64,000 bases of DNA from Ignavibacterium sp. (lineage in GTDB: Bacteria > Bacteroidota > Ignavibacteria > Ignavibacteriales > Ignavibacteriaceae). Shown one piece after another: positions 1 through 64,000 of this stretch. Every line of letters begins with the position of its first letter. Position 1 is the first letter of the stretch. The notes beneath the pieces are model-generated. The model was not told where the DNA came from, searched no databases, and saw nothing but the letters and a program-made list of their open reading frames with translations. The translations under genes and the position numbers were made by a program. The stretch is from positions 1,640,903-1,704,902 of the forward strand of contig JAVSMP010000001.1 of NCBI GenBank assembly GCA_032027145.1. Direction: 5' to 3'.

Positions 1-2
1 TA

Positions 3-2093
3 CAGGTATCATCATTTGCTCAGAATGCAAACTGGATGAATCTTGATACAGTTAAAGCCGGCAGATTTGATACTGGAAGGATGTGGACTTTTGAATATCC
101 ACCGCTGGATTACTTTAACCAAGAATATAATTTCAAACCCGATGAAACCTGGTTTAATCATGTCAGAATGTCTGCATTAAGATTTGCAAATTATTGCTCA
201 GCTTCTTTTGTTTCTGCCGATGGTTTGGTAATGACAAATCATCATTGTGCCAGACAAAGTATTACTCAGGTAAATAGAGAAGGTGAAGATCTGCACGCAA
301 ATGGTTTTATTGCAGAAACTCTTCAGGATGAAAGACCTGTGCCTGGTTTATATGTTGATCAGCTCGTTTTATTTAAAGATGTAACCGACGAAGTAATAGA
401 TGCGATGAATGAAGGTAAAACTAATGAAGAACGATCTAAGATTGAAAATGAAATTATTGATAAGATAGAACAGAGAGAAGCTGCAGCAACAGGTCTTACT
501 GTTTCTGTAACACCCTTATATAACGGCGGAAGATATTCACTTTATGGATATAAGAGATATACAGATGTCAGATTGGTTTTAGCTGCTGAAGATCAGCTTG
601 GATTTTTTGGAGGCGACCCCGATAATTTTACATATCCAAGGTTTAATTTAGATTGTTCATTCTTCAGGGTTTATGATGAAACTGGAAAGCCGCTTAAAAC
701 TGAAAATTATTTTAAATGGAGTGAAAACGGTCCTGCGGTTGATGAGCCGGTTTTTGTAGTTGGAAATCCTGGTAGTACAAATAGACTGAATACTGTTGCA
801 CAGTTAGAATATGCAAGAGATATTCAATATCCCAGAACACTTAGTTTGCTGTCAACCTTATCTAATATGTATAAAGATATGCTGAAAAAAGATCCAAGCC
901 GTAAAGCTGAACTTGAAGACAGGATTTTTGGTTTTGAAAATTCAATAAAAGTTATTAATGGAACATTAAAAGGATTAAGAGATCCTGAATTAATGCAAAA
1001 GAAAAGGGATTTTGAAAAGAATTTTAAAAATGCAGTTAATGCTGATCCAGAATTAAAACAAAAATACAGTGATTTGTGGGATAAAATTTCAGATATCCGA
1101 AAACAGCTTACGGACATTTCAATTAAAAACTTTGCATTATCAATGAACAACAGATTTACAACTCCACAGTACTTCTTTATTGCTGATCAGATAATTGAAA
1201 TTGCAAATGAATTGAAAAAGCCCGAAGCAGAAAGAGATGAACTGTATGTTGGCGATGAATTAAATAATACTTTGGAATCTTTGATACCTGCAGATTTTGA
1301 TTATAATATGAACAATGCTCTTCTTGCAAAAAAAATTGAAGCATTAGAAGAAGCTTTTGGCAGTGATGATCCTGTTGTTAAAAAATTTACAGGCGGGAAA
1401 AAAGGACAAGAAGCAGTACAATATATTCTGTCGCATTCCAAAATAACAAAACTTGATGATATAAAAGCCTTATTAGCTAAAGGTGCTGATGAAGTTTTAG
1501 ATTCAGATGATCCATTTATTTATTTATTACGCAATACAAAAGAAAAAGCCGATGAGTATTCTTCAAAAAGTAAAGAGCTTAGTGAGATTGAATCTTCCTA
1601 TTCTCAGAAATTAGGAGAAGCAGCATTTGCTGTTTATGGTACTTCTATTCCACCTGATGCAACATTTACTTTGAGAATTGCAGATGGAGTAGTAAAAGGA
1701 TATCCATACAATGGAACAACTGCACAGCCTTTTACAACATATTATGGCTTATATGATCGGTTTTATGGACAAGAAGGAAAATTCCCTTGGAATTTACCAG
1801 ACAGATGGTTGGCTCCACCAACAGAGTTTGATCTTTCAACTCCATTGAACTTTGTATCAACAAATGACATCGTTGGCGGTAACTCGGGCAGCCCTGTTAT
1901 TAATCAAAAAGCAGAGATTGTAGGTTTAGCTTTTGACGGAAATATTGAAAGTCTGTCGAGTAATTTTATTTATACAACAGAACAAAACCGGTCAGTTTCG
2001 GTTCATTCATCAGGGATGATGGAAGCTATTGATAAAATCTATAAACTAAACAGGGTTAGTGCAGAATTAAAAGCCGGAAGGATTGTTAATTAG
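3..2093 (+). CDS. S46 family dipeptidyl-peptidase, DPP7-like (5' end off window)
   Basis: Secreted serine peptidase that releases dipeptides from the N-terminus of oligopeptides, in the periplasm or at the surface. The reading frame is open back to base 3 and encodes a likely signal-peptide end (SSFAQ) just before the first ATG at 36, so the true start lies upstream of the window. Catalytic landmarks of the family are visible: His in SADGLVMTNHHC and the nucleophile Ser in GGNSGSPV near the C-terminus. Eighteen residues after that Ser is a Gly (LAFDGN). In known S46 enzymes this position is Gly in DPP7 (hydrophobic P1) and Arg in DPP11 (acidic P1), which suggests DPP7-type specificity. About 700 residues is the usual family length. 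It converges with the next gene across a hairpin terminator. Confidence 0.93.
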   Translation, partial: QVSSFAQNANWMNLDTVKAGRFDTGRMWTFEYPPLDYFNQEYNFKPDETWFNHVRMSALRFANYCSASFVSADGLVMTNHHCARQSITQVNREGEDLHANGFIAETLQDERPVPGLYVDQLVLFKDVTDEVIDAMNEGKTNEERSKIENEIIDKIEQREAAATGLTVSVTPLYNGGRYSLYGYKRYTDVRLVLAAEDQLGFFGGDPDNFTYPRFNLDCSFFRVYDETGKPLKTENYFKWSENGPAVDEPVFVVGNPGSTNRLNTVAQLEYARDIQYPRTLSLLSTLSNMYKDMLKKDPSRKAELEDRIFGFENSIKVINGTLKGLRDPELMQKKRDFEKNFKNAVNADPELKQKYSDLWDKISDIRKQLTDISIKNFALSMNNRFTTPQYFFIADQIIEIANELKKPEAERDELYVGDELNNTLESLIPADFDYNMNNALLAKKIEALEEAFGSDDPVVKKFTGGKKGQEAVQYILSHSKITKLDDIKALLAKGADEVLDSDDPFIYLLRNTKEKADEYSSKSKELSEIESSYSQKLGEAAFAVYGTSIPPDATFTLRIADGVVKGYPYNGTTAQPFTTYYGLYDRFYGQEGKFPWNLPDRWLAPPTEFDLSTPLNFVSTNDIVGGNSGSPVINQKAEIVGLAFDGNIESLSSNFIYTTEQNRSVSVHSSGMMEAIDKIYKLNRVSAELKAGRIVN

Positions 2094-2116
2094 CTTTATA
2101 CTTATGCTCAAAAAAA

Positions 2117-2137
2117 AGCCCCGAATTTTTCGGGGCT
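2117..2137. terminator. Bidirectional rho-independent terminator
   Basis: A perfect 9-bp stem (AGCCCCGAA / TTCGGGGCT) with a 3-base loop lies between two convergent genes. An A-run precedes it and T-rich sequence follows, so it can serve both strands. Confidence 0.85.
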
Positions 2138-2161
2138 TTATATTTTCAATTAACTTATCTT

Positions 2162-3406
2162 CTATTTTGCAAGTATCATTTTCTTAATTGAATTGAAATT
2201 CTGTCCATCAATTCCGTTTGCATCCAATCTATAGAAGTAAACACCGCTATTTAAATTTGAAGCATCAAAAGATACAGTATGTGTGCCGGCAGTAAAATTA
2301 CTATTTAGTAACTCTGCAACCTGCTCGCCTAATAAATTATAAACACTAAGTTTTACTTTCGAATCTATAGCTAACCCAAAAGTAATTTTTGTTGATGGGT
2401 TGAATGGATTAGGAAAGTTCTGAGCAAGATTAAACTCTACAGGAGCAGTAACTTCAACATTTATAATTTTTGAATACTCAAACTTACCATCGAAATCAAT
2501 TTGCTTTAGTCTGTAGGAATAATTTCCATCGACTAAATTTTTATCAACAAAAGTATAATTATGGATTGCTGTTGATGTTCCATTGCCAGTAATAAAAGCA
2601 ACATTTGCAAAATCACTGCCATTAAAACTTCTTTCAACTTCAAAACCATTATTATTTGTTTCAGTAGCAGTTGACCAGCTAAGTGTTACATTACCATCAA
2701 TTACACTTGCAGTAAAGCTTGTTAATTCAACCGGAACCACTGAATTTCCGTTTAGTCTAAATGCCATATCATAATATGGAGCATCGCCAACACCACAAGT
2801 GGCTACTCTGGGACTCCAGCTTGAGCAAGATGTACTAAATCCGCCACCCGGATTCTGCCAAACAGATGGATTACCCACTTGAGTATGTTCTGTCCAGCCG
2901 AATTGCCCGCCAACTGAGAAATCCATGTTTCCCTGAAGTGAAACCCAAAAAGTACCGGAGCTTAACTCAATTGGAGTTGTGAATGTAATTGTTAAAGAAC
3001 CTGTTGCTGCACCATCAGAAGGAACCACATTTAATAATTCAGCAACTACACTGCCAGGTAAACCAGCATTGTTTTGATAAAACCATACATTTGCAGAAGC
3101 TACCGGACCAGTACCATTCCAATATGTTCCAACTATTTCCATAGAAGTAATCGACCAGGTTTCACCAGATGGTACCACAAAATCATCCGCTGCCTGATTA
3201 TCAAAAGCATCATTAGATGCTTCGAAATTTTGAGATGAAAAGGCATTTGTACCAATTCCAGCCATCTGATCATAAAGAACAGCGTCTGAGGGAATAGTAT
3301 TAATAGACTTTGTTTGACCAAACAATGTTGGCGAGTTTTGTGCAAAGATAACTGTGTTAATTGCACAAAACATCAAAAGAACAGAAAGAGATTTGAACAT
3401 AAACAA
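2162..3406 (-). CDS. Secreted protein with T9SS type A sorting domain
   Basis: Exported protein of 414 residues with no recognised catalytic domain. An N-terminal signal peptide (hydrophobic residues 5-20, cleavage after FAQ) is followed by a beta-rich region with repeated aromatic/Gly motifs. A fibronectin-like stretch (VELTSFTASV...TLSWSTATETNNNGFEVERS) follows, then the C-terminal sorting domain (NFPNPFNPSTKI, GVYFYRL, ending KKMILAK). Such tails direct export through the type IX secretion system and are then removed. The mid-protein VELTSFTA module commonly precedes T9SS tails in this lineage. It is probably a surface or extracellular adhesin or binding protein. The substrate is unknown. 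Confidence 0.85.
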   Translation of the reverse strand: MFMFKSLSVLLMFCAINTVIFAQNSPTLFGQTKSINTIPSDAVLYDQMAGIGTNAFSSQNFEASNDAFDNQAADDFVVPSGETWSITSMEIVGTYWNGTGPVASANVWFYQNNAGLPGSVVAELLNVVPSDGAATGSLTITFTTPIELSSGTFWVSLQGNMDFSVGGQFGWTEHTQVGNPSVWQNPGGGFSTSCSSWSPRVATCGVGDAPYYDMAFRLNGNSVVPVELTSFTASVIDGNVTLSWSTATETNNNGFEVERSFNGSDFANVAFITGNGTSTAIHNYTFVDKNLVDGNYSYRLKQIDFDGKFEYSKIINVEVTAPVEFNLAQNFPNPFNPSTKITFGLAIDSKVKLSVYNLLGEQVAELLNSNFTAGTHTVSFDASNLNSGVYFYRLDANGIDGQNFNSIKKMILAK

Positions 3407-3578
3407 CTCCTTAACATTAGTGGATTAGTAATTATTATAATCAGAAGATTCTGATTTCTAAAATTAAGATTGTAAAAAAGAAATTTTATTGCAAGTATTT
3501 ATTTAATTATTTCTGCTTTATACTTTCAAATAAATATATTTCTTTACAATTTCCGTATGAAAAAATAATAATATTGTT

Positions 3579-3950
3579 ATGAAATGCCCTGCATGTAAAT
3601 ATGATATGATCATTTTGGAGCTCAATAAAGTTGAGATTGATTACTGTACCAACTGTAAAGGGATTTGGTTAGACTCAGGTGAGCTTGATTTACTATATCA
3701 TAATTCTAACTTAACAATTGTTAGTGAACTATTTGCAAAAAGCAAAAATAATTCAGAACATAAAATAAGATGCCCAGTTTGTATGAAAAAAATGGAAAAA
3801 GTTGAATTCGGACAAACCAGAATTCTTTTAGATAGATGCAAAAACAATCATGGATATTGGTTTGATAAAGGTGAGTTAAAATCATTATTGGAATCAGACC
3901 TTGAAAGCAATTCTGAATTAATTGAATTATTCAAAGAGATTTTTGGTTAG
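3579..3950 (+). CDS. Small protein with two TFIIB-like zinc ribbons
   Basis: This cytosolic 123-residue protein consists of two copies of a zf-TFIIB-type motif. The first is CPACKYDM...DYCTNCKGIWLDSGEL (residues 3-34); the second is CPVCMKKM...LDRCKNNHGYWFDKGEL (about 65-102). Each has a CPxC plus Cys-containing knuckle followed by the G(I/Y)W(L/F)D-GEL signature of this family, whose function is unknown. In the second copy the last knuckle is CKNNH, so a His may replace a Cys ligand. It is divergent from the T9SS gene and 190 bases upstream of lemA, with a terminator between. Confidence 0.82.
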   Translation: MKCPACKYDMIILELNKVEIDYCTNCKGIWLDSGELDLLYHNSNLTIVSELFAKSKNNSEHKIRCPVCMKKMEKVEFGQTRILLDRCKNNHGYWFDKGELKSLLESDLESNSELIELFKEIFG

Positions 3951-4043
3951 TAAGAAGTAAAGACTAATGAGAAATATTGCTATAATATTAAGAGCCGGTT
4001 TCGTAATGAAAATATTGAGATTGTGGAATAATCAGCTTTTATC

Positions 4044-4066
4044 AGACAGAATAAGGTTTTCTGTCT
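4044..4066 (+). terminator. Likely rho-independent terminator
   Basis: AGACAGAA / TTCTGTCT forms an 8-bp stem with a 7-base loop, followed by TTTG and T-rich sequence. It lies after the zinc-ribbon gene and before lemA. Confidence 0.6.
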
Positions 4067-4137
4067 TTTGATTATTAGAATAGTTTTCAGAAGTCTGTAA
4101 CAGTTAAAAACATTTTTCAAATTAATCGGAGGCAGTA

Positions 4138-4695
4138 ATGCTCTACTTTATTATTTTCATAATTATCATCCTTTTAATAGGAATGTATTTTGTTTCCATT
4201 TATAATTCACTTGTTGGACTGCGTAACAGAGTCAAGAATGCCTGGTCGCAGATTGATGTTCAATTAAAAAGAAGACACGATCTTATTCCTAATCTTATCG
4301 AGACAGTAAAAGGCTATATGACACACGAGCGCCAGATTATGGAAAACATAACAAAGTATCGTAGTCAGGCAATTGATGCAAATACTGTTGGAGAAAAAGC
4401 TGCTGCTGAAGGTCTATTAAGCGGTGCGCTCGGACAGCTGCGTGTGCAGGTTGAAAATTATCCTGATTTAAAAGCCAATCAGAATTTTTTGGCATTGCAA
4501 GAAGAATTGACCTCAACTGAAAATAAAATTTCTTTTGCACGTCAAGCATATAATGATCAGGTTCTTTTTTTTAATAATAAGATTCAGATGTTTCCTTCCA
4601 ATATTATTGCCGGAATGTTTTCATTTAAAGAAGAGGAATTTTTTGAAGTTGAAGACAAAACTGAAAAGGAAGTTCCAAAAGTTAGTTTTAATTAA
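4138..4695 (+). CDS. lemA: LemA family membrane protein
   Basis: LemA-family protein with one N-terminal transmembrane helix (residues 2-22) followed by a cytoplasmic helical bundle. The family signature is clear: [37 protein letters not shown], then ENITKYR and a late FSRQAYND-like motif ([24 protein letters not shown]). A good ribosome-binding site (CGGAGG) sits 6-7 bases before the ATG. The gene is 18 bases from the following M48 protease. LemA next to an M48/HtpX-like protease is a common pairing, and a role as scaffold or partner in membrane-protein quality control is usually assumed but not proven. Confidence 0.93.
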
Positions 4696-4713
4696 TCAAA
4701 GCATTTAACAAGT

Positions 4714-5937
4714 ATGTGGGAGCTTATACAAGCTAACAGAAGAAAATCTGTTTTCATCTTTTTTGGAATGGGTTTATTATTACTTCTGATTGGATATATC
4801 TTTGGAAGTTTTTATAACCCCGAATCCGGCGGATATATTGGTCTATTCTTTGCAATAGTTCTTTGGGCTGTTCTTTCAACAATAAGTTATTTTGCCGGTA
4901 GTAAAATTATTCTTGGTATTAGCGGCGCAAAAGAAGTTACAAAAGAAATTCATCCGCAGTTGTTCAATGTTGTAGAAGAGATGAGGATAGCGGCTAACTT
5001 ACCTTATCAACCAAAGATCTATATAATATCTGATGCTGCACCAAATGCATTTGCAACTGGAATAAAACCAGAAAATTCTGCTATTGCTGTTACTGCAGGT
5101 TTACTCGGTCAATTAAACCGTGATGAACTTCAGGGTGTTGTTGCCCATGAAATGTCTCATATACTTAACAGAGATGTTTTGTTAATGACGTTTGCAGGCA
5201 TGATGCTTGGTGCAATCACATTAATGGCTGATATATTTACACGCAGTCTTTGGTTTGGAGGAAGCGGTTCACGGTATAAATCAAGGTCTTCAAATAAAGG
5301 CGGAGGACAGGGACAAATCATTATACTTGTGTTAGCTGTTATTCTCGCTATTCTTGGACCAATAATGGCTCAATTACTTTACTTTGCGATTTCGCGTAAG
5401 AGAGAATACCTTGCAGATGCTTCTGCTGTAAGATTAACAAGATATCCTGAAGGTTTAGCTGCTGCCCTTGAAAAAATATCTGCATCTCATCTTGATCTTA
5501 AAACAGCCAATAAAGTTACTGCTCCGATGTATATAGTAAATCCTCTAAAGAAAACAGGGATGCAGATTGCAAACTTAACCAGTACGCATCCCCCTATAAC
5601 AGAACGTATCAAAATCTTAAGAGCAATAAATCAGGGAGTTAACTATTCAAATTATCAGGCAGCGTTCAGTCAAGTAAAAGGTACACGCTCACCTGTGATT
5701 CCACTTTCAGGATTATCTGACAAGACAAATTTATCAGCAAGAACATCAGAAAGCAGTATTGGTGAAACTGATGAAGCACTTAACACAAAAAGGGAAGTCG
5801 GTGATCTGATGATGAAACTTAATGAATATAAGTTTATAAGTTGTACTTGTGGTCTGAAACTTAAAATTCCGCCGCAATTTAATAATGACAAAATTACTTG
5901 TCCCAAGTGCGGCAGAATTCATACAATAAATTTATGA
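4714..5937 (+). CDS. M48 family (HtpX-like) membrane zinc metalloprotease with C-terminal zinc ribbon
   Basis: Membrane-integrated zinc endopeptidase of 407 residues, probably degrading damaged membrane proteins with its active site on the cytoplasmic face. Two N-terminal transmembrane helices (about 13-32 and 42-63) are followed by the HExxH motif in VVAHEMSHILNRD, two further membrane segments (about 160-175 and 203-227), the third zinc ligand Glu in REYLADASAVRLT, and the STHPPITERI motif of the family. Unusually, the C-terminus (about 375-405) carries an extra four-Cys zinc ribbon (CTCGLKLKIP...CPKCGRIH). It is co-transcribed with lemA. Confidence 0.92.
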   Translation: MWELIQANRRKSVFIFFGMGLLLLLIGYIFGSFYNPESGGYIGLFFAIVLWAVLSTISYFAGSKIILGISGAKEVTKEIHPQLFNVVEEMRIAANLPYQPKIYIISDAAPNAFATGIKPENSAIAVTAGLLGQLNRDELQGVVAHEMSHILNRDVLLMTFAGMMLGAITLMADIFTRSLWFGGSGSRYKSRSSNKGGGQGQIIILVLAVILAILGPIMAQLLYFAISRKREYLADASAVRLTRYPEGLAAALEKISASHLDLKTANKVTAPMYIVNPLKKTGMQIANLTSTHPPITERIKILRAINQGVNYSNYQAAFSQVKGTRSPVIPLSGLSDKTNLSARTSESSIGETDEALNTKREVGDLMMKLNEYKFISCTCGLKLKIPPQFNNDKITCPKCGRIHTINL

Positions 5938-6007
5938 TTAAGGTGTGTTGAAGATTTTTGATACAAATAATAAATGCCTAAGTAATTAGATCTATTTATT
6001 ATACTAA

Positions 6008-6538
6008 CTAATGTTTGTAACCTTCAACTTTTGAGATGCAGTTACGGCAAAAAGTGCTTCCTTTAATATCTACTTCTTCGATTCCTGGCGATGAGTGCAT
6101 TACACAATCCCAATCAATACAATGACGCAGCCCGTAACAATGCCCTAATTCATGAAGAAATTCCTTAATAGTTCGTTCCAATAAAAGATTATCATTAGAA
6201 ATTCCGGAATAAAATTCCTCATGTAAACGGCAGACAGACAGAAGAGCATGCTTCCCATTTAGCTGTGCTTCTCCAAAAATAAATGTTAACACCGGAACAA
6301 AAATATCAACATCAGTTAACATGATTATTTTACCATCAAGATTATCGGTAAGCTTTATGGCTTCTGCTATTATTTGTGTAGAAAAGTATTGTTTGCGATC
6401 AACAGAAAAAAAATCATCAAGATTAATATTCAGGTCAACAATGTGAATTTTTGCTGAGAATCTTTTTGTTAATTCTGTTATAAGATTTTGCAAAAGCAAG
6501 TTGTTGTAAAATCTGAGTGGAGCGAGAAAAATATCCAT
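6008..6538 (-). CDS. Archaemetzincin-like zinc metalloprotease
   Basis: Small cytosolic metallopeptidase of about 176 residues. The diagnostic archaemetzincin motif is complete: HELGHCYGLRHC (the HExxHxxGxxHC core), then CVMHSSPGIEEVD with the Met-turn, then CRNC closing the structural zinc site. The family occurs mainly in archaea and sporadically in bacteria, and its physiological substrates are poorly known. I chose the ATG at 6538 over a TTG three bases upstream because it forms a TGATG overlap with the stop codon of the preceding sigma-54 regulator gene. That implies translational coupling and membership in the sensor-kinase/regulator operon. Confidence 0.88.
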   Translation of the reverse strand: MDIFLAPLRFYNNLLLQNLITELTKRFSAKIHIVDLNINLDDFFSVDRKQYFSTQIIAEAIKLTDNLDGKIIMLTDVDIFVPVLTFIFGEAQLNGKHALLSVCRLHEEFYSGISNDNLLLERTIKEFLHELGHCYGLRHCIDWDCVMHSSPGIEEVDIKGSTFCRNCISKVEGYKH

Positions 6539-7893
6539 CAATAATCATTTTTGCTGAGGTTGTACTTATTAATTTTATTGTAAAGTGTAACCCTGTCAAT
6601 CTCAAGTATCTGTGCAGCTTTAGAAATATTCCATCCATTTTCATTTAATGTATTCAGAATAAACCTCTTTTCCATAGAGGCAAGGCTTTTTATCTCACCG
6701 TTTAATGCTAAATTATTACTTGAAAGATGGAAGGGAAGGTCTTCAACCATAATAGAATTAGTTTTACCGACCACCATTGCTCTTTCTATTGCATTTTCCA
6801 ATTCTCTTACGTTTCCGGGCCAATTATAATTCATCAAAAAGTCCAGTGCTTCTTTAGAAACGGTTTTAACTTTTTTATTCATAGCTGTTGAAAACTTTTT
6901 TATAAAAAAATTAACAAGTAAAGGAATATCATCTCTTCTTTCACGCAAAGGCGGAATAACGATTGTAAAAACATTTAGTCTATAGTACAGGTCTTCTCTG
7001 AATTTACCAGCTTTAACAAGCTCCTCCAACGGTTCATTTGTAGCAGTGATTACTCTGAAATCACTTTTTATTAATTCATTTCCGCCAACTCTGTTAAATT
7101 GCTTTTTTTCAATAACTCTTAATAGTTCAACCTGCATCTTAGGAGAGATAGAGCCTATTTCGTCAAGAAAAATCGTTCCTCTGTCAGCCATTTCGAATTT
7201 ACCTTTTCTTTTGAACTGAGCGCCTGTAAAAGATCCTTTTTCATGTCCGAACAACTCGCTTTCAAGTAGAGTCTCTGATAAAGCTCCGCAGTTTACTGTA
7301 ATAATCGGAAAATATTTTCTGCTGCTGTTTATATGCACTGCTTTCGCAATTAATTCTTTTCCTGTACCGCTTTCACCCCTGATAATAACAGTTGTATCAG
7401 TAATTGCAACGCTGTAAACAAGTTCGTAAACTTTCCGCATCTGATAACTCTCACCAATCAGGTTATCAGGTTTAATTATTTCATCAATACTTTCTTTTAA
7501 CTGAATGTTTTCAATTTTCAATGCTCTTTGTTCAAGTGCTTTTCTGACAGTATGAGCAAGCTCATCGGGATCAACTGGCTTTGTTATATAATCAAAAGCG
7601 CCATTTTTAAGTGCTGTAATCGCAGTCGGTACTGAAGCAAAAGCAGTTATCAGAATTACAAGTGCATCTTTATCAATCTCTTTAACTTTTGATAACAGAT
7701 CAAGTCCACTCATACCCGGCATTTTCATATCAACGAGCAGAACATCATATTTTCCCTTTTCAAATTTTTGTAAGGCAGTTTCACCATCTTCAGCGGTTTC
7801 AACCTCATAATTATCTTCTTCAAACCAGTGAAAGAGAGATTCCCTTACTATTTTTTCATCATCTACTACAAGTATTTTTTCTCTTTTAGCCAT
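6538..7893 (-). CDS. Sigma-54-dependent response regulator (NtrC family)
   Basis: Transcription activator of 451 residues. A receiver domain comes first (acidic pocket in VVDDEK, phosphoacceptor Asp in LLVDMKMPGMSG, Lys in YITKPVD). The AAA+ domain has Walker A GESGTGKE, the sigma-54 contact loop GSFTGA (usual GAFTGA with Ala to Ser), Walker B TIFLDEIG and the PPLRERRDDIPLL motif. A Fis-type helix-turn-helix closes the protein (NISKAAQILEIDRVTLYNKI). The ATG at 7893 with an upstream AAGAGA is preferred over a TTG 18 bases upstream. The gene follows the sensor kinase 11 bases after its stop, which makes the two a cognate pair. Its likely target is the sigma-54 promoter at 13352-13367. Confidence 0.95.
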   Translation of the reverse strand: MAKREKILVVDDEKIVRESLFHWFEEDNYEVETAEDGETALQKFEKGKYDVLLVDMKMPGMSGLDLLSKVKEIDKDALVILITAFASVPTAITALKNGAFDYITKPVDPDELAHTVRKALEQRALKIENIQLKESIDEIIKPDNLIGESYQMRKVYELVYSVAITDTTVIIRGESGTGKELIAKAVHINSSRKYFPIITVNCGALSETLLESELFGHEKGSFTGAQFKRKGKFEMADRGTIFLDEIGSISPKMQVELLRVIEKKQFNRVGGNELIKSDFRVITATNEPLEELVKAGKFREDLYYRLNVFTIVIPPLRERRDDIPLLVNFFIKKFSTAMNKKVKTVSKEALDFLMNYNWPGNVRELENAIERAMVVGKTNSIMVEDLPFHLSSNNLALNGEIKSLASMEKRFILNTLNENGWNISKAAQILEIDRVTLYNKINKYNLSKNDY

Positions 7894-7904
7894 AAATATT
7901 TCTC

Positions 7905-9497
7905 TTAACAAAGTTGTTTGTTTTGTGGTAATGTAATTTTAAATGTTGTTCCCTCAGATGAAGTTTTTTCAACTTCAATTTTGCCGCTATGATTGGCAAT
8001 AATTCCATAAGCAACAGCAAGACCTAATCCGGTACCGGAAGATTGTGTTTTAGTTGAATAAAATGGATCAAAAATATGCGGAAGGTCATTATCGGCAATT
8101 CCTGTTCCTTCATCTATTACCCTAAGAATGACATTACTTTTTTCTGTAGTTAAATTAATTGTAATTTTTCCGCCGTTAGGCATTGCTTCGATAGAGTTTA
8201 TTAATAGAGAAATTAATGCCTGCTGAATTTTATTTGCATTGCAGTACACTTCGATTGGTTCATCAGGATAATCTCTAACTAAAGTAATACCATTAATCTC
8301 AAGATGATGGTTTATTACTGTAACACTGTGGTAAATTATTTTTAACAGATTTTCTTTTGCAAATTCATCACGTTCAGAATGAGAGAAAATCAGCAAGTCT
8401 TTCACAATTTGACCGCAGCGGGCAGATTCGTGTGAGATCAATTCCAGATATTCAATAATTTTGGAATTCTCAGAATTGTTATCTGAAGACTGCAATTTTT
8501 TTGTTATCAGTTTGCTGTAGGTTAAAATTCCTGCAAGCGGATTATTCAGCTCGTGTGCAACAGTTGCAGAAAGTTTTCCAAGTGAAGCGAGTTTTTCAAT
8601 TTGATTTACCTGATTGTAAATATTTTTAAGTTCTTCTGTCTTTTCATTTACTTTGTCATTCAGAGTTTCTGACCAGTTTTTAATTTCTTTATATGCTTCA
8701 GCAAGATTTTTTGACATTTCATTAAATCTGCGGGCTACTTGTCCAAGCTCATTTTTAGCCTGTATCTGAATTCTATAATCTAAATTTCCGTTTCCTACAG
8801 CTTCAATTCCTTCTTTAATTATTTTTAGTGGTTTATTAACCAGAACCGTTATAAAAAATCCTGTGGAAAGTGAAATAACAATTATCAGAAACACTGAAGC
8901 AAAAATTACTTTAGTTCTACTCTCCTCGATGATTTTATCAAGTGAATCTAACGAAACACCAACATCAAGAACACCCAGAATATTAACATTTTCCGGATGA
9001 GCATGACAATCAGCATTTGAGCAGTCAGGTTCATTCATAATTGGATTGATAAGACCAAGCACACGTTTATTTTCTGAATTCTTATATACTCTGATTTTAT
9101 CTTTATTTGCCAAACTTTGCAGCGGCACAGAGCTGTTATGACAGACAATACAAGCCTCTGCTTTCAGATCGACTTTTTTCAGAATTTCCGAAGTATCTGT
9201 TGAGTAACTAATTATGCCTTGTTTGTTGTAAATGCGAATTTCTTCAACTCCCCTTAAAGTGCGAAGAGTATTAATTATTGCATGAACCTCTTCGGGTCGG
9301 TCTAGCAGCATATCATGGCGAGTTGATTTTTTTATTATTTCGCTTATGTTGTAGGAAGTCTGAAATCTTGAAGCGGTCAAATAATTATTCAGATTATTTA
9401 AAATAAAGTACGTGTAAACTGAAAGAAGGATTATCAGAATAGAAGAGAGGGAAAAGATGAGTCGAACACTTAGTTTGTTAAAGACTTTTGGTTTCAT
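7905..9497 (-). CDS. Sensor histidine kinase with periplasmic c-type heme motifs (HK1)
   Basis: Membrane kinase of 530 residues. A first transmembrane helix (about 12-34) leads to a periplasmic sensor of about 160 residues. A second helix (about 197-220), a HAMP domain, the phosphoacceptor H-box (VAHELNNPLAG, His315) and a HATPase domain with DEGTGIAD and GTGLGLA follow. The sensor has CIVCH (116-120), a standard heme c site, and CSNADCH (159-165), a CX4CH variant. Both lie in the exported region where covalent heme attachment can occur. Heme-bound sensing of redox state or a gas is inferred. The paralogous kinase at 17262-19130 has both motifs in the same places. It pairs with the sigma-54 regulator just downstream. 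Confidence 0.92.
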   Translation of the reverse strand: MKPKVFNKLSVRLIFSLSSILIILLSVYTYFILNNLNNYLTASRFQTSYNISEIIKKSTRHDMLLDRPEEVHAIINTLRTLRGVEEIRIYNKQGIISYSTDTSEILKKVDLKAEACIVCHNSSVPLQSLANKDKIRVYKNSENKRVLGLINPIMNEPDCSNADCHAHPENVNILGVLDVGVSLDSLDKIIEESRTKVIFASVFLIIVISLSTGFFITVLVNKPLKIIKEGIEAVGNGNLDYRIQIQAKNELGQVARRFNEMSKNLAEAYKEIKNWSETLNDKVNEKTEELKNIYNQVNQIEKLASLGKLSATVAHELNNPLAGILTYSKLITKKLQSSDNNSENSKIIEYLELISHESARCGQIVKDLLIFSHSERDEFAKENLLKIIYHSVTVINHHLEINGITLVRDYPDEPIEVYCNANKIQQALISLLINSIEAMPNGGKITINLTTEKSNVILRVIDEGTGIADNDLPHIFDPFYSTKTQSSGTGLGLAVAYGIIANHSGKIEVEKTSSEGTTFKITLPQNKQLC

Positions 9498-9651
9498 ATA
9501 ATCTGTTAACCTTGTTGCTCAAAGTTAGATAATACTTTAAATATTTACAATCTACCTGATGTTTAATAATGGTATTAGAAATGCAGATGTTTATTAGATA
9601 GTGTAAGATATTTATTACTTAACAGAATTGTGAAAATTATAATAAATATTC

Positions 9652-10371
9652 TTATAAGTTTAAGGAGTTTAAAATATTCAAATATTTTTTTCTGCCGATA
9701 AGTTGATGAAGAAACTTAATTTGGGTCCCGCCATCCATCATTGTTTCGCCAACAGCAGGAACCTTTGTTTTAATTTCTTCTATAGCTCTGATAGCTTTAG
9801 AGTGGATGATATTCCATTGTTCCTGATTTAATCTGGAATTAAGAACTTCTGATTGATTAGCACCCATAATAGCAAACCATTGTGATTTTAACGGGTTATC
9901 TGCAGGGTCACCAACCTCATTGTAGATTATGAAGTTTATTGGGGAAGTAATATTAAAACTTCCCCAATCACCATTAAATTGTATTATCGGCTGATCCATA
10001 GAAATGCTTTTCCTGCATTCACAAACAATTGTTGAGTTTACACTATCAATAAAACTTTTCCAAATGGGATTAATACCAAGATAAAATGTATTAGCACATA
10101 TCTCCTTAGCAATAAGATTATTTCTTAAATATATGATATTGGTTTCATACTTAATGCTCTGTAGTTTATTGAAGATTGCATTTACAGCATTTACTATTCC
10201 GCCCAGCTTTGTTTCGTTTTCATCAGAAAGATTTCTGATAACTTTGTCAAATGGACAGTTTTCGCAATCAAAATTATTATCACATAATTTGTAATCAATA
10301 ACTCCTGAGGTCATCCAGATGCACTTTAGCATCTCATATCTGTTTGATTTCAACTCAATATCACTATTCAT
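9652..10371 (-). CDS. Degenerate H-protein-like protein with Cys motif and ETM-x-DGG tail
   Basis: Soluble 239-residue protein in three parts. The N-terminal part has a Cys cluster (C17, C30, C36, C39; YKLCDNNFDCENCPFDK) that could bind a metal or act in redox chemistry. The middle (about 95-170) is a divergent glycine-cleavage H-like barrel: TFYLGINPIWKSF matches the strand before the H-protein core, and GDWGSFNITSPINFIIYNEVGD aligns with the lipoyl hairpin and the SPVSG-VxxVN segment of H proteins, but there is no lipoyl-lysine. The tail has GETMMDGGTQ followed by a Leu-rich helix, as in the H-like protein at 12348-13019. It is last in the five-gene leftward operon, 4 bases after the NrfD stop. 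I recognise the architecture but no established function. Confidence 0.68.
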   Translation of the reverse strand: MNSDIELKSNRYEMLKCIWMTSGVIDYKLCDNNFDCENCPFDKVIRNLSDENETKLGGIVNAVNAIFNKLQSIKYETNIIYLRNNLIAKEICANTFYLGINPIWKSFIDSVNSTIVCECRKSISMDQPIIQFNGDWGSFNITSPINFIIYNEVGDPADNPLKSQWFAIMGANQSEVLNSRLNQEQWNIIHSKAIRAIEEIKTKVPAVGETMMDGGTQIKFLHQLIGRKKYLNILNSLNL

Positions 10372-10375
10372 ATTA

Positions 10376-11584
10376 TTAACTTATTGTTATTGGTTCTGTT
10401 TTAGCGATGTCTTTTTCATTAGTTGAATGTTCATGTTCTTCGTCAATAAAAACAGCAAAGTATTTTGCTACCATTCTGAAAGCGAATATTGCAAGAACAA
10501 TGAGCATCAATGTAATACTGATTTCATCAAATGATGGAAAATAACTTACCCCTGAAGATGCAGCTAATCCTGTTATACTAACATTTATTCTGTTCAGTAT
10601 AAGTCCTGAGATTACACATATTGAGATTATGTACAACCATTTTTTATCTTCTCTTAATTTTTTATAACTGAGCAGGTAAATCGGTACAATAGTGCCGAGT
10701 AATATTTCCAGGTAGAAAAGATATGTTTCAGTTGATGGAACAGTTAATAAATATAACTTACCATTATCAATAAAATCATAAATCTTTAACAATAAGCCCG
10801 CTATTAAAGCTATTAAAACAGCAAAGGCAGCTCCTGATAAAATATTCATTTTTAAACCGGTATTCTGAAAACCTTCTTCTTTTGTCAAACCTCTGGCGAT
10901 TAAAAATGATTCAAAAATTATCATCGATAAACCTGCGGCAATACAAGAAACATAAAAATGAACCGGCAATAAAGATGAATACCATAATGGATGTAATTTC
11001 CCGGGAACTATCAGATATAAAGAACCAAAGGATGATTGGTGAAGTGTTGAAAATAAAACACCAATTATAACAACCGGGATTGAAATCGCTTTAAGAATTT
11101 TAATTGGCGCTTTTATATTGAACTTTTCAAGTACAACCGGGGCAAATTCTAATAACAGTACAGTGGAATAACAAATTAAGCACCAGGTAATCTCAAACAT
11201 TACAGAGTGAATGTTCCACATATAAAGCGGATGATAAAAGTGTTCCGGCCTTCCGAGATCAACTATTAACAAGCAGACAACAACTGAGTAACCTAAAAAG
11301 GCAGTTAGAATTGCCGGTCTTACTAGTGGTTCATATTTATGTAAGTTGAAGATGTGAACAGTTGCGGCAATAGTAAAACCGGCAGCAGCTAATCCAACTC
11401 CGATAAAATCAAATCCTATCCATAAACCCCATGGAACTGTATCCTGCAAATTAGTTGTTGCGCCTAATCCTTGTGTAAACCTAAAATAAGTTGAAAATAA
11501 ACCAACTATAACAATTATAGCCGAAGTTATTTTCCAAAAAGTAGGTCTTAAGATTTCATTTATATTAATATTCTTAATTTTCAT
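10376..11584 (-). CDS. NrfD/PsrC-type quinone-interacting membrane subunit (module 1)
   Basis: Polytopic membrane protein of about 402 residues with around ten hydrophobic segments. It belongs to the NrfD/PsrC/HybB family, which exchanges electrons between the quinone pool and an Fe-S partner. Family-typical features include PWGLWIGFDFIGVGLAAAGF early, VDLGRPEHFYHPLYMWN and STLHQSSFGSLYLI in mid-protein, and FPSFDEISITLMLI near the end. I chose the ATG at 11584, preceded by GAGAG, over a TTG 24 bases upstream, leaving a short overlap with the Fe-S subunit gene. It is a paralogue of the protein at 14799-16043. The acidic C-terminal tail is probably cytoplasmic. The likely role is quinol oxidation or quinone reduction together with the 4Fe-4S subunit. 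Confidence 0.9.
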   Translation of the reverse strand: MKIKNININEILRPTFWKITSAIIVIVGLFSTYFRFTQGLGATTNLQDTVPWGLWIGFDFIGVGLAAAGFTIAATVHIFNLHKYEPLVRPAILTAFLGYSVVVCLLIVDLGRPEHFYHPLYMWNIHSVMFEITWCLICYSTVLLLEFAPVVLEKFNIKAPIKILKAISIPVVIIGVLFSTLHQSSFGSLYLIVPGKLHPLWYSSLLPVHFYVSCIAAGLSMIIFESFLIARGLTKEEGFQNTGLKMNILSGAAFAVLIALIAGLLLKIYDFIDNGKLYLLTVPSTETYLFYLEILLGTIVPIYLLSYKKLREDKKWLYIISICVISGLILNRINVSITGLAASSGVSYFPSFDEISITLMLIVLAIFAFRMVAKYFAVFIDEEHEHSTNEKDIAKTEPITIS

Positions 11585-12332
11585 TTTTACTTCTCTCTTC
11601 TTTAGCAATTTTATTTTTCCTTTTAGTCAGCCAATACATTCCGCCTAAGAATATGCCGCCGCCGACAACTACAGATGGAATTTTTTCCATTGCTCTTTTT
11701 GTAAACTCAGGCATTGCTTCTTTTGGTAGTTCAGGGATGTAGCCTAATTGTTCAAATGGTACCGGTGAAAGAACCAGCACATGACCTCCGCCTGCTTCTT
11801 CAAGTCCGTATATATGCTGATAGTATTTATCAGGATTTTCCTGAAGTCTTCTTTTGGCAATTGCAATCAGTTGATCCATATCTCCGTATAAAGTTGCTTC
11901 ATTAGGACAGGATTCTGCACAAGCTGGTATAAGCCCGTTACTGACACGCTCAGCGCACATATTACATTTTCTGATGCGGGGAGTTGTTGTTCCCCATTCG
12001 TAACGAGGAATTTTATGAGGGCAAGCCTGCATACAATATCTGCAGCCGATACACTTATCAGCATCATAAACTACAGCGCCTGTTGTTGTTTTTGTTATTG
12101 CACCGACGAGGCAAACTGATTCGCATGCCGGTTCGTTGCAGTGCATACACATTTTTCTTGCATATAAATCATCATATTGTTCGATTACATTAAATGTATT
12201 ATCTGAGAGATGATCCTTTAGAAAATCTTCACTTGTTTTCGGAAGATTATTAGCTTCTTTACACGCATCATAACAGGAACCACATCCTATACAAAGCGTT
12301 ACATCAAATAGTATTCCTTTTTCTTTTAACAT
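11574..12332 (-). CDS. 4Fe-4S ferredoxin-type electron-transfer subunit without Tat signal (module 1)
   Basis: Electron-transfer subunit of 252 residues of the HybA/DmsB/PsrB class. Four cysteine groups for four cubane clusters are visible: CIGCGSCYDAC, CMHCNEPACESVC, CIGCRYCMQAC and CNMCAERV...CAESC. The C-terminus has a single membrane helix (about 220-238, VVVGGGIFLGGMYW) and a basic tail. There is no twin-arginine leader: the first cluster motif starts within 20 residues of the Met. The clusters are therefore predicted on the cytoplasmic side, in contrast with the Tat-bearing paralogue at 13894-14802. It is encoded between the H-like protein and the NrfD subunit, with which it should form a complex. 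Confidence 0.9.
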   Translation of the reverse strand: MLKEKGILFDVTLCIGCGSCYDACKEANNLPKTSEDFLKDHLSDNTFNVIEQYDDLYARKMCMHCNEPACESVCLVGAITKTTTGAVVYDADKCIGCRYCMQACPHKIPRYEWGTTTPRIRKCNMCAERVSNGLIPACAESCPNEATLYGDMDQLIAIAKRRLQENPDKYYQHIYGLEEAGGGHVLVLSPVPFEQLGYIPELPKEAMPEFTKRAMEKIPSVVVGGGIFLGGMYWLTKRKNKIAKEERSKNEN

Positions 12333-12347
12333 TTGCTTTACCTGTAA

Positions 12348-13019
12348 CTATAATGAGAGAAATTCTTTTTCAAAATCACTTGTACTTTTATCAACTAATG
12401 AATAGAGCATATCGTTAGATAATGTACCTCCATCAAACATAGTTTCGCCAGCTAATTCTGGTTTAAGTGCATGTGTGTCTAAAAAACTTTTTAATTTCAT
12501 GTATTCTTTTTTAATCCAATTAACAGCATCATTTCCTGAGAAAAACTTTTCCCGATTCTCAGAAAAATCTTTTGAAAGTAACTGAACTCCCCAGTTTTGG
12601 TACGGATCAGAAATATTTTTGCTTATAATATCTGAGTTAACTGATTGAACGGTACCGCTAACAGGGGATAGAAATTTTACTTTATTATTTCCATAAGCGC
12701 CTTCAAATAAAATGTCTCCGCGCTTAATCGTTTTTCCTACAAAGGCACTGTTTAATATTGTTAATGTGCCCAATGCGTTAATTCCGAATTCATCAATTCC
12801 AATATTTACTAATCCGTTTTCATCCTCTTTAAGCCAGGTATGTCCTTTTGAAACGAAAGTATTTTGAGGAATAATAAATCTGTTTTTCTCAAACATTGAT
12901 AAATCAAATTGGGAGAATGATGGCTCAAACGCAGGATGATATTTCCCCTGAAATTTTAGTACGACGAGATCAACTAAAACAAAAAATAAAAATGCTGTCA
13001 AAACAAAAATCGCTACCAT
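12348..13019 (-). CDS. Membrane-anchored H-protein-like protein lacking the lipoyl-lysine
   Basis: A 223-residue protein. Residues 1-22 form a membrane anchor with a buried Asp17, very like the anchors of the proteins at 13054-13314 and 19985-21145. Residues about 52-150 form a glycine-cleavage H-like barrel (KGHTWLKEDENGLVNIGIDEFGINALG, then SPVSGTVQSVN). True H proteins carry a lipoylated Lys seven residues before the Ser of SPVSG; here that position is Asn in a GNN turn, so lipoylation as in glycine cleavage is unlikely. The C-terminus has GETMFDGGT (191-199) and a Leu-rich helix. It is second in the leftward operon, 15 bases from the Fe-S gene. A structural or signalling role in the redox complex is inferred. 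Confidence 0.82.
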   Translation of the reverse strand: MVAIFVLTAFLFFVLVDLVVLKFQGKYHPAFEPSFSQFDLSMFEKNRFIIPQNTFVSKGHTWLKEDENGLVNIGIDEFGINALGTLTILNSAFVGKTIKRGDILFEGAYGNNKVKFLSPVSGTVQSVNSDIISKNISDPYQNWGVQLLSKDFSENREKFFSGNDAVNWIKKEYMKLKSFLDTHALKPELAGETMFDGGTLSNDMLYSLVDKSTSDFEKEFLSL

Positions 13020-13053
13020 AGTATTTCCTTTTTTTATAATTCACTTTAATTTT

Positions 13054-13314
13054 TTATTGATTTTTAGTTGAGCTATCATCTTCTGTGATATTCTCACTAT
13101 TGTTAGTTTCTTTTGACTTTTCGTCATCGTGCGGCTGCCCGCCGTCATACATTGTTTCGCTTGCAAGCTTAAGTGTAGGATCAAACTTTGACGCAAAGGG
13201 TTTTGAAACTTTATTTTTCTTATATGAACCTGAAGCTAATGGGTCAATTACAAATCTGACTAATAAATCAACCCCGATAAAAACTGCAACTAATACTATT
13301 AAAAATGTAAGCAT
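13054..13314 (-). CDS. Small membrane-anchored protein with ETMYDGG motif
   Basis: An 86-residue protein and first gene of the leftward operon. It has an N-terminal membrane helix (residues 2-20) with Asp16 inside the hydrophobic run, a basic linker, the motif ASETMYDGGQ (51-60) and a polar acidic C-terminus. The anchor and the motif both match the neighbouring H-like protein, so it looks like that protein with the barrel removed. A strong ribosome-binding site (AGGAG) and a sigma-54 promoter lie just upstream. There is no known family that I recognise. A role as an assembly or docking subunit of the NrfD/Fe-S complex is inferred from position. Confidence 0.72.
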   Translation of the reverse strand: MLTFLIVLVAVFIGVDLLVRFVIDPLASGSYKKNKVSKPFASKFDPTLKLASETMYDGGQPHDDEKSKETNNSENITEDDSSTKNQ

Positions 13315-13351
13315 TTTGAACTCCTGTTATTTTAATTTGTGCTACTAATAA

Positions 13352-13367
13352 GGCAACTAACATACCA
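13352..13367 (-). promoter_or_regulatory. Sigma-54 (-24/-12) promoter of the leftward redox operon
   Basis: On the minus strand the sequence reads TGGTATGTTAGTTGCC. It matches the TGGCAC-N5-TTGC consensus with the invariant GG and GC at the obligatory 10-base spacing and two mismatches in the -24 box. It would start transcription near 13341, about 27 bases before the ATG at 13314, with an AGGAG ribosome-binding site between. A sigma-54 activator is encoded at the end of the same gene string. Confidence 0.72.
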
Positions 13368-13394
13368 TTAGTTTTTGTTTTTTTATCATCTCTC

Positions 13395-13409
13395 TATCTT
13401 CTTAAGATA
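13395..13409. repeat. Short inverted repeat upstream of the sigma-54 promoter
   Basis: TATCTT-CTT-AAGATA is a perfect 6-bp dyad lying 28 bases upstream of the -24 box. It could be half of an activator or IHF-type site, but dyads this short are expected by chance in AT-rich DNA. Confidence 0.3.
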
Positions 13410-13893
13410 TAAAGAGTTAGAGCATCAGCGTTGTAATATTATACTATTGTCGTTGCTAAAAGTGTAAATTATTTCAACAAAGCACTATTGAATAATTCTA
13501 CAATTTTCTCAACTATTCTGAAATTAAATGTCGAAAAAAATTGAATAACTGGTTTCATTAATTTCTCATAATTGAATAGGATGAAACAGTCCGATACTAT
13601 TTAATTAGCATCAATTATTTTATCGCAAAACTGATATCTATAAAGAATTTCTTATTGCCATATTTTCTCTATCCTTAAAAAAAGTATAAAATGTTTGCCA
13701 CTATTGATAACTATTAGAAGTTAACGATTATACATTACCCTGTTTTTTGCCTCTAATTATTGCGATATCAACAAAAATCAAATAATTATATTTTTCAAAA
13801 ATTATTTTCGGAATGGCACAAAATTGTATTTAGAAAAGCAATTATTTTAATTTGTTTTGAAAACATTTATATAAATCTTGAAAGGAATAAAAA

Positions 13894-14802
13894 ATGTCTG
13901 GCAAAAGTCGCCGAGATTTCCTTAAAAAATCTGCTTTTGTTGGGGCAGGAATAGCCGGGCTTTCCACCTCATCCGCTAAAGCAGGTCCTAAAAATATTTT
14001 ATCCGAAGATCGAATGGGTGTTTTAGTTGATACGACTGTTTGTATTGGCTGCCGTCAGTGTGAGTGGGCTTGTAAAGAAGCTCATGATTTACCCGCAGGT
14101 GATCTTGAGTCTTACAAAAATCGTGATGTGTTTGATAATATGAGAAGACCTGATCATACTGCATTAACCGTTGTTAATGAGTATTCGCCGGGCAAAAATT
14201 CAAATCTTCCTGTTGATGTAAAAGTTCAATGTATGCACTGCGATCATCCTGCCTGTGTATCTGCTTGTATTGTTGGTGCATTTACCAAACATGAAAATGG
14301 CGCAGTAACCTGGGATACTGATATGTGCATTGGCTGCCGATATTGTATGGCTGCTTGTCCGTTTCAGATTCCTGCTTTTGAATATGACAAAGCATTGAAT
14401 CCAAAAATTATGAAATGTGATTTCTGCTATGACCGTACAAAAGAAGGGAAGCTGCCGGCTTGTGTCAGCATCTGTCCGGTTGAAGCCCTTACATACGGAA
14501 GCAGAACAGAGCTTATCAAAATTGCCCGTGAGAGGATAAAGAGAAATCCGGATAGATATGTTGATCATATTTTTGGAGAATATGAAGTAGGTGGAACATC
14601 ATGGTTGTATCTGGCTGGTAAAGATTTTGCAGAACTTGATTTTCCTAAACTTGGAAATAATCCTGCACCGGGGGTTTCGGAATCAATTCAACATGGAATA
14701 TTTGCATACTTCGTTCCACCGGTTTCTTTATATGCTCTTTTAGGCGGTATAATGTGGATTACAAAACGCCGCAAAGAACTTGATGAGGAGGAAAAATTAT
14801 GA
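13894..14802 (+). CDS. Tat-exported 4Fe-4S electron-transfer subunit (module 2)
   Basis: Electron-transfer subunit of 302 residues. The N-terminus carries a twin-arginine signal (SRRDFLKKSAFVGAGIAG, residues 5-22), so the Fe-S domain should be folded in the cytoplasm and exported. Four cluster motifs follow: CIGCRQCEWAC, CMHCDHPACVSAC, CIGCRYCMAAC and CDFCYDRT...CVSIC. A C-terminal membrane helix (about 272-290) with a basic end anchors it. The start is supported by AAAGGA upstream of the ATG. Its stop overlaps the NrfD start (ATGA), and the 13-heme cytochrome gene follows. The trio resembles the Fe-S/NrfD/multiheme menaquinol oxidoreductases known from Geobacter (Cbc type) and Desulfovibrio. 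It is paralogous to 11574-12332. Confidence 0.92.
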   Translation: MSGKSRRDFLKKSAFVGAGIAGLSTSSAKAGPKNILSEDRMGVLVDTTVCIGCRQCEWACKEAHDLPAGDLESYKNRDVFDNMRRPDHTALTVVNEYSPGKNSNLPVDVKVQCMHCDHPACVSACIVGAFTKHENGAVTWDTDMCIGCRYCMAACPFQIPAFEYDKALNPKIMKCDFCYDRTKEGKLPACVSICPVEALTYGSRTELIKIARERIKRNPDRYVDHIFGEYEVGGTSWLYLAGKDFAELDFPKLGNNPAPGVSESIQHGIFAYFVPPVSLYALLGGIMWITKRRKELDEEEKL

Positions 14803-16043
14803 GTCACGATTCTTACAATCCAGTACCGATAAAACGTAAATATTTTACTCCGGGAGTAATTGGATTGATTGTTATTGCAGTAAATGGATTAATCTTTTTA
14901 ATGGGCAGATTTTTCTTTGGCATTGGAGCAGTTACAAATCTAAATAATCAATATCCCTGGGGCTTGTGGATTGGAGTTGATGTGGCTGCCGGTGTAGCGC
15001 TTGCTGCCGGTGGGTTTACTACTGCGGCTTTGGGTCATATTATTCATAAAGAAGAATATCACGCAATTGTTAGACCAGCACTTCTTACAGCAATGTTAGG
15101 CTATACATTTGTTGCTCTTGGAGTGTTTGTTGATATCGGAAGATGGTATTTTATCTGGCATCCGCTGATTATGTGGAATGGTAGTTCAGCCTTGTTTGAG
15201 GTTGGTATTTGTGTTATGATTTATCTGACAGTTCTTTACATCGAATTTTTACCAATAGTTACTGAAAGATTTATCGGAAAAGTTAATCTTCCCGGATTTC
15301 TTTCAGGATTAAACAAACCTGTTGATAAACTTTTAAGAGCCCTTGATCGTGGTCTTTCAAAAACAATGTTCATTTTCATTATTGCCGGCGTTGTACTTTC
15401 TACACTGCATCAATCTTCATTAGGAACATTAATGATTATCGCAGGTCCAAAGATGCATCCGCTATGGCAAACACCGATACTGCCTTTGCTCTTTTTACTT
15501 TCTGCAATTTCAGTTGGGTTTCCAATGGTTATTTTTGAATCTTTAATTGCTTCAAGATCATTAGGGCTAAAACCTGAGATGCATGTTCTTTCCAGATTAG
15601 GTTCAATGATTCCGCCTTTGTTGGGAATTTATTTAGCATTTAAGATCGGCGATATGTTTATACGCGAAACTTTTGTTTACTTAGCCGAATTTAATACCGC
15701 AAGTGTTATGTTTACAATTGAGGTGCTGTTTGGAGTAATAATTCCATTAAGAATGCTTTTATCTACTAAAGTGCTGAAATCGCCGCTGTTTCTTTTTATT
15801 GCATCTTCTTTAGTTGTATTTGGTGTTTTAATAAACAGGATAAACAATTTTGTTGTAGCCTACACTCCGCCGTATTCTTCAGACTCATATTTCCCGTCGT
15901 TCGGTGAAATTTCTGTTACACTCGGGTTTGTAGCAATGCTTGTACTTGCCTACCGGTTTATTGTTCTTAATTTTCCGGTTATCAGTTTACCAGGAAAGAC
16001 ATCAGCACCTAAAACAAAATATACGATAAGGGGAATAAAATGA
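14799..16043 (+). CDS. NrfD/PsrC-type quinone-interacting membrane subunit (module 2)
   Basis: Polytopic protein of 414 residues with about ten membrane segments. The family landmarks are PWGLWIGVDVAAGVALAAGG, VDIGRWYFIWHPLIMWN, STLHQSSLGTLMII and FPSFGEISVTLGF. All are shared with the paralogue at 10376-11584, so one module probably arose by duplication of the other. It is expected to pass electrons between menaquinol and the Fe-S subunit, which in this module lies on the periplasmic side. It overlaps both neighbours by four bases (ATGA), indicating tight co-translation with the Fe-S subunit and the cytochrome. Confidence 0.92.
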   Translation: MSHDSYNPVPIKRKYFTPGVIGLIVIAVNGLIFLMGRFFFGIGAVTNLNNQYPWGLWIGVDVAAGVALAAGGFTTAALGHIIHKEEYHAIVRPALLTAMLGYTFVALGVFVDIGRWYFIWHPLIMWNGSSALFEVGICVMIYLTVLYIEFLPIVTERFIGKVNLPGFLSGLNKPVDKLLRALDRGLSKTMFIFIIAGVVLSTLHQSSLGTLMIIAGPKMHPLWQTPILPLLFLLSAISVGFPMVIFESLIASRSLGLKPEMHVLSRLGSMIPPLLGIYLAFKIGDMFIRETFVYLAEFNTASVMFTIEVLFGVIIPLRMLLSTKVLKSPLFLFIASSLVVFGVLINRINNFVVAYTPPYSSDSYFPSFGEISVTLGFVAMLVLAYRFIVLNFPVISLPGKTSAPKTKYTIRGIK

Positions 16044-17191
16044 TGAAGAAAATAATTACTCTTTTATTGGTCTTATTTATAATAATTACGATTAAACCCC
16101 AGCAAAATCCGGGTAAAAATCATTCTAAGTTAAATATCGAGTGCAGTACTTGTCACATTTGTGATGTTCCAACAAAAAAGGATCCGTGTCTTGTTCAGTG
16201 TCCGCGGGAGAAAATAAAAACTGTATATCAAAAACCCGAACAAACTCCGGAGTTAATCACCATAAATCAGCTGAGTGATAAATACGGTCCGGTTTATTTT
16301 TCTCATAGAATTCACGCACAAATGTCCGAGATGAGCGGCGGCTGCGAAACCTGCCATCATCATAATACTTCAGCCTCAATTCTCAGATGCAGTAACTGTC
16401 ATTCATCGTCAAGAAATCGCGAGGATGTTAGTATCCCTGATTTGAAAGCTGCATTTCATAGACAATGTATGGATTGCCACCGTGAATGGAGTCACGATAA
16501 TGGGTGTAATACTTGTCATACACTTAAAAAAGATTTGAAAAACGGAAAGCAGGACAAAAATATTCAGAAGAAATATGCTGGAAAAAATCATCCTGTAGTT
16601 TTAGAACCAACCAAGTTAGTTTATGAAACAAATTCTGATAAAGGTAAGATTGTAACATTCTATCATGACGATCACACGAAAAAATTTGGATTGAAATGTA
16701 CAACCTGTCATAAACAAGAAAGCTGTACAAAGTGTCACGATGTTAATAGAAAAGAAAATAATAAACCTATTAAAGTAATTTCAAAGAAAACTTTTGAAGA
16801 TCAGCATAAGAATTGTATCAGTTGTCATAAGAAAACAGAAAGCTGCAGCAAATGCCATAGTAATAAAGTACTTGAGCCATTTGATCATGCTAAGAAGACA
16901 GGCTGGCCCTTGAATAAATATCATATCAACTTAACTTGTGTAAAGTGTCATGGCACAGCCCAGCCTTACAAAAAAGTTGATAATAAATGTTTGAGCTGTC
17001 ATAAATCCTGGCTTGATGGTAAATTCAAACACTCAGTAACCGGCTTACAACTGGACGAAATTCACATTGAGTTAAGCTGCGAAGACTGTCATAGCGATAA
17101 TAATTTTGCAGTTAAGCCAACTTGCAGCAGTTGTCACGATGATTATAGTTTCCCGAAACAAAAACCAGGAAAGGTTATTGGTAAAAAATAG
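16040..17191 (+). CDS. Periplasmic multiheme cytochrome c with 13 CXXCH motifs
   Basis: Exported cytochrome of 383 residues. A hydrophobic N-terminus (about 3-20) acts as signal peptide or anchor. Thirteen CXXCH heme-attachment motifs are countable: CSTCH, CETCH, CSNCH, CMDCH, CNTCH, CTTCH, CTKCH, CISCH, CSKCH, CVKCH, CLSCH, CEDCH and CSSCH. Free His residues in FSHRIH, FYHDDH and FDHAKKT patterns could be distal ligands, as in class III/c7-type cytochromes. The N-terminal region also has a short Cys cluster (CSTCHICD...CLVQC). Translationally coupled to the NrfD gene, it is the likely periplasmic electron exit or entry point of module 2. Confidence 0.92.
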   Translation: MMKKIITLLLVLFIIITIKPQQNPGKNHSKLNIECSTCHICDVPTKKDPCLVQCPREKIKTVYQKPEQTPELITINQLSDKYGPVYFSHRIHAQMSEMSGGCETCHHHNTSASILRCSNCHSSSRNREDVSIPDLKAAFHRQCMDCHREWSHDNGCNTCHTLKKDLKNGKQDKNIQKKYAGKNHPVVLEPTKLVYETNSDKGKIVTFYHDDHTKKFGLKCTTCHKQESCTKCHDVNRKENNKPIKVISKKTFEDQHKNCISCHKKTESCSKCHSNKVLEPFDHAKKTGWPLNKYHINLTCVKCHGTAQPYKKVDNKCLSCHKSWLDGKFKHSVTGLQLDEIHIELSCEDCHSDNNFAVKPTCSSCHDDYSFPKQKPGKVIGKK

Positions 17192-17198
17192 ATTTTGT

Positions 17199-17226
17199 CT
17201 GCAGGAATAAATTAAAATTCCTGCAG
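17199..17226 (+). terminator. Perfect hairpin between cytochrome and kinase genes
   Basis: CTGCAGGAAT / ATTCCTGCAG form a perfect 10-bp stem with an 8-base loop, 8 bases after the cytochrome stop. No clear T-run follows, so it may be a weak terminator, an mRNA-stabilising end or a processing site that sets apart expression of the structural and the signalling genes. Confidence 0.5.
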
Positions 17227-17261
17227 TATCTTATAAATATTTATCAGACTGTAAATTATAA

Positions 17262-19130
17262 ATGTTTAAGAAAATTGGTTTTCGTTTAATCTTTGCTGTT
17301 GCTTTTACTTCATTAGTAATAATCGGGGTGTTTGCTTTTTTTAATGTTCAAACTCAAAGCAACAACTTAACTGCAGAAGTTGAACGGCATGCAAATCAGT
17401 TAAGTGAAACAGTTGTATCTAGTACAAGGGTTGATATGATGCTCAATCAAAGAGACAGGATACAGCAGATTATCAGTTCAATCGGGGCACAACCGCATAT
17501 CAGGGATGTAAGGATACTGAATAAGATTGGTGAAATAATCTATTCATCTGATCAAAACAGTATAAATAAAATGGTTGATAAAAATGCTGAAAGCTGTTAT
17601 GCATGTCATGCAGAAGATAAACCACTTGAGCAAATCTCGATTACTGAGCGGACAAGGATATTTAAACTAAATCCTGATTCGGCAAGAATAATTGGGATCA
17701 TAACTCCTATCTATAACGAAACATCCTGCTGGACGGCTGAATGTCATGCGCATCCAAGTGATCAGAAGGTGCTGGGCGTTCTGGATATATCAATCTCTTT
17801 GGCAGAGGTTGATAAAGAAATTTTAAGATCAAAAATTGAAATAGTAATATTTGCTTTTGCTGCCGTTTTAATTGTGGGTTTAATTATTGGTTTATTTGTT
17901 AAAAGATGGGTTTCAAATCCGGTTAATGATCTTTTAAGTGCAACACAACAAATAAGCGCAGGTAATTTGAATTACGCAATTAAAGAAATCAGCAGCGATG
18001 AAATTGGTAAGCTTGCTTCTTCTTTCAATAATATGACAAAAAAATTAGCTGAAGCACGTTTACAATTATTTCAATCGGATAAAATGGCATCTTTGGGCAG
18101 ATTAGCTGCAGGTGTTGCACACGAAATAAATAATCCTTTAACAGGTGTACTTACTTACAGCAGTTTTTTGCTTAAAAGGACTAAAGATAATCCTGAATTT
18201 CAGGAAGATCTTAAAGTGATCGTAAGAGAAACAATCAGAAGCAGAGAGATTGTTAAAAGCCTTTTAGATTTTGCTAGACAGTCAGTACCAAAAAAGAATC
18301 CGGCTGATTTGAACGATGTTGTTGATAAAGCGATTTCAGTTGTTGAAAATCAATTATCAATCAAAAAAATAAAAGTAGAAAAAAAGTTAGAAGCAGATAT
18401 TCCTAAAATAACTATTGATTCAAATCAGATGGAGCAGGTATTTATCAACTTGTTTGTAAATGCCGCCGATGCTATGGAAAAGAGCGGAGGAATAATTACA
18501 GTTGCAACACAATTAATTTCTTTGGCACCTTTCGGTACAACTCAGATAAAAAAAGCAGCCTGCAGAAAAAGACATAATCTGATAGATAATGAATTTAAGA
18601 TTGGTGGGTTACCGGCAATCAAAGTAAAAGTTGTTTCTGATAATAATGAAGGAATAGTCCATATTGATCCGGTTTACGGAAAGCATTACAATAATTATAA
18701 CGTTGGGTTTAAAATAAATAAAAATGCAAAGTTTGTTTGTCCGGAATGCAGCGTTTCACTGGTGCAGGAAGATAAGTTATGTCCTAAATGCGGGGCACCT
18801 ATACTTGTATTTGATTTAGGACCCGAAGGTATTTATGAAGTTTGCTCTTCTGAAAACAGTGATTGGGAAAAATGGGATTATATTGAATCAGCCGGAACAC
18901 AGGAATATGTTGAAATAAAAGTTTCAGATTCCGGATGTGGAATCAGCAATGAAGACCTTCACAAAATCTTTGATCCTTTCTTTTCAACAAAAGGACAAAA
19001 GGGAAACGGACTCGGGCTTGCTGTAATCTGGGGTATTGTTGATAATCATAACGGAACAATTTCTGTGGATAGTGAAATAGGAAAAGGTACAACATTTAAA
19101 ATCAGGCTGCCTTTAACTCAACAAAGATGA
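17262..19130 (+). CDS. Heme-motif sensor histidine kinase with zinc ribbon inside the ATPase domain (HK2)
   Basis: Membrane kinase of 622 residues. Two transmembrane helices (about 9-28 and 193-213) enclose a periplasmic sensor with CYACH (112-116) and a CX4CH variant CWTAECH (156-162), the same arrangement as HK1. HAMP, the H-box (VAHEINNPLTG, His287) and a HATPase domain follow. Between the N-box (VNAADAMEKSGG, about 400-410) and the G-box (DSGCGIS, about 556) lies an extra segment of roughly 130 residues. It carries a CxxxH pair (C434, H438) and a four-Cys zinc ribbon (C493, C496, C507, C510). The insert may sense metal or redox state or bind a partner. The receiver/H-like gene starts 4 bases after the stop and probably encodes its partner. 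Confidence 0.92.
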   Translation: MFKKIGFRLIFAVAFTSLVIIGVFAFFNVQTQSNNLTAEVERHANQLSETVVSSTRVDMMLNQRDRIQQIISSIGAQPHIRDVRILNKIGEIIYSSDQNSINKMVDKNAESCYACHAEDKPLEQISITERTRIFKLNPDSARIIGIITPIYNETSCWTAECHAHPSDQKVLGVLDISISLAEVDKEILRSKIEIVIFAFAAVLIVGLIIGLFVKRWVSNPVNDLLSATQQISAGNLNYAIKEISSDEIGKLASSFNNMTKKLAEARLQLFQSDKMASLGRLAAGVAHEINNPLTGVLTYSSFLLKRTKDNPEFQEDLKVIVRETIRSREIVKSLLDFARQSVPKKNPADLNDVVDKAISVVENQLSIKKIKVEKKLEADIPKITIDSNQMEQVFINLFVNAADAMEKSGGIITVATQLISLAPFGTTQIKKAACRKRHNLIDNEFKIGGLPAIKVKVVSDNNEGIVHIDPVYGKHYNNYNVGFKINKNAKFVCPECSVSLVQEDKLCPKCGAPILVFDLGPEGIYEVCSSENSDWEKWDYIESAGTQEYVEIKVSDSGCGISNEDLHKIFDPFFSTKGQKGNGLGLAVIWGIVDNHNGTISVDSEIGKGTTFKIRLPLTQQR

Positions 19131-19134
19131 TTAA

Positions 19135-19941
19135 ATGAATAAAACAGCTGATATATTAATTATAGATGATGAACAGGTTATAATAGATGCTGTATTAAAG
19201 ATTTGTGCGCTTGAAGATTATTCAGTTGATTTTGCTATTGGTACAAAAACCGGATTGGATAAAATTTCTAAAAACTTTTATCCGGTTATTATTTCTGATA
19301 TAATGATGCCTGATGGCGATGGATTTCAGATACTTGATGCTGTAAATAAATCTAAAAAAGATTCTGTTGTTATAATGACAACAGGATTTTCTACAGTTGA
19401 AAATGCAGTCAATTCACTTTATAAAGGTGCATTGAGTTTTATCCCAAAACCATTTACAGTTGATGAACTGTTAAGTGTTTTGTTCAGGGCAAAGAATTAT
19501 ATAAAAATAATAAGAGAAGAAAAATCTTTTTCGCCGCAGCAAAGGGATAAAGAATTAATTTATGTTACTTGTCCCGCAAAATATCTTCGTCTCGGAAATT
19601 CAACCTGGATAAATCAGGAAAGAGAAGGAAGTGTTTTTATTGGTATATGCGATATCTATATGAAAGCAATTGAATCAGTAAATAATATTGAGATGTTGCA
19701 GCCAGAGGATGAATTAATACAGGGAACTGGCTGTGCATCCTTGACAAGTAATGATGAAAGGATCCACAAAATTCTTGCACCTTTATCAGGAAGAATTATT
19801 GAAGTAAATAATAGTGTTATCAATAATCCATCCTTGCTGGAAAAAGACCCTTACTTCGAAGGCTGGTTATACAGGATAATACCAGCTAATTTGGATTATG
19901 AAATTAGATATTTAATACCTTGTAGTTCAGACAGGTTGTAA
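19135..19941 (+). CDS. Response-regulator receiver fused to a degenerate H-protein-like domain
   Basis: Soluble 268-residue protein. Residues 1-120 are a receiver (IIDDEQ acidic pair, phosphoacceptor Asp55 in IISDIMMPDGDG, Lys in FIPKPF). Residues about 140-245 form an H-protein-like barrel (YLRLGNSTWINQEREGSVFIG, then APLSGRIIEVN and DPYFEGWLYRI). The lipoyl-lysine hairpin is replaced by SNDERIHKI without an equivalent Lys seven residues before the APLSG segment. There is no DNA-binding domain, so phosphorylation by HK2 would act through protein contacts. It lies 4 bases after HK2 and 43 bases before a second, membrane-anchored fusion. Confidence 0.85.
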   Translation: MNKTADILIIDDEQVIIDAVLKICALEDYSVDFAIGTKTGLDKISKNFYPVIISDIMMPDGDGFQILDAVNKSKKDSVVIMTTGFSTVENAVNSLYKGALSFIPKPFTVDELLSVLFRAKNYIKIIREEKSFSPQQRDKELIYVTCPAKYLRLGNSTWINQEREGSVFIGICDIYMKAIESVNNIEMLQPEDELIQGTGCASLTSNDERIHKILAPLSGRIIEVNNSVINNPSLLEKDPYFEGWLYRIIPANLDYEIRYLIPCSSDRL

Positions 19942-19984
19942 TAACAGAAAAAGAAATTAAAATTTATACTTTAGGAGATACATT

Positions 19985-21145
19985 ATGCCACTTTTCATAT
20001 TAGCTATTGTCATTTTTATAATTGCTGATATTTTAATCCGGATGGTAAGCAAAAGAATGACAGAGCAAAAACAGAAAAAAGAACGTGAACAGGTTCTTCA
20101 GGAAAGTTTAAAGCTTGATTTTTCAAGTGAGGCTACAACATTAAAGCGGGCACAAGTTGATAATCCAAAAGCAAGAATACTATGTGTGGATGATGAAGAA
20201 GTAATACTTGGAAGCTTCAGAAAAATACTTGTGCTTGATGGTTATTCTGTTGATACTGTAGAAAACGGTCAGGAAGCACTTGGTTTAATTCAAAAGCATC
20301 ATTATGATTTTGTGTTTACTGATCTTAAAATGCCGATGATGGATGGTGTTGAAGTTTGTAAATCAGTAAAACATCTTCGCCCCGATATTGATGTAATAAT
20401 TATTACCGGCTATGCATCAATCGAAACAGCGGTTGAAACTATGAAATATGGTGCTTTAGATTATGTGGAAAAACCATTTACAGAAGATGAGCTGATTGAG
20501 TTTGTTAGAAAATCATTAATAAAGAGACAGGATAAAATTCAAAAGCAGTTAAAACCCAAAGTGCATATTACTCATTTACCTGCTTCAGATGATTTTATAC
20601 AAGGTGAGTTTTCAATTCCAGGTGGTGTTTTTATTGCAAAAAATCATACCTGGGTTAGTATGAATCAGGAAGGAATTGCAAAAGTGGGTATTGATGATTT
20701 TGCATTAAAATTAATCGGAAAAATTAGCTCATTAGAATTACCAAATTTGGGTATGACCATAAAAGCCGGTCAACCGTTGTTTACGATTAAACAAGGAAAC
20801 CGTACTGTAACATTTAATTCACCGGTTAGCGGAAAGGTTGCTCAGGTAAATACTCTGCTGCAGGATAATCTTGATTCGCTGGATATTACTCCTTATGAAC
20901 GTAATTGGGTATGTGCTCTTGATGCGGAAAATCTTGATAGTGAGATAAAAGAAATGACCATTGGAAAATCAGCCGTGTCTTTCTTTCAGGATGATATTGA
21001 AAAGTTTAAAGTAATGTTTATGGATTTATTAAAATCTGAAAAAAAATCGGATGAGTATCTTGAAGATGGATTGTTTATCGGACAGTTAGCCGACCTTACT
21101 GATGTAAACTGGAATAAAATTATTGCTGAGTTTTTTGTAAGATAA
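19985..21145 (+). CDS. Membrane-anchored receiver/H-protein-like fusion
   Basis: A 386-residue protein. The N-terminal membrane anchor (residues 1-21, buried Asp15) closely resembles the anchors at 12348-13019 and 13054-13314. A receiver follows (about 63-180, phosphoacceptor Asp113 in VFTDLKMPMMDG, Lys in VEKPFT). An H-like barrel spans about 212-320 (AKNHTWVSMNQEGIAKVGIDDFALKLIG, then NSPVSGKVAQVN). The lipoyl-lysine turn is QGNRT, so the site is lost. The tail (YLEDGLFIGQLADL...IIAEFF) looks like a weakened version of the DGG-plus-Leu-helix tail of the leftward H-like proteins. The ribosome-binding site is AGGAG. It probably docks at the membrane complex when phosphorylated; this is inferred. 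Confidence 0.85.
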   Translation: MPLFILAIVIFIIADILIRMVSKRMTEQKQKKEREQVLQESLKLDFSSEATTLKRAQVDNPKARILCVDDEEVILGSFRKILVLDGYSVDTVENGQEALGLIQKHHYDFVFTDLKMPMMDGVEVCKSVKHLRPDIDVIIITGYASIETAVETMKYGALDYVEKPFTEDELIEFVRKSLIKRQDKIQKQLKPKVHITHLPASDDFIQGEFSIPGGVFIAKNHTWVSMNQEGIAKVGIDDFALKLIGKISSLELPNLGMTIKAGQPLFTIKQGNRTVTFNSPVSGKVAQVNTLLQDNLDSLDITPYERNWVCALDAENLDSEIKEMTIGKSAVSFFQDDIEKFKVMFMDLLKSEKKSDEYLEDGLFIGQLADLTDVNWNKIIAEFFVR

Positions 21146-21155
21146 GAATAAAGCA

Positions 21156-21185
21156 GCCTTCGGGGTTTAATATAACCCCGAGGGC
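21156..21185. terminator. Bidirectional terminator at the end of the redox locus
   Basis: GCCTTCGGGGTT / AACCCCGAGGGC forms a 12-bp stem with one mismatch and a 6-base loop. It lies between convergent genes and is flanked by A-rich sequence on one side and T-rich sequence on the other. Confidence 0.85.
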
Positions 21186-21192
21186 TTATAAT

Positions 21193-21627
21193 TTAATTAG
21201 TATTCATCATTTTTCTTTTTATCATTTCTTTTGCTTCAGCTTTGATCTCAATTTTTCCAGCTTGCTTAAAATGTAAAGTAACTTTTCCCTGGTAATTTTT
21301 TGGTATATCTGTTTTTAATTTCATCAGCATTACATGATGAGCACCGGGTTTAAGTTCAAAAATTGATTTTGATGGAATCACGATAAAGCCGACTTCACGC
21401 ATTCCCATCATATCATTGCCTGCATCATAAGTTTCATGAATTTCCACTTTGCCTGCCGGTTCAAACTCAACTTTAAAAAGTGTATCAGCTTTATCAGAAT
21501 TATTTTCAATTTTAAAATATAATCCGGTTGTTTGTCCCTTTGCACTTATTCTCATCCAGGGATCTGTAATTTTTATTTTATCAGATGGATAAGAAAAGAT
21601 TATCAGAAGTGCAATTAATATTTTCAT
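21193..21627 (-). CDS. Periplasmic copper chaperone PCu(A)C
   Basis: Exported copper-binding protein of 144 residues that delivers Cu(I) to the CuA site of cytochrome oxidase, usually with SCO. A short signal peptide (about 1-15) precedes the fold. The Cu ligand pattern of the family is present: His in VEIHETYDAGNDMMGM followed by Met, then HHVMLMKL after LKPGA. Its partner SCO is encoded about 100 bases upstream on the same strand. The C-terminus is Met- and Lys-rich. The gene points to aerobic or microaerobic respiration with a copper oxidase, whose genes are not in this window. Confidence 0.9.
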   Translation of the reverse strand: MKILIALLIIFSYPSDKIKITDPWMRISAKGQTTGLYFKIENNSDKADTLFKVEFEPAGKVEIHETYDAGNDMMGMREVGFIVIPSKSIFELKPGAHHVMLMKLKTDIPKNYQGKVTLHFKQAGKIEIKAEAKEMIKRKMMNTN

Positions 21628-21731
21628 TTATTTTCTCCTTATCTCATTTAAAATTCTTATATGTATTAGATTCTTTGTTAAATAATCATTGATATTAAAA
21701 TATCAGGACATCAAAATAAAACAAAAAAATA

Positions 21732-22337
21732 TCAATCAGCCAAGTATTTAATATCTTCAATAAGCATATTTAAATCTGCAGTACTGCCCTTATAATTGGC
21801 GCGCAATTTTCCATTCTGGTCAATCAAGGAAATTCTATCCGTATGAATTACATTGTAACTAAGTGTTCCATCATCATCGTAAGTTGAATCAGCCGGTATA
21901 GCTACTATATCAAACTTTAACATAACTTCATTTGTATTCTTTTCATCACCAGAAAGAAAAGACCAGGTACTAAATGATAAATCCCTTATCTCTGCATATT
22001 TTTTAAAAATAGATGGAGTATCTCTCTTCGGATCAAAAGAAATTACGACAAACCTTACTCTGTCTTTCACATTATCAGGCAATCGCTGTTCAACCAAACT
22101 CATATTATGAGTTGTCATCGGGCAAATATCAGGACAATGTGTATAGATCATTGTAAACAATGTGATTTTATCTTTTATAATTTCGGGAAACTCAACCTGA
22201 ATACTATCCTGATTGAAAAAAGTATTTTGAGTTCTGAAAATATCCTGCTCCAAAGGAAATCTTTTATCACAACCTGAACAGATAGTTATAAAAGATAACA
22301 GAATAATAATCCAGAATATTTTTGATTGATTTTTCAT
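21732..22337 (-). CDS. SCO1/SenC family copper-delivery lipoprotein
   Basis: Membrane-attached thioredoxin-fold protein of 201 residues that helps assemble the CuA centre of cytochrome c oxidase. The N-terminus is a lipoprotein signal ending at ICSGC (Cys about 23). The copper/redox motif CPDICP follows YTH, and the third ligand His lies in VIHTDRISLID. The FDPKRDTPS segment is also typical of SCO. Length and order fit the family. It lies upstream of the PCuAC gene on the same strand with about 100 bases between, so the two may form one transcript. Confidence 0.93.
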   Translation of the reverse strand: MKNQSKIFWIIILLSFITICSGCDKRFPLEQDIFRTQNTFFNQDSIQVEFPEIIKDKITLFTMIYTHCPDICPMTTHNMSLVEQRLPDNVKDRVRFVVISFDPKRDTPSIFKKYAEIRDLSFSTWSFLSGDEKNTNEVMLKFDIVAIPADSTYDDDGTLSYNVIHTDRISLIDQNGKLRANYKGSTADLNMLIEDIKYLAD

Positions 22338-22507
22338 TTTTTGAAATAATTATTTGAATTGTGTTAACCAACTTATAGAAATAAGTTACCTTAAAAAAGT
22401 GAATTAAATGGTAATGATAAGTTTTAGTTCGTGTAATTAGTGACTAATATTTTGCTGCAAATTATTACTAATTTTAGACCAATTATTTTTAAAAATCAGG
22501 ATGTAAT

Positions 22508-23938
22508 ATGAATGATATGCCGAAAGAGGAATTTCGTAAAGCTGGTCATCAATTAATTGATTGGATTGCTGATTATATGAACGACATTGAAAAATATCCG
22601 GTACTTGCGCAAGTAAAACCTGGTGATATTACAAAACGGATTCCTCACAGTCCGCCCGCTAATGGAGAAAAAATTGAAAAAGTTTTATCCGATATTGATA
22701 AAGTTCTGATAGATGGAATTACTCACTGGAATCATCCGGGATTTATGGCGTACTTTAACACTACATCAAGCGGTCCTGGTATTCTTGCAGAGCTTCTAAC
22801 TGCTGCTTTTAGTTCAAACGGCATGTTGTGGAAAACATCGCCAACAGTAACTGAAATGGAAAAATCTATGATGAACTGGTTCCGTCAAATGGTTGGATTA
22901 CCTGAAAATTATTGGGGAGTTATTTATGACACTGCTTCAACAAGTTCAATGCATGCTATTGCTTCAGCAAGAGAACAACTGAATTTAGCGTTTAGAGAGA
23001 AAGGTGCTGCCGGCAGAAAAGATCTTCCGAAAATAATCCTTTATTGTTCTGAGCAAGCTCATAGCTCGATTGATAAAGGAGCTCTCCTTCTCGGAGTTGG
23101 ATTGGATGGTATCCGTAAAATCCCTGTCAATGAAAAATTTGAAATGATTCCAGAAAAACTTGAAGAAATAATAAATGAAGATATTAAAAAAGGTAATAAA
23201 CCATTTTGTGTAGTTGCAACAGTCGGAACAACATCAACAACAAGTGTTGATCCGGTTGAACAGATTGCAAATATTGCAGAAAAATATAATTTGTGGCTGC
23301 ACGTTGATGCAGCTTATGCAGGCGTAACAGCAATGATACCGGAAATGAAATGGGTATCAAAAAGCTGGGAGCGTGCTGATTCAATCGTAATCAATCCGCA
23401 TAAATGGATGTTTACTCCGCTTGATTTAAGTATTTTATTTACAAGAAAAAAAGAAATATTAAAAAGAGCTTTTAGCCTTGTGCCTGAATATTTGAAAACT
23501 GCACAGGATGGTGAAGTTGATAACTTAATGGATTATGGATTTCAGTTGGGCAGAAGATTCCGCTCTCTTAAGCTTTGGTTTATAATCCGTTACTTCGGAG
23601 TTGAAGGAATTGCCAGCAGATTAAATAATCATATTAAGTGGGCAAAAGAACTTGAAAATAAAATTAATGGAGATAAAGATTTTGAGTTGATTGCACCGGT
23701 TCCGTTTTCGACGGTGTGTTTTAGATATAATCCCGGCAATAAAACTGAAGCTGAATTAAATGTGATTAACGAAAAGCTTTTAGACAGAATAAACTCTTCG
23801 GGAAAAATATTTCTATCCCATACCAAACTTTATGAAAAGTTCGTTATCAGATTAACGATTGGCGGTATAAGACATGAACATAAGCATATTGAAAATGGGT
23901 GGGAATTAATTAAAACAACAGCGCGCCAATTAAAATGA
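22508..23938 (+). CDS. PLP-dependent aromatic-L-amino-acid decarboxylase family protein
   Basis: Cytosolic group II decarboxylase of 476 residues. The PLP-binding lysine is in NPHKWMFTPLD. Other landmarks are HPGFMAYFNTTSSGPGILAELL near the N-terminus, AHSSIDKG, the cofactor-contacting HVDAAYAG, and LKLWFIIRYFG in the C-terminal part. Such enzymes decarboxylate Phe, Tyr, Trp or DOPA to amines, or act as aldehyde synthases in some lineages. The exact substrate cannot be told from sequence. An AGGATG ribosome-binding site lies just before the ATG. It stands alone, 27 bases before marC on the same strand. Confidence 0.92.
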   Translation: MNDMPKEEFRKAGHQLIDWIADYMNDIEKYPVLAQVKPGDITKRIPHSPPANGEKIEKVLSDIDKVLIDGITHWNHPGFMAYFNTTSSGPGILAELLTAAFSSNGMLWKTSPTVTEMEKSMMNWFRQMVGLPENYWGVIYDTASTSSMHAIASAREQLNLAFREKGAAGRKDLPKIILYCSEQAHSSIDKGALLLGVGLDGIRKIPVNEKFEMIPEKLEEIINEDIKKGNKPFCVVATVGTTSTTSVDPVEQIANIAEKYNLWLHVDAAYAGVTAMIPEMKWVSKSWERADSIVINPHKWMFTPLDLSILFTRKKEILKRAFSLVPEYLKTAQDGEVDNLMDYGFQLGRRFRSLKLWFIIRYFGVEGIASRLNNHIKWAKELENKINGDKDFELIAPVPFSTVCFRYNPGNKTEAELNVINEKLLDRINSSGKIFLSHTKLYEKFVIRLTIGGIRHEHKHIENGWELIKTTARQLK

Positions 23939-23965
23939 TTAAACAAATTATTATGGATTAAATAT

Positions 23966-24604
23966 ATGGATTCACTCTTACAATTTTCATTACTTGCATT
24001 TACTTCTCTATTTACAATGATCAATCCATTGGGTGTTATTCCTGTTTATAATACACTAACCGAAGGTATGACATCAAAACAAGCTGCTGCAATAGCATTT
24101 AAAGCTACATCAACTGCACTGATTGTTCTTTTGCTCTTCACATTCGGGGGAAATATGATTTTCAATATTTTCAATATATCTGTTAATGGACTTAAAATTG
24201 TCGGCGGAATTCTGTTTTTCTATTCAGGCTATGATATGTTGAGAGGTAAACTTACACGTATAACTTCTGATAATGAAAAAAATGAAGAAGCTATAAAAAA
24301 TTTTGCAATAGCTCCGCTTGGAATACCGATGATTACTGGTCCGGGAGTTATTACTATTTCTATCGTTTTAATGAATGATGCACCTGACTTTACTCATAAA
24401 TCATTGCTGATTGTATCAATTTTATTTGTTATGGGCATAACACATATTATACTTTTAAGCTCTAGAAGAATTTTAGGTTTTCTTGGAGAAAGCGGCAATA
24501 AAGTACTAACCAGAATAATGGGACTGATTGTTATGGTTATAGCAGTCGAACTGTTCTTCAGAGGATTAAAACCAATTATTCAGGATATTCTGAACATTCA
24601 CTAA
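23966..24604 (+). CDS. MarC family inner-membrane protein
   Basis: Polytopic membrane protein of 212 residues with six predicted helices in two groups of three. The family signature is clear: LFTMINPLGVIPVYNTL near the N-terminus, GLKIVGGILFFYSGYDMLRG in the first half, and IAPLGIPMITGPGVIT in the second half. MarC-type proteins are related to small amino-acid exporters, but their substrates are not established. It follows the decarboxylase by 27 bases and is probably co-transcribed. No role in antibiotic resistance should be inferred from the name. Confidence 0.92.
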   Translation: MDSLLQFSLLAFTSLFTMINPLGVIPVYNTLTEGMTSKQAAAIAFKATSTALIVLLLFTFGGNMIFNIFNISVNGLKIVGGILFFYSGYDMLRGKLTRITSDNEKNEEAIKNFAIAPLGIPMITGPGVITISIVLMNDAPDFTHKSLLIVSILFVMGITHIILLSSRRILGFLGESGNKVLTRIMGLIVMVIAVELFFRGLKPIIQDILNIH

Positions 24605-24675
24605 TATTTTGTAACCATTTTCAGTTATGATCATCTTACTTCAGAAATATTTTAATCTTTTATCAAAGGGAAAAA

Positions 24676-25104
24676 ATGGCAGTTAAAAAAGCATTCGTAA
24701 AACAATTACAAGGAATCACATTTACAGGAAAAACTGATTCAAATCATTGGATAACAATGGATGGACCTGAAAATTTTTATGGCAGCAATGCAGGTATTCG
24801 TCCAAAGGAATTAATTTTACTAAGCCTTGCCGGCTGCACTGGTAGTGATGTAATTGCAATCCTGCAAAAGAAAAAAGTTAAGTTAGATAATCTTGAAATT
24901 AATATTACAGCAGAGCAGCAGGAAACTCATCCTCAGGTTTACACAAAAATACACATCGAATTTTTATTTTATGGAAAAGATATAGCCGAAAAAGATGTTG
25001 AAAGGGCAATAGAGTTATCTCAGAATACTTATTGCAGCGTAACTGCAATGCTTCAGAAATCTGTAGAAATAACTCATAGTTATAAAATCATCAAAAGTGA
25101 ATAG
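24676..25104 (+). CDS. OsmC family peroxidase-like protein
   Basis: Cytosolic 142-residue protein of the OsmC/Ohr superfamily. These proteins reduce organic hydroperoxides by a two-cysteine mechanism, or in some subfamilies have unknown thiol chemistry. The two conserved Cys are present: one in LLSLAGCTGSDVIAIL and one in NTYCSVTAML. The fold-typical PKELILLSLAGC motif leads into the first. It resembles the YhfA-like OsmC subgroup more than Ohr. A ribosome-binding site (AAAGGG) lies 6 bases before the ATG. Confidence 0.9.
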   Translation: MAVKKAFVKQLQGITFTGKTDSNHWITMDGPENFYGSNAGIRPKELILLSLAGCTGSDVIAILQKKKVKLDNLEINITAEQQETHPQVYTKIHIEFLFYGKDIAEKDVERAIELSQNTYCSVTAMLQKSVEITHSYKIIKSE

Positions 25105-25128
25105 AGTTTTACTGAAGTGATTAAGATC

Positions 25129-25206
25129 GGAATGGTGGATTTTGGAATGATGGAAGATCAGATTTTATTCTTATAAAATTCCGTTACTCCAAAATTCCAT
25201 CACTCC
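25129..25206. repeat. Imperfect long inverted repeat made of GGA-rich units
   Basis: Left arm 25129-25155 and right arm 25179-25206 are imperfect reverse complements around a 23-base loop. Both arms share the core ATTTTGGA flanked by (A/G)TGATGGA-type heptads. It lies between convergent genes and could fold into a long hairpin that ends both transcripts, or belong to a dispersed intergenic repeat family. Confidence 0.55.
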
Positions 25207-25232
25207 ATTTCAACAGAACTACATTATTAAAA

Positions 25233-25583
25233 TCAGCTTTTCTGATATAAACCTATTGTATTTCCTTCAGAATCATTAAACAATGCATACCAGCCCATTG
25301 CAGGAATAACTGTTCTGGTTCTTTTAACAGCTCCGCCGTTTTCTTTTGCTTTTTTCAGTATTGATTCAATATCCGGAATGTTGACGTGAAAAATTGTTGA
25401 ATCTCCCTTAATAACTTCATCAACTCTTCTTAATCCTACCATTGTTCCCTTATGATTATTAAAAAGTAAATAATCATGACCGAATGGTCTGAAATCCCAC
25501 CCAAGTACTTTCTGATAAAACTCTTTGGATTTATTTAAATCTGTTGTAGGAATTTCGCAATGTGCGATTAAATGATCTGCCAT
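25233..25583 (-). CDS. VOC (glyoxalase/bleomycin-resistance fold) family protein
   Basis: Small 116-residue protein with two beta-alpha-beta-beta-beta units of the vicinal oxygen chelate fold. Residues around HCEIPTTDLNKSKEFYQKVLGW and FHVNIPDIESILKKAKENGG mark the two halves, and the C-terminus has FNDSEGNTIGLYQ with the conserved Glu/Asn. It resembles the single-domain group whose members bind small metabolites and divalent metal, and no substrate can be assigned. Convergent with the OsmC gene. Signals upstream of the ATG are weak. Confidence 0.88.
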   Translation of the reverse strand: MADHLIAHCEIPTTDLNKSKEFYQKVLGWDFRPFGHDYLLFNNHKGTMVGLRRVDEVIKGDSTIFHVNIPDIESILKKAKENGGAVKRTRTVIPAMGWYALFNDSEGNTIGLYQKS

Positions 25584-25694
25584 ATTTGTCCCTTAATAAT
25601 TTTGAGATTTGTTTGTAAAAAGATAATTCTGCTTAATTATTATTACAAATTATTTGAAGCAATTATTTAATAAGTGTTTAAAAGATTTATTTGT

Positions 25695-26252
25695 TTATTT
25701 AACAATTTTCGAAACCTCTTTAAATACCGGGGTTCCGCAAACTTCGAGAAGTTCAAACAAAATTGATTCTGTGGTTGTAATTTCAGCACCAAGTGTCCGC
25801 ATTCTGTCCAGAGCAATTTGGTAATCAATTTCTTTGCGTGAAGAAGCAGCATCTGCCGCAAGATCAACCTGAAAATCATTAGCAATTAAATCTAATACAG
25901 TTTGCTGAACGCAAACATGAGATTCTACTCCGCAAACAACTATTTGGCTTAATTTATTTTTATAAAATTCTTCGAAAAGATTTTCGGCACCTGAACAGCT
26001 AAAACTCATTTTTTGATAAGCCGTATAACCAGAAAGTTCTTCCAAAATTTTGGCAGAAGTTGGACCCAAACCTTTTGGATACTGTTCAGTAAAATAAATA
26101 GGTAATTGCATTGCTTTAAAACCCTTAATCAGCTTAACTGTATTTTCTAATACTGATTCATAATTTCTGATAACAGGAAGAATGCGTTCCTGCAAATCAA
26201 TAATCAGAAGTGCAGTAGTTTCTTTTTTAAGTATAATTGGATTTCTTCTCAT
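25695..26252 (-). CDS. Isochorismatase-family cysteine hydrolase
   Basis: Cytosolic hydrolase of 185 residues. The catalytic triad of the family is visible: Asp in LLIIDLQERI, a Lys in the middle of the protein, and the nucleophile Cys in VCGVESHVCVQQTVLDL. Relatives hydrolyse isochorismate, nicotinamide or N-carbamoyl amines. This one resembles the YcaC-like/uncharacterised subgroup. It lies between the VOC gene and a noncoding repeat and is likely a single-gene unit. Confidence 0.9.
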   Translation of the reverse strand: MRRNPIILKKETTALLIIDLQERILPVIRNYESVLENTVKLIKGFKAMQLPIYFTEQYPKGLGPTSAKILEELSGYTAYQKMSFSCSGAENLFEEFYKNKLSQIVVCGVESHVCVQQTVLDLIANDFQVDLAADAASSRKEIDYQIALDRMRTLGAEITTTESILFELLEVCGTPVFKEVSKIVK

Positions 26253-26273
26253 AGTTCTTTTCTTTCACTTGTA

Positions 26274-26354
26274 AATGCGATCCCGATTTATCGGGAGAAG
26301 CAATCTCAAACTTTAAACCAAAGATTGCTTCGGTTGATCGCCATCGCAATGACT
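26274..26354. repeat. Palindromic intergenic repeat element
   Basis: This stretch contains two nested dyads: TCCCGA-TTTA-TCGGGA (26281-26296) and GAAGCAATCT / AGATTGCTTC (26297-26306 with 26332-26341). They are framed by ATGCGAT on the left and ATCGCAATGAC on the right. The pieces GCAATCT, AGATTGCTTC and CGCAATGAC resemble a widespread intergenic repeat of the form GTCATTGCGA...GAAGCAATCTC seen in many bacterial genomes. No coding potential is seen. Confidence 0.5.
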
Positions 26355-26378
26355 TTTATTAATCTTAAACTTGAACTT

Positions 26379-27215
26379 TTAATAAATCTCATCCATTCCA
26401 TATTTACCGCATGAATACATCATTAAAATAGATGCAAGGTCTATTAAGGATTTCTTTTGTTCATCTGCGTGAATTACGAGATCATAAACTTCAGCCATAA
26501 ATTGGAAGTTACTAAGAATCTTTTTTAGCTCACGATGAGTAGGTGAACCATGCCAGTTTGCAACCTGTTTTACAAGAACTTTTTCATATCGTCTTAAAAA
26601 ATCTCTGAACGAAATTAAATGAGTTGCATTTGCGTGGCGCGGATGACAGATTACAATTAAGTCATTGAAATAAGTATCCCATTTTTTTGCAAGCTTCTGA
26701 TTTCTGGTATCCATTACAAATCTTGCCTGCTCTAAAGTAAACTCAGCTTTAGTAGTTACTTTAAATTGCGGAATGATCGCATAACCATCATAACTGATTT
26801 CATCATCATCTTCATCATAATATTTCCATCTTTTAAGAAGTTGATTTGGCGTATAAATAGTAACCACTTTATCAAGTGAGCTATCGGTTACAATAAATTT
26901 TCTTTGCTGATAATTAACAACAGTAAACCAGTGTTCCCAGTTATCAACGCTTAAAACGCAGGGATATCCTTTCTTTAGCTGTTCGATTAAGACTTTTATT
27001 GCGTCATCGGGCTTTTCACGACGGAAGTATTTCATCTTACAATTATAAAACTTAGCTGCTTTAGCTAAACCAATCTCATCTGTTCCATACCACCAGGTAC
27101 TGCCGGCTTTTATTCCGATTTGATTCTCACTTTCAAATCTGCCAAGCATTACGAGTGCATATTTAAGAGCAAAAGGTCCACACTGATATTTAAACGGTTG
27201 GGGATAGAAACTCAT
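26379..27215 (-). CDS. C39-like cysteine peptidase domain protein
   Basis: A 278-residue protein with no signal peptide. Its first 130 residues resemble the C39/BtrH-like papain fold: catalytic-type Cys12 in YQCGPFALKYALVMLG, then His in SVDNWEHWFTVVNYQ, then Asp in FIVTDSS. The C-terminal half is helical and of unknown family. The Cys-His-Asp order is complete, so hydrolase or acyl-transfer activity is possible. It is divergent from the ATP-grasp ligase gene 82 bases away, and the two may make and process a peptide-like product. Confidence 0.72.
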   Translation of the reverse strand: MSFYPQPFKYQCGPFALKYALVMLGRFESENQIGIKAGSTWWYGTDEIGLAKAAKFYNCKMKYFRREKPDDAIKVLIEQLKKGYPCVLSVDNWEHWFTVVNYQQRKFIVTDSSLDKVVTIYTPNQLLKRWKYYDEDDDEISYDGYAIIPQFKVTTKAEFTLEQARFVMDTRNQKLAKKWDTYFNDLIVICHPRHANATHLISFRDFLRRYEKVLVKQVANWHGSPTHRELKKILSNFQFMAEVYDLVIHADEQKKSLIDLASILMMYSCGKYGMDEIY

Positions 27216-27297
27216 TTTTACTTATAAGAATTTTTAGAACAGTGCAAACATTGTCAAATGAAGTTTTTTTTACAAGTGATTTTGGCTATTTTTTAGT

Positions 27298-28356
27298 ATG
27301 AAAGAGAAAAAAATTAAAGTTCTTGTTCTTTACAACGAAGCTCACCCCGAGTTTTACCAGAAACCAACAAAACCAGCCCCAGAGCTTGATTTTAAGTTGT
27401 ATTTTGAGGTTGAGACATTAACCCCGATGGAAGAGTATGAGATTATAGTTAAAAAGCTAAGAAGAGTTGGTTTTGATGCCTATGCATTAAATATCAAAGA
27501 TGATTTATCAGTCTTTTTGAATGAGGTAAATAACAGCCAACCGGATGTAATTTTTAATTTTGTCGAAATATTTAAAGAGAAACCCCGTTTAGAAATGAAT
27601 TTTGTCGGTCTTTATGAGCTGTTAGGCATCCCTTATACTGGCGCACCTGCAATAACCCTTGCAAATTGCCAAAGTAAATTTCTTACTAAAAAACTGCTTA
27701 ACTATTATGGGATTAAAACCGCAGAATTTCATTTGTTTAAGAAAATTCCTGAAAAGCTAAATGTTGAAGTCAAATATCCTGTAATAGTAAAACCAGCTTA
27801 CGAAGATGCAAGTGTCGGAATTGAAAATGAATCTATTGTTTATAACAATGAAGCACTGTTAAAAAGAATTGAATATATCTTTAAGCATTTTAATCAACCT
27901 GCATTGATAGAAGAATTTATTGAAGGAAGAGAGTTTAATGTTTCTGTTATGGGTGATCTTAAACCAAAAGTTTTACCGATAAGTGAAATTGATTTTAGTA
28001 AAATGCCGGATCATCTGCACAACATTGTAAGCTACCAGGCAAAGTGGGATCCGCACCATGAATCATATCATAAAACAATTCCAATTTGTCCGGCAAAAAT
28101 TTCTAAAAGTTTGGAAGAAAAACTTAAACACACAGCAATCTCTGCTTTTAAGATTATGGGTACAAGAGATTATGCACGAGTTGATATGCGTGTAACAAGC
28201 GATGAAGAAGTATATGTTCTTGAAGTAAATCCAAATCCTGATTTAACAGAAGGTGCAGGGTTTATGCGCTCTGCACACGCTGCAGGATTAAGCTACTCAC
28301 AGGCATTAAAAAAAATTGTTATGCTGGCTTATGAAAGAGGGAAGGGAGCGAAGTAA
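27298..28356 (+). CDS. ATP-grasp ligase, D-Ala-D-Ala ligase superfamily
   Basis: Cytosolic ATP-dependent carboxylate-amine ligase of 352 residues. ATP-grasp landmarks are VIVKPAYEDASVGIE, the loop after IEEFIEGREFNVSV, and the metal-binding end DYARVDMRV...VLEVNPNPDLTEGAGFM. The N-terminal domain lacks the typical Ddl start, and the GAPAITLANCQSKFLTK segment differs from peptidoglycan ligases. A true D-Ala-D-Ala ligase is therefore less likely than a peptide or amino-acid ligase. The divergent C39-like gene is the likely functional neighbour. Confidence 0.88.
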   Translation: MKEKKIKVLVLYNEAHPEFYQKPTKPAPELDFKLYFEVETLTPMEEYEIIVKKLRRVGFDAYALNIKDDLSVFLNEVNNSQPDVIFNFVEIFKEKPRLEMNFVGLYELLGIPYTGAPAITLANCQSKFLTKKLLNYYGIKTAEFHLFKKIPEKLNVEVKYPVIVKPAYEDASVGIENESIVYNNEALLKRIEYIFKHFNQPALIEEFIEGREFNVSVMGDLKPKVLPISEIDFSKMPDHLHNIVSYQAKWDPHHESYHKTIPICPAKISKSLEEKLKHTAISAFKIMGTRDYARVDMRVTSDEEVYVLEVNPNPDLTEGAGFMRSAHAAGLSYSQALKKIVMLAYERGKGAK

Positions 28357-28502
28357 GTAGTTTGTAGTTGGCAATCAATTGACAAAATATTAGTGACTAT
28401 GAAGTGAAATTTGAATTATTCCACAATAGTTTTTGTTAGTATTTTTAGATTCTTGAATGATGTTTGTTCTAATGTCATTGATTAATAGTTGAAAGAGCAT
28501 TC

Positions 28503-30068
28503 ATGAAAAAACAATTATTTTATTTTTTAATAGTATTTATTTTATCAACAAATATATTACTACATAGTCAACAGCAAGTTAAAATTCCTTGGCCTACTTT
28601 AGCCGATTCACCCTGGCCCACACTGCGTGGAGATATGCAAGGTACAGGCAGATCAGAATACATTGGACCCAGAACAAATAATGTTATCTGGAAAAAAGAT
28701 ATGCCTCTTGGTGTAATATATGGGCCACTTATTGGTTATGATAATAATTTATATATGGGTTCAAGAGCGTTATCATTGGATACGGTAAATTATTTTTACT
28801 GCCTTGATAAAAACGGAAATAATAATTGGATATTTGAAACTGAAACTTACTTAGCAAATAATGTTGGACCTTTGCTTGGTAGTGATTCATCTGTGATATT
28901 TGGCGGAGCACACGAAAAATTATACAAAGTAGATTTTTATGGTAATGAAAAATGGTATGTTTCCCGACTTCCTATCGGTGTAATAAATTTTACTCAATCA
29001 ATAGACAGATTAGGGAATATTTATATTCCCACAAATGATACAATATTTGTTATTTCTCCAGTGGGTAACATAGTAAAAAAAATTCCGTGGTTTGGAATTT
29101 ATTGGAGAGGAATTTGTTTTTCTCCTTCAGGCGATACAATGTATTTTAAGGATGAGAACAAACAAGTTGGATGGGCTGGCGCATTAAAATCTACTAATTT
29201 AGATGGAAATATAAACTGGAGTTTTAATCCGGGCATTATTAATTGGGGTTTACCACTTATTGATAATCAAAATAATATCTATATCTTAGGCAGAGATACA
29301 GTATTAAGCCAAAACTTTTTATTTGCAGTTTCTTCTTCAGGTAATATTAAATGGAAATATGAAATCGTAGGATTTAATAAATACACAGCTCCAACAATAG
29401 ATAAAAATGGAAATATCATATTTCATGCATTTATTGATGGAACCCGGGAGTATCAAACTGCAATTATATCCCTTGATTACAACGGTAATGAAAACTGGAC
29501 AACTATTTTAGATTTTGAAAAAGATACATATCAAAATTGGATTGATCACGAATTGGTATGTGACGCGGAAGGAAAAGTCTATTTTGGTACAAGTATAGCT
29601 TCATACTTTGGCTGTATTGATACAGATGGAACAATTCTTTGGATATTGGATATGGGAGATTTAGAATATGATTCGTGTCCAGCTATAGGTTCAGATGGAA
29701 CATTGTATATTGGTGCGCATATAAGTTCAACATTTCCATATCACACTCAAAATCTAATTGCAGTAAAAGATAGTCCTAATTCAGTCTCGGATTATGCAGT
29801 AGTTACTGAATATTATCTCTATCAAAACTATCCTAATCCATTTAATCCAAGTACGATTATAAAGTATTCATTAAAAGACGAAGGAAAGGTTTCAATAAAA
29901 ATATTTAATTCTCTTGGTGAAGAAGTAAGAACATTAGTAAATGAGATAAAACCATCAGGAAATTATGAAGTAGAATTTAACGCAAGCGATTTATCAAGCG
30001 GAATTTATTTTTACTTAATGCAAGCTGATAATTTTGTTTCTTCTAAGAAGATGATAGTAATTAAATAG
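28503..30068 (+). CDS. Secreted PQQ/beta-propeller-like protein with T9SS sorting domain
   Basis: Exported protein of 521 residues. Signal peptide at 1-23, then a stretch of repeated beta-propeller-like units. Recurrent Gly/Trp motifs (NGNNNWIFETET, YGNEKWYV, DGNINWSF, SGNIKWKYEI, NGNENWTT, DGTILWILD) are typical of outer-membrane-assembly BamB/PQQ repeats. The C-terminal sorting domain is YQNYPNPFNPSTII and SGIYFYLMQ, ending KKMIVIK. It probably sits on the cell surface as a binding or scaffold protein. No catalytic residues are recognised. It stands alone with a strong terminator behind it. Confidence 0.88.
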   Translation: MKKQLFYFLIVFILSTNILLHSQQQVKIPWPTLADSPWPTLRGDMQGTGRSEYIGPRTNNVIWKKDMPLGVIYGPLIGYDNNLYMGSRALSLDTVNYFYCLDKNGNNNWIFETETYLANNVGPLLGSDSSVIFGGAHEKLYKVDFYGNEKWYVSRLPIGVINFTQSIDRLGNIYIPTNDTIFVISPVGNIVKKIPWFGIYWRGICFSPSGDTMYFKDENKQVGWAGALKSTNLDGNINWSFNPGIINWGLPLIDNQNNIYILGRDTVLSQNFLFAVSSSGNIKWKYEIVGFNKYTAPTIDKNGNIIFHAFIDGTREYQTAIISLDYNGNENWTTILDFEKDTYQNWIDHELVCDAEGKVYFGTSIASYFGCIDTDGTILWILDMGDLEYDSCPAIGSDGTLYIGAHISSTFPYHTQNLIAVKDSPNSVSDYAVVTEYYLYQNYPNPFNPSTIIKYSLKDEGKVSIKIFNSLGEEVRTLVNEIKPSGNYEVEFNASDLSSGIYFYLMQADNFVSSKKMIVIK

Positions 30069-30101
30069 TGCCACATGTTACCCTTGAAAATTAAATTTAA
30101 C

Positions 30102-30135
30102 AAAAAACCCGATCCATTAATGAATCGGGTTTTTT
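30102..30135. terminator. Bidirectional rho-independent terminator
   Basis: AAAAAACCCGAT / ATCGGGTTTTTT, a perfect 12-bp stem with a 10-base loop, lies between convergent genes. The A-run and T-run make it usable in both directions. Confidence 0.9.
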
Positions 30136-30150
30136 AATCTTAAAATTTAT

Positions 30151-30687
30151 CTAAGCTTTTACTTTTTGTAGTGCTGGTACTTTGTGTTTTATAAGTTCAT
30201 AAACGCCAAACATTACACCGCTAAAGAATAAATCACCAATAAGTGAATTCTGGAAAAATGGAATTGCTGCGATGTAGCTTTCCATTAAGCCTGCTGCGGT
30301 TCTTGGATATAAAGTACCAAGTGCCCAAACACCAAAGTTAGTAATTACAAAGAAGCTGACTGAAGCTGTAAGTGAAGCAAGCAAAACATTTTTTACAGAA
30401 ACCTTTTTAAGCATTACAACTCCAAGTAATACAATTACTGCAAGGCTTATATAAACGATAAATGCAAAAGGATAAAATCCAATTATTGCATCAGTAAAAA
30501 GAATTGCTAATAATGGAATAGCAAACGCAAATGCTTTTTTATTATAATGTGCGCCTCCAAATAAAGCCATAGCTGCAATTGGTGCAAAGTTCGGCGGATG
30601 TGGAAGTAATCGTACAAATGCTGCGATGCTAATCATCAGTGTAATTACCCAAAAGTTTGATGTGCTCTTTTCCATTTGGTTAGTCAT
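30151..30687 (-). CDS. DUF6580-like putative transport membrane protein
   Basis: Small integral membrane protein of 178 residues with about five helices. The N-terminal motif FVRLLPHPPNFAPIAAMALFGGAHY is the hallmark of the family I know as DUF6580, annotated as putative transport proteins and looking like ECF-type substrate-binding subunits. It is the last gene in a string that starts with a cobalamin riboswitch and a BtuB-like receptor, so cobalamin or a cobalamin precursor is a plausible substrate. That is inference from context. The gap to the preceding gene is 122 bases. Confidence 0.75.
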   Translation of the reverse strand: MTNQMEKSTSNFWVITLMISIAAFVRLLPHPPNFAPIAAMALFGGAHYNKKAFAFAIPLLAILFTDAIIGFYPFAFIVYISLAVIVLLGVVMLKKVSVKNVLLASLTASVSFFVITNFGVWALGTLYPRTAAGLMESYIAAIPFFQNSLIGDLFFSGVMFGVYELIKHKVPALQKVKA

Positions 30688-30809
30688 TGTTTTTCCTTTC
30701 TGTTAAAATCTCAAGAAAAATATTTCTTTTATAATTGTTTCAAAGATAAAGGTTTAATAATTAAAAATTAAAAAAAAAATTGATTTAAAGCATTAAATGA
30801 TTTTTTAAC

Positions 30810-31055
30810 TTATTGATTATCGTGCTTAATTGATGAATAATAATCAAGTATTTGTTTTTCTTTATACAATTGTTTCATTTTAATAATACAATCAGCGCAC
30901 AGGCAATCGTCATAGATTTCCTTAATAAACATCATCTCTGCATTGTTAAGTTGAACTGCAAAACATTGACACTGAGTTATGTTTCCGGGTTTGCATTCAA
31001 ATGATTTTCCGCACTTGGGGCAATGCTTTATCTCGTACTTAGTGCTATTTAACAT
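30810..31055 (-). CDS. Small cysteine-rich (CWC-type) protein
   Basis: An 81-residue protein with nine cysteines in the order CPKCGKSFEC, then CQCFAV, then CLCADCI. This is the pattern of the Cys-rich CWC family, small cytosolic putative zinc proteins that are often found next to cobalamin-related genes. It overlaps the stop of the preceding 71-residue gene by 7 bases. The function is unknown. Its place in the riboswitch operon suggests a role in cobalamin uptake or use. Confidence 0.75.
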   Translation of the reverse strand: MLNSTKYEIKHCPKCGKSFECKPGNITQCQCFAVQLNNAEMMFIKEIYDDCLCADCIIKMKQLYKEKQILDYYSSIKHDNQ

Positions 31056-31264
31056 TTTTCAACATTATCTAATGAAATTTTATCAACATTAAATAAAATC
31101 TGCTTAGAGTTTATGATTGCCCCTTCAATTCCAGTTTTAAACTTATTTTTATTTACATAAAAGATAAAATCTGAAAAACCAATCTCCTTATTTTGATAGA
31201 TAAATTTATTGTCTGATAAGACAATCCCATTTTTTTTGGCAATTCTTAGAATATCTTTTAACAT
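31049..31264 (-). CDS. Small hypothetical protein in the cobalamin operon
   Basis: A 71-residue protein without signal peptide or recognised domain. It is rich in Lys, Ile and Asn with one C-terminal Cys. It lies 18 bases after the T9SS propeller gene and overlaps the Cys-rich gene by 7 bases, which supports a real gene in the operon. I cannot assign a function. Confidence 0.5.
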   Translation of the reverse strand: MLKDILRIAKKNGIVLSDNKFIYQNKEIGFSDFIFYVNKNKFKTGIEGAIINSKQILFNVDKISLDNVEKC

Positions 31265-31282
31265 AAAAACCTCTACATATTT

Positions 31283-32602
31283 TTATTTAATAAGCGTCAT
31301 CTTCCTTGAGGATATAAATTCCTGGTTACCATTTGTAATACTGAGAATGTAAATGTAAACACCACTTGATAAACTGCTTGCATTAAAATCAACTGAATAA
31401 TTTCCTGCAGATTTAAACTCATCTACTAACTTTGTAATTTCATTTCCAAGTACATCATAAATTTTTAGAGATGTTTGTCCGCTTACAGGCATTTGCCAGC
31501 TAATCTTGGTAGTTGGATTAAACGGATTAGGATAGTTTTGATTTAGCAAAAATGAAGTTGCAATAAAATTATCATCAATTGATGAAGGTTGAGTGTTATA
31601 TTTAAATAGTAATCTTCTTGGTGCAACACTTGCTTGATATGTTCCTTTTACTGTGTAAGAACTATCGAGAATACTGAGAGTTCCATTAAGAATAAAGTTT
31701 TTTGCATCCAGTACAAAGTGTTGTTTGGTTACATAATCAAATGCATAGCCATAATAATAATTGTTTGGATATACAGATGATAGTACAACGGAAGCATTAG
31801 TGTTGGTTAAGTCAAATTTTACAATATCATTCAGATATGAAATGAAGAAAATATTGTTACTGTTTTTATCTACAAAAATATCTTTGCCGAATCCATAAAA
31901 AGAAACGCTGTAGTTTTCAACTTCCTGGTATGTTGAAACATCTATTTTAAATATTTTGCCTTCTGTTTCATCTCCAGGACAGCCGATCAATAAGTAACCA
32001 TCATTCGAAATCGCAAATGATGATGGATCTTTTTTAACTGTAATTGTTGCAATAACAGAATCAACTGCAGGATCGATAACTGAAACTGTGGAATCGGAAC
32101 CTCCGCCCCAAACACTTGTATTTGCAACAAAAACTTTATTATTGTGGGCTATTATTTCTTGTGGATAAACTCCTACAGTAATGTTTTTAACAAAAGAAAA
32201 ATCATTAAGATTTAAAACAGAAACATTACCCACTGATCCGTTGGTTAAATAAATTTTATCATTGGTTATTGCAAGAGAGTAAGGATTTGTTCCGACTGTT
32301 GCAGAACTTATAACTGTCCCAAGTGTATCAAGTTTATATATTTTTCCGCTGCTTCCATAACTGCCTTGCTCAGTTAAGTAAAGATAACCTTCATGATAAA
32401 CCAGTCCATCAGGATACAAGCCAATATTACCCGGTGAAAATATGCTTTGTATAAAATTACTCGATTGGTTATCATATAGAGATAACATTGATGAGCCGGT
32501 ACTAAAGCCACCTTCTGAAAGCACATAAACTTTACTCAATTGCTGAGCATTTAAACTAAATGCAATCAAAATATACAAAACGAACGTTAAAAGATTCTTC
32601 AT
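31283..32602 (-). CDS. BtuG-like surface beta-propeller with T9SS sorting domain
   Basis: Exported protein of 439 residues. A signal peptide (1-19) is followed by a YncE-like beta-propeller beginning VYVLSEGGFSTGSSMLSLYD, with repeated blades (GTNPYSLAITNDKIYLTN, GVYPQEIIAHNNKVFVAN, KDPSSFAISNDGYLLIG). The C-terminal sorting domain is NYPNPFNPTTKI, ending RKMTLIK. In Bacteroides a very similar propeller, BtuG, is a surface lipoprotein that captures vitamin B12 and covers BtuB. Here the same kind of protein lies directly behind a BtuB-like receptor and a cobalamin riboswitch, but carries a T9SS tail instead of a lipobox. B12 capture is inferred with fair confidence. Confidence 0.82.
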   Translation of the reverse strand: MKNLLTFVLYILIAFSLNAQQLSKVYVLSEGGFSTGSSMLSLYDNQSSNFIQSIFSPGNIGLYPDGLVYHEGYLYLTEQGSYGSSGKIYKLDTLGTVISSATVGTNPYSLAITNDKIYLTNGSVGNVSVLNLNDFSFVKNITVGVYPQEIIAHNNKVFVANTSVWGGGSDSTVSVIDPAVDSVIATITVKKDPSSFAISNDGYLLIGCPGDETEGKIFKIDVSTYQEVENYSVSFYGFGKDIFVDKNSNNIFFISYLNDIVKFDLTNTNASVVLSSVYPNNYYYGYAFDYVTKQHFVLDAKNFILNGTLSILDSSYTVKGTYQASVAPRRLLFKYNTQPSSIDDNFIATSFLLNQNYPNPFNPTTKISWQMPVSGQTSLKIYDVLGNEITKLVDEFKSAGNYSVDFNASSLSSGVYIYILSITNGNQEFISSRKMTLIK

Positions 32603-32611
32603 AGCACTCCT

Positions 32612-34570
32612 TTAATAATTTATTGATAATGTTAAAAAGTAATTTCTTAATGGCATTGGGTATCCCGATATAGTTTGGTAATCGGCATTTGTAATATTAT
32701 TTACTTCAAGTTTTAGTGTAGATGCGATTTCCCAAAATTTTAATTTGAATGAGATATTTCCATCCAAAATATTAAATGATTTCATTGATTTTATATTTTC
32801 AAAATCAGAGAATCTTTTTCCAGTATGTGTGTAGAAAAAATTCAGACTAGCTAAATTGTAATCTATCATTAAGCCAAGTTTTACAGCTTGCAATGGCAGG
32901 TAGGGTAAATATTTATCTTTTGATGGATCACCGGAAAATGATTCATTTGTTTTTTTTGAATTGATAAGATTTAAGCCTGAGTTAAATCTTATATTAATTT
33001 GCTCGTTTAGTTTTTGATTTATAGAAATATTAATCAAATAATTATTTGATTCTGATGATGCGATATTTATTGGCGCCCACAGCAAATTCCTTTGAGGTAT
33101 CCACATAATTTTATTCTTGGCGTTTATATGTGTGTATGTAAAATCGAATTGTATCGGTATAAAAAAAACAATCCCGCTTGTAAAACCGGTCTCAAAGTTA
33201 AAAGATCCTTCAGGTTTAAGATCAGGATTGCCAGATTCTTTCCAGTAAAGATCATTAAATGTTGGTGCTCTAAAATTATTACCAACATTCGCTCTTATAT
33301 TTAAATCGATTTTTTCAAAAGGCTTGTAGTTTAATCCGATCTTAGATGTCAAAGCATTCTTTTTAAGATCAGAGAAATGATCGACACGGACTGATGAAAA
33401 TAACTTAAGATTATCAAGAGCACTGCTGCCTGTGGATATAAATAGAGCGTGTTGATTTCTTCTTGAATTACTTTCTACTTCATTACTTTTCAATTCAGCA
33501 TAAGCAAAACTGTAACCGGTTATAAGATCAAAATTTGTAAACTTTAGTTGTAATTCAGGTGCAAAACTTGCAACAATATTTTTATAATTACTATTTGTTA
33601 CAGGTTTAATTTGATAGTTCTGCAAGTTATTCTGAAAGTTAAAATTCCCTTTAAAAATAACCTGATCAGAAAATATTTTTTCAAATGAAATTATATTATT
33701 CCAGTTTTTATCTTTTTGATTGGTTTTTGATGGAGGTGCCCCGGTTTCAATTCCCGGTACCTGTTTATTTTGATACGAAAATGTTGAATAAAAATTTATT
33801 TTGTTTGTGTTATTAAAAAATAACTGCGAATTTATTCCAAAATCATAAAGATTATAAGCGGCATTTTCCCGATCTTTTAACTGTGAAGTGCTGCCGTTAT
33901 TAAAATAATACTCAAAGTTTCCATCTGATTTTTCGTAATCATAAAATACATTGATGTTAAAATTGTTAAGACGTTTGTTAAAAGTTAGTCCATATCTTGA
34001 AGTATTAAATGAGCCTAAACCAACATTTGCTTTAACATTAAAATTATCATCATTATAAAATGGGTTTTTATAATTAGTAATAATATTGATTGTGCCGCCT
34101 ATAGCTTCACTTCCATAGATCGAGCTCATTCCATTATTTACAATTTCTATTCGTTCGATATTTTCTTTAGGAATAAGTGATAAATCTATTTGCCCATTCT
34201 GAAATGAATTTATTTTTACTCCATCAACCAGAATTAAAGTATGCTCTGCTCCTAATCCATTTAAAGAAATTGTTTTTAATGTTGGAGTTGCGCCGTAAGA
34301 TTTGATATAAACGGATGATGAATTATTTAAGATTTCAGGTAAACGATTGCCATTAAAATTATTAATTAATTCAGCATCAATAATTTCAATTTTATTTGGT
34401 GAGCTTTTTAAATCAGTATTAAACTTTGTAGCTGTAACAATAATATTGTCTAACTGATACGTTTTTAAAGTATCATTCGATTGGCAAAAAGAATTGCCTG
34501 ATAACAAAAACAAGGATGTAAAAAAAAGACAGCTTATCTTTTTTCTCACTGAAGTTACTTCTGAAAACAT
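32612..34570 (-). CDS. btuB: TonB-dependent outer-membrane receptor, BtuB-like
   Basis: Outer-membrane receptor of 652 residues. A signal peptide (about 9-29) is followed by a TonB box region (LDNIIVTATK), the plug domain (EIINNSSSVYIKSYG-like segment, SLNGLGAEHTLILVDG, IERIEIVNNGMSSIYGSEAIGGTINIIT) and a 22-strand barrel. The last residues (MPLRNYFLTLSINY) end in an aromatic, as expected for barrel assembly. A cobalamin riboswitch 130 bases upstream and the BtuG-like gene behind it point to B12 uptake. The ATG at 34570 lacks a good ribosome-binding site; a GTG seven codons in is an alternative. Confidence 0.9.
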   Translation of the reverse strand: MFSEVTSVRKKISCLFFTSLFLLSGNSFCQSNDTLKTYQLDNIIVTATKFNTDLKSSPNKIEIIDAELINNFNGNRLPEILNNSSSVYIKSYGATPTLKTISLNGLGAEHTLILVDGVKINSFQNGQIDLSLIPKENIERIEIVNNGMSSIYGSEAIGGTINIITNYKNPFYNDDNFNVKANVGLGSFNTSRYGLTFNKRLNNFNINVFYDYEKSDGNFEYYFNNGSTSQLKDRENAAYNLYDFGINSQLFFNNTNKINFYSTFSYQNKQVPGIETGAPPSKTNQKDKNWNNIISFEKIFSDQVIFKGNFNFQNNLQNYQIKPVTNSNYKNIVASFAPELQLKFTNFDLITGYSFAYAELKSNEVESNSRRNQHALFISTGSSALDNLKLFSSVRVDHFSDLKKNALTSKIGLNYKPFEKIDLNIRANVGNNFRAPTFNDLYWKESGNPDLKPEGSFNFETGFTSGIVFFIPIQFDFTYTHINAKNKIMWIPQRNLLWAPINIASSESNNYLINISINQKLNEQINIRFNSGLNLINSKKTNESFSGDPSKDKYLPYLPLQAVKLGLMIDYNLASLNFFYTHTGKRFSDFENIKSMKSFNILDGNISFKLKFWEIASTLKLEVNNITNADYQTISGYPMPLRNYFLTLSINY

Positions 34571-34607
34571 AAAAATGAATTTAAAACCATTAACTTTATT
34601 AAAGTAA

Positions 34608-34680
34608 CTTCGCGGAATTAAGTTGAGATAAAACGATGAGGAATAAGAAGAAAATCGTTAATCTTGCCTTTTACGCGAAG
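34608..34680 (-). promoter_or_regulatory. Candidate riboswitch expression platform (nested inverted repeats)
   Basis: Between the aptamer and the receptor ATG there are two nested dyads: CTTCGCG / CGCGAAG (34608-34614 with 34674-34680) and AACGAT / ATCGTT (34632-34637 with 34654-34659). No T-run follows on the minus strand, so control of translation is more likely than termination. Confidence 0.35.
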
Positions 34681-34697
34681 GTGATTGATTAAATAAT

Positions 34698-34912
34698 TTG
34701 CGGCAGGTCTCCTGGCTTTTAACAAAATGCTTAATGTTAAGTACTAAATGTTCAATGTAACTCATTGAGCATTTAAGATTGAAAATTTAACATTGCAACA
34801 AAGTGCTATTTACAGTTGCGCGACAGCGCCGGAATTTCCGCCTGAGGCGAAGCACCGGACTTCCCTATAATTTCCCTTGCTCAAAAGTATTGAGTGGGAC
34901 ACCGTAAATTCT
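34698..34912 (-). promoter_or_regulatory. Cobalamin (AdoCbl-type) riboswitch
   Basis: Read on the minus strand the conserved order of a B12 aptamer is present: the 5' element ACGGTGTCCC, then GGGAAGTCCGGTG, the GGAAATTCCGGCGCTGTCGCGCAACTGTA core with the B12 box, and the 3' element AGCCAGGAGACCTGCCG. Between core and 3' element lies an expanded hairpin (34729-34796). It precedes the BtuB-like receptor gene and should repress the uptake operon when cobalamin is plentiful. Confidence 0.95.
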
Positions 34913-35175
34913 GTTCAAAGAACGTGTACAAAAATACACTTAAATTTTTTGCGGTTCAAATAAAATAAAAAATTTTGCAAAAGTACTTTTTGTGATAACT
35001 TTTTTTTTCTATGTTGCAATTAAGTTTTGGTGTCATTTAATAAACATCTTTAATTTCGAATGTCTCTGATTAAATCTTTATATTTCTTCTTAGAACAATC
35101 TTACTGTAAATCATTCAATATCAACTTTAAGTTAATAACAGCTAATGATCAATCTTCATTTAAAAGGAGCTATTA

Positions 35176-35847
35176 ATGGGCTGGGTATTCAAATTTATTG
35201 AGTCATCTATTGGTAAAAAATTTATGATGGCACTGACCGGAAGTTTTTTACTGATATTTTTACTTATCCATTTAATTGGAAATCTTACGTTATTTTTTGG
35301 TGCTGATGCATTCAATGCTTATGTGTTAGCTTTGGATGCAATAAAACCTCTTATTCGTGTTATCGAGATAGTTTTACTTGCAGCATTTGTTATTCATATT
35401 CTTAATGGAACAAGATTATGGATCTCTAATAAAAAAGCCAAAGGACAACGAAATCAAATTAACGGATCTCCTCAAAATAGTGATGTTTTCTCCAGAACTA
35501 TGTTCTTAACCGGATCAATTATTTTCATTTTTCTTGTTATTCATCTTGGTACATTTTTTTGGAGATTTAATGTTTCTGATCCAATGGAGTTAGCGGATAA
35601 ACATCAGTATTATGATATGGTTGTCTATTTTTTTAATATTTGGTGGTACGCTATTCTATATGTAATTGCTATGATTTTACTTGGTTACCATCTAAACCAT
35701 GGATTTCAATCAGCATTCCAAACCTTTGGCTGGAATCATAAAAAATATATGCCATGGGTAAAAAAGATTGGAACTGTTTATGCAATTATTATGGCTTTAG
35801 GATTTGCCGCAATGCCGCTTTATTTTTTATTAGGAGGAGGTAACTGA
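35176..35847 (+). CDS. sdhC: Succinate dehydrogenase cytochrome b558 subunit
   Basis: Integral membrane subunit of 223 residues with five helices that anchors SdhAB, binds b-type heme and reacts with menaquinone. Family traits are [23 protein letters not shown] near the N-terminus, [22 protein letters not shown] and [19 protein letters not shown]; the His residues in these helices are the likely heme ligands. An AAGGAG site lies 6 bases before the ATG. Its stop overlaps sdhA (TGATG). The three-subunit layout with one large anchor is the form found in Bacteroidota and epsilon-proteobacterial fumarate reductases. Confidence 0.95.
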
Positions 35848-37757
35848 TGATAAAGCTTGATTCAAAAATTCCATCCGGTCATATTTCTGAAAAATGGACT
35901 AATCACAAGTTTAATATGAAACTTGTTAACCCGGCTAACAAAAGAAAATTTGAAATTATTGTTGTTGGTACCGGATTAGCCGGCGCATCTGCTGCTGCAT
36001 CACTTGGTGAACTTGGATATAAAGTTAAAGCTTTTACTTTTCACGATAGTGCTAGAAGAGCACACAGCATTTCTGCACAAGGAGGTATAAATGCTTCTAA
36101 AAACTATCAGAACGATGGAGACTCCACCTACAGATTATTTTATGATACAGTAAAAGGAGGAGACTTCAGATCAAGAGAAGCAAATGTTTACCGGCTTGCA
36201 GAAGTAAGTGGTAATATTATTGATCAATGTGTTGCACAGGGCGTTCCTTTCGCCAGAGAGTATGGCGGAGTGCTAGATAACAGATCATTCGGCGGTGCAC
36301 AGGTTTCCAGAACTTTTTATGCAAGAGGACAAACGGGACAGCAATTATTACTCGGTGCAGTTAGTGCACTTAACAGACAGATTGATAATGGTTCGGTAAA
36401 ACTTTTTACACGAAGAGAAATGCTTGATTTAGTAATTGTTGATGGAGCTGCAAAAGGAATTGTATGTAGAAATCTTTTAACAGGAGAAATTGAAAAGTAT
36501 GCTGCACATGCTGTTGTTCTTGCAACTGGTGGTTATGCTAACGTTTTCTTTTTATCCACAAATGCTATGAACTGTAATGCAACTGCTATATGGCGTGCAC
36601 ATAAGCGCGGTGCGTTCTTTGCAAACCCTTGTTTTACTCAGATTCATCCGACTTGTCTTCCATTACATGGCGATTCACAATCAAAACTTACTTTAATGAG
36701 TGAATCCTTGCGCAATGATGGTAGGGTTTGGGTATCAAAGAAAAAAGGTGATATGCGTAATCCAAATGATATTCCCGAAGATGAAAGAGATTATTATCTT
36801 GAAAGAAAATATCCTTCATTCGGAAATCTTTCCCCAAGAGATATTTCATCCCGTGCTGCTAAAGAAGTTTGTGATGAAGGAAGAGGAGTAAAAGGCGGAC
36901 ACGCTGTATATCTGGATTTTAAAGATGCTATTAACAGACTTGGCAAACATGTTATTGAAGAAAGATATGGAAATCTTTTTGAGATTTATGAAACAATTAC
37001 AGGCGAACATCCTTATGAATATCCGATGATGATTTATCCCGCACCGCATTACACAATGGGCGGTTTATGGGTGGATTATAATCTGATGAGCAATGTACCC
37101 GGATTATTTGTACTTGGCGAGGCAAACTTTTCGGATCATGGCGCAAATCGTTTAGGTGCTTCAGCATTAATGCAGGGTCTTGCCGATGGTTACTTTGTCA
37201 TTCCTTATACAATGGGTAATTATCTTGCTGGTGATAAACCAGCATACGTAAATACAGATCATCCGGAATTTGATAAAGTTGCAAATGGTGTTAGAGATTT
37301 AACTAACAAACTTTTGTCAATTAAAGGAAAAAGAACTGTTGATGATATCCATAAACATCTTGGCAGAATAATGTGGAATAAAGTTGGAATGGCTCGTAAT
37401 GAAAAAGGACTAAAAGAAGCTGTTGATGAGATAAGATCATTAAAAACTGAGTTCTGGAAAAATGTAACTATACCGGGCAGCGGTGATGATGTTAATCAGA
37501 CTCTTGAAAGAGCAGGCAGGCTGGTTGATTATTTCGAATTAGGTGAACTTATGGCTATCGATGCACTCGAAAGAAATGAATCTTGCGGTGGACACTTTAG
37601 GGAAGAATATCAGTTTGAAGACGGTGAAGCCAAGCGTAACGATGAAAAATATTCTTATGTTTCTGCATGGGAAATGGCAGGAGATAATAAATGGAATCTT
37701 CACAAAGAATCTCTCGAATTTGAATATGTAAAACCAGCGATAAGGAGTTATAAATGA
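35847..37757 (+). CDS. sdhA: Succinate dehydrogenase/fumarate reductase flavoprotein subunit
   Basis: Catalytic FAD subunit of 636 residues that interconverts succinate and fumarate. It has the dinucleotide-binding start [21 protein letters not shown], the covalent FAD site [11 protein letters not shown], the active-site region HPTCLP and the cap/active motifs [10 protein letters not shown] and [19 protein letters not shown]. The C-terminal helical domain has [17 protein letters not shown]. It is translationally coupled to sdhC and sdhB by 1- and 4-base overlaps. In this type the enzyme may work in either direction with menaquinone. Confidence 0.96.
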
Positions 37758-38527
37758 TGGAAGCAAAGAAATTAAACCTAACATTGCAAATTTGGCGACA
37801 AAAAAATTCTAAATCTGTCGGCAGCTTTGTTGAATATAAAGTTCAAGTTTCACCCGATGCTTCATTTCTTGAAATGCTGGATGAAATTAACAACGAGCTT
37901 GAAGCTAAAGATCAGGAGGCAATACATTTTGAAAGTGATTGTCGTGAAGGAATTTGCGGTACCTGCGGACTTGTAATTAACGGGAGACCACATGGTCCGT
38001 TACAAAAAATTGCAACCTGTCAGCTTCATATGAGAAACTTTAAAGATGGAGAAACAATTTGGGTAGAACCTTTCAGAGCTAAGGCTTTTCCAGTGATCAA
38101 AGATTTGATGGTAGATCGTTCAGGTTTTGATAAAATTCTTCAAGCCGGAGGATATGTTTCTGTTAATACTGGCGGTGTGCCTGATGGTAATTCGATTCCA
38201 ATTTCAAAAGATCAGGCAAGTCTTGCAATGGATGCTGCTGCCTGTATTGGTTGCGGGGCTTGCGTAGCTGCTTGTAAAAACGCTTCTGCAGTTCTATTTG
38301 TTTCAGCCAAAGTTTCACAATATGCATTGCTTCCTCAAGGGCAGCCAGAGCGTTACCGCAGAGTCGAAAGAATGGTAAAGGTAATGGATGAACTTGGATT
38401 TGGGAGCTGCACTAATACTTATGCCTGCGAGGCTGAATGTCCTAAGGGAATTTCTGTGAGCAACATTGCAAGAATGAATCGTGAATATGTTTTAACAAAG
38501 GTGAAATCCAAAGAAATTGTAGATTAG
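37754..38527 (+). CDS. sdhB: Succinate dehydrogenase/fumarate reductase iron-sulfur subunit
   Basis: Electron-transfer subunit of 257 residues. The N-terminal ferredoxin domain holds the 2Fe-2S cysteines in [16 protein letters not shown] and a later Cys in IATCQLHMR. The C-terminal domain has the 4Fe-4S motif [14 protein letters not shown] and the remaining 3Fe-4S/4Fe-4S ligands in [23 protein letters not shown] precedes the ATG at 37754, which overlaps the sdhA stop as ATGA. A strong terminator follows. Confidence 0.96.
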
Positions 38528-38546
38528 ATATTACAATGTTAATGTA

Positions 38547-38572
38547 ACAGGCGATTCAAAAAAATCGCCTGT
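38547..38572 (+). terminator. Rho-independent terminator of sdhCAB
   Basis: ACAGGCGATT / AATCGCCTGT, a perfect 10-bp stem with a 6-base loop followed by TTGTTTTG, 20 bases after the sdhB stop. Confidence 0.9.
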
Positions 38573-38810
38573 TTGTTTTGAAATACAAAGTGTTATCATC
38601 AATTTATCGAATTTCTGATAATACTCTCGCAAATATCTAAAATTACAATCATACCTTAAAAATTATCTGTTTTATTCAGTTTATTGTTAAATCTTAGTTT
38701 CCCAAATTGATCTTATTCCACTCTCAATCATCTATTTCCATAATCAGGGCATAGCCATATTCAGGATTTTTTTATATTTTTACCAACCAATCAAACTGAA
38801 AGATAAAAAA

Positions 38811-40604
38811 ATGTTTGAAAATGAAATAAAATTCATAAGTGATTTTACCCTGAATAAAGTAAAGGAACTTGGTTCTTTTATTACTGTTGATAAGATACTT
38901 GCAACTGATATTCACCCTTCTATTAAAAAGTATGTGGAAGGAGAAGTTGATTATCTAATTTATGAGGATCGTAAAAAACTGATTGAGAATTCCTTATTTG
39001 ATTATTCCGGAAAAGAAATCTCAAATTATTTTAATCTGATTGGAACAGAGATAAAGAAAACCAAGAAAATTTCTTATGAAGATATTAAAAACATAATACT
39101 GCAAGCTGTATCGTTTAATGCTAATTATGTTGCTCGTCCAAAATGGTCGTTATCCAAATTGATTTTTGGCAATAACAAATCAGTCTCTGTCAATGAAATC
39201 CAACTGATGTTTAATTATACTTATTACTACGAATATCTGAACAATGTCTTTCTTGCATATTTATCCAAGAAAAAGATCTTAAATGTTTCAGTAACTGAGT
39301 TTGAACTGATAGTCAATAAAATTGACCGTGAACTTTTTATGTTACATCAAAGTAAACTTGTAGATAACGCACTTTATGCAATTGCTGATTATTTCAGTAT
39401 TGGCGGATTAAACAAGTCTTCTGTTGCAATTGAATCAGTTGAACACTTCTTAAAAGAAAAAAATCTTACTGAGCTCATATTTAAATTGAAAAGAGGTTAT
39501 GCAAATACCGGTAAAAAGAAAGCTGACATAGATGAGGTTAGGAAAGTTCTCTATTCAACCTTGAATATTGATTCTATATTTGTTGAAGAAACAGAAAAAG
39601 AAGAAAAATTATCAGATGATAAACATTTTGAAAATCCTTTAGAAAATGAATTTACACCAGATGAGTTTATGGATGATGACGAAAGCATTAAAGAAACTGA
39701 TATTCAGAATGTAGAAACAACAGAAAGTTCTGATCTTATTGATGAAAAATTAGATGTCGAAATAACTCAAAGTACAGATGAATCTCAATTTGTTGTTGCT
39801 GAGGATGAAAAACAAGACGAAATAAATGAAACTCAAATACCGAATATGATTCCAGATGATGGAATTAAAGATGAAAAGACTCTGGATCAGGTTGTTGTAT
39901 TAAATGAAGAGTATAAAGAAACTGTTTTTGAAGATAAAAGTGAAGCAATAAATAACGATCTTGAGAAGATTGAATTAATGGAACCTGTTAAGGAAGAATC
40001 TATTACAGAGGAAGAAATGTTATTTAATCTTACTGAAGAGATTGATAAAGTTAATAATGAAGAAATAATAATTCTAGATGATAAAGAACAGGAAGATCTG
40101 CTGAACTTTTATGATAATGAACTTGAAATTTCCATAGATGATGATAATGATAAATTAAAGAAAGATCTTGAATCTGGTAATGAAACTGAAATTGATATAG
40201 AAACAACTGAACTAAACCTTGAACATGAATTGGAAATTAAAGAAAATCAGGATGAGGGTATAGCTATTGATAAAATTGATTTTGAAAAAGATCTAGCTCC
40301 TGCTATATCCGAAGAAAAAGAAGAACAATCAGATACTGCTTATAAATCAAAACTAAAAAGCAAATCTGAAGATATTTTCAGTTATTTATCAAAGAAAGAA
40401 ATAGATAAGATCATAAAAAATCTTTTTAATTCTGACAGCGAAGATTTTGCTAATACTGTTGAGAAAATGAGTGAATGCAGCAATTACGATGAAGCAAGCA
40501 GAATACTTGATAATGTTTTTAAATATGCAAGAATTAAACCCCATAGCAAAGAGGCGGCGATGTTAAAGGGTGCTGTAGCAAAGTTTTTTAATGTTGATAT
40601 TTAA
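38811..40604 (+). CDS. Hypothetical acidic protein upstream of obg
   Basis: A 597-residue protein in three parts. The N-terminal part (1-260) is a helical domain with balanced charge and aromatic residues. The middle (about 265-520) is a long, highly acidic, low-complexity stretch dominated by Glu, Asp, Ile and Lys. The C-terminus (about 525-597) is a compact helical domain (FSYLSKKEIDKIIKNLFNSD...EAAMLKGAVAKFFNVDI). There is no signal peptide or membrane segment. Its stop overlaps the ATG of obg, so it is translationally coupled to a ribosome-assembly GTPase. I recognise no family. The architecture suggests a scaffold with two folded ends joined by an acidic linker. Confidence 0.7.
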   Translation: MFENEIKFISDFTLNKVKELGSFITVDKILATDIHPSIKKYVEGEVDYLIYEDRKKLIENSLFDYSGKEISNYFNLIGTEIKKTKKISYEDIKNIILQAVSFNANYVARPKWSLSKLIFGNNKSVSVNEIQLMFNYTYYYEYLNNVFLAYLSKKKILNVSVTEFELIVNKIDRELFMLHQSKLVDNALYAIADYFSIGGLNKSSVAIESVEHFLKEKNLTELIFKLKRGYANTGKKKADIDEVRKVLYSTLNIDSIFVEETEKEEKLSDDKHFENPLENEFTPDEFMDDDESIKETDIQNVETTESSDLIDEKLDVEITQSTDESQFVVAEDEKQDEINETQIPNMIPDDGIKDEKTLDQVVVLNEEYKETVFEDKSEAINNDLEKIELMEPVKEESITEEEMLFNLTEEIDKVNNEEIIILDDKEQEDLLNFYDNELEISIDDDNDKLKKDLESGNETEIDIETTELNLEHELEIKENQDEGIAIDKIDFEKDLAPAISEEKEEQSDTAYKSKLKSKSEDIFSYLSKKEIDKIIKNLFNSDSEDFANTVEKMSECSNYDEASRILDNVFKYARIKPHSKEAAMLKGAVAKFFNVDI

Positions 40605-41596
40605 TGTTTATTGATTTTGCTCAAATTGAAGTTAGTTCTGGTAAAGGCGGGGATGGCGCAGTTACTTTTAGAAGAGAAAAGTATGTACCCAAAGGCGGTC
40701 CTTTAGGCGGAAATGGTGGACGAGGCGGCAGTGTTATTTTTGAAGCCCACTCTAATCTTTCTACTCTTTTAGATTTCAAATACAAAAAAAAATTCTTTGC
40801 CGGCAATGGACAACCAGGTGGTAACTCACTTAAAGATGGCAGGAATGGAAAAGATGTAATAATAAAAGTTCCAACAGGAACAATTGTTAAAGATGCTGAA
40901 ACTGATGAAATTATTTTAGACTTATCAGAAAATGGTGTTCGAAAAGTTTTATTTAGTGGTGGTATTGGTGGTAAAGGAAACAGTAACTTTGCTACTCCTA
41001 CCCGCAGAACACCCCGTTTTGCAACAAATGGTAAACCCGGTACTTATGCCAAATTAGTACTTGAGTTAAAACTTATCGCAGATGTTGGATTAGTTGGATT
41101 TCCAAATGCAGGTAAATCAACATTGATTTCAAAAATTTCTGCAGCTAAGCCCAAAATTGCAGATTATCCATTTACTACTTTAGAGCCAAATCTTGGCATT
41201 GTTAGTTACAAAGATTTTCAGAGTTTTATTGTTGCTGATATTCCCGGAATAATTGAAGGTGCCCATCAAGGAAAAGGCTTAGGATTAAAATTTTTACGAC
41301 ATATCGAAAGAACGAAAATATTACTTTTTCTGATTGATATTACATCAGAAGATTATCTGAAAGATTTTAATACATTATATAATGAATTAAAAAAGTACAG
41401 CAAAAAATTAGTTGAAAAACAAATAATTGTTTCATTCTCAAAATCAGATCTTATTCCAGAGAAAGAAATACATAAACTAAACAAGATAAAATTTAAGAAA
41501 ATCAAAACTCCAACTTTTATTTTCTCATCAGTAACAGGGCAGGGGCTTAATCAACTGCTTGATGTATTATGGGAAACATTGAAGCATCAGCAATAA
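40604..41596 (+). CDS. obg: Obg/CgtA GTPase
   Basis: GTPase of 330 residues that binds the 50S subunit and acts in ribosome assembly and stress signalling. The Gly-rich Obg domain comes first (SSGKGGDGAVTFRREKYVPKG, GGNGGRGGSVIF). The G domain follows with G1 GFPNAGKSTL, G2 around YPFTTLEPNLG, G3 DIPGIIEGAHQGKGLG, and SKSD as G4. The C-terminal domain found in some Obg proteins is absent. It overlaps the acidic-protein gene and lies upstream of tRNA-Met and secG. Confidence 0.97.
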   Translation: MFIDFAQIEVSSGKGGDGAVTFRREKYVPKGGPLGGNGGRGGSVIFEAHSNLSTLLDFKYKKKFFAGNGQPGGNSLKDGRNGKDVIIKVPTGTIVKDAETDEIILDLSENGVRKVLFSGGIGGKGNSNFATPTRRTPRFATNGKPGTYAKLVLELKLIADVGLVGFPNAGKSTLISKISAAKPKIADYPFTTLEPNLGIVSYKDFQSFIVADIPGIIEGAHQGKGLGLKFLRHIERTKILLFLIDITSEDYLKDFNTLYNELKKYSKKLVEKQIIVSFSKSDLIPEKEIHKLNKIKFKKIKTPTFIFSSVTGQGLNQLLDVLWETLKHQQ

Positions 41597-41648
41597 CCCA
41601 AAAAATTTGAAATTTAGGCTCAAAGAATTATATTTACGGCTCAAATTT

Positions 41649-41722
41649 GGCGGGGTAGCTCAGTAGGTTAGAGCAGTGGAATCATAATCCACGTGTCGGG
41701 GGTTCGAATCCCTCCCCCGCTA
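41649..41722 (+). tRNA. tRNA-Met (CAT)
   Basis: A 74-base cloverleaf. The acceptor stem GGCGGGG pairs with CCCCGCT (first pair G-U), D arm GCTC/GAGC, anticodon stem GTGGA/TCCAC with loop ATCATAA (anticodon CAT), T arm GGGGG-TTCGAAT-CCCTC. The 3' CCA is not encoded. The anticodon stem lacks the three G-C pairs of an initiator, so elongator Met is most likely; a lysidine-modified Ile tRNA cannot be fully excluded. Confidence 0.93.
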
Positions 41723-41743
41723 CAATATTAAGGAGATATATTT

Positions 41744-42079
41744 ATGTATACTTTGTTAGTGTTGATAGCAACAATTGCCGCCATTCTTCTGATTGTTATT
41801 GTTTTACTTCAATCAAGTAAAGGTGGTGGATTAGCCGGAACATTTGGCGGTGCCGGAGGAATGGGTACTATGTTTGGTACGCGCAGAACAGCAGATTTCT
41901 TAAGTAAGGCTACATGGTGGTTAGCAGGTGCTTTAGCTGTTATTGCATTGTTAGTAAATTTATTCTTTTTACCCGGACAAACTACAGCCGAACAAAGGAG
42001 TATTATTCAGGAAAGTGGAAGACAGAATGTTCCTACACAGCCTACTCTTCCGCCACAAAATTTACCACCTACAAACTAA
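41744..42079 (+). CDS. secG: Preprotein translocase subunit SecG
   Basis: Small membrane protein of 111 residues that supports the SecYE channel. Two membrane helices (about 2-22 and 57-75) flank the family-typical loop VLLQSSKGGGLAGTFGG...GTMFGTRRTADFLSK. The C-terminus is a Pro/Gln-rich tail. A strong ribosome-binding site (AAGGAG) lies 9 bases before the ATG, only 21 bases after the tRNA, so both may share the obg transcript. Longer than minimal SecG because of the polar tail, as is common in this phylum. Confidence 0.95.
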   Translation: MYTLLVLIATIAAILLIVIVLLQSSKGGGLAGTFGGAGGMGTMFGTRRTADFLSKATWWLAGALAVIALLVNLFFLPGQTTAEQRSIIQESGRQNVPTQPTLPPQNLPPTN

Positions 42080-42093
42080 TAATCATTTTTTAT

Positions 42094-42118
42094 CAGCTCC
42101 GGTTATTGATCGGAGCTG
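42094..42118. terminator. Bidirectional terminator overlapping the dacB stop
   Basis: CAGCTCCG / CGGAGCTG, an 8-bp perfect stem with a 9-base loop, lies between convergent secG and dacB. The dacB stop codon (42103-42105) is inside the loop. Confidence 0.75.
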
Positions 42119-43365
42119 TTAATATTAAGTTCCGAGAGAACATCTACAATTTGATCTTGAATGTCTCTGTAATATCCCCAACCGCCTTTTGTAAACTCAA
42201 ACATAATTGTAACTATATAATCTTCACCATCTGGAGCAGTAAAATATCCTGCAAGCCCTGAAACACCGTTTAGTGTACCAGTTTTACCTCGAAAATTATT
42301 TTCTGCAAATGTCCCAGTCATTCGCCCTCTAAGTGTTCCATCTACACCAGCAATGCTAAGTGAATTATAAAATGCATCGAAATGATTGAGATCAAAGTAC
42401 ATTTTTTCCAGCACACCGTTAACTGATAAAGGAGTTACTTTATCAGAGCGTGATATTCCGGAGCCATCAACGATTTCTGTCCCGTTAAAATATATATTGT
42501 TATCTTTAACAAACTTTTGTATTGATTGCTGAGAATAGAAAGAATTACCTTGTTCTCCGGTCGCTTCAGCTCCCAGAGTTTTAAATAAACACTCAGCCAA
42601 AAAGTTATCGCTGTGTTTATTTATCAATGCGATTAATTCATTAAGAAAGATTGACTTTTGAGAGATAAGAATTGATTTATCAGGAGTTTTACCTTTCTGA
42701 GGATTTCCGCCAACTTCAATACTATTTTCTTTTAATTTTGTAAAAAGCCGGTTAGCTGCAAATAACGCAGGATCTTTTGCCATTTCAGTAACATACCTGA
42801 ATCTTCTCCTCATCTTTTTTCGGGTAACTGTTTTGTTTCTATCCAATACTAATGCAGATATAGGAGGAAGTTTTATGTTTGAACCCTCACCTTCAATCCA
42901 GTCTTCACGGGTATAAATATTATCCAGATAGGTATCATCACCAATTATATTTCCGGTTATCTTATTAATTCCTTTACTGCTCAATTCATTAACCATTTCC
43001 TGCAGATCAAAATCGCTGAATGTAGAATTTCCATACCCTTTTATATAAAGATTTCCATTGATTACTTTATCAGAAATATTTGTATCATCGGTAAGGAGTT
43101 TGGTTGATAACTGATGTTCTTCTCCCATTATTGTAAGAGCTACGGCAGTTGTAAATAGTTTTGTTAATGAGGCGGGTGTCATCTGTTTTTTTTCGTTAAC
43201 AGAAAAAATAGTGTCCTGACTTAGCGGATTATAAACGATAATGCCGCTTATAGTATTTGCAGGGAGTGAAGCGAGTATTTTGTTGATTCTGTCAACCGCT
43301 TCTTCTTTAGAAATACAATAGAGCAGATTAGTCAACAGCAAAAAGAATAGTATTTTTCTCTTCAT
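42103..43365 (-). CDS. dacB: D-alanyl-D-alanine carboxypeptidase/endopeptidase (PBP4 family, S13)
   Basis: Periplasmic penicillin-binding protein of 420 residues that trims or cuts peptidoglycan peptides. Signal peptide at about 1-19. The three active-site motifs are in order: SxxK in MTPASLTKLFTT, SxN in KHSDNFLAE, and KTG in FRGKTGTLNGVSGLAGY. The insertion between the first two motifs is typical of S13 enzymes. The start ATG at 43365 has no obvious strong ribosome-binding site, and the next gene is divergent. Confidence 0.93.
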   Translation of the reverse strand: MKRKILFFLLLTNLLYCISKEEAVDRINKILASLPANTISGIIVYNPLSQDTIFSVNEKKQMTPASLTKLFTTAVALTIMGEEHQLSTKLLTDDTNISDKVINGNLYIKGYGNSTFSDFDLQEMVNELSSKGINKITGNIIGDDTYLDNIYTREDWIEGEGSNIKLPPISALVLDRNKTVTRKKMRRRFRYVTEMAKDPALFAANRLFTKLKENSIEVGGNPQKGKTPDKSILISQKSIFLNELIALINKHSDNFLAECLFKTLGAEATGEQGNSFYSQQSIQKFVKDNNIYFNGTEIVDGSGISRSDKVTPLSVNGVLEKMYFDLNHFDAFYNSLSIAGVDGTLRGRMTGTFAENNFRGKTGTLNGVSGLAGYFTAPDGEDYIVTIMFEFTKGGWGYYRDIQDQIVDVLSELNINSSDQ

Positions 43366-43382
43366 ATCTTACTAAAAAAAAT

Positions 43383-43390
43383 TATATTTG
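43383..43390 (+). promoter_or_regulatory. TATATTTG -7-like element
   Basis: TATATTTG matches the TAnnTTTG -7 box of Bacteroidota housekeeping promoters and lies about 105 bases upstream of the LOG-family gene. A convincing -33 box is not seen, so this is tentative. Confidence 0.3.
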
Positions 43391-43495
43391 CACGTTAATT
43401 TAAAAGCAAAATCCATGTTTTCTTTACAAATATAAAGATAAAGATTTCTGGATTTTATATCTCAGCAAAATCATTATTAATAAAGAAGGTAATTG

Positions 43496-44356
43496 ATGGC
43501 AAAAATATCAAAGTCGGTAAAGGCATATCAGAACAGTGATTTCATGTCTTCTTCAGATGGCAGAACAATAAGATTGATTGCAGAATATCTTGAGCCTCAG
43601 GCAAGATTTAAGAAACATAAAATAATGGATACTATAGTGTTTTTTGGTTCAGCCAGATTAAAATCAAAAAAAGAAGCACTGACAGACTTTAATAAGATTA
43701 AAAATGCTAATCCTAAATCAACACCTAATTTTGCAAAAGAATTACGAAAAGCACAACAAGGTCTGGAAATGTCGCGCTATTATGAAGATGCAGTTGAGTT
43801 GTCAAAAAGATTAACTCAATGGTCTATGAATCTTGAAACAAGCGCAAACAGATTTATTGTTTGTACTGGTGGCGGACCTGGAATTATGGAGGCTGCAAAT
43901 AAAGGTGCTAAAAAAGCCGGCGGCTATTCGGTTGGATTAAATATCAGCATTCCGTTTGAACAATTTGTTAATCGCTATGTTACTAAAGAATTAAGTTTTG
44001 AATTTCACTACTTCTTTATGAGAAAATTCTGGTTCGCATATCTTTCAAAAGCTTTTATAGTTTTTCCCGGTGGATTTGGAACATTTGATGAACTGTTTGA
44101 AATTTTAACTTTAGTTCAAACTGAAAAGATCAGAAAAAAATTAGCTGTGGTAATTTATGATGAAAAGTACTGGAAAAGTGTTGTAAACTTTAACGCATTG
44201 ATTGAAAATGGTTTAATAAGTGAAGCTGATCTTAAACTATTTCACTTTTGCAACGATATAGATACAGCATTCAAAATTGTAAAAGAACATCTTGAAAGAA
44301 ATTTCTTAAAGGAAAAAGAACCAGCAGTAATTGAACCAAGAATCCATATAGGATAA
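43496..44356 (+). CDS. LOG/TIGR00730-like Rossmann-fold protein
   Basis: Cytosolic protein of about 286 residues with the hallmark motifs CTGGGPGIMEAANKGA and FPGGFGTFDELFE (PGGxGTxxE) of the LOG family. Members cleave nucleoside monophosphates to base plus ribose phosphate, and they are often misnamed lysine decarboxylase. The N-terminal extension of about 95 residues before the core is longer than in minimal LOG proteins. I chose the ATG at 43496 over the TTG three bases upstream because AGAAGG is well spaced for it. It is followed after 30 bases by a methyltransferase gene. Confidence 0.9.
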   Translation: MAKISKSVKAYQNSDFMSSSDGRTIRLIAEYLEPQARFKKHKIMDTIVFFGSARLKSKKEALTDFNKIKNANPKSTPNFAKELRKAQQGLEMSRYYEDAVELSKRLTQWSMNLETSANRFIVCTGGGPGIMEAANKGAKKAGGYSVGLNISIPFEQFVNRYVTKELSFEFHYFFMRKFWFAYLSKAFIVFPGGFGTFDELFEILTLVQTEKIRKKLAVVIYDEKYWKSVVNFNALIENGLISEADLKLFHFCNDIDTAFKIVKEHLERNFLKEKEPAVIEPRIHIG

Positions 44357-44386
44357 AGATATTTACATTGTAATTATTGGTAGAAA

Positions 44387-45016
44387 ATGGCAAGGACTAA
44401 ACCTTTTGAGAATTATGTTGGTGAATATGAAGAGTGGTTTAATAAATTTAAATTTATTTTTGAATCTGAACTGAATGCCGTAAATCATTTTATTCCAAAA
44501 GATAGAAAAGGTATTGAAATTGGTATTGGAACAGGAAGATTTGCAATTCCGTTAGGTATAAGAGAAGGGGTAGAACCTTCAGAAAGTATGAGAGAATTCT
44601 CATTGAAAAAGGGTTTGAAGGTTTATAATGGTATAGCTGAGAACCTGCCTTTAGATAATGACAGTTATGATTTTATTTTAATGGTAACTACAATCTGTTT
44701 TATTGATGATGTTAGAAAAGCATTTTTTGAAGTGAAAAGAGTTGTAAAGTCCGGGGGTTACTTTATTATTGGCTTTATTGATAAAGGCAGTCCGCTTGGT
44801 AAAACTTATGAGAGTTTTAAAAACTCGGATAAGTTTTATAATCAAGCAACTTTCTACACTGCTGATGAAATAAGATTACTATTGGAGGAAACCGGATTTA
44901 TAAATATTCATTTTGTTCAAACAATATTTGGAGAGTTATCAGAAATAAAAAGCATTCAACATTATAAATCTGGATACGGGGAAGGCGGTTTTGTTGTAAT
45001 TAAGGCTGAGAAATGA
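44387..45016 (+). CDS. Class I SAM-dependent methyltransferase
   Basis: Cytosolic methyltransferase of 209 residues. The SAM-binding motif I is GIEIGIGTGRFAIPLGI, followed by the acidic motif II region and VTTICFIDDVRKAF as motif IV. The family is like ubiquinone/menaquinone or methyltransferase-11-type enzymes. The substrate cannot be assigned. It is downstream of the LOG-like gene and ends at a strong terminator. Confidence 0.9.
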   Translation: MARTKPFENYVGEYEEWFNKFKFIFESELNAVNHFIPKDRKGIEIGIGTGRFAIPLGIREGVEPSESMREFSLKKGLKVYNGIAENLPLDNDSYDFILMVTTICFIDDVRKAFFEVKRVVKSGGYFIIGFIDKGSPLGKTYESFKNSDKFYNQATFYTADEIRLLLEETGFINIHFVQTIFGELSEIKSIQHYKSGYGEGGFVVIKAEK

Positions 45017-45049
45017 TTTTTTAATAGAGTGAATTAAACAGAAAAAAAA

Positions 45050-45070
45050 AGTCTCACATATTGTGAGACT
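45050..45070. terminator. Bidirectional rho-independent terminator
   Basis: AGTCTCACA-TAT-TGTGAGACT, a perfect 9-bp stem with an A-run before and T-run after, lies between convergent methyltransferase and rpsU. Confidence 0.9.
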
Positions 45071-45081
45071 TTAAACTAAAA

Positions 45082-45276
45082 TTAGATCATCTGATTTTCG
45101 GGACGCTGAGCACGCCTCTGAGCTTTTATTCTTTCCATTCTTTTCTTAATAGAAGGTTTAACAAAAAATGTTCTCTTCTTATATTCTTTAAGCACACCAG
45201 AGCGTTCATATTTTTTCTTAAAACGTCTAAGAGCTTTATCAATGGATTCGTTATCGCCTATTTGAATACCGACCAA
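45082..45276 (-). CDS. rpsU: 30S ribosomal protein S21
   Basis: Basic 64-residue protein of the small subunit. The start [21 protein letters not shown] and [21 protein letters not shown] are typical of S21. The start codon is TTG at 45276; a strong site GAGGTGA precedes it, and no in-frame ATG fits the family N-terminus. The TTG directly abuts the TAA of the zinc-ribbon gene upstream, and the ribosome-binding site lies inside that gene, so the two are translationally linked. Confidence 0.95.
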
Positions 45277-45687
45277 TTATATCACCTCGCTTTGTTCTTC
45301 CTGGTCTGTTTGTGGTTTATTATATGATTCAACTAATTTTTTATTACCAGATTTCTGAAACTCCACAGAAATCGATTTTTGTCCGTTTGAAAGAACTTCT
45401 TTGGATACTACTTTACCAAAGTCATTCCAGTTTTCATGAAAAATTGTTTGTCCGATTTCGTAACTGTTTTTCGGTGAATAGGTAACACAATCTTCATTTT
45501 CAATCCCATCGAGTGAAATCTTTTGTACAACAACATCTTCGGTCATATCAATAACCATAGTTTGTTTACATTTTTTACATTTTGCCCAGCGCTTATTATC
45601 TTCACCGGCAACTTCACCCGTCAATTCCATCTTTCGAACAGTACCACATATACTGCAGAAAGCCTCTACATTTTTAATTTTTGCCAT
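45277..45687 (-). CDS. Zinc-ribbon protein with small beta-barrel (CarD/Tudor-like) C-terminal domain
   Basis: A 136-residue protein. The N-terminus has two CxxC pairs (CSICGTVRKM, then CKKCKQTMV) that form a zinc ribbon. The C-terminal half (about 70-120) has YEIGQTIFHENWNDFGKVVSKEVLSNG with ISVEFQKSGNKKLVES. This resembles small SH3/Tudor-like modules at the ends of UvrD-type or CarD proteins that bind nucleic acid or RNA polymerase. I chose the ATG at 45687 over an upstream TTG because TAGGTG is well spaced for it. It abuts rpsU. The function is unknown, and a link to transcription or ribosomes is inferred. Confidence 0.7.
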   Translation of the reverse strand: MAKIKNVEAFCSICGTVRKMELTGEVAGEDNKRWAKCKKCKQTMVIDMTEDVVVQKISLDGIENEDCVTYSPKNSYEIGQTIFHENWNDFGKVVSKEVLSNGQKSISVEFQKSGNKKLVESYNKPQTDQEEQSEVI

Positions 45688-45761
45688 AATACACCTACTA
45701 ATCAATTATGCGAGTATCAAAATTATCAAAATCTACCTGATAATGCAAGAATTTTGACACA

Positions 45762-46217
45762 TTAAGTTTTTGAAGGCGGAGTAGTGACTAAAACCGGTAT
45801 TTTTGAGTATCTAATCACTTTTTCTGCAACACTTCCCAGCAAAGTATGTAAAATTCCGGTCCTTCCATGCGTAGCGATAACAATTATATCAATCTTTTTT
45901 TCCTGTGAGTATTTGATAATTTCTTCATAATCGATGCCTTTGCGAATAACTGATATTATTTCAAATTCTCCATGTTTTTTAATTTTCTTGATACATTCAT
46001 CAAGATGTGCTTGTGCATCGGCATTAATTGACTTTATAATTTTATCTCTTGAGAGATCTAAAGACCTTATTGCAAGAATTGGAGGGATTTTTTCTAGCAC
46101 ATGCAGTACATGCAGTTTTGCTCCATATTGCTTTGTAAGATTAATTGCATACTCTGACGCAGTTAATGATGTTTTGCTGAAATCAGTTGGGAGTAAAATA
46201 TTTTTGATCTTAAACAT
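45762..46217 (-). CDS. Universal stress protein (UspA family)
   Basis: Cytosolic 151-residue Usp domain. The ATP-binding type motif is present: IVIATHGRTGILHTLLGSVAEKVIRYSKIPVLVT (G-2x-G-9x-G-S pattern). The N-terminus ILLPTDFSKTSLTASEYAI is also family-typical. Usp proteins respond to starvation, redox or respiratory stress in ways that differ between members. It stands between the S21 pair and the sigma-factor operon, on the same strand as both but with separate spacing. Confidence 0.93.
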   Translation of the reverse strand: MFKIKNILLPTDFSKTSLTASEYAINLTKQYGAKLHVLHVLEKIPPILAIRSLDLSRDKIIKSINADAQAHLDECIKKIKKHGEFEIISVIRKGIDYEEIIKYSQEKKIDIIVIATHGRTGILHTLLGSVAEKVIRYSKIPVLVTTPPSKT

Positions 46218-46235
46218 ATAGTGAACCTCATTTGT

Positions 46236-47069
46236 TTATTGGCTGCAAAAAAATTTTTTAATTGTATCAGAGCTACTGTTTGAAACAACCGCACAAATAT
46301 TTGATTCTATTTTTGTTAAAACTGAAACACGATTATCTGATACTTTTATATAGCAATTCCCCTCATCAAGATATTTTATGAAATCATCATTAAGTGTGAT
46401 AATATGGTTATCATATAGATAAGACTCATCTATCTGATATATATATACCAGTTCATTATTCTCTCCTGTGTAAACAAGATTAGCAAAATTTTTTCCGTGT
46501 TCTTCAGATATAAAAGCTCCTGATAATATCCACTTTGGAATTTCAGGAACAATAGCATTGTAATTAACTGCTTTATCATGAAAGAATTTTAAAACTTCTT
46601 TAAAGTCTGAAGTGTTTATCTGAAGATCCAACTTTCCCTGAAGAATCAGATTAAAATTATTCTGCGCCTGAACGAGCAGATTATTCTCTCCAACCTGCTC
46701 AATATCAAAATCCTTTTTTTCAACAAAGTCAGCTCTATTCATAACTATCAGCGCAATTGCGAAAACAATAACTAACGCAGTAGCAAATACAAAGGCAGGT
46801 TTTTCAAATATATATGAACGGGATTTATTAGCTGACTTATAAACATTTAATCCTGAATTGGTGTGTTTTAAGATTCTTTTACGGACATTTGTTGGAGCTT
46901 CATATTTAATTACATTTTCTTTTACCAAACTTTTAACCAATAGCTGAACTTTATACTCAATTGCAAAATCACTTTCAGCTTCAATTTTCTTTTCTACTTC
47001 TTCGATAAGCTCATCTTTTATTTCTCCATCAACAAAAGCTGCAATATGATCTTTTTTTATTTCAGTCAT
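46236..47069 (-). CDS. Membrane anti-sigma factor (putative)
   Basis: A 277-residue protein with a cytoplasmic N-terminus (about 1-90), one transmembrane helix (about 93-111, FVFATALVIVFAIALIVM) and a periplasmic domain of about 165 residues. The N-terminal part has an acidic/basic helical anti-sigma-like segment (AAFVDGEIKDELIEEVEKKIEAE, with FAIEYKVQLLVKSLVKENV) of the zinc-less type. It overlaps the ECF sigma gene by four bases (ATGA), the usual arrangement for a sigma/anti-sigma pair. The signal sensed by the periplasmic domain is unknown. Confidence 0.82.
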   Translation of the reverse strand: MTEIKKDHIAAFVDGEIKDELIEEVEKKIEAESDFAIEYKVQLLVKSLVKENVIKYEAPTNVRKRILKHTNSGLNVYKSANKSRSYIFEKPAFVFATALVIVFAIALIVMNRADFVEKKDFDIEQVGENNLLVQAQNNFNLILQGKLDLQINTSDFKEVLKFFHDKAVNYNAIVPEIPKWILSGAFISEEHGKNFANLVYTGENNELVYIYQIDESYLYDNHIITLNDDFIKYLDEGNCYIKVSDNRVSVLTKIESNICAVVSNSSSDTIKKFFCSQ

Positions 47070-47668
47070 ATTGTAGCTCCAGGATTTTTCAGATTGTCTT
47101 TTTCTGCAGAATATTTTTTTAATTTAACAAAAAATATTTTTCTTGCACGATATAATCTCGATCTGACAGTTCCAACAGGTACATCAACAAAATCAGCAAT
47201 TTCATCGTAATTTTGTCCGAGAATATCTTTTAAAATGATTACAATTCTGAAATCATAAGGTAAGGATGAAATTATTTTCGAAAGTTCATCCTTCCGAAGG
47301 TTATAATTTTCTACTTTCAGGATATAATCTTGAGTAAGTGATGGCTTGATACTTTCATATAATTTTTCAATTTCTTCATAATTAACCTCATCGGATTTTT
47401 TTGTTTTCTTCCAGTAAATACTTGTATAAGTATTTCGCATAATTCTGAATAACCATGCTTTGCAGCCGATTCTTTCATCAAGTTTTTCCCAAAACCAATA
47501 TGCCCTCCTGAACGTTTCGATAAGCAAATCACTACCATAGCTGCTGTTTCCTGTTATTCTACATGCAAAATCATATAATTCATCTATATGCGGAATAGCT
47601 TTGCGTTGAAATTCTTCATTAAGTTTTTTCTCTTCGGAGGTTATTTTTGTAAACGGAAAAGCGAGCAT
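47066..47668 (-). CDS. ECF-type sigma-70 family RNA polymerase sigma factor
   Basis: Alternative sigma factor of 200 residues with regions 2 and 4 only. Region 2 includes ELYDFACRITGNSSYGSDLLIETFRRAYWFWEKL and AWLFRIMRNTYTSIYWKK. Region 4 contains LPYDFRIVIILKDILGQNYDEIADFVDVPVGTVRSRLYRARK with its helix-turn-helix. It is probably held at the membrane by the product of the overlapping downstream gene. A TATATTTTTA-like element lies a few tens of bases upstream of the start, compatible with a housekeeping promoter. Confidence 0.93.
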   Translation of the reverse strand: MLAFPFTKITSEEKKLNEEFQRKAIPHIDELYDFACRITGNSSYGSDLLIETFRRAYWFWEKLDERIGCKAWLFRIMRNTYTSIYWKKTKKSDEVNYEEIEKLYESIKPSLTQDYILKVENYNLRKDELSKIISSLPYDFRIVIILKDILGQNYDEIADFVDVPVGTVRSRLYRARKIFFVKLKKYSAEKDNLKNPGATI

Positions 47669-47732
47669 AATTTACCAATTGCTTCTGATTATTTTTTGTA
47701 ATTATAAAAATATAAGTTCACTAATCAAAGAT

Positions 47733-49187
47733 TCATTTTATAATAAGACCATTACCTTCGGGTTTTCTATCATCATCAATTTTATATAAAAAACCATTTA
47801 TTACTATGTATTCAATTTTATCATCCTTTTTGATTACGAAATTTGCAATTTCACCAATATTGATTGTAGTATCAATTTTGTTTTTTAATGCAATGTTTAA
47901 TAAGGATTCAGAAAACTTTTCATCGGGCAGCTTGTTCACAAGAACTGTAGAATATCCTTTTGAGTAAAACTCATTGCAGTCAAGCTTTTTTAATTCCTTT
48001 AATGAATACACTTTTTTATCATATACTTTTGCTCGTTCGATCGAATATCCATTAAAATCATGATCCTCATAAGCATAAAAAACAGAAAGATCTCCAAGAT
48101 CAGCAACCTGAGAGCGGTAGAAAATTTTATTTTTTTTCAACATCTCAAATTCATCACGATTAACAGCGATATCAACTTTAATTTTTTCCTTCCCGATATA
48201 CATCGTAAGGTTTCTTAAAAGCATATCAAATATATATTCACCATTAAACGGAATTGAATCATAGATTCCTGGGCTTGTGTTAACATAACTTTCTTCAGCA
48301 ATAGATTTAAACGCAGAAAGCAGAGCTATAAAATTTAATTTTCTGATAAACTGTTTTTCGGGATCATCTTTCCAGCCGCCGGATTCAATAAGAATTGTAC
48401 TAGTACCCCATTTCTGAAAATTATCTCCGAATGCTCGTGGTTCATGTTCATCATCATACTTGGCAATATGACCGGGAATAAATTGTGAAAGAACATTGTA
48501 CATATTTCCAATAAGTTTTACAGCGTTATTCCTAACGCTGTTAAATTCTTTTTGATGATTATATGCAGGTGCCAGAAAACTGATTGATGCTGTTTTGAAA
48601 CTGTTTCCGACTGAGTATCTGTGTCCCTGATCGTGTAAGTTAAAACCAAAATCTGCTTTTAGGCTATCGAAAACGCTTTTTAGCACAATTGCTTCAGGAC
48701 TTTGCTGCCTGATTGCATCACGATTCAAATCAATATCATAAAAATTCCTGCGTCTGAATCTTTCTGCTCCATCTGGATTTACCATCGGCAAGAAATAAAG
48801 CGTAACTTTTTCAAATAATGAATTACAAAAATCTTTGTTTGCAGAATCATTAATAAAATTAAAGATATCAAACAATGCTGCAGTTGCTGTAGGCTCATCA
48901 CCATGCATTTGAGACCACATAAAAACTTTTATTTTTCCTTTACCGATGGTAATGAGATTCAGACTTCTTCCTTCAGCAGATTTTCCTACAATTTTAACCT
49001 TAAATCCGCTTTTATTTTTTAGTTTATTTATCAGCGGTACAATATCAGCATGTTTGAACCTTCTGTGAACAAGAGATTTTTCTTTGTATCGTTCGTAAGA
49101 CTGATACAGATAATTTTCGAAATCATAATTTTGCGGCATAACTATTTCTGTTATTGTTATTAATAATATTATGAGGAATGTTTTCAT
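47733..49187 (-). CDS. M14 family zinc carboxypeptidase
   Basis: Secreted peptidase of 484 residues with a signal peptide at about 1-18. The zinc ligands His and Glu lie in WSQMHGDEPTATAALFD, and the third His in FGFNLHDQGHRYSVG. The catalytic Glu is in STILIESGGWKDD, and DLNRDA carries the substrate-binding Arg. The last 170 residues form an extra domain (dehydrated beta-rich) of unknown role. Divergent from the thioredoxin-like gene. It probably degrades peptides in the periplasm. Confidence 0.9.
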   Translation of the reverse strand: MKTFLIILLITITEIVMPQNYDFENYLYQSYERYKEKSLVHRRFKHADIVPLINKLKNKSGFKVKIVGKSAEGRSLNLITIGKGKIKVFMWSQMHGDEPTATAALFDIFNFINDSANKDFCNSLFEKVTLYFLPMVNPDGAERFRRRNFYDIDLNRDAIRQQSPEAIVLKSVFDSLKADFGFNLHDQGHRYSVGNSFKTASISFLAPAYNHQKEFNSVRNNAVKLIGNMYNVLSQFIPGHIAKYDDEHEPRAFGDNFQKWGTSTILIESGGWKDDPEKQFIRKLNFIALLSAFKSIAEESYVNTSPGIYDSIPFNGEYIFDMLLRNLTMYIGKEKIKVDIAVNRDEFEMLKKNKIFYRSQVADLGDLSVFYAYEDHDFNGYSIERAKVYDKKVYSLKELKKLDCNEFYSKGYSTVLVNKLPDEKFSESLLNIALKNKIDTTINIGEIANFVIKKDDKIEYIVINGFLYKIDDDRKPEGNGLIIK

Positions 49188-49243
49188 TTTTAATATTTTT
49201 GACCAGTCAACTAAATGAATTTATATCTGAAGGAAAATTTACA

Positions 49244-49783
49244 ATGCCTGATAACAAATTGAAAATAAATTCTTTTTTACCGCAGTTCAATTTAACCGGT
49301 ACAGATGGAAAAATTTATTCATCTGAGGACTTTGCTGATAAAAATATTTTGGTTGTTGTGTTTAGCTGTAATCATTGCCCTTATGTGCAGGCTTATGAAG
49401 GACGAATGATAGATCTACAAAATGAATTCAAAGATAAAGGGGTTCAGATTGTTGCAATCAATTCAAATGATGATTATAAATATCCTGAAGACTCATTTGA
49501 TGAGATGAAAAAGCGGGCTGATGAAAAACATTTTAACTTCCCTTATCTAAGAGATGAAACTCAGGAAATTGCTAAAGCATTCGGTGCATCACATACTCCG
49601 CAGATCTTTCTTTTTAATACCGAAAGGAGATTAAAATACGAAGGAAAGATTGATGATAATTGGCAGGAACCGGACAAAGTTCAGAATCATTATTTGCGTG
49701 ATGCAATATCAGAGGTACTTTATGAAAAAGAGGTATCTGTTCCTGAAACCTTTTCAATCGGATGTACAATTAAATGGAAGTAA
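49244..49783 (+). CDS. Thioredoxin-like/AhpC-TSA family protein
   Basis: Cytosolic 179-residue protein with the thioredoxin fold. The CxxC motif is in FSCNHCPYVQAYEGRM, followed by VQIVAINSNDDYKYPEDSFDEMKKRA and the cis-Pro loop ASHTPQIFLF. The group is known as thioredoxin family proteins with an SCNHCPY active site; they may act as thiol oxidoreductases. I use the ATG at 49244 because GAAGGA precedes it and an upstream ATG at 49178 would overlap the divergent gene's start. Confidence 0.88.
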   Translation: MPDNKLKINSFLPQFNLTGTDGKIYSSEDFADKNILVVVFSCNHCPYVQAYEGRMIDLQNEFKDKGVQIVAINSNDDYKYPEDSFDEMKKRADEKHFNFPYLRDETQEIAKAFGASHTPQIFLFNTERRLKYEGKIDDNWQEPDKVQNHYLRDAISEVLYEKEVSVPETFSIGCTIKWK

Positions 49784-49788
49784 ACGCG

Positions 49789-50442
49789 TTAATACATCAG
49801 CCCAAGATTTAGAGTAATAAAAAATCCCTGGATTTCTGTTTTCATTCTACCTTCAAGACTTTCGACTCCGCCATTCAAAATTTTTGAGTAGTAATATCTG
49901 ATATTAATACCAATCAAACTGGATTTATCAAGTCCAAAGTTTGCGCCCAAACCGAAGTATCCACCGAGAGCGTACTTTGCCTGAGCTTTTCCGAATGAAT
50001 TAAAAAACTCTTCTTTATAAGGTGTGGTAACAATAATTGTCGGACCAACACCAGCACTTAAATAAGGACGCAAATTATCAGCAATAGTATTTTCAAAAAC
50101 TCTGTAATGAACGCCAACATTTATTGGTGCCTGAAAAACTCTGTTCTTTTTTCCAATAGTATGAACATTTCCCCAAAAATCAATGTATTCAAACTCCCGA
50201 TCATCTTTTGTCTCTGCAAAAGAAATATCAACAAAGGCAGTCCATTTTAAATCAAGCTGCTTACGAAAGAAAGTTCCAAGTCCAAAACCAGCATCACCAA
50301 TCATTATATCCACTCCCCATGCATTTAATGGGAAAACTTCAGGCAGCTTAGGCGGAGCTAATTCACCGATGTGTTGTGCAAAACTATTTTGTTGTGCAAA
50401 CATCAATAATATAAAAGTAAAAAGTATCCCGATTCTTTTCAT
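49789..50442 (-). CDS. Outer-membrane beta-barrel protein (putative)
   Basis: Exported protein of 217 residues with a signal peptide (about 1-22, cleavage near FAQ). The rest shows alternating hydrophobic/polar beta strands and Gly-rich turns (GLGTFFRKQLDLKWTAFVDISFAE, GVHYRVFENTIADNLRPYLSAGVGPTII, GGYFGLGANFGLD) and ends in aromatic-rich GLMY. This is the pattern of small OmpA/OmpX-like barrels. No partner is seen nearby. It converges with the thioredoxin-like gene. Confidence 0.75.
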   Translation of the reverse strand: MKRIGILFTFILLMFAQQNSFAQHIGELAPPKLPEVFPLNAWGVDIMIGDAGFGLGTFFRKQLDLKWTAFVDISFAETKDDREFEYIDFWGNVHTIGKKNRVFQAPINVGVHYRVFENTIADNLRPYLSAGVGPTIIVTTPYKEEFFNSFGKAQAKYALGGYFGLGANFGLDKSSLIGINIRYYYSKILNGGVESLEGRMKTEIQGFFITLNLGLMY

Positions 50443-50624
50443 TCGCTTAATAATATTCTTATTTTTCTTATATTAAAATAATTATTGATTAGACAATATC
50501 AATGTATTTATATATCATTTTATCTTTTATTACAGATAAATGCAGATAAAATTCTGTTTATTAGTCTTTAAGATAAATAAATAAGAATTGTGTTTAGTTC
50601 TGAATTTTAAATTAAAAACAAAAA

Positions 50625-53600
50625 GTGATTTTAAGTAAAACTAAAACTGATGGTATTGATCCTGACTTGTTGATTGATGAATATATTCAGCAGCAAAAAC
50701 TAAATCAGGTTTTAATAATTGTTCCGACTAACCGTAAGATACGATATCTAAAACGTGAACTTATAACAGCCTCACCAAATAAAGCTGTTTCTTTAATGCA
50801 TCTCTATACACTTTCTACTTATACAGCAAAATTATTTTTTGAAAATGATCTTAAAAGAAATAAAGTACTTGGTGAAGCTTCCGGAGCTGTACTGCTAAAC
50901 AGGGCTTTTGCTGAAACTGATCTGAAATATTTTTCAAGTTATATTGATGGTATTCCAAGTGGTACACTTGATAGAATTAAAAATGTTATTAATAAGTATA
51001 AACTTAATGGTATAAAACCAGAACAGCTTATAGAAGAATCTCATAAACTTTCAGGATCAGAAAAACTGAAAGCAGTTGACATTGCAAATGTGTACAATAA
51101 ATATCTTCAATTATGTGTTAACCTTAATGTGTATGAAGATGGAGATGTTTATTCGGAACTGCTAAAATTTGATTTAAATAAATTTGAAGAAAGATTCAGA
51201 ACTTTTTTCCCGGAAGTTAATCTCGTAATTGTAAATGGATTTGATGAGTTTACAATTCCAGAGATTGAAATAATCAACAACACAACAAATCTTAACGATC
51301 TGAAGCTATACGTGTTGTTTGATTATTATAATTATAATCCATCATTGTTTTCGCATCTTGATGAATGTTATAGAAATTTTTCTGTAAAAGGCTTTTCCGA
51401 AATAAAAGATACTTCACAGGCTGGTTTTACATTTTTCAGACAAGTATTAAGAGAAAAACTATTTACCCTTGCAGATAAAAGTCAAACCAGGAAGTCCGAA
51501 GTTGAAGTTATAAAAATAACCGGACAGACTCCTGAAGATGAGATTACACTTATAGCAAAAGAGATTAAATCGTTAATACTTGATCACAAAGCCGATGTTG
51601 GCTCAATTGCAGTAGCATTTAATCTAATTTCTGATCATTCAAATCTTATAAGAGATATTTTTACCCGGTATGGTATTCCTTTTAATCTGACAGACAGATT
51701 TCCGTTGAGTGAATCCCAACCTGTCATTTCTATTATAAATCTGCTTGAAATATCTGAGAATAATTTTTATTACAAAAATATTTTTCGTGCATTAACCGGA
51801 AGATGGATAAAAAATAACGAGATAGATCTTTCAAATCTGCTTAGAGTTTCATCAAACTTAAAGATCATTTCCGGCTATAATAACTGGATTGATCTGATTG
51901 ACAGAGCATTGGAAGAATTAAAATTATCTGATGAAGATGATGAGAATAACTTATTACCTGCCGGTCTTTATACTAAGGCTAAAAGTGATATTGAAAAAAT
52001 CTATGAGCTTGTTGGAAAATTCAGAGATAAAAAAACCATTTCAGAATTCAGGTCAGATTTTAAACAGCTTGTTTTTGATTTACATATTCCGGAAAGATTA
52101 GTCAATGATCATCCTGACTCAGTAGAGAAAAATGTTAAAGCAGTAACAACCTTGCTTCAAATATCCGATGAATTATTCAGCTTGCTTAGCCAGGAACTTG
52201 GTGACTTAACAAAATATCCGCTGGGATTTTTTATTTCACAATTAAAGACAGCTCTTCAGTTTACACGTTACAATATTAAAGAAAGACATTCAAGCGGAGT
52301 GCTTGTTACTTCAGTAAACGAGTTACGCGGTTTATACTTTGATAATGTTTTTATCGGCGGAATGGTTGATGGTGAATTTCCCACAAGATATCAGCCGGAG
52401 ATTTTCTTTTCTGGTTCGTACAGAAAAGATGAGTATAAACATATACTTGAAGAAAGATATCATTTCTATCAAACATTATCATCTGTTAAGAAAAGAATTT
52501 ATCTCAGTTATGCTAGAAACAGCGAGCGAAAAGAGTTTACACCTTCTTCGTTTTTAAATGATTTTACAAGAATTTTTAATCCAATTGAGAAAAGCACAAT
52601 TGACTATGAATCATTGATTTATAGTAAAATGGAACTGCTGATGAAGGCTTCAACATTGATGAAAAAAGGTAAGGAGAATGTTTTATCTGATTCAGGTATT
52701 AATACTGAACAACTTAAACAAAGCATAGAAATTGAAAGAATAAGAAATGATGATCCGTTCGGTGAAAGTGAATATACAGGTTTTATTGGTGAATCATTAA
52801 CTGATGAAGAAAAAAAGAAATTGCTCGAACAAAAAGAAAAACAATTTTCTGCATCTCAGTTAGAAGAATATGCAAAATGTCCGTTTCAATATTTTCTTAA
52901 GAGAATTCTCTTGCTGGAAACCATCGAAGAACCAAGTGAAGAAATCGAAGCTTTTGAGCTTGGCAGTTTGGTTCATTCAATCTTATATGAATTTTATAAA
53001 ACTATTAAAGAGAAAAATATTTTACTTAAAAATTGTAACGACAAAACATTCAAGATTGCTGAAAAAATTATTTTTGAAGTTGCTGGAAAAAAAGTTGATA
53101 GATTAAATCTTCAATCAACACCGGCATTTTTTGAAAGAGAAAAAATATTTGGAATTGCTGGTAACAAACAAAACTCCATTCTTTATAGGTTTTTAGAAAC
53201 TGAGCGCAATAATGAAGGTAGTTATATCCCTCAATACTTTGAAATTGCATTTGGAAGCTTTAATAAATCAGTGCCCGAATATGAAGTGAATGTTAAAGAC
53301 GTTAAAATAAGAGGCAAGATTGACAGAATTGATCTGGATGAAGAGAATGAAAAGTATAAAGTAATTGATTATAAATTAAGCGGAAAAAAACCAACAAAAC
53401 CTGATCTTGAATCGGGTATATCTCTTCAACTGCCAATTTATCTTTACGCTTCCAGAGTTTTGATTCAGGCTCAGTTGAATAAAGAATTAATTCCTGCTCA
53501 GGCAGTTATTTATTCTTTAAAACTTAAAAAAGGAGAATTTGGTGAAAAGATTATTCATATTTCCAACAAACGAAATATTGAAGAGAACGAACTGATCGAA

Positions 53601-53762
53601 TCAAACAAAGAATTAATCAGGATTTGTAATGAGGTGATTCCGCTTTATGTAGATAAGATATCCAAAGGGATATTCAATCTTTCATCTCTGGAAAACAGAG
53701 AAAGCAAAGTATGCAAATATTGTGATTTCAGATCCATTTGCAGAATTCAGGAAGTTAATTGA
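50625..53762 (+). CDS. AddB-like helicase/PD-(D/E)XK nuclease
   Basis: A 1045-residue protein of the AddB/RexB class involved in processing double-strand DNA ends. The N-terminal UvrD-like part lacks a usable Walker A motif, as in inactivated AddB helicase domains. The C-terminal nuclease has FSASQLEEYAKCPFQYFLKR, the catalytic core KIRGKIDRIDLDEENEKYKVIDYKL (Asp and DYK), and the Fe-S cysteines CKYCDFRSIC near the end. The first Cys of the set lies in AKCPF. The start is GTG at 50625 with no good ribosome-binding site. No AddA partner lies in the window. Confidence 0.9.
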   Translation: MILSKTKTDGIDPDLLIDEYIQQQKLNQVLIIVPTNRKIRYLKRELITASPNKAVSLMHLYTLSTYTAKLFFENDLKRNKVLGEASGAVLLNRAFAETDLKYFSSYIDGIPSGTLDRIKNVINKYKLNGIKPEQLIEESHKLSGSEKLKAVDIANVYNKYLQLCVNLNVYEDGDVYSELLKFDLNKFEERFRTFFPEVNLVIVNGFDEFTIPEIEIINNTTNLNDLKLYVLFDYYNYNPSLFSHLDECYRNFSVKGFSEIKDTSQAGFTFFRQVLREKLFTLADKSQTRKSEVEVIKITGQTPEDEITLIAKEIKSLILDHKADVGSIAVAFNLISDHSNLIRDIFTRYGIPFNLTDRFPLSESQPVISIINLLEISENNFYYKNIFRALTGRWIKNNEIDLSNLLRVSSNLKIISGYNNWIDLIDRALEELKLSDEDDENNLLPAGLYTKAKSDIEKIYELVGKFRDKKTISEFRSDFKQLVFDLHIPERLVNDHPDSVEKNVKAVTTLLQISDELFSLLSQELGDLTKYPLGFFISQLKTALQFTRYNIKERHSSGVLVTSVNELRGLYFDNVFIGGMVDGEFPTRYQPEIFFSGSYRKDEYKHILEERYHFYQTLSSVKKRIYLSYARNSERKEFTPSSFLNDFTRIFNPIEKSTIDYESLIYSKMELLMKASTLMKKGKENVLSDSGINTEQLKQSIEIERIRNDDPFGESEYTGFIGESLTDEEKKKLLEQKEKQFSASQLEEYAKCPFQYFLKRILLLETIEEPSEEIEAFELGSLVHSILYEFYKTIKEKNILLKNCNDKTFKIAEKIIFEVAGKKVDRLNLQSTPAFFEREKIFGIAGNKQNSILYRFLETERNNEGSYIPQYFEIAFGSFNKSVPEYEVNVKDVKIRGKIDRIDLDEENEKYKVIDYKLSGKKPTKPDLESGISLQLPIYLYASRVLIQAQLNKELIPAQAVIYSLKLKKGEFGEKIIHISNKRNIEENELIESNKELIRICNEVIPLYVDKISKGIFNLSSLENRESKVCKYCDFRSICRIQEVN

Positions 53763-53833
53763 TAAATTGTAGTGTTGAATTATATTCGCACTAATTATTT
53801 TAGTAAATAATAAATAAAAATTCAGGAACTAAT

Positions 53834-55792
53834 ATGAAAAACTTAATCGTAGCTGTTTTGATGCTTGTAACACAATTTGCTTTTGCACAAAGTGGTAAAG
53901 AAAGTTGTATCCTTGGTAAGACAGCACAATTCAATCGCTTAAAGAAATTAGCGGAAATAAATTATCCAGGCGATCCCAAGTATGATGTAAAATATTACAA
54001 ACTCGATCTTACTATAAATCATACACTGCAGACTATTTCCGGAAACATAACCTGTAACGCAAAAGTGGTACAATCTAATGTAACAGAAATTTATTACGAT
54101 TTTATAAACTCAATGATTGTAGATTCTGTTTTGTTTAATGGGAACAGTGCTTCTTTTTCAAGAGGAACAAACACAGTTATTATTCAGACAAATACAACAT
54201 TAAACCAGGATGATGATTTTACAACAATTGTTTATTACCACGGAACACCGGCTTCAGGTGGTTTTGGAAGTTTTAAATTTAGTTCACAGGGCGGTAATCC
54301 TTTAATTTGGTCTTTAAGCGAGCCATACGGTGCAAAAGATTGGTGGGTTGTTAAAGATACTCCTGGAGATAAAGCAGATTCAGCTGATATCTGGCTTACA
54401 GTAAGCACATCTTTAACCCCAGTTTCAAATGGTAATTTAATTGATGTTGTGAATAACGGAAACGGCACACACACATATAAATGGAATGTCAGCTATCCGA
54501 TTGCACCATATTTAATATCATTGGCAATAACTAATTATGCACTTTACACAAACTATTATCATTACAGCCCTGCGGATTCTATGCCGGTTACTCATTATTT
54601 ATATCCATCGAGTTTAAATGCAAATATCCCGCAATTGAATAAAACGCCGGGTATGATTGAAATTTTTGCTGAAAGGTTTGGAGAATATCCGTTTATTAAT
54701 GAAAAATACGGACACGCACAATTTGGCTGGGGCGGGGGAATGGAACATCAGACAATTTCTTCAATGGTAGGTTTTGGCGATGGATTGATTGCTCATGAAT
54801 TAGCGCATATGTGGTATGGTGATAACATAACTTGTAAAGATTGGCACCATATATGGCTTAATGAAGGCTTTGCAACAATGGGTGAGGGACTTATCTATGA
54901 AGCATGGAACGGAAAGTCTGCATACGATAACTATATTGCTGATGAAATGTATTTTGCAAAATTTGCAACCGGTACAATCTATGTGCAAAATATTTCTTCT
55001 GAATGGGAAATTTTTGATTCATACAGAACTTATTCAAAAGCTTGTGTAGTTCTGCATATGTTAAGAGGCATCGTTGGTGATTCAACATTTTTTAATATAC
55101 TAAGAACTTATTCTTATCATCCGAGTGTTTCCTACGGTAATGCAGTTACAGAGGATTTTCAGGCAATAGCAGAAAGTGTTTCAGGACTGGATTTAAATTA
55201 CTTCTTCCAACAATGGATTTATGGCGAAAACTTTCCAAAGTATTCGGTTGTATGGAGCAAAAACAGTCTTGGCGGTAATTTATATGATCTTGCATTAAAG
55301 ATTACGCAGAATACAAATACAAATCCGTCTTTTTTTACAATGCCAATACAAATTAAAGTAAATTCATCTGTTGGAGATACAATAATTACAGTTTTTAATA
55401 ATGCACAAGAACAAAATTTTAATGTAACAGTTGCAAATGAACCAACATCAATAACGATTGACCCTGGTAATTGGATATTAAAAAACATTAATTCTGTTGT
55501 TGTTGGAATTGAAGATGAAATACAACCACAAACATTTTTACTTGAACAGAATTATCCTAATCCGTTTAATCCGGCTACTAAAATAAAATTCAATCTTGCT
55601 TCAAATGAATATACCACATTAAAGGTATATGATATTATCGGGAAAGAGATTGCAACATTAATTAATAATCAGATGAACGAAGGGCAGTACGAAGTAACTT
55701 TTGATGCAAGTAATCTGCCAAGCGGAGTTTATATTTATACTCTTAATGCAGGCAGTTTTAATGAGACAAGAAAAATGATATTGATGAGATGA
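53834..55792 (+). CDS. M1 family aminopeptidase with T9SS sorting domain
   Basis: Secreted metallopeptidase of 652 residues. Signal peptide at 1-18. The M1 exopeptidase motif is GGGMEHQTISSM, the zinc site HELAHMWYGDNITCKDWHHIWLNEGFA (HExxH plus the downstream Glu). The C-terminus carries the T9SS tail NYPNPFNPATKIKFNL and GVYIYTLN, ending RKMILMR. It removes N-terminal residues from peptides at the surface or outside the cell and probably works with the S46 peptidase on extracellular peptides. A strong terminator follows. Confidence 0.93.
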   Translation: MKNLIVAVLMLVTQFAFAQSGKESCILGKTAQFNRLKKLAEINYPGDPKYDVKYYKLDLTINHTLQTISGNITCNAKVVQSNVTEIYYDFINSMIVDSVLFNGNSASFSRGTNTVIIQTNTTLNQDDDFTTIVYYHGTPASGGFGSFKFSSQGGNPLIWSLSEPYGAKDWWVVKDTPGDKADSADIWLTVSTSLTPVSNGNLIDVVNNGNGTHTYKWNVSYPIAPYLISLAITNYALYTNYYHYSPADSMPVTHYLYPSSLNANIPQLNKTPGMIEIFAERFGEYPFINEKYGHAQFGWGGGMEHQTISSMVGFGDGLIAHELAHMWYGDNITCKDWHHIWLNEGFATMGEGLIYEAWNGKSAYDNYIADEMYFAKFATGTIYVQNISSEWEIFDSYRTYSKACVVLHMLRGIVGDSTFFNILRTYSYHPSVSYGNAVTEDFQAIAESVSGLDLNYFFQQWIYGENFPKYSVVWSKNSLGGNLYDLALKITQNTNTNPSFFTMPIQIKVNSSVGDTIITVFNNAQEQNFNVTVANEPTSITIDPGNWILKNINSVVVGIEDEIQPQTFLLEQNYPNPFNPATKIKFNLASNEYTTLKVYDIIGKEIATLINNQMNEGQYEVTFDASNLPSGVYIYTLNAGSFNETRKMILMR

Positions 55793-55848
55793 TATAGAGT
55801 TTTATTATCAAAACTATCTTTGAATCGCTTTCATTTTTTACAACAAAA

Positions 55849-55879
55849 AAAATCCTGCGCTTAAAAAACGCAGGATTTT
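55849..55879. terminator. Bidirectional rho-independent terminator
   Basis: AAAATCCTGCG / CGCAGGATTTT, an 11-bp stem with a 9-base loop, lies between convergent M1-peptidase and lepB genes with A-run and T-run flanks. Confidence 0.88.
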
Positions 55880-55900
55880 ATTTTTAAATTCATTCTACTC

Positions 55901-56821
55901 TTAGTGAAGCAGTTTTAATATTCTATCAGGTCTGATTGAACCAAGTAATTTTATCGGTTGTGAAAACGGAATATCTCTATCCCACGAAAAGAGAGTAATA
56001 AAAGCTTCACCAATTACGGCATTACGGGGAACAAAGCCCCAAAATCTGCTATCCAGACTATCATCTCTGTTATCGCCCATCATAAAATAATAATCTTTCT
56101 TAAATGTATAAGAAGAAACCGGGATGTTGTCTATAACAACTGTATTGCCCTTAATCTCGACAACTCTTTTTCCAAATTCCCTGTCTATTGTTGTTCTCCA
56201 TTGTTCGACATTATAGATATTTAATGGTATTATCATCCCTTTTTTCGGGACTACAAGCGGACCATAATTATCTTCATTCCAGGGCATTCCTTTTGGGAAG
56301 ATTCTTGGTTCAACATAACCTTTTTGAATTGGTCTAAGATACTTGATATACGTAGGTCTCCAGAATTCCTTTCCATTTACATAGACAACTTTATCTTTTA
56401 TTTCCACAGTATCACCGGGTATCCCGATACATCTTTTTACGTAGTTTACATTTTTCTGAGTTGGTTCAAGCTTATCGCGGTCACCGGGATATTCAAATAC
56501 AACTATATCTTTTGGCTGTGGCTCTCTAAGAGCTGGCAATGTGAAATAAGGAAGTTTAATTTCGGTAAACCAAATATATTGAGGCGAACTTGAGCCGTAG
56601 ATAAATTTATTAACAAGAACAAAATCACCGACAAGAATAGTGTTTTCCATTGAGCCCGTTGGGATTCTGGTATTTTGGACTATAAATGTTATAATAAAAA
56701 GTGCCGCTATTCCTGCAAAAGCCAGTTGACGAAAAAACTCCGCAATTTTACCTGCAAGTGTAGTTGGTTTTGGTCTTTCTTTTTTTCTAAACAGTTTCTT
56801 CAATTTTTCTAAAAAAGACAA
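55901..56821 (-). CDS. lepB: Signal peptidase I
   Basis: Inner-membrane serine protease of 306 residues that removes signal peptides of exported proteins. One membrane helix (about 29-50) precedes the catalytic domain. The nucleophile Ser is in TRIPTGSMENTILVGDF and the general-base Lys in YVKRCIGIPGDTVEI; the later boxes are VPKKGMIIPLN and MMGDNRDDSLDSRFWGFVP. A long insertion between the Lys box and the last box is typical of Bacteroidota LepB. It is on the same strand as gatB and 84 bases from it. Confidence 0.96.
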   Translation of the reverse strand: MSFLEKLKKLFRKKERPKPTTLAGKIAEFFRQLAFAGIAALFIITFIVQNTRIPTGSMENTILVGDFVLVNKFIYGSSSPQYIWFTEIKLPYFTLPALREPQPKDIVVFEYPGDRDKLEPTQKNVNYVKRCIGIPGDTVEIKDKVVYVNGKEFWRPTYIKYLRPIQKGYVEPRIFPKGMPWNEDNYGPLVVPKKGMIIPLNIYNVEQWRTTIDREFGKRVVEIKGNTVVIDNIPVSSYTFKKDYYFMMGDNRDDSLDSRFWGFVPRNAVIGEAFITLFSWDRDIPFSQPIKLLGSIRPDRILKLLH

Positions 56822-56905
56822 TTTATTCTCCTAAAAAGATTGTTCAAAAGTAAATTAAATGTTTATCCTAAAAATTAACACAATATTGAAAGTAAAAATA
56901 CAATT

Positions 56906-58342
56906 TTAATTGGATAATACTTGTTTCAATATATCATTAACAAGTTTTGGATTGGCTTTACCCTTTGTTTCTTTCATTATCTGCCCGACAAAAAATCCAA
57001 AGACTTTTTCTTTCCCTGATTTATAATCTGATACCTGTTCAGGATTTTCAGCCGTAATCTTTTTGATGATTTCAGATAATTCCTCAGGATTAGAGATTTG
57101 TACAAGATTTTTTTCTTTCACAATTATTTCAGGATCAGAATTACTATTCAACATTTCAGCAAAAACTTCTTTAGCTATCTTACTGCTTATGGTGCCTTCT
57201 TTAATAAGATTAATCAATTTTCCCAGATTATCAGGTGAAATTGTAAACTCTGCTATGTTTAATTTTTTGTCATTTAATACTGAGAGAATATCACCGGTCA
57301 GCCAGTTACTTGCAAGTTTGTATTCATCAGTTACAGCAACAATTTTTTCATAATAATCAGCGAGCTCTCTGTTATTTGTGATTATCTCTGAATCATATAG
57401 TGGTAATTTGAAATTATTAACAAAACGTTTCAGTTTTTCATCGGGTAATTCAATAAGAGATGACTTTAATTCTTTTAGCCAATTATTATCAATTTCAACC
57501 GGCAATAAATCCGGATCAGGAAAATACCTGTAATCGTGTGCTTCTTCTTTGCTTCTCATTGGATAAACTTCATTTGCATCTGCATCCCAAAGCAATGTTT
57601 GCTGAGTTATCTTTTCTCCGTCTTCAATCAATTCAATCTGTCGTTTAACTTCGTATTCAATAGCTCGCTCAACATTTCTAAATGAGTTCATATTCTTAAT
57701 TTCAGTTTTAACACCTAATTGATTATCACCTTTTAGCCGGACAGAAATGTTTGCATCACATCTAAGCGAGCCTTCTTCCATATTTCCATCACAAATTCCA
57801 AGATACTGTACTAATTGTTTGATCTTTGTTAAATATAAATAAGCTTCTTCGGAGGTTCTAATATCCGGTTCACTTACAATTTCGATCAATGGAACTCCAG
57901 ACCTGTTTACATCTATTAATGTTGAAGAACTGAGATCGTGAATTGATTTTCCAGCATCTTCCTCAAGATGAATCCGGGTAATTCCGATTTTTTTTAACTC
58001 AGAATCTTTTGGATGTATTTCAACAAACCCATTTTCACAAATCGGCTCTTCATATTGTGAGATTTGATATCCTTTAGGAAGATCAGGATAAAAATAATTT
58101 TTGCGTGCAAAAACTGAATGGCTATTAATTGTACATTTTGCTGCAAGCCCCATTAAAACAGTAAACTCAACTGCTTTTTTATTTAGCACTGGCAGCACAC
58201 CGGGATGACCAAGACAAACCGGACAAGTATTACTGTTTGGTTCATCACCAAATTTTGCAGAGCAGCCGCAGAATATTTTTGTATCAGTTAGAAGTTGTGC
58301 GTGAACTTCCAACCCGATAACTGCTTCGTATATTGGATTCAT
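56906..58342 (-). CDS. gatB: Asp-tRNA(Asn)/Glu-tRNA(Gln) amidotransferase subunit B
   Basis: Subunit of 478 residues that binds mischarged tRNA and, with GatA and GatC, converts Glu-tRNA(Gln) or Asp-tRNA(Asn) to the amide. The family start YEAVIGLEVHAQLLTDTKIFCGC, VCLGHPGVLPVLN, the PDLPKGYQISQYEEPI segment, and the C-terminal YqeY-like helical domain are complete. A TATATTTG element on the minus strand (58366-58373) lies just upstream. gatA and gatC are not in the window. Confidence 0.97.
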   Translation of the reverse strand: MNPIYEAVIGLEVHAQLLTDTKIFCGCSAKFGDEPNSNTCPVCLGHPGVLPVLNKKAVEFTVLMGLAAKCTINSHSVFARKNYFYPDLPKGYQISQYEEPICENGFVEIHPKDSELKKIGITRIHLEEDAGKSIHDLSSSTLIDVNRSGVPLIEIVSEPDIRTSEEAYLYLTKIKQLVQYLGICDGNMEEGSLRCDANISVRLKGDNQLGVKTEIKNMNSFRNVERAIEYEVKRQIELIEDGEKITQQTLLWDADANEVYPMRSKEEAHDYRYFPDPDLLPVEIDNNWLKELKSSLIELPDEKLKRFVNNFKLPLYDSEIITNNRELADYYEKIVAVTDEYKLASNWLTGDILSVLNDKKLNIAEFTISPDNLGKLINLIKEGTISSKIAKEVFAEMLNSNSDPEIIVKEKNLVQISNPEELSEIIKKITAENPEQVSDYKSGKEKVFGFFVGQIMKETKGKANPKLVNDILKQVLSN

Positions 58343-58365
58343 AATTTAATTGTAGCTTGTATTAA

Positions 58366-58373
58366 CAAATATA
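58366..58373 (-). promoter_or_regulatory. TATATTTG -7-like element before gatB
   Basis: On the minus strand TATATTTG lies 24 bases upstream of the gatB ATG, matching the Bacteroidota-type -7 box. The -33 box is not convincing. Confidence 0.3.
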
Positions 58374-58598
58374 AATATGTTGTTATTTATATAGAAAGAT
58401 TAAAAACCTTCATTTTTTTAAGTTAAATATTTACTGATTAGTTTAAAGTGTTTAAGATAGGTTAAAATCATGTGCTGGATAAATGATTATGGGGTATAAA
58501 CTAAAATTTCTATAAGTACATTAAAATGTGTTGCAATTTAGATTTTAATAAAATAGTTTAAGCTCAAAGACAAGATTAATTAATTCTGAAAGTTGTAA

Positions 58599-59021
58599 AT
58601 GTATAGATTACTGCTACTACTGTTTCAGATTTTATATTTGTTTCTATTCACCAATTGCCGTGAAGAAATTTTGACTCCGGGAAATGATGCCGGCAATGTC
58701 AATGATCCAATTCAGGATAATAAAACCAACTATTACAGTTTAATAATCTTTGCAGAAGATTTAACCACTGATATTACTGCAATTACAAACTTTAATCTTA
58801 ATACTACAAAAACCCTGCTCACTATTACAGATTTTGAAGGCGGATCGGTTTTATTTACAATCAGAGATAAAAAAGGTATTTCACTATATAGGTTCTCTGC
58901 TGAATCTGAAGTAAAAAATGAATTAAGGAAGATGACCAATGGTATTCCGGACAAGGTTGAACTAAATTTCCAAAATTTTTCAGGTAAATTGAAATTTTCG
59001 CTTTCATATTTTAATGAATGA
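58599..59021 (+). CDS. Hypothetical lipoprotein
   Basis: A 140-residue protein with an N-terminal hydrophobic signal (about 3-18) ending in FLFTNCRE, a likely lipobox with Cys20. The rest is a small beta-rich domain (YSLIIFAEDLTTDITAI, LLTITDFEGGSVLFTIRDKKGISLYRF) that could be a single sandwich. No family is recognised. It precedes a T9SS protein gene by about 300 bases, so the two are not clearly one operon. Confidence 0.6.
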   Translation: MYRLLLLLFQILYLFLFTNCREEILTPGNDAGNVNDPIQDNKTNYYSLIIFAEDLTTDITAITNFNLNTTKTLLTITDFEGGSVLFTIRDKKGISLYRFSAESEVKNELRKMTNGIPDKVELNFQNFSGKLKFSLSYFNE

Positions 59022-59325
59022 TCTTTGCTGACTTTTGATAAAATATTTTAAAAATTATTTAATGAGCATACTATCCTTTCCCTAAAAAACAGATTATCTC
59101 AGAATCTATTTATTTTGATTCCCAAACAAACACCAATACTAAAATGGATTCAGGTTTACTATTGGACGGTTCAAAATGACAATAACAACGATTTTAAACA
59201 GATCGTTTTTAATTATATACTGAATGCAGAGATGTTGTCAACAGTTTTCTGTTTTAATAAATTTATTTATACAAAAAGGGGTTTCTTTATTTATATTTGC
59301 TTGTGTTATAAATAGATTCTTAACT
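59022..59325. other. Intergenic region without recognised gene
   Basis: About 300 AT-rich bases between the lipoprotein and T9SS genes. A TATATTTG-like element (59293-59300) about 25 bases upstream of the next ATG could be its promoter -7 box. I see nothing else. Confidence 0.4.
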
Positions 59326-60399
59326 ATGAAAAAAATGATTATCATCCTATTTCTTCTTGGAAGTCTGGAATTTGCCTTTGGACAGATAGCCTCTGATTAT
59401 TTTCCGGAGCAAACTGGTTATAAATGGAATTATGAATTAATTCCGCTTGATTCTTTAAACAACCGGGTTGATTCTTTAAAATTTTATGGTATAGATTCTT
59501 TTTATGTTGAAGCACCTTTTAATGGAAGAGATTCAAAAATTGTTCTTACTAAAACCGGGGCATTGAATACAATAAACATCCAGCCTTTTATAGATTCACT
59601 TTTTTACAGTTTTAGCGGCTCAAATGGATTTGAATATTTTGACCCGAATTTATTATCAGGACTGCTCGGTAATCTGGATTCAACATTAGGAGTAAACTTC
59701 CTAAGTTTCTTTAATTCCTTAAAAGGCTGGTATTCATATTACAGATTTGCAAGCACAGTAAATCAGGAGTATGTAATTTTCAGCAAGGACACAATCATAG
59801 CTGTTAATTCAGTTAATTACCCGATCAGGTTTCAATTAATTGGTAAAAGATTAAGTGATGAAATAATAAGCACTGATATAGGGAGTTTTACTTGTAAAAA
59901 GTTTTTACTTGAGAGACGACTCAGTTATACACAGCTTATTCCGATCATAATTAAATTATTTGGAGTGGAAGAAACTATCTGGCTGGCACCTTCAAACTGG
60001 AAAGTTAAAAGCTATATTCCCTCAACTCATTTAAATTTGTCTTGGATTAATGGTCCTGTTTTTACAATACCTGGGCTGGAAACAAACATCAAAGATCAAA
60101 TAACTAATGTTGATGATAAGTCTGTTAAGCCATTGATGTTTGAGTTATATCAGAATTATCCAAATCCATTTAACCCGTTAACTAAAATAAAGTATTCATT
60201 GCTGAACTCTGAGTTTGTTTTGTTAAAGGTATTTGATATTCTTGGTAATGAAATCAAAATATTAGTAAGTGAAATAAAACCTGCAGGCATACACGAAGTT
60301 GTGTTTGAGGCTGAAAATAATTTAGCATCAGGAACATATTTTTACGAGTTAAAGGTTGGCGGTCAGGTTAATTCCAGAAAGATGATTTTAATCAAATAA
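59326..60399 (+). CDS. Secreted protein with T9SS sorting domain
   Basis: A 357-residue exported protein. I take the ATG at 59326, which gives a clean signal peptide (MKKMIIILFLLGSLEFAFGQ), over an upstream frame extension with no signal. The central region (about 20-270) resembles secreted beta-rich proteins with GYKWNYELIPLDSL and a second half (SDEIISTDIGSFTCKKFLLERR) of the kind seen in uncharacterised T9SS cargo. The tail has NYPNPFNPLTKIKYSL and SGTYFYEL, ending RKMILIK. No catalytic motif is visible. It lies 59 bases before pepF. Confidence 0.82.
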   Translation: MKKMIIILFLLGSLEFAFGQIASDYFPEQTGYKWNYELIPLDSLNNRVDSLKFYGIDSFYVEAPFNGRDSKIVLTKTGALNTINIQPFIDSLFYSFSGSNGFEYFDPNLLSGLLGNLDSTLGVNFLSFFNSLKGWYSYYRFASTVNQEYVIFSKDTIIAVNSVNYPIRFQLIGKRLSDEIISTDIGSFTCKKFLLERRLSYTQLIPIIIKLFGVEETIWLAPSNWKVKSYIPSTHLNLSWINGPVFTIPGLETNIKDQITNVDDKSVKPLMFELYQNYPNPFNPLTKIKYSLLNSEFVLLKVFDILGNEIKILVSEIKPAGIHEVVFEAENNLASGTYFYELKVGGQVNSRKMILIK

Positions 60400-60458
60400 T
60401 ACTATAATATATTTGTGAAATAATTTAAAATATTTAATTCCACGTTAGAGGGGTGATT

Positions 60459-62288
60459 ATGAAAAATCTAATTTTTAATACAGATAATTCAATTATTGAA
60501 ATTCCAACCAGGGATCAAATTGATGAAAGATATAAGTGGAATCTTTCAGACATTTATACAACTGATGTTCAATGGGAAAATGATTTTAATTGGGTTAGTG
60601 ATAATATTGTTAAATATAAAACTTTTGAAGGACGTCTTAATAATTCGTCTGATCTTTTAGCCTGCTTAAAATTTGATGAAGAAGTTGGTATTAAACTGGA
60701 GCGTTTAAATCTGTATGCTATGCTCTCAAAAGATAGTAATATGCGTGATACAAGATATCAGAGAATGGATGGAAGATACAAAAGTCTTTATGCACAGATA
60801 CTTACTGCAAGTTCGTTTATAAAACCGGAAATATTAAGGATTGATGAAAATAAAATTACTGAGATGTTAAATAGTAATGCTGAGCTGAGGGTTTATAAAC
60901 ATTGGTTTGATGATTTGTTAAGATTCAGAAAGCATACCTTAGATAAAGAGCAGGAAGAACTTCTTGCTATGGCTGATGAAATTACACAAATACCTTATAA
61001 TACATATTCGTTATTTACTAATGCTGATTTGGAATTTCCAAAAGTAATTGATGAAGATGGAAATTCAGTTGAGATTTCTCATTCGCGTTATTATGCTGCT
61101 TTGTATTCAAAGGACAGAACATATCGTGAAGATGCATTCAAGGCATATCTATCTGTTTACCGGAAAAATGCAAACTCTTTAAGTGCCTTATTTAATGGAA
61201 ATATTAAAACTAATATTTTTTATGCAAGAACAAGAAAATATAAATCAGCAAGAGAAGCTGCATTATTTAGAAACAATATTCCTTTATCGGTTTATGATAA
61301 TCTGATAAAATCTTTAAGCGATAATATGGAACCTATGTATCGCTGGGCTTTACTTAAGAAAAAATTATTAAAGATCGATGAGCTTCATCCTTTTGATGTT
61401 TATGTAACTGTATTTGATCCCAAGCTGGAAAAGAAATATCCATACGACCAAGCTGTAAAACTTGTTCTGGATTCCTTAAAAATAATGGGTGATGATTACT
61501 TAGGATCTTTGAACAAGGCATTTGAGAACCGCTGGATTGATGTTTATGAAACCAAAGCAAAAAGAAGCGGGGCATATTCATCTGGAACAACTTTTGGGGT
61601 GCATCCTTATGTACTTTTAAACTGGACTGATCTGTTAAATGACGTATTTACTCTTGCTCACGAAATGGGGCATAATATGCACTCCTATTATACAGGCTTA
61701 ACACAACCATATATTTACGCTAACTATTCCATTTTTCTTGCAGAGGTTGCATCTACATTTAATGAAAATCTGCTGCTCGATCATCTGATAAAGATTTCTG
61801 AAACATCAGATGAGAAATTATTCTTACTTGAAAAATATCTTAATAACATAACAACAACTGTTTACAGACAAGTTATGTTTGCGGAGTTTGAAATGCTGAC
61901 TCATTCCAAAGTAGAGAATGGAGAAGTTCTTACTCCGGATATACTTTGTAAACTTTACAAAGATGTTTATCAGAAGTACTGGGGTGATAAAATGATTGTT
62001 GATGAAGAAGAATCTTATACCTGGGCAAGAGTACCACACTTTTATTATAATTTTTATGTCTATCAGTATGCAACAGGATTTGCAGCTTCAGAAGCTTTAG
62101 CAGCAAAAGTAAAATCTGAAGGAAAACCTGCAGTTAATAAGTATCTGGATTTTCTGAAAGCAGGCAGTTCAGATTATCCGATAAATATCTTAAAAAATGC
62201 TGGCGTTGACATGAATTCGCCGGAACCGATTTTAACGGTAACAAAAAAAATGAATCAGATAATTGATGAAGTTGAAAAATTAATTTAA
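60459..62288 (+). CDS. pepF: Oligoendopeptidase F (M3 family)
   Basis: Cytosolic metalloendopeptidase of about 609 residues that degrades short peptides. The zinc motif HEMGHNMHSYY is in VFTLAHEMGHNMHS, and the third ligand Glu is in FLAEVASTFNENLLLD. The C-terminal FARVPHFYYNFYVYQYATGF-like region (WARVPHFYYNFYVYQYATG) is typical of PepF. The ATG at 60459 is preferred to a GTG six bases upstream because GAGGGG is well spaced for it. Confidence 0.95.
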   Translation: MKNLIFNTDNSIIEIPTRDQIDERYKWNLSDIYTTDVQWENDFNWVSDNIVKYKTFEGRLNNSSDLLACLKFDEEVGIKLERLNLYAMLSKDSNMRDTRYQRMDGRYKSLYAQILTASSFIKPEILRIDENKITEMLNSNAELRVYKHWFDDLLRFRKHTLDKEQEELLAMADEITQIPYNTYSLFTNADLEFPKVIDEDGNSVEISHSRYYAALYSKDRTYREDAFKAYLSVYRKNANSLSALFNGNIKTNIFYARTRKYKSAREAALFRNNIPLSVYDNLIKSLSDNMEPMYRWALLKKKLLKIDELHPFDVYVTVFDPKLEKKYPYDQAVKLVLDSLKIMGDDYLGSLNKAFENRWIDVYETKAKRSGAYSSGTTFGVHPYVLLNWTDLLNDVFTLAHEMGHNMHSYYTGLTQPYIYANYSIFLAEVASTFNENLLLDHLIKISETSDEKLFLLEKYLNNITTTVYRQVMFAEFEMLTHSKVENGEVLTPDILCKLYKDVYQKYWGDKMIVDEEESYTWARVPHFYYNFYVYQYATGFAASEALAAKVKSEGKPAVNKYLDFLKAGSSDYPINILKNAGVDMNSPEPILTVTKKMNQIIDEVEKLI

Positions 62289-62305
62289 ACTAATTTGAGA
62301 AAGCA

Positions 62306-63319
62306 ATGAAGGTATATTCAAAAACAGAACTAAACTCTTATAGTCAATCACTTACTTATGACGATATAAGCCTTATTCCTACACAGATTTCAAGAATAAA
62401 ATCCAGAACAGAAGCCTCTACTAATTGTAATTTTTTAGGACTTAAACTAACTGTACCGGTAATTTCCAGTCCGATGGATTCTGTAACAGGAATTGAAATG
62501 GCAAAAGAACTGACAAAGCTGGGAAGTCTTGGCATTATAAACAGATTTGATTCTTCTTTGGATGCAGTGTTGAACGCAAAGAATGGAAAGGGTATAAAAG
62601 CTGTTTCAATCGCACTGAATACAGATTTAAAAACAATAGAAAAAATTGCCGAAAAGAAATATTTAATTTGTATTGATACAGCAAATGCCAATAATAAAGA
62701 GGTGCTTAAGAAAACTGAAGCGATAAAAAAGAAATTTGATGTAAAAGTTATAGTAGGAAATATAGCTCACGGTGATAGTTTACATCAGTTAGAAAATGCC
62801 GGAGCTGATGCTGTTAGAGTTGGAATAGGCAGTGGAAGTGTCTGTACAACTTCAATCCAAACAGGTATTGGGATTGGACAGGTTTCATCGCTTCTGAATA
62901 TCTGCTTCTCAAGAGCTCAGAAAAATTTGAAAATTAAAATCATTGCCGACGGCGGAGTGAAGAGCCCCGGCGATGTTGCTAAGGCAATTGCGCTTGGTGC
63001 TGATATAGTTATGCTTGGCAGAATGCTTTCCGGAACAAGGGAAACTCCTGGTGAAGTAATTAAGTACAATGGACAACTCTGGAAAAAGTATCGCGGCTCA
63101 GCATCCTTTGGAGTAAAAATGAGAAATGAGTTTATTGAAGGTGAAGAAACAATGGTTGCATACAAAGGCGCTGTTAAAAATGTAATTGATGGAATTTCTG
63201 ACGGACTTAAAAGTTCTATGAGTTATATGAATTGCCTTAATTTAAATGAATTACGAAAAACCGAAACTTTTGCAGTATTAAGCAACAGCTCATTTTTAGA
63301 AAGACTACCGCGAATTTAA
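62306..63319 (+). CDS. IMP dehydrogenase/GMP reductase family enzyme (probably GMP reductase-like)
   Basis: Cytosolic TIM-barrel enzyme of 337 residues with no CBS domain. The start [20 protein letters not shown] and SSPMDSVTG fit the family; the catalytic Cys is in [17 protein letters not shown]. The flap region differs from IMP dehydrogenase: [10 protein letters not shown] and [30 protein letters not shown] are closer to GMP reductase, which returns GMP to IMP for purine salvage. The length also fits GMP reductase. Direct assignment needs a tree. Confidence 0.8.
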
Positions 63320-63377
63320 TTATTCAAATGCCGGGAGAGGAATTTTTAGTAATGTTTTTAAAATGAATCTTCCGGTA

Positions 63378-64000
63378 TTAAAGTTTACTGTTCTTAAGTC
63401 TAAGTGAATTACTTATTACAGATACTGAGCTAAGAGACATTGCTAATGCAGCAAACATTGGATTAAGCATTCCTAATGCAGCAAGGGGAATCCCGATTAC
63501 ATTATAAATAAATGCCCAGAAAAGGTTTTGTTTAATAACGCTGATTGTTTTGTTGGAAAGTTTTATTGCTTTTAAAACGCCTTTAAGATCACCGCTTAAT
63601 AACACAACACCGGCGCTTTCAATTGCAACATCTGTCCCTGTACCAATTGCAATTCCTATATCGCTTTGTGCCAATGCAGGGGCATCATTTATACCATCAC
63701 CAACCATAACTACTTTTTTATTTTCAGACTGCAATTCTTTTATCTTTAATAATTTGTTATGAGGCGTAACCTCTGCAAAATATTTTTCAATTCCAGCCAG
63801 TGCTGCAATTTTTTTTGTAGTGTTTTCGTTATCCCCTGAAGAAAGAACAGGAGTTACATTAATCTTTTTCAACCCGTCAATTACTTCTTTTGAAGTTGGT
63901 TTAATTGAATCAACTACAGTTACGAATCCTTTCAATTCTTTTTCAACAGCTAAAAAAATTATGGATGTATTCTTTATATTTTCATTTGATAATTCTTTAG
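63378..64000 (-). CDS. Copper-transporting P1B-type ATPase, C-terminal part (5' end off window)
   Basis: The minus-strand frame is open to the end of the window, so only the C-terminal 207 residues of the pump are seen. They include the end of the P domain (VTVVDSIKPTSKEVI, GDGINDAPALAQSDIGIAIGTGTDVAIESA) and the last two membrane helices. Those have FWAFIYNVIGIPLAALG (the YN of helix 7) and MSLSSVSVISNSLRL (the MxxSS of helix 8), the Cu+ selectivity signature. It fits with the PCuAC/SCO genes at 21-22 kb as part of copper handling. Confidence 0.92.
   Translation of the reverse strand, partial: KELSNENIKNTSIIFLAVEKELKGFVTVVDSIKPTSKEVIDGLKKINVTPVLSSGDNENTTKKIAALAGIEKYFAEVTPHNKLLKIKELQSENKKVVMVGDGINDAPALAQSDIGIAIGTGTDVAIESAGVVLLSGDLKGVLKAIKLSNKTISVIKQNLFWAFIYNVIGIPLAALGMLNPMFAALAMSLSSVSVISNSLRLKNSKL

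Follow-up and report, generated by a model that had tools for sequence, protein, structure and literature searches.

Receiver domains fused to H-protein-like domains beside an NrfD-type quinol:cytochrome module: candidate regulators acting by protein contact

Results

Gene content of the two modules

The window, by which we mean the whole stretch of 64,000 nucleotides analysed here, carries on its plus strand an operon (13894-21145) of six genes:

13894-14802, plus strand: P0006, Fe-S subunit, HmcB/HybA-like, with Tat motif RRDFLKK and C-terminal membrane tail (Fer4_11, E 9.9e-21; sequence)
14799-16043, plus strand: P0005, NrfD-type membrane subunit, HmcC/HybB-like (PF03916, E 3.9e-19)
16040-17191, plus strand: P0004, multihaem cytochrome c, 13 CxxCH motifs counted by script (Cytochrom_CIII, E 1.1e-16)
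17262-19130, plus strand: P0001, sensor kinase (HAMP, HisKA, HATPase_c; motifs)
19135-19941, plus strand: P0002, soluble receiver-H fusion (Pfam, predicted model, fold match)
19985-21145, plus strand: P0003, membrane-anchored receiver-H fusion (Pfam, predicted model, fold match)

The Fe-S, NrfD-type and multihaem cytochrome genes stand together, which is the composition of an NrfD-type quinol:cytochrome module. The operon resembles the module described in the available part of PMC10924467, which combines a tail-anchored Fe-S protein, a HybB-like quinol oxidase and a multihaem cytochrome and in which an Fe-S protein with Tat signal and C-terminal tail is periplasmic; common to both are a single operon, a Tat/C-tail Fe-S protein, an NrfD/HybB-like subunit and a periplasmic multihaem cytochrome. 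It departs from the Hmc complex in that neither HmcE (NarI-like) nor HmcF was seen among the six genes, and in that the HmcB and HmcC equivalog cut-offs were missed (P0006 against NF045715, 345 bits with a cut-off of 420; P0005 against NF045714, 272 bits with a cut-off of 550); P0005 also scored 350 bits against NF008133, with a cut-off of 450.

The coordinates of P0002 (268 aa, 19135-19941) and P0003 (386 aa, 19985-21145) were confirmed, and P0002 starts at 19135, directly behind the end of the kinase reading frame at 19130. Both proteins match Response_reg (E 4.7e-21 and 2.3e-31, respectively) and GCV_H (E 2.6e-17 and 6.2e-21) above the Pfam cut-offs; the scan of the two found nothing further above cut-off, and no DNA-binding or enzyme domain. 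P0003 has an N-terminal hydrophobic helix (residues 2-43 in its model) and P0002 has none; as the helix is followed by positive residues, the receiver and H domain of P0003 should lie in the cytoplasm. The predicted models have mean pLDDT values of 84.9 (P0003) and 91.8 (P0002) and match H proteins closely (P0003 with 3a8i_E, TM-score 0.92 by target length, rmsd 1.4; P0002 with 1htp, Z 20.7, rmsd 1.8 over 122 residues). An earlier note on this DNA had described two successive receiver-H (REC-H) genes behind a sensor kinase, one soluble and one anchored, with neither a helix-turn-helix nor an enzyme domain; coordinates, Pfam matches and models bear out both points.

The predicted periplasmic part of P0001 contains the motifs CYACH and CWTAECH, with which it would bind two periplasmic haems. 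Its ATPase domain holds a Zn-ribbon-like insert (CPEC...CPKC) of ~125 residues, at about residues 420-545.

On the minus strand lies a sister module (6538-13314):

13054-13314, minus strand: 86-aa membrane protein with a TMYDGG motif (sequence)
12348-13019, minus strand: membrane-anchored H domain without receiver (GCV_H, E 4e-10)
11574-12332, minus strand: Fe-S subunit, no Tat motif found (Pfam, motif search)
10376-11608, minus strand: NrfD-type subunit (PF03916, E 1.2e-25)
9652-10371, minus strand: 239-aa probable soluble H-like protein, no Pfam match (profile comparison)
7905-9497, minus strand: kinase with the same two-haem sensor as P0001, no insert (Pfam, motifs)
6538-7911, minus strand: NtrC-type response regulator (Sigma54_activat, E 2.5e-68)

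Both kinases (7905-9497 and 17262-19130) have a single CxxCH and a single CX4CH motif in the region predicted to be periplasmic. Receivers are found on the H proteins of the module at 13894-21145, and the sister module has an NtrC output and bare H proteins. For the 239-aa protein, a profile of six family members without a direct H match gave a probability of 95.7 against the anchored H profile (E 8.5e-9, 83 columns) and of only 26 against the soluble H profile; a family profile reached E 4.6e-35, but it included many rows already matching the H profile. The 9652-10371 protein is thus probably H-like, and the sister module would hold one anchored and probably one soluble H protein. A comparable gene set recurs: NrfD, Fe-S, same-sensor kinase and NtrC genes occur together in 17 of 27 loci with a stand-alone H gene, among the matches listed (loci without REC-H and outside a hand-listed NrfD-free set).

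Three proteins of the sister module (9652-10371, 12348-13019 and 13054-13314) share a C-terminal TM[FYM]DGG. The broader tail motif T[MLI]xDG[GA] is present in 31 of 59 stand-alone H proteins among the matches listed, 29-35 residues from the end; elsewhere it was found in 1/22 of the hand-listed NrfD-free set, 4/11 of the 239-aa family and 0/135 REC-H proteins, with a background of 5/1875 other ORFs of at least 200 aa and an average of 0.14/59 in shuffles. A second pattern, LCxxx[FYW]xCxxCx[FY], occurs in 7/59 stand-alone H proteins (7/26 of those not anchored), 7/22 of the NrfD-free set and 4/6 of the 239-aa family, and in 0/135 REC-H proteins and 1/2513 other ORFs; its core LCxxx[FY]xCxxC, a possible metal site, is seen in the soluble stand-alone H proteins 9652-10371, L285:8794-9723 and L288:8193-10195. 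A peptidase M54-like gene (6008-6541) lies directly behind the NtrC gene.

Loss of the lipoyl lysine

With the genome's true GcvH as reference, the lipoyl column holds N in P0003 and D in P0002, whose stretch has one extra residue and where a count backwards from the turn lands on E. Among the matches listed, lysine occupies this column in 9 of 216 H-like domains as against 17 of 17 short GcvH ORFs; the nine comprise 7/132 REC-H and 2/59 stand-alone H domains, and the hand-listed NrfD-free loci contribute none (0/22 stand-alone H, 0/3 REC-H). The 59 are the "H in NrfD loci" left after setting aside 16 hand-listed loci, and include L136, L137, L154 and L283 (no NrfD in the stretch examined) and L041:1 (a cut REC-H); not counted among the 216 are 11 more long ORFs in small loci, each of them without K. 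In an enlarged set, lysine was present in 9/89 anchored-class and 0/63 soluble-class domains (among the matches listed, duplicates included), a score-based sorting that misplaced L280:11336 and L310:5873 and was later replaced by sorting on a hydrophobic stretch before the receiver. The window's own genome has four GCV_H matches, one the true GcvH and three within the 64-kb window.

P0002 and P0003 share fold and family profile with GcvH (PF01597) but differ in being fused to a receiver, and P0003 also to a membrane helix, and in having no lipoyl lysine; both also miss the NCBIfam GcvH cut-off (NF002270, 117 bits), at 64.3 bits for P0002 and 70.6 for P0003. Because that lysine is absent, the H domain of P0002 and P0003 is a non-catalytic version of H protein. 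LbpA of Hdr-like sulfur oxidation offers a parallel, as an H-protein relative serving a redox pathway other than glycine cleavage, but its lipoate-binding lysine, strictly conserved in 95 aligned LbpA proteins according to the available part of PMC6067878, is the residue missing here.

Conservation of the receivers

We aligned 136 receivers from 135 REC-H proteins (P0003 numbering, among the matches listed). The acidic pair is retained (D69 is D in 130/136 and E in 4 more; D70 is D in 133/136), as are the phosphoacceptor D113 (D in 133/136), the T141 column (T in 132/136, S in 3) and the K163 column (K in 135/136). The earlier note's statement that the phosphoacceptor Asp and the Lys are kept thus extends to five phospho-site columns in nearly all 136 receivers, and by this measure the receivers of REC-H proteins look functional. 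Over 22 matched loci, mean pairwise identity was 76.1% for the anchored receiver (lowest 63.9%), 48.0% for the anchored H domain, 48.5% for the soluble receiver and 43.3% for the soluble H domain; in subsets of these loci it was 49.0% for NrfD (16 loci), 54.2% for the Fe-S protein (15) and 55.0% for the kinase (16). The anchored receiver is the best conserved of the parts compared, and binding on several of its faces would explain this.

REC-H loci in other genomes

Loci were gathered with peptide patterns from P0003 and profiles of the P0003 and P0002 H domains, the matches being listed and partly fetched. After two duplicates had been removed by their identical C-terminal parts, 83 distinct loci were counted, on long stretches only and with close species counted apart; the script placed some ORF starts too early (e.g., L055 and L256). 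The survey of further REC-H fusions and their neighbours that the earlier note had proposed shows a strong tie to NrfD and Fe-S genes: an NrfD gene is present in 73 of the 83 distinct loci among the matches listed, as compared with three NrfD genes in the entire genome from which the window comes, although the sample leans to close kin of P0003 and 73/83 is not an unbiased rate. The distance from REC-H to NrfD is at most 3354 bases (73 distinct loci, 69 with NrfD, among the matches listed), and NrfD, Fe-S and same-sensor kinase genes occur together in 67 of 75 loci, two duplicates included, among the matches listed. Being located together in this way, the genes show a common process but do not identify a binding partner.

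The two types of fusion behave differently. Anchored fusions (84 genes in 76 loci, among the matches listed) are accompanied by NrfD in 72 loci, and the remaining four (L033, L044, L053 and L318) lie on contigs ending inside or beside the module, so that among fetched loci with readable flanks we found no anchored fusion without NrfD. Soluble fusions have NrfD in 53 of 62 loci among the matches listed (L057, one of the 53, is a fragment); of the nine others, three are truncated (L033, L044, L318), two lie on ~7 kb contigs (L310, L311), and four show no NrfD in 19 kb (L280, L309, L312, L313). The neighbours of the soluble REC-H gene and its haem-sensor kinase in L309 (7339-15733) are a cytochrome b (PF00033, E 1.5e-53) and three multihaem cytochromes, one of which has a NapC/NirT region at its N terminus; this looks like another kind of quinol:cytochrome cluster. 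The three REC-H genes of L280 adjoin two genes that resemble HdrA and HdrB by Pfam, one for a large FAD/Fe-S protein and one for a protein with a CCG domain, and a haem-sensor kinase and NtrC are nearby. The kinases of L312 and L313 carry PAS domains and lack the haem motif, and L313 has an adjacent radical SAM gene. NrfD is likewise missing around some stand-alone H-like genes. In reality NrfD-free loci probably make up more than 10/83, because such soluble fusions surfaced mainly with the profile of P0002.

The earlier note had held that fusions occurring independently of NrfD modules would count against it. Soluble fusions do so occur, in the four loci just described, and the claim that the fusions are tied to NrfD modules only fails on them; for the anchored type no such case was seen. 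Soluble REC-H is a response regulator of wider use, with a redox complex adjoining in two of the four NrfD-free cases. A broad reading in which every REC-H acts on NrfD is given up; the narrower one, with P0003 serving the NrfD complex, stands.

In 75 of the 83 loci the distance from a REC-H gene to a kinase gene is at most 300 bases; in 3 it is larger, and in 5 no kinase was seen (among the matches listed). Counting neighbours within 250 bases of same-sensor kinases (duplicates included, among the matches listed, L280 placed under NtrC), we found 66 with REC-H and no NtrC, 21 with NtrC and no REC-H, none with both and 7 with neither. A script search for the insert with its CxxC-CxxC pattern, on the same terms, found it in 44 of the 66 kinases next to REC-H, in 0 of the 21 next to NtrC and in 2 of the 7 with neither neighbour, 5 being without it; L030, an incomplete ORF scored as lacking the insert, has the pattern. 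The insert was rejected as a necessary marker of REC-H output, since it is missing from the majority of REC-H kinases in G317's phylum (Acidobacteria-titled).

Taxonomic spread and origin

Relatives of P0003 among the matches listed come from records titled Ignavibacteria, Chlorobiota, Bacteroidetes, Calditrichota/Calditrichaceae, Acidobacteria, Myxococcales (one record) and Krumholzibacteriia (one record), and from several Gammaproteobacteria (Chromatiales, Xanthomonadales, Lysobacterales, Woeseiaceae); many are metagenome bins whose titles may be wrong. By record titles, the REC-H/NrfD set is present in at least four phyla. At E 1e-50 P0003 has a match in 11 of 21 genomes among the window's relatives, its own included. 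Around the gammaproteobacterial G310 the H profile matched in 17 of 249 genomes, with long ORFs only in G310 and ORFs of 126-174 aa in the other 16, and around G317 it matched in 57 of 199. Each of the 17 stretches with fusions fetched from the latter's phylum has Fe-S, NrfD and same-sensor kinase genes, and none of the 17 has an NtrC gene. In the phylum of G320 there are many stand-alone H-like genes, without the lipoyl lysine where read (L277:9104-12022, L278:7205-10609, L285, L290); some adjoin HdrA-like genes, and some of the ORFs reach 970-1130 aa.

The anchored REC-H group, counting the cut L041:1, has support 94 in the H-domain tree without being starred, and it is nested within a starred group together with stand-alone H proteins of NrfD loci; because of this nesting the tree suggests that a receiver was added to a pre-existing H subunit. 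The same tree separates soluble from anchored REC-H, but holding all REC-H together was not rejected (p-AU 0.233); for the receiver tree the corresponding p-AU was 0.546, with only two anchored receivers left after thinning. Separate origins of the two fusion types are accordingly not claimed.

Discussion

The earlier note had named direct protein contact, controlling the respiratory complex after translation, as the likely output; we too consider control of the NrfD complex by predicted protein contact the best reading of these data. The best explanation we can offer in full, and one we place barely on the probable side, is that P0003 would control the complex from the cytoplasmic side, with P0002 as a soluble partner and the di-haem kinase upstream. 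To judge from its motifs, P0001 would sense redox state or a ligand through its two periplasmic haems, and gene order and the intact receiver sites suggest that it phosphorylates both P0002 and P0003; its output probably reaches the two receivers, because 66 same-sensor kinases adjoin REC-H without NtrC. The H-protein fold without its lipoyl lysine would serve as a binding surface, contact being the natural output because the dead carrier domain is the only part of these proteins besides the receiver. With P0003 held at the membrane, a change in phosphorylation could alter the activity, assembly or partner choice of the NrfD/Fe-S/cytochrome complex. P0002 would share this kinase as a soluble partner, and its target may be P0003, the complex or the kinase itself, a weaker step.

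Because of its Tat motif and C-terminal tail, the Fe-S protein at 13894-14802 is probably periplasmic, and therefore any contact with P0003 would have to be made from the cytoplasm. With the Fe-S protein and the cytochrome both probably periplasmic, little cytoplasmic surface is left to bind; the parts of the complex reachable from the cytoplasm are NrfD loops and tails and the C-terminal tail of the Fe-S protein. In the 17 stretches from G317's phylum, the Tat motif is absent from the first 60 residues of the script-taken Fe-S ORFs, a difference that lies between lineages or is due to ORF starts as taken.

One could envision a more general arrangement in which a membrane-held REC-H docks on a respiratory quinol:cytochrome complex, where it gates electron flow in response to the state sensed by a di-haem kinase, in at least four phyla by record titles, replacing the transcriptional output seen in the sister module. 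We put this forward tentatively, its chances being somewhat below even.

Alternatively, the H-like domains could be assembly or stability subunits of redox complexes, with the receiver setting dimer formation or positioning and phosphorylation a minor input. The receiver-free H proteins of NrfD modules, often one anchored and one soluble, fit such a role, as do the H-like genes beside HdrA-like genes (by eye in L285 and L290; by Pfam in L280, where the H genes are of the REC-H type); the anchored receiver, best conserved of the parts compared and with its whole phospho-site intact, does not, and we regard this explanation as unlikely. REC-H might instead be a general type of response regulator whose H domain binds various partners, NrfD being one use and P0002 at least acting elsewhere. 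The soluble fusions of L309, L280, L312 and L313 are what this would predict, but wherever flanks are readable the anchored type is accompanied by NrfD, and the soluble type itself has NrfD in most loci (53/62 among the matches listed, with L057 a fragment), so we also give it a low probability.

That the receivers are phosphate sinks tuning a neighbouring kinase/NtrC pair, with transcription still the final output, could be entertained in the window, where two same-sensor kinases lie close together and one has an NtrC partner; it is a poor fit to the 66 same-sensor kinases that adjoin REC-H without NtrC (among the matches listed) and to the NtrC-free stretches from G317's phylum (0/17 with the gene), and seems to us quite improbable. 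A working lipoyl carrier, to which the fold match of the two models would point, was ruled out as next to inconceivable, the lipoyl column being without lysine in the window proteins and most relatives.

Receivers without a DNA-binding output are known in CheY, Spo0F and Rrf1, which have a protein-binding or no output domain, and the REC-H receivers resemble them in this respect. If control of the NrfD complex through P0003 is real, REC-H would add a new output domain for response regulators and provide a case in which a haem-based sensor acts on a respiratory complex post-translationally rather than via gene expression. The literature searched, whose coverage leaves out most subscription journals, contained no paper on an H-protein fold as response-regulator output, and REC-H fusions are not described in the available parts of PMC6067878, PMC3534657, PMC5701242 and PMC10924467. 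The last of these, in the part available, describes no recurrent flanking genes for its three-gene module, mentions neither H-like nor receiver-H proteins, and gives rrf1 and rrf2 as regulators of hmc expression. For an NrfCD cluster of Melioribacter roseus, from a related organism group and with a like NrfC/NrfD pair, electron transfer from quinol to periplasmic multihaem cytochromes has been proposed, and the available text mentions no kinase or receiver-H genes (PMC3534657).

The two side-by-side modules of the window, one with NtrC and bare H proteins and the other with receivers on its H proteins, provide a built-in comparison through which the idea can be tested. The survey further indicates that H-protein relatives lacking the lipoyl lysine form a wide family, with members next to NrfD, cytochrome b and Hdr-like genes. 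Behind the REC-H module of L117-L121, L123, L125, L126, L130 and L316-L318 there are cytochromes with 16-19 CxxCH motifs, a hint of extracellular electron transfer.
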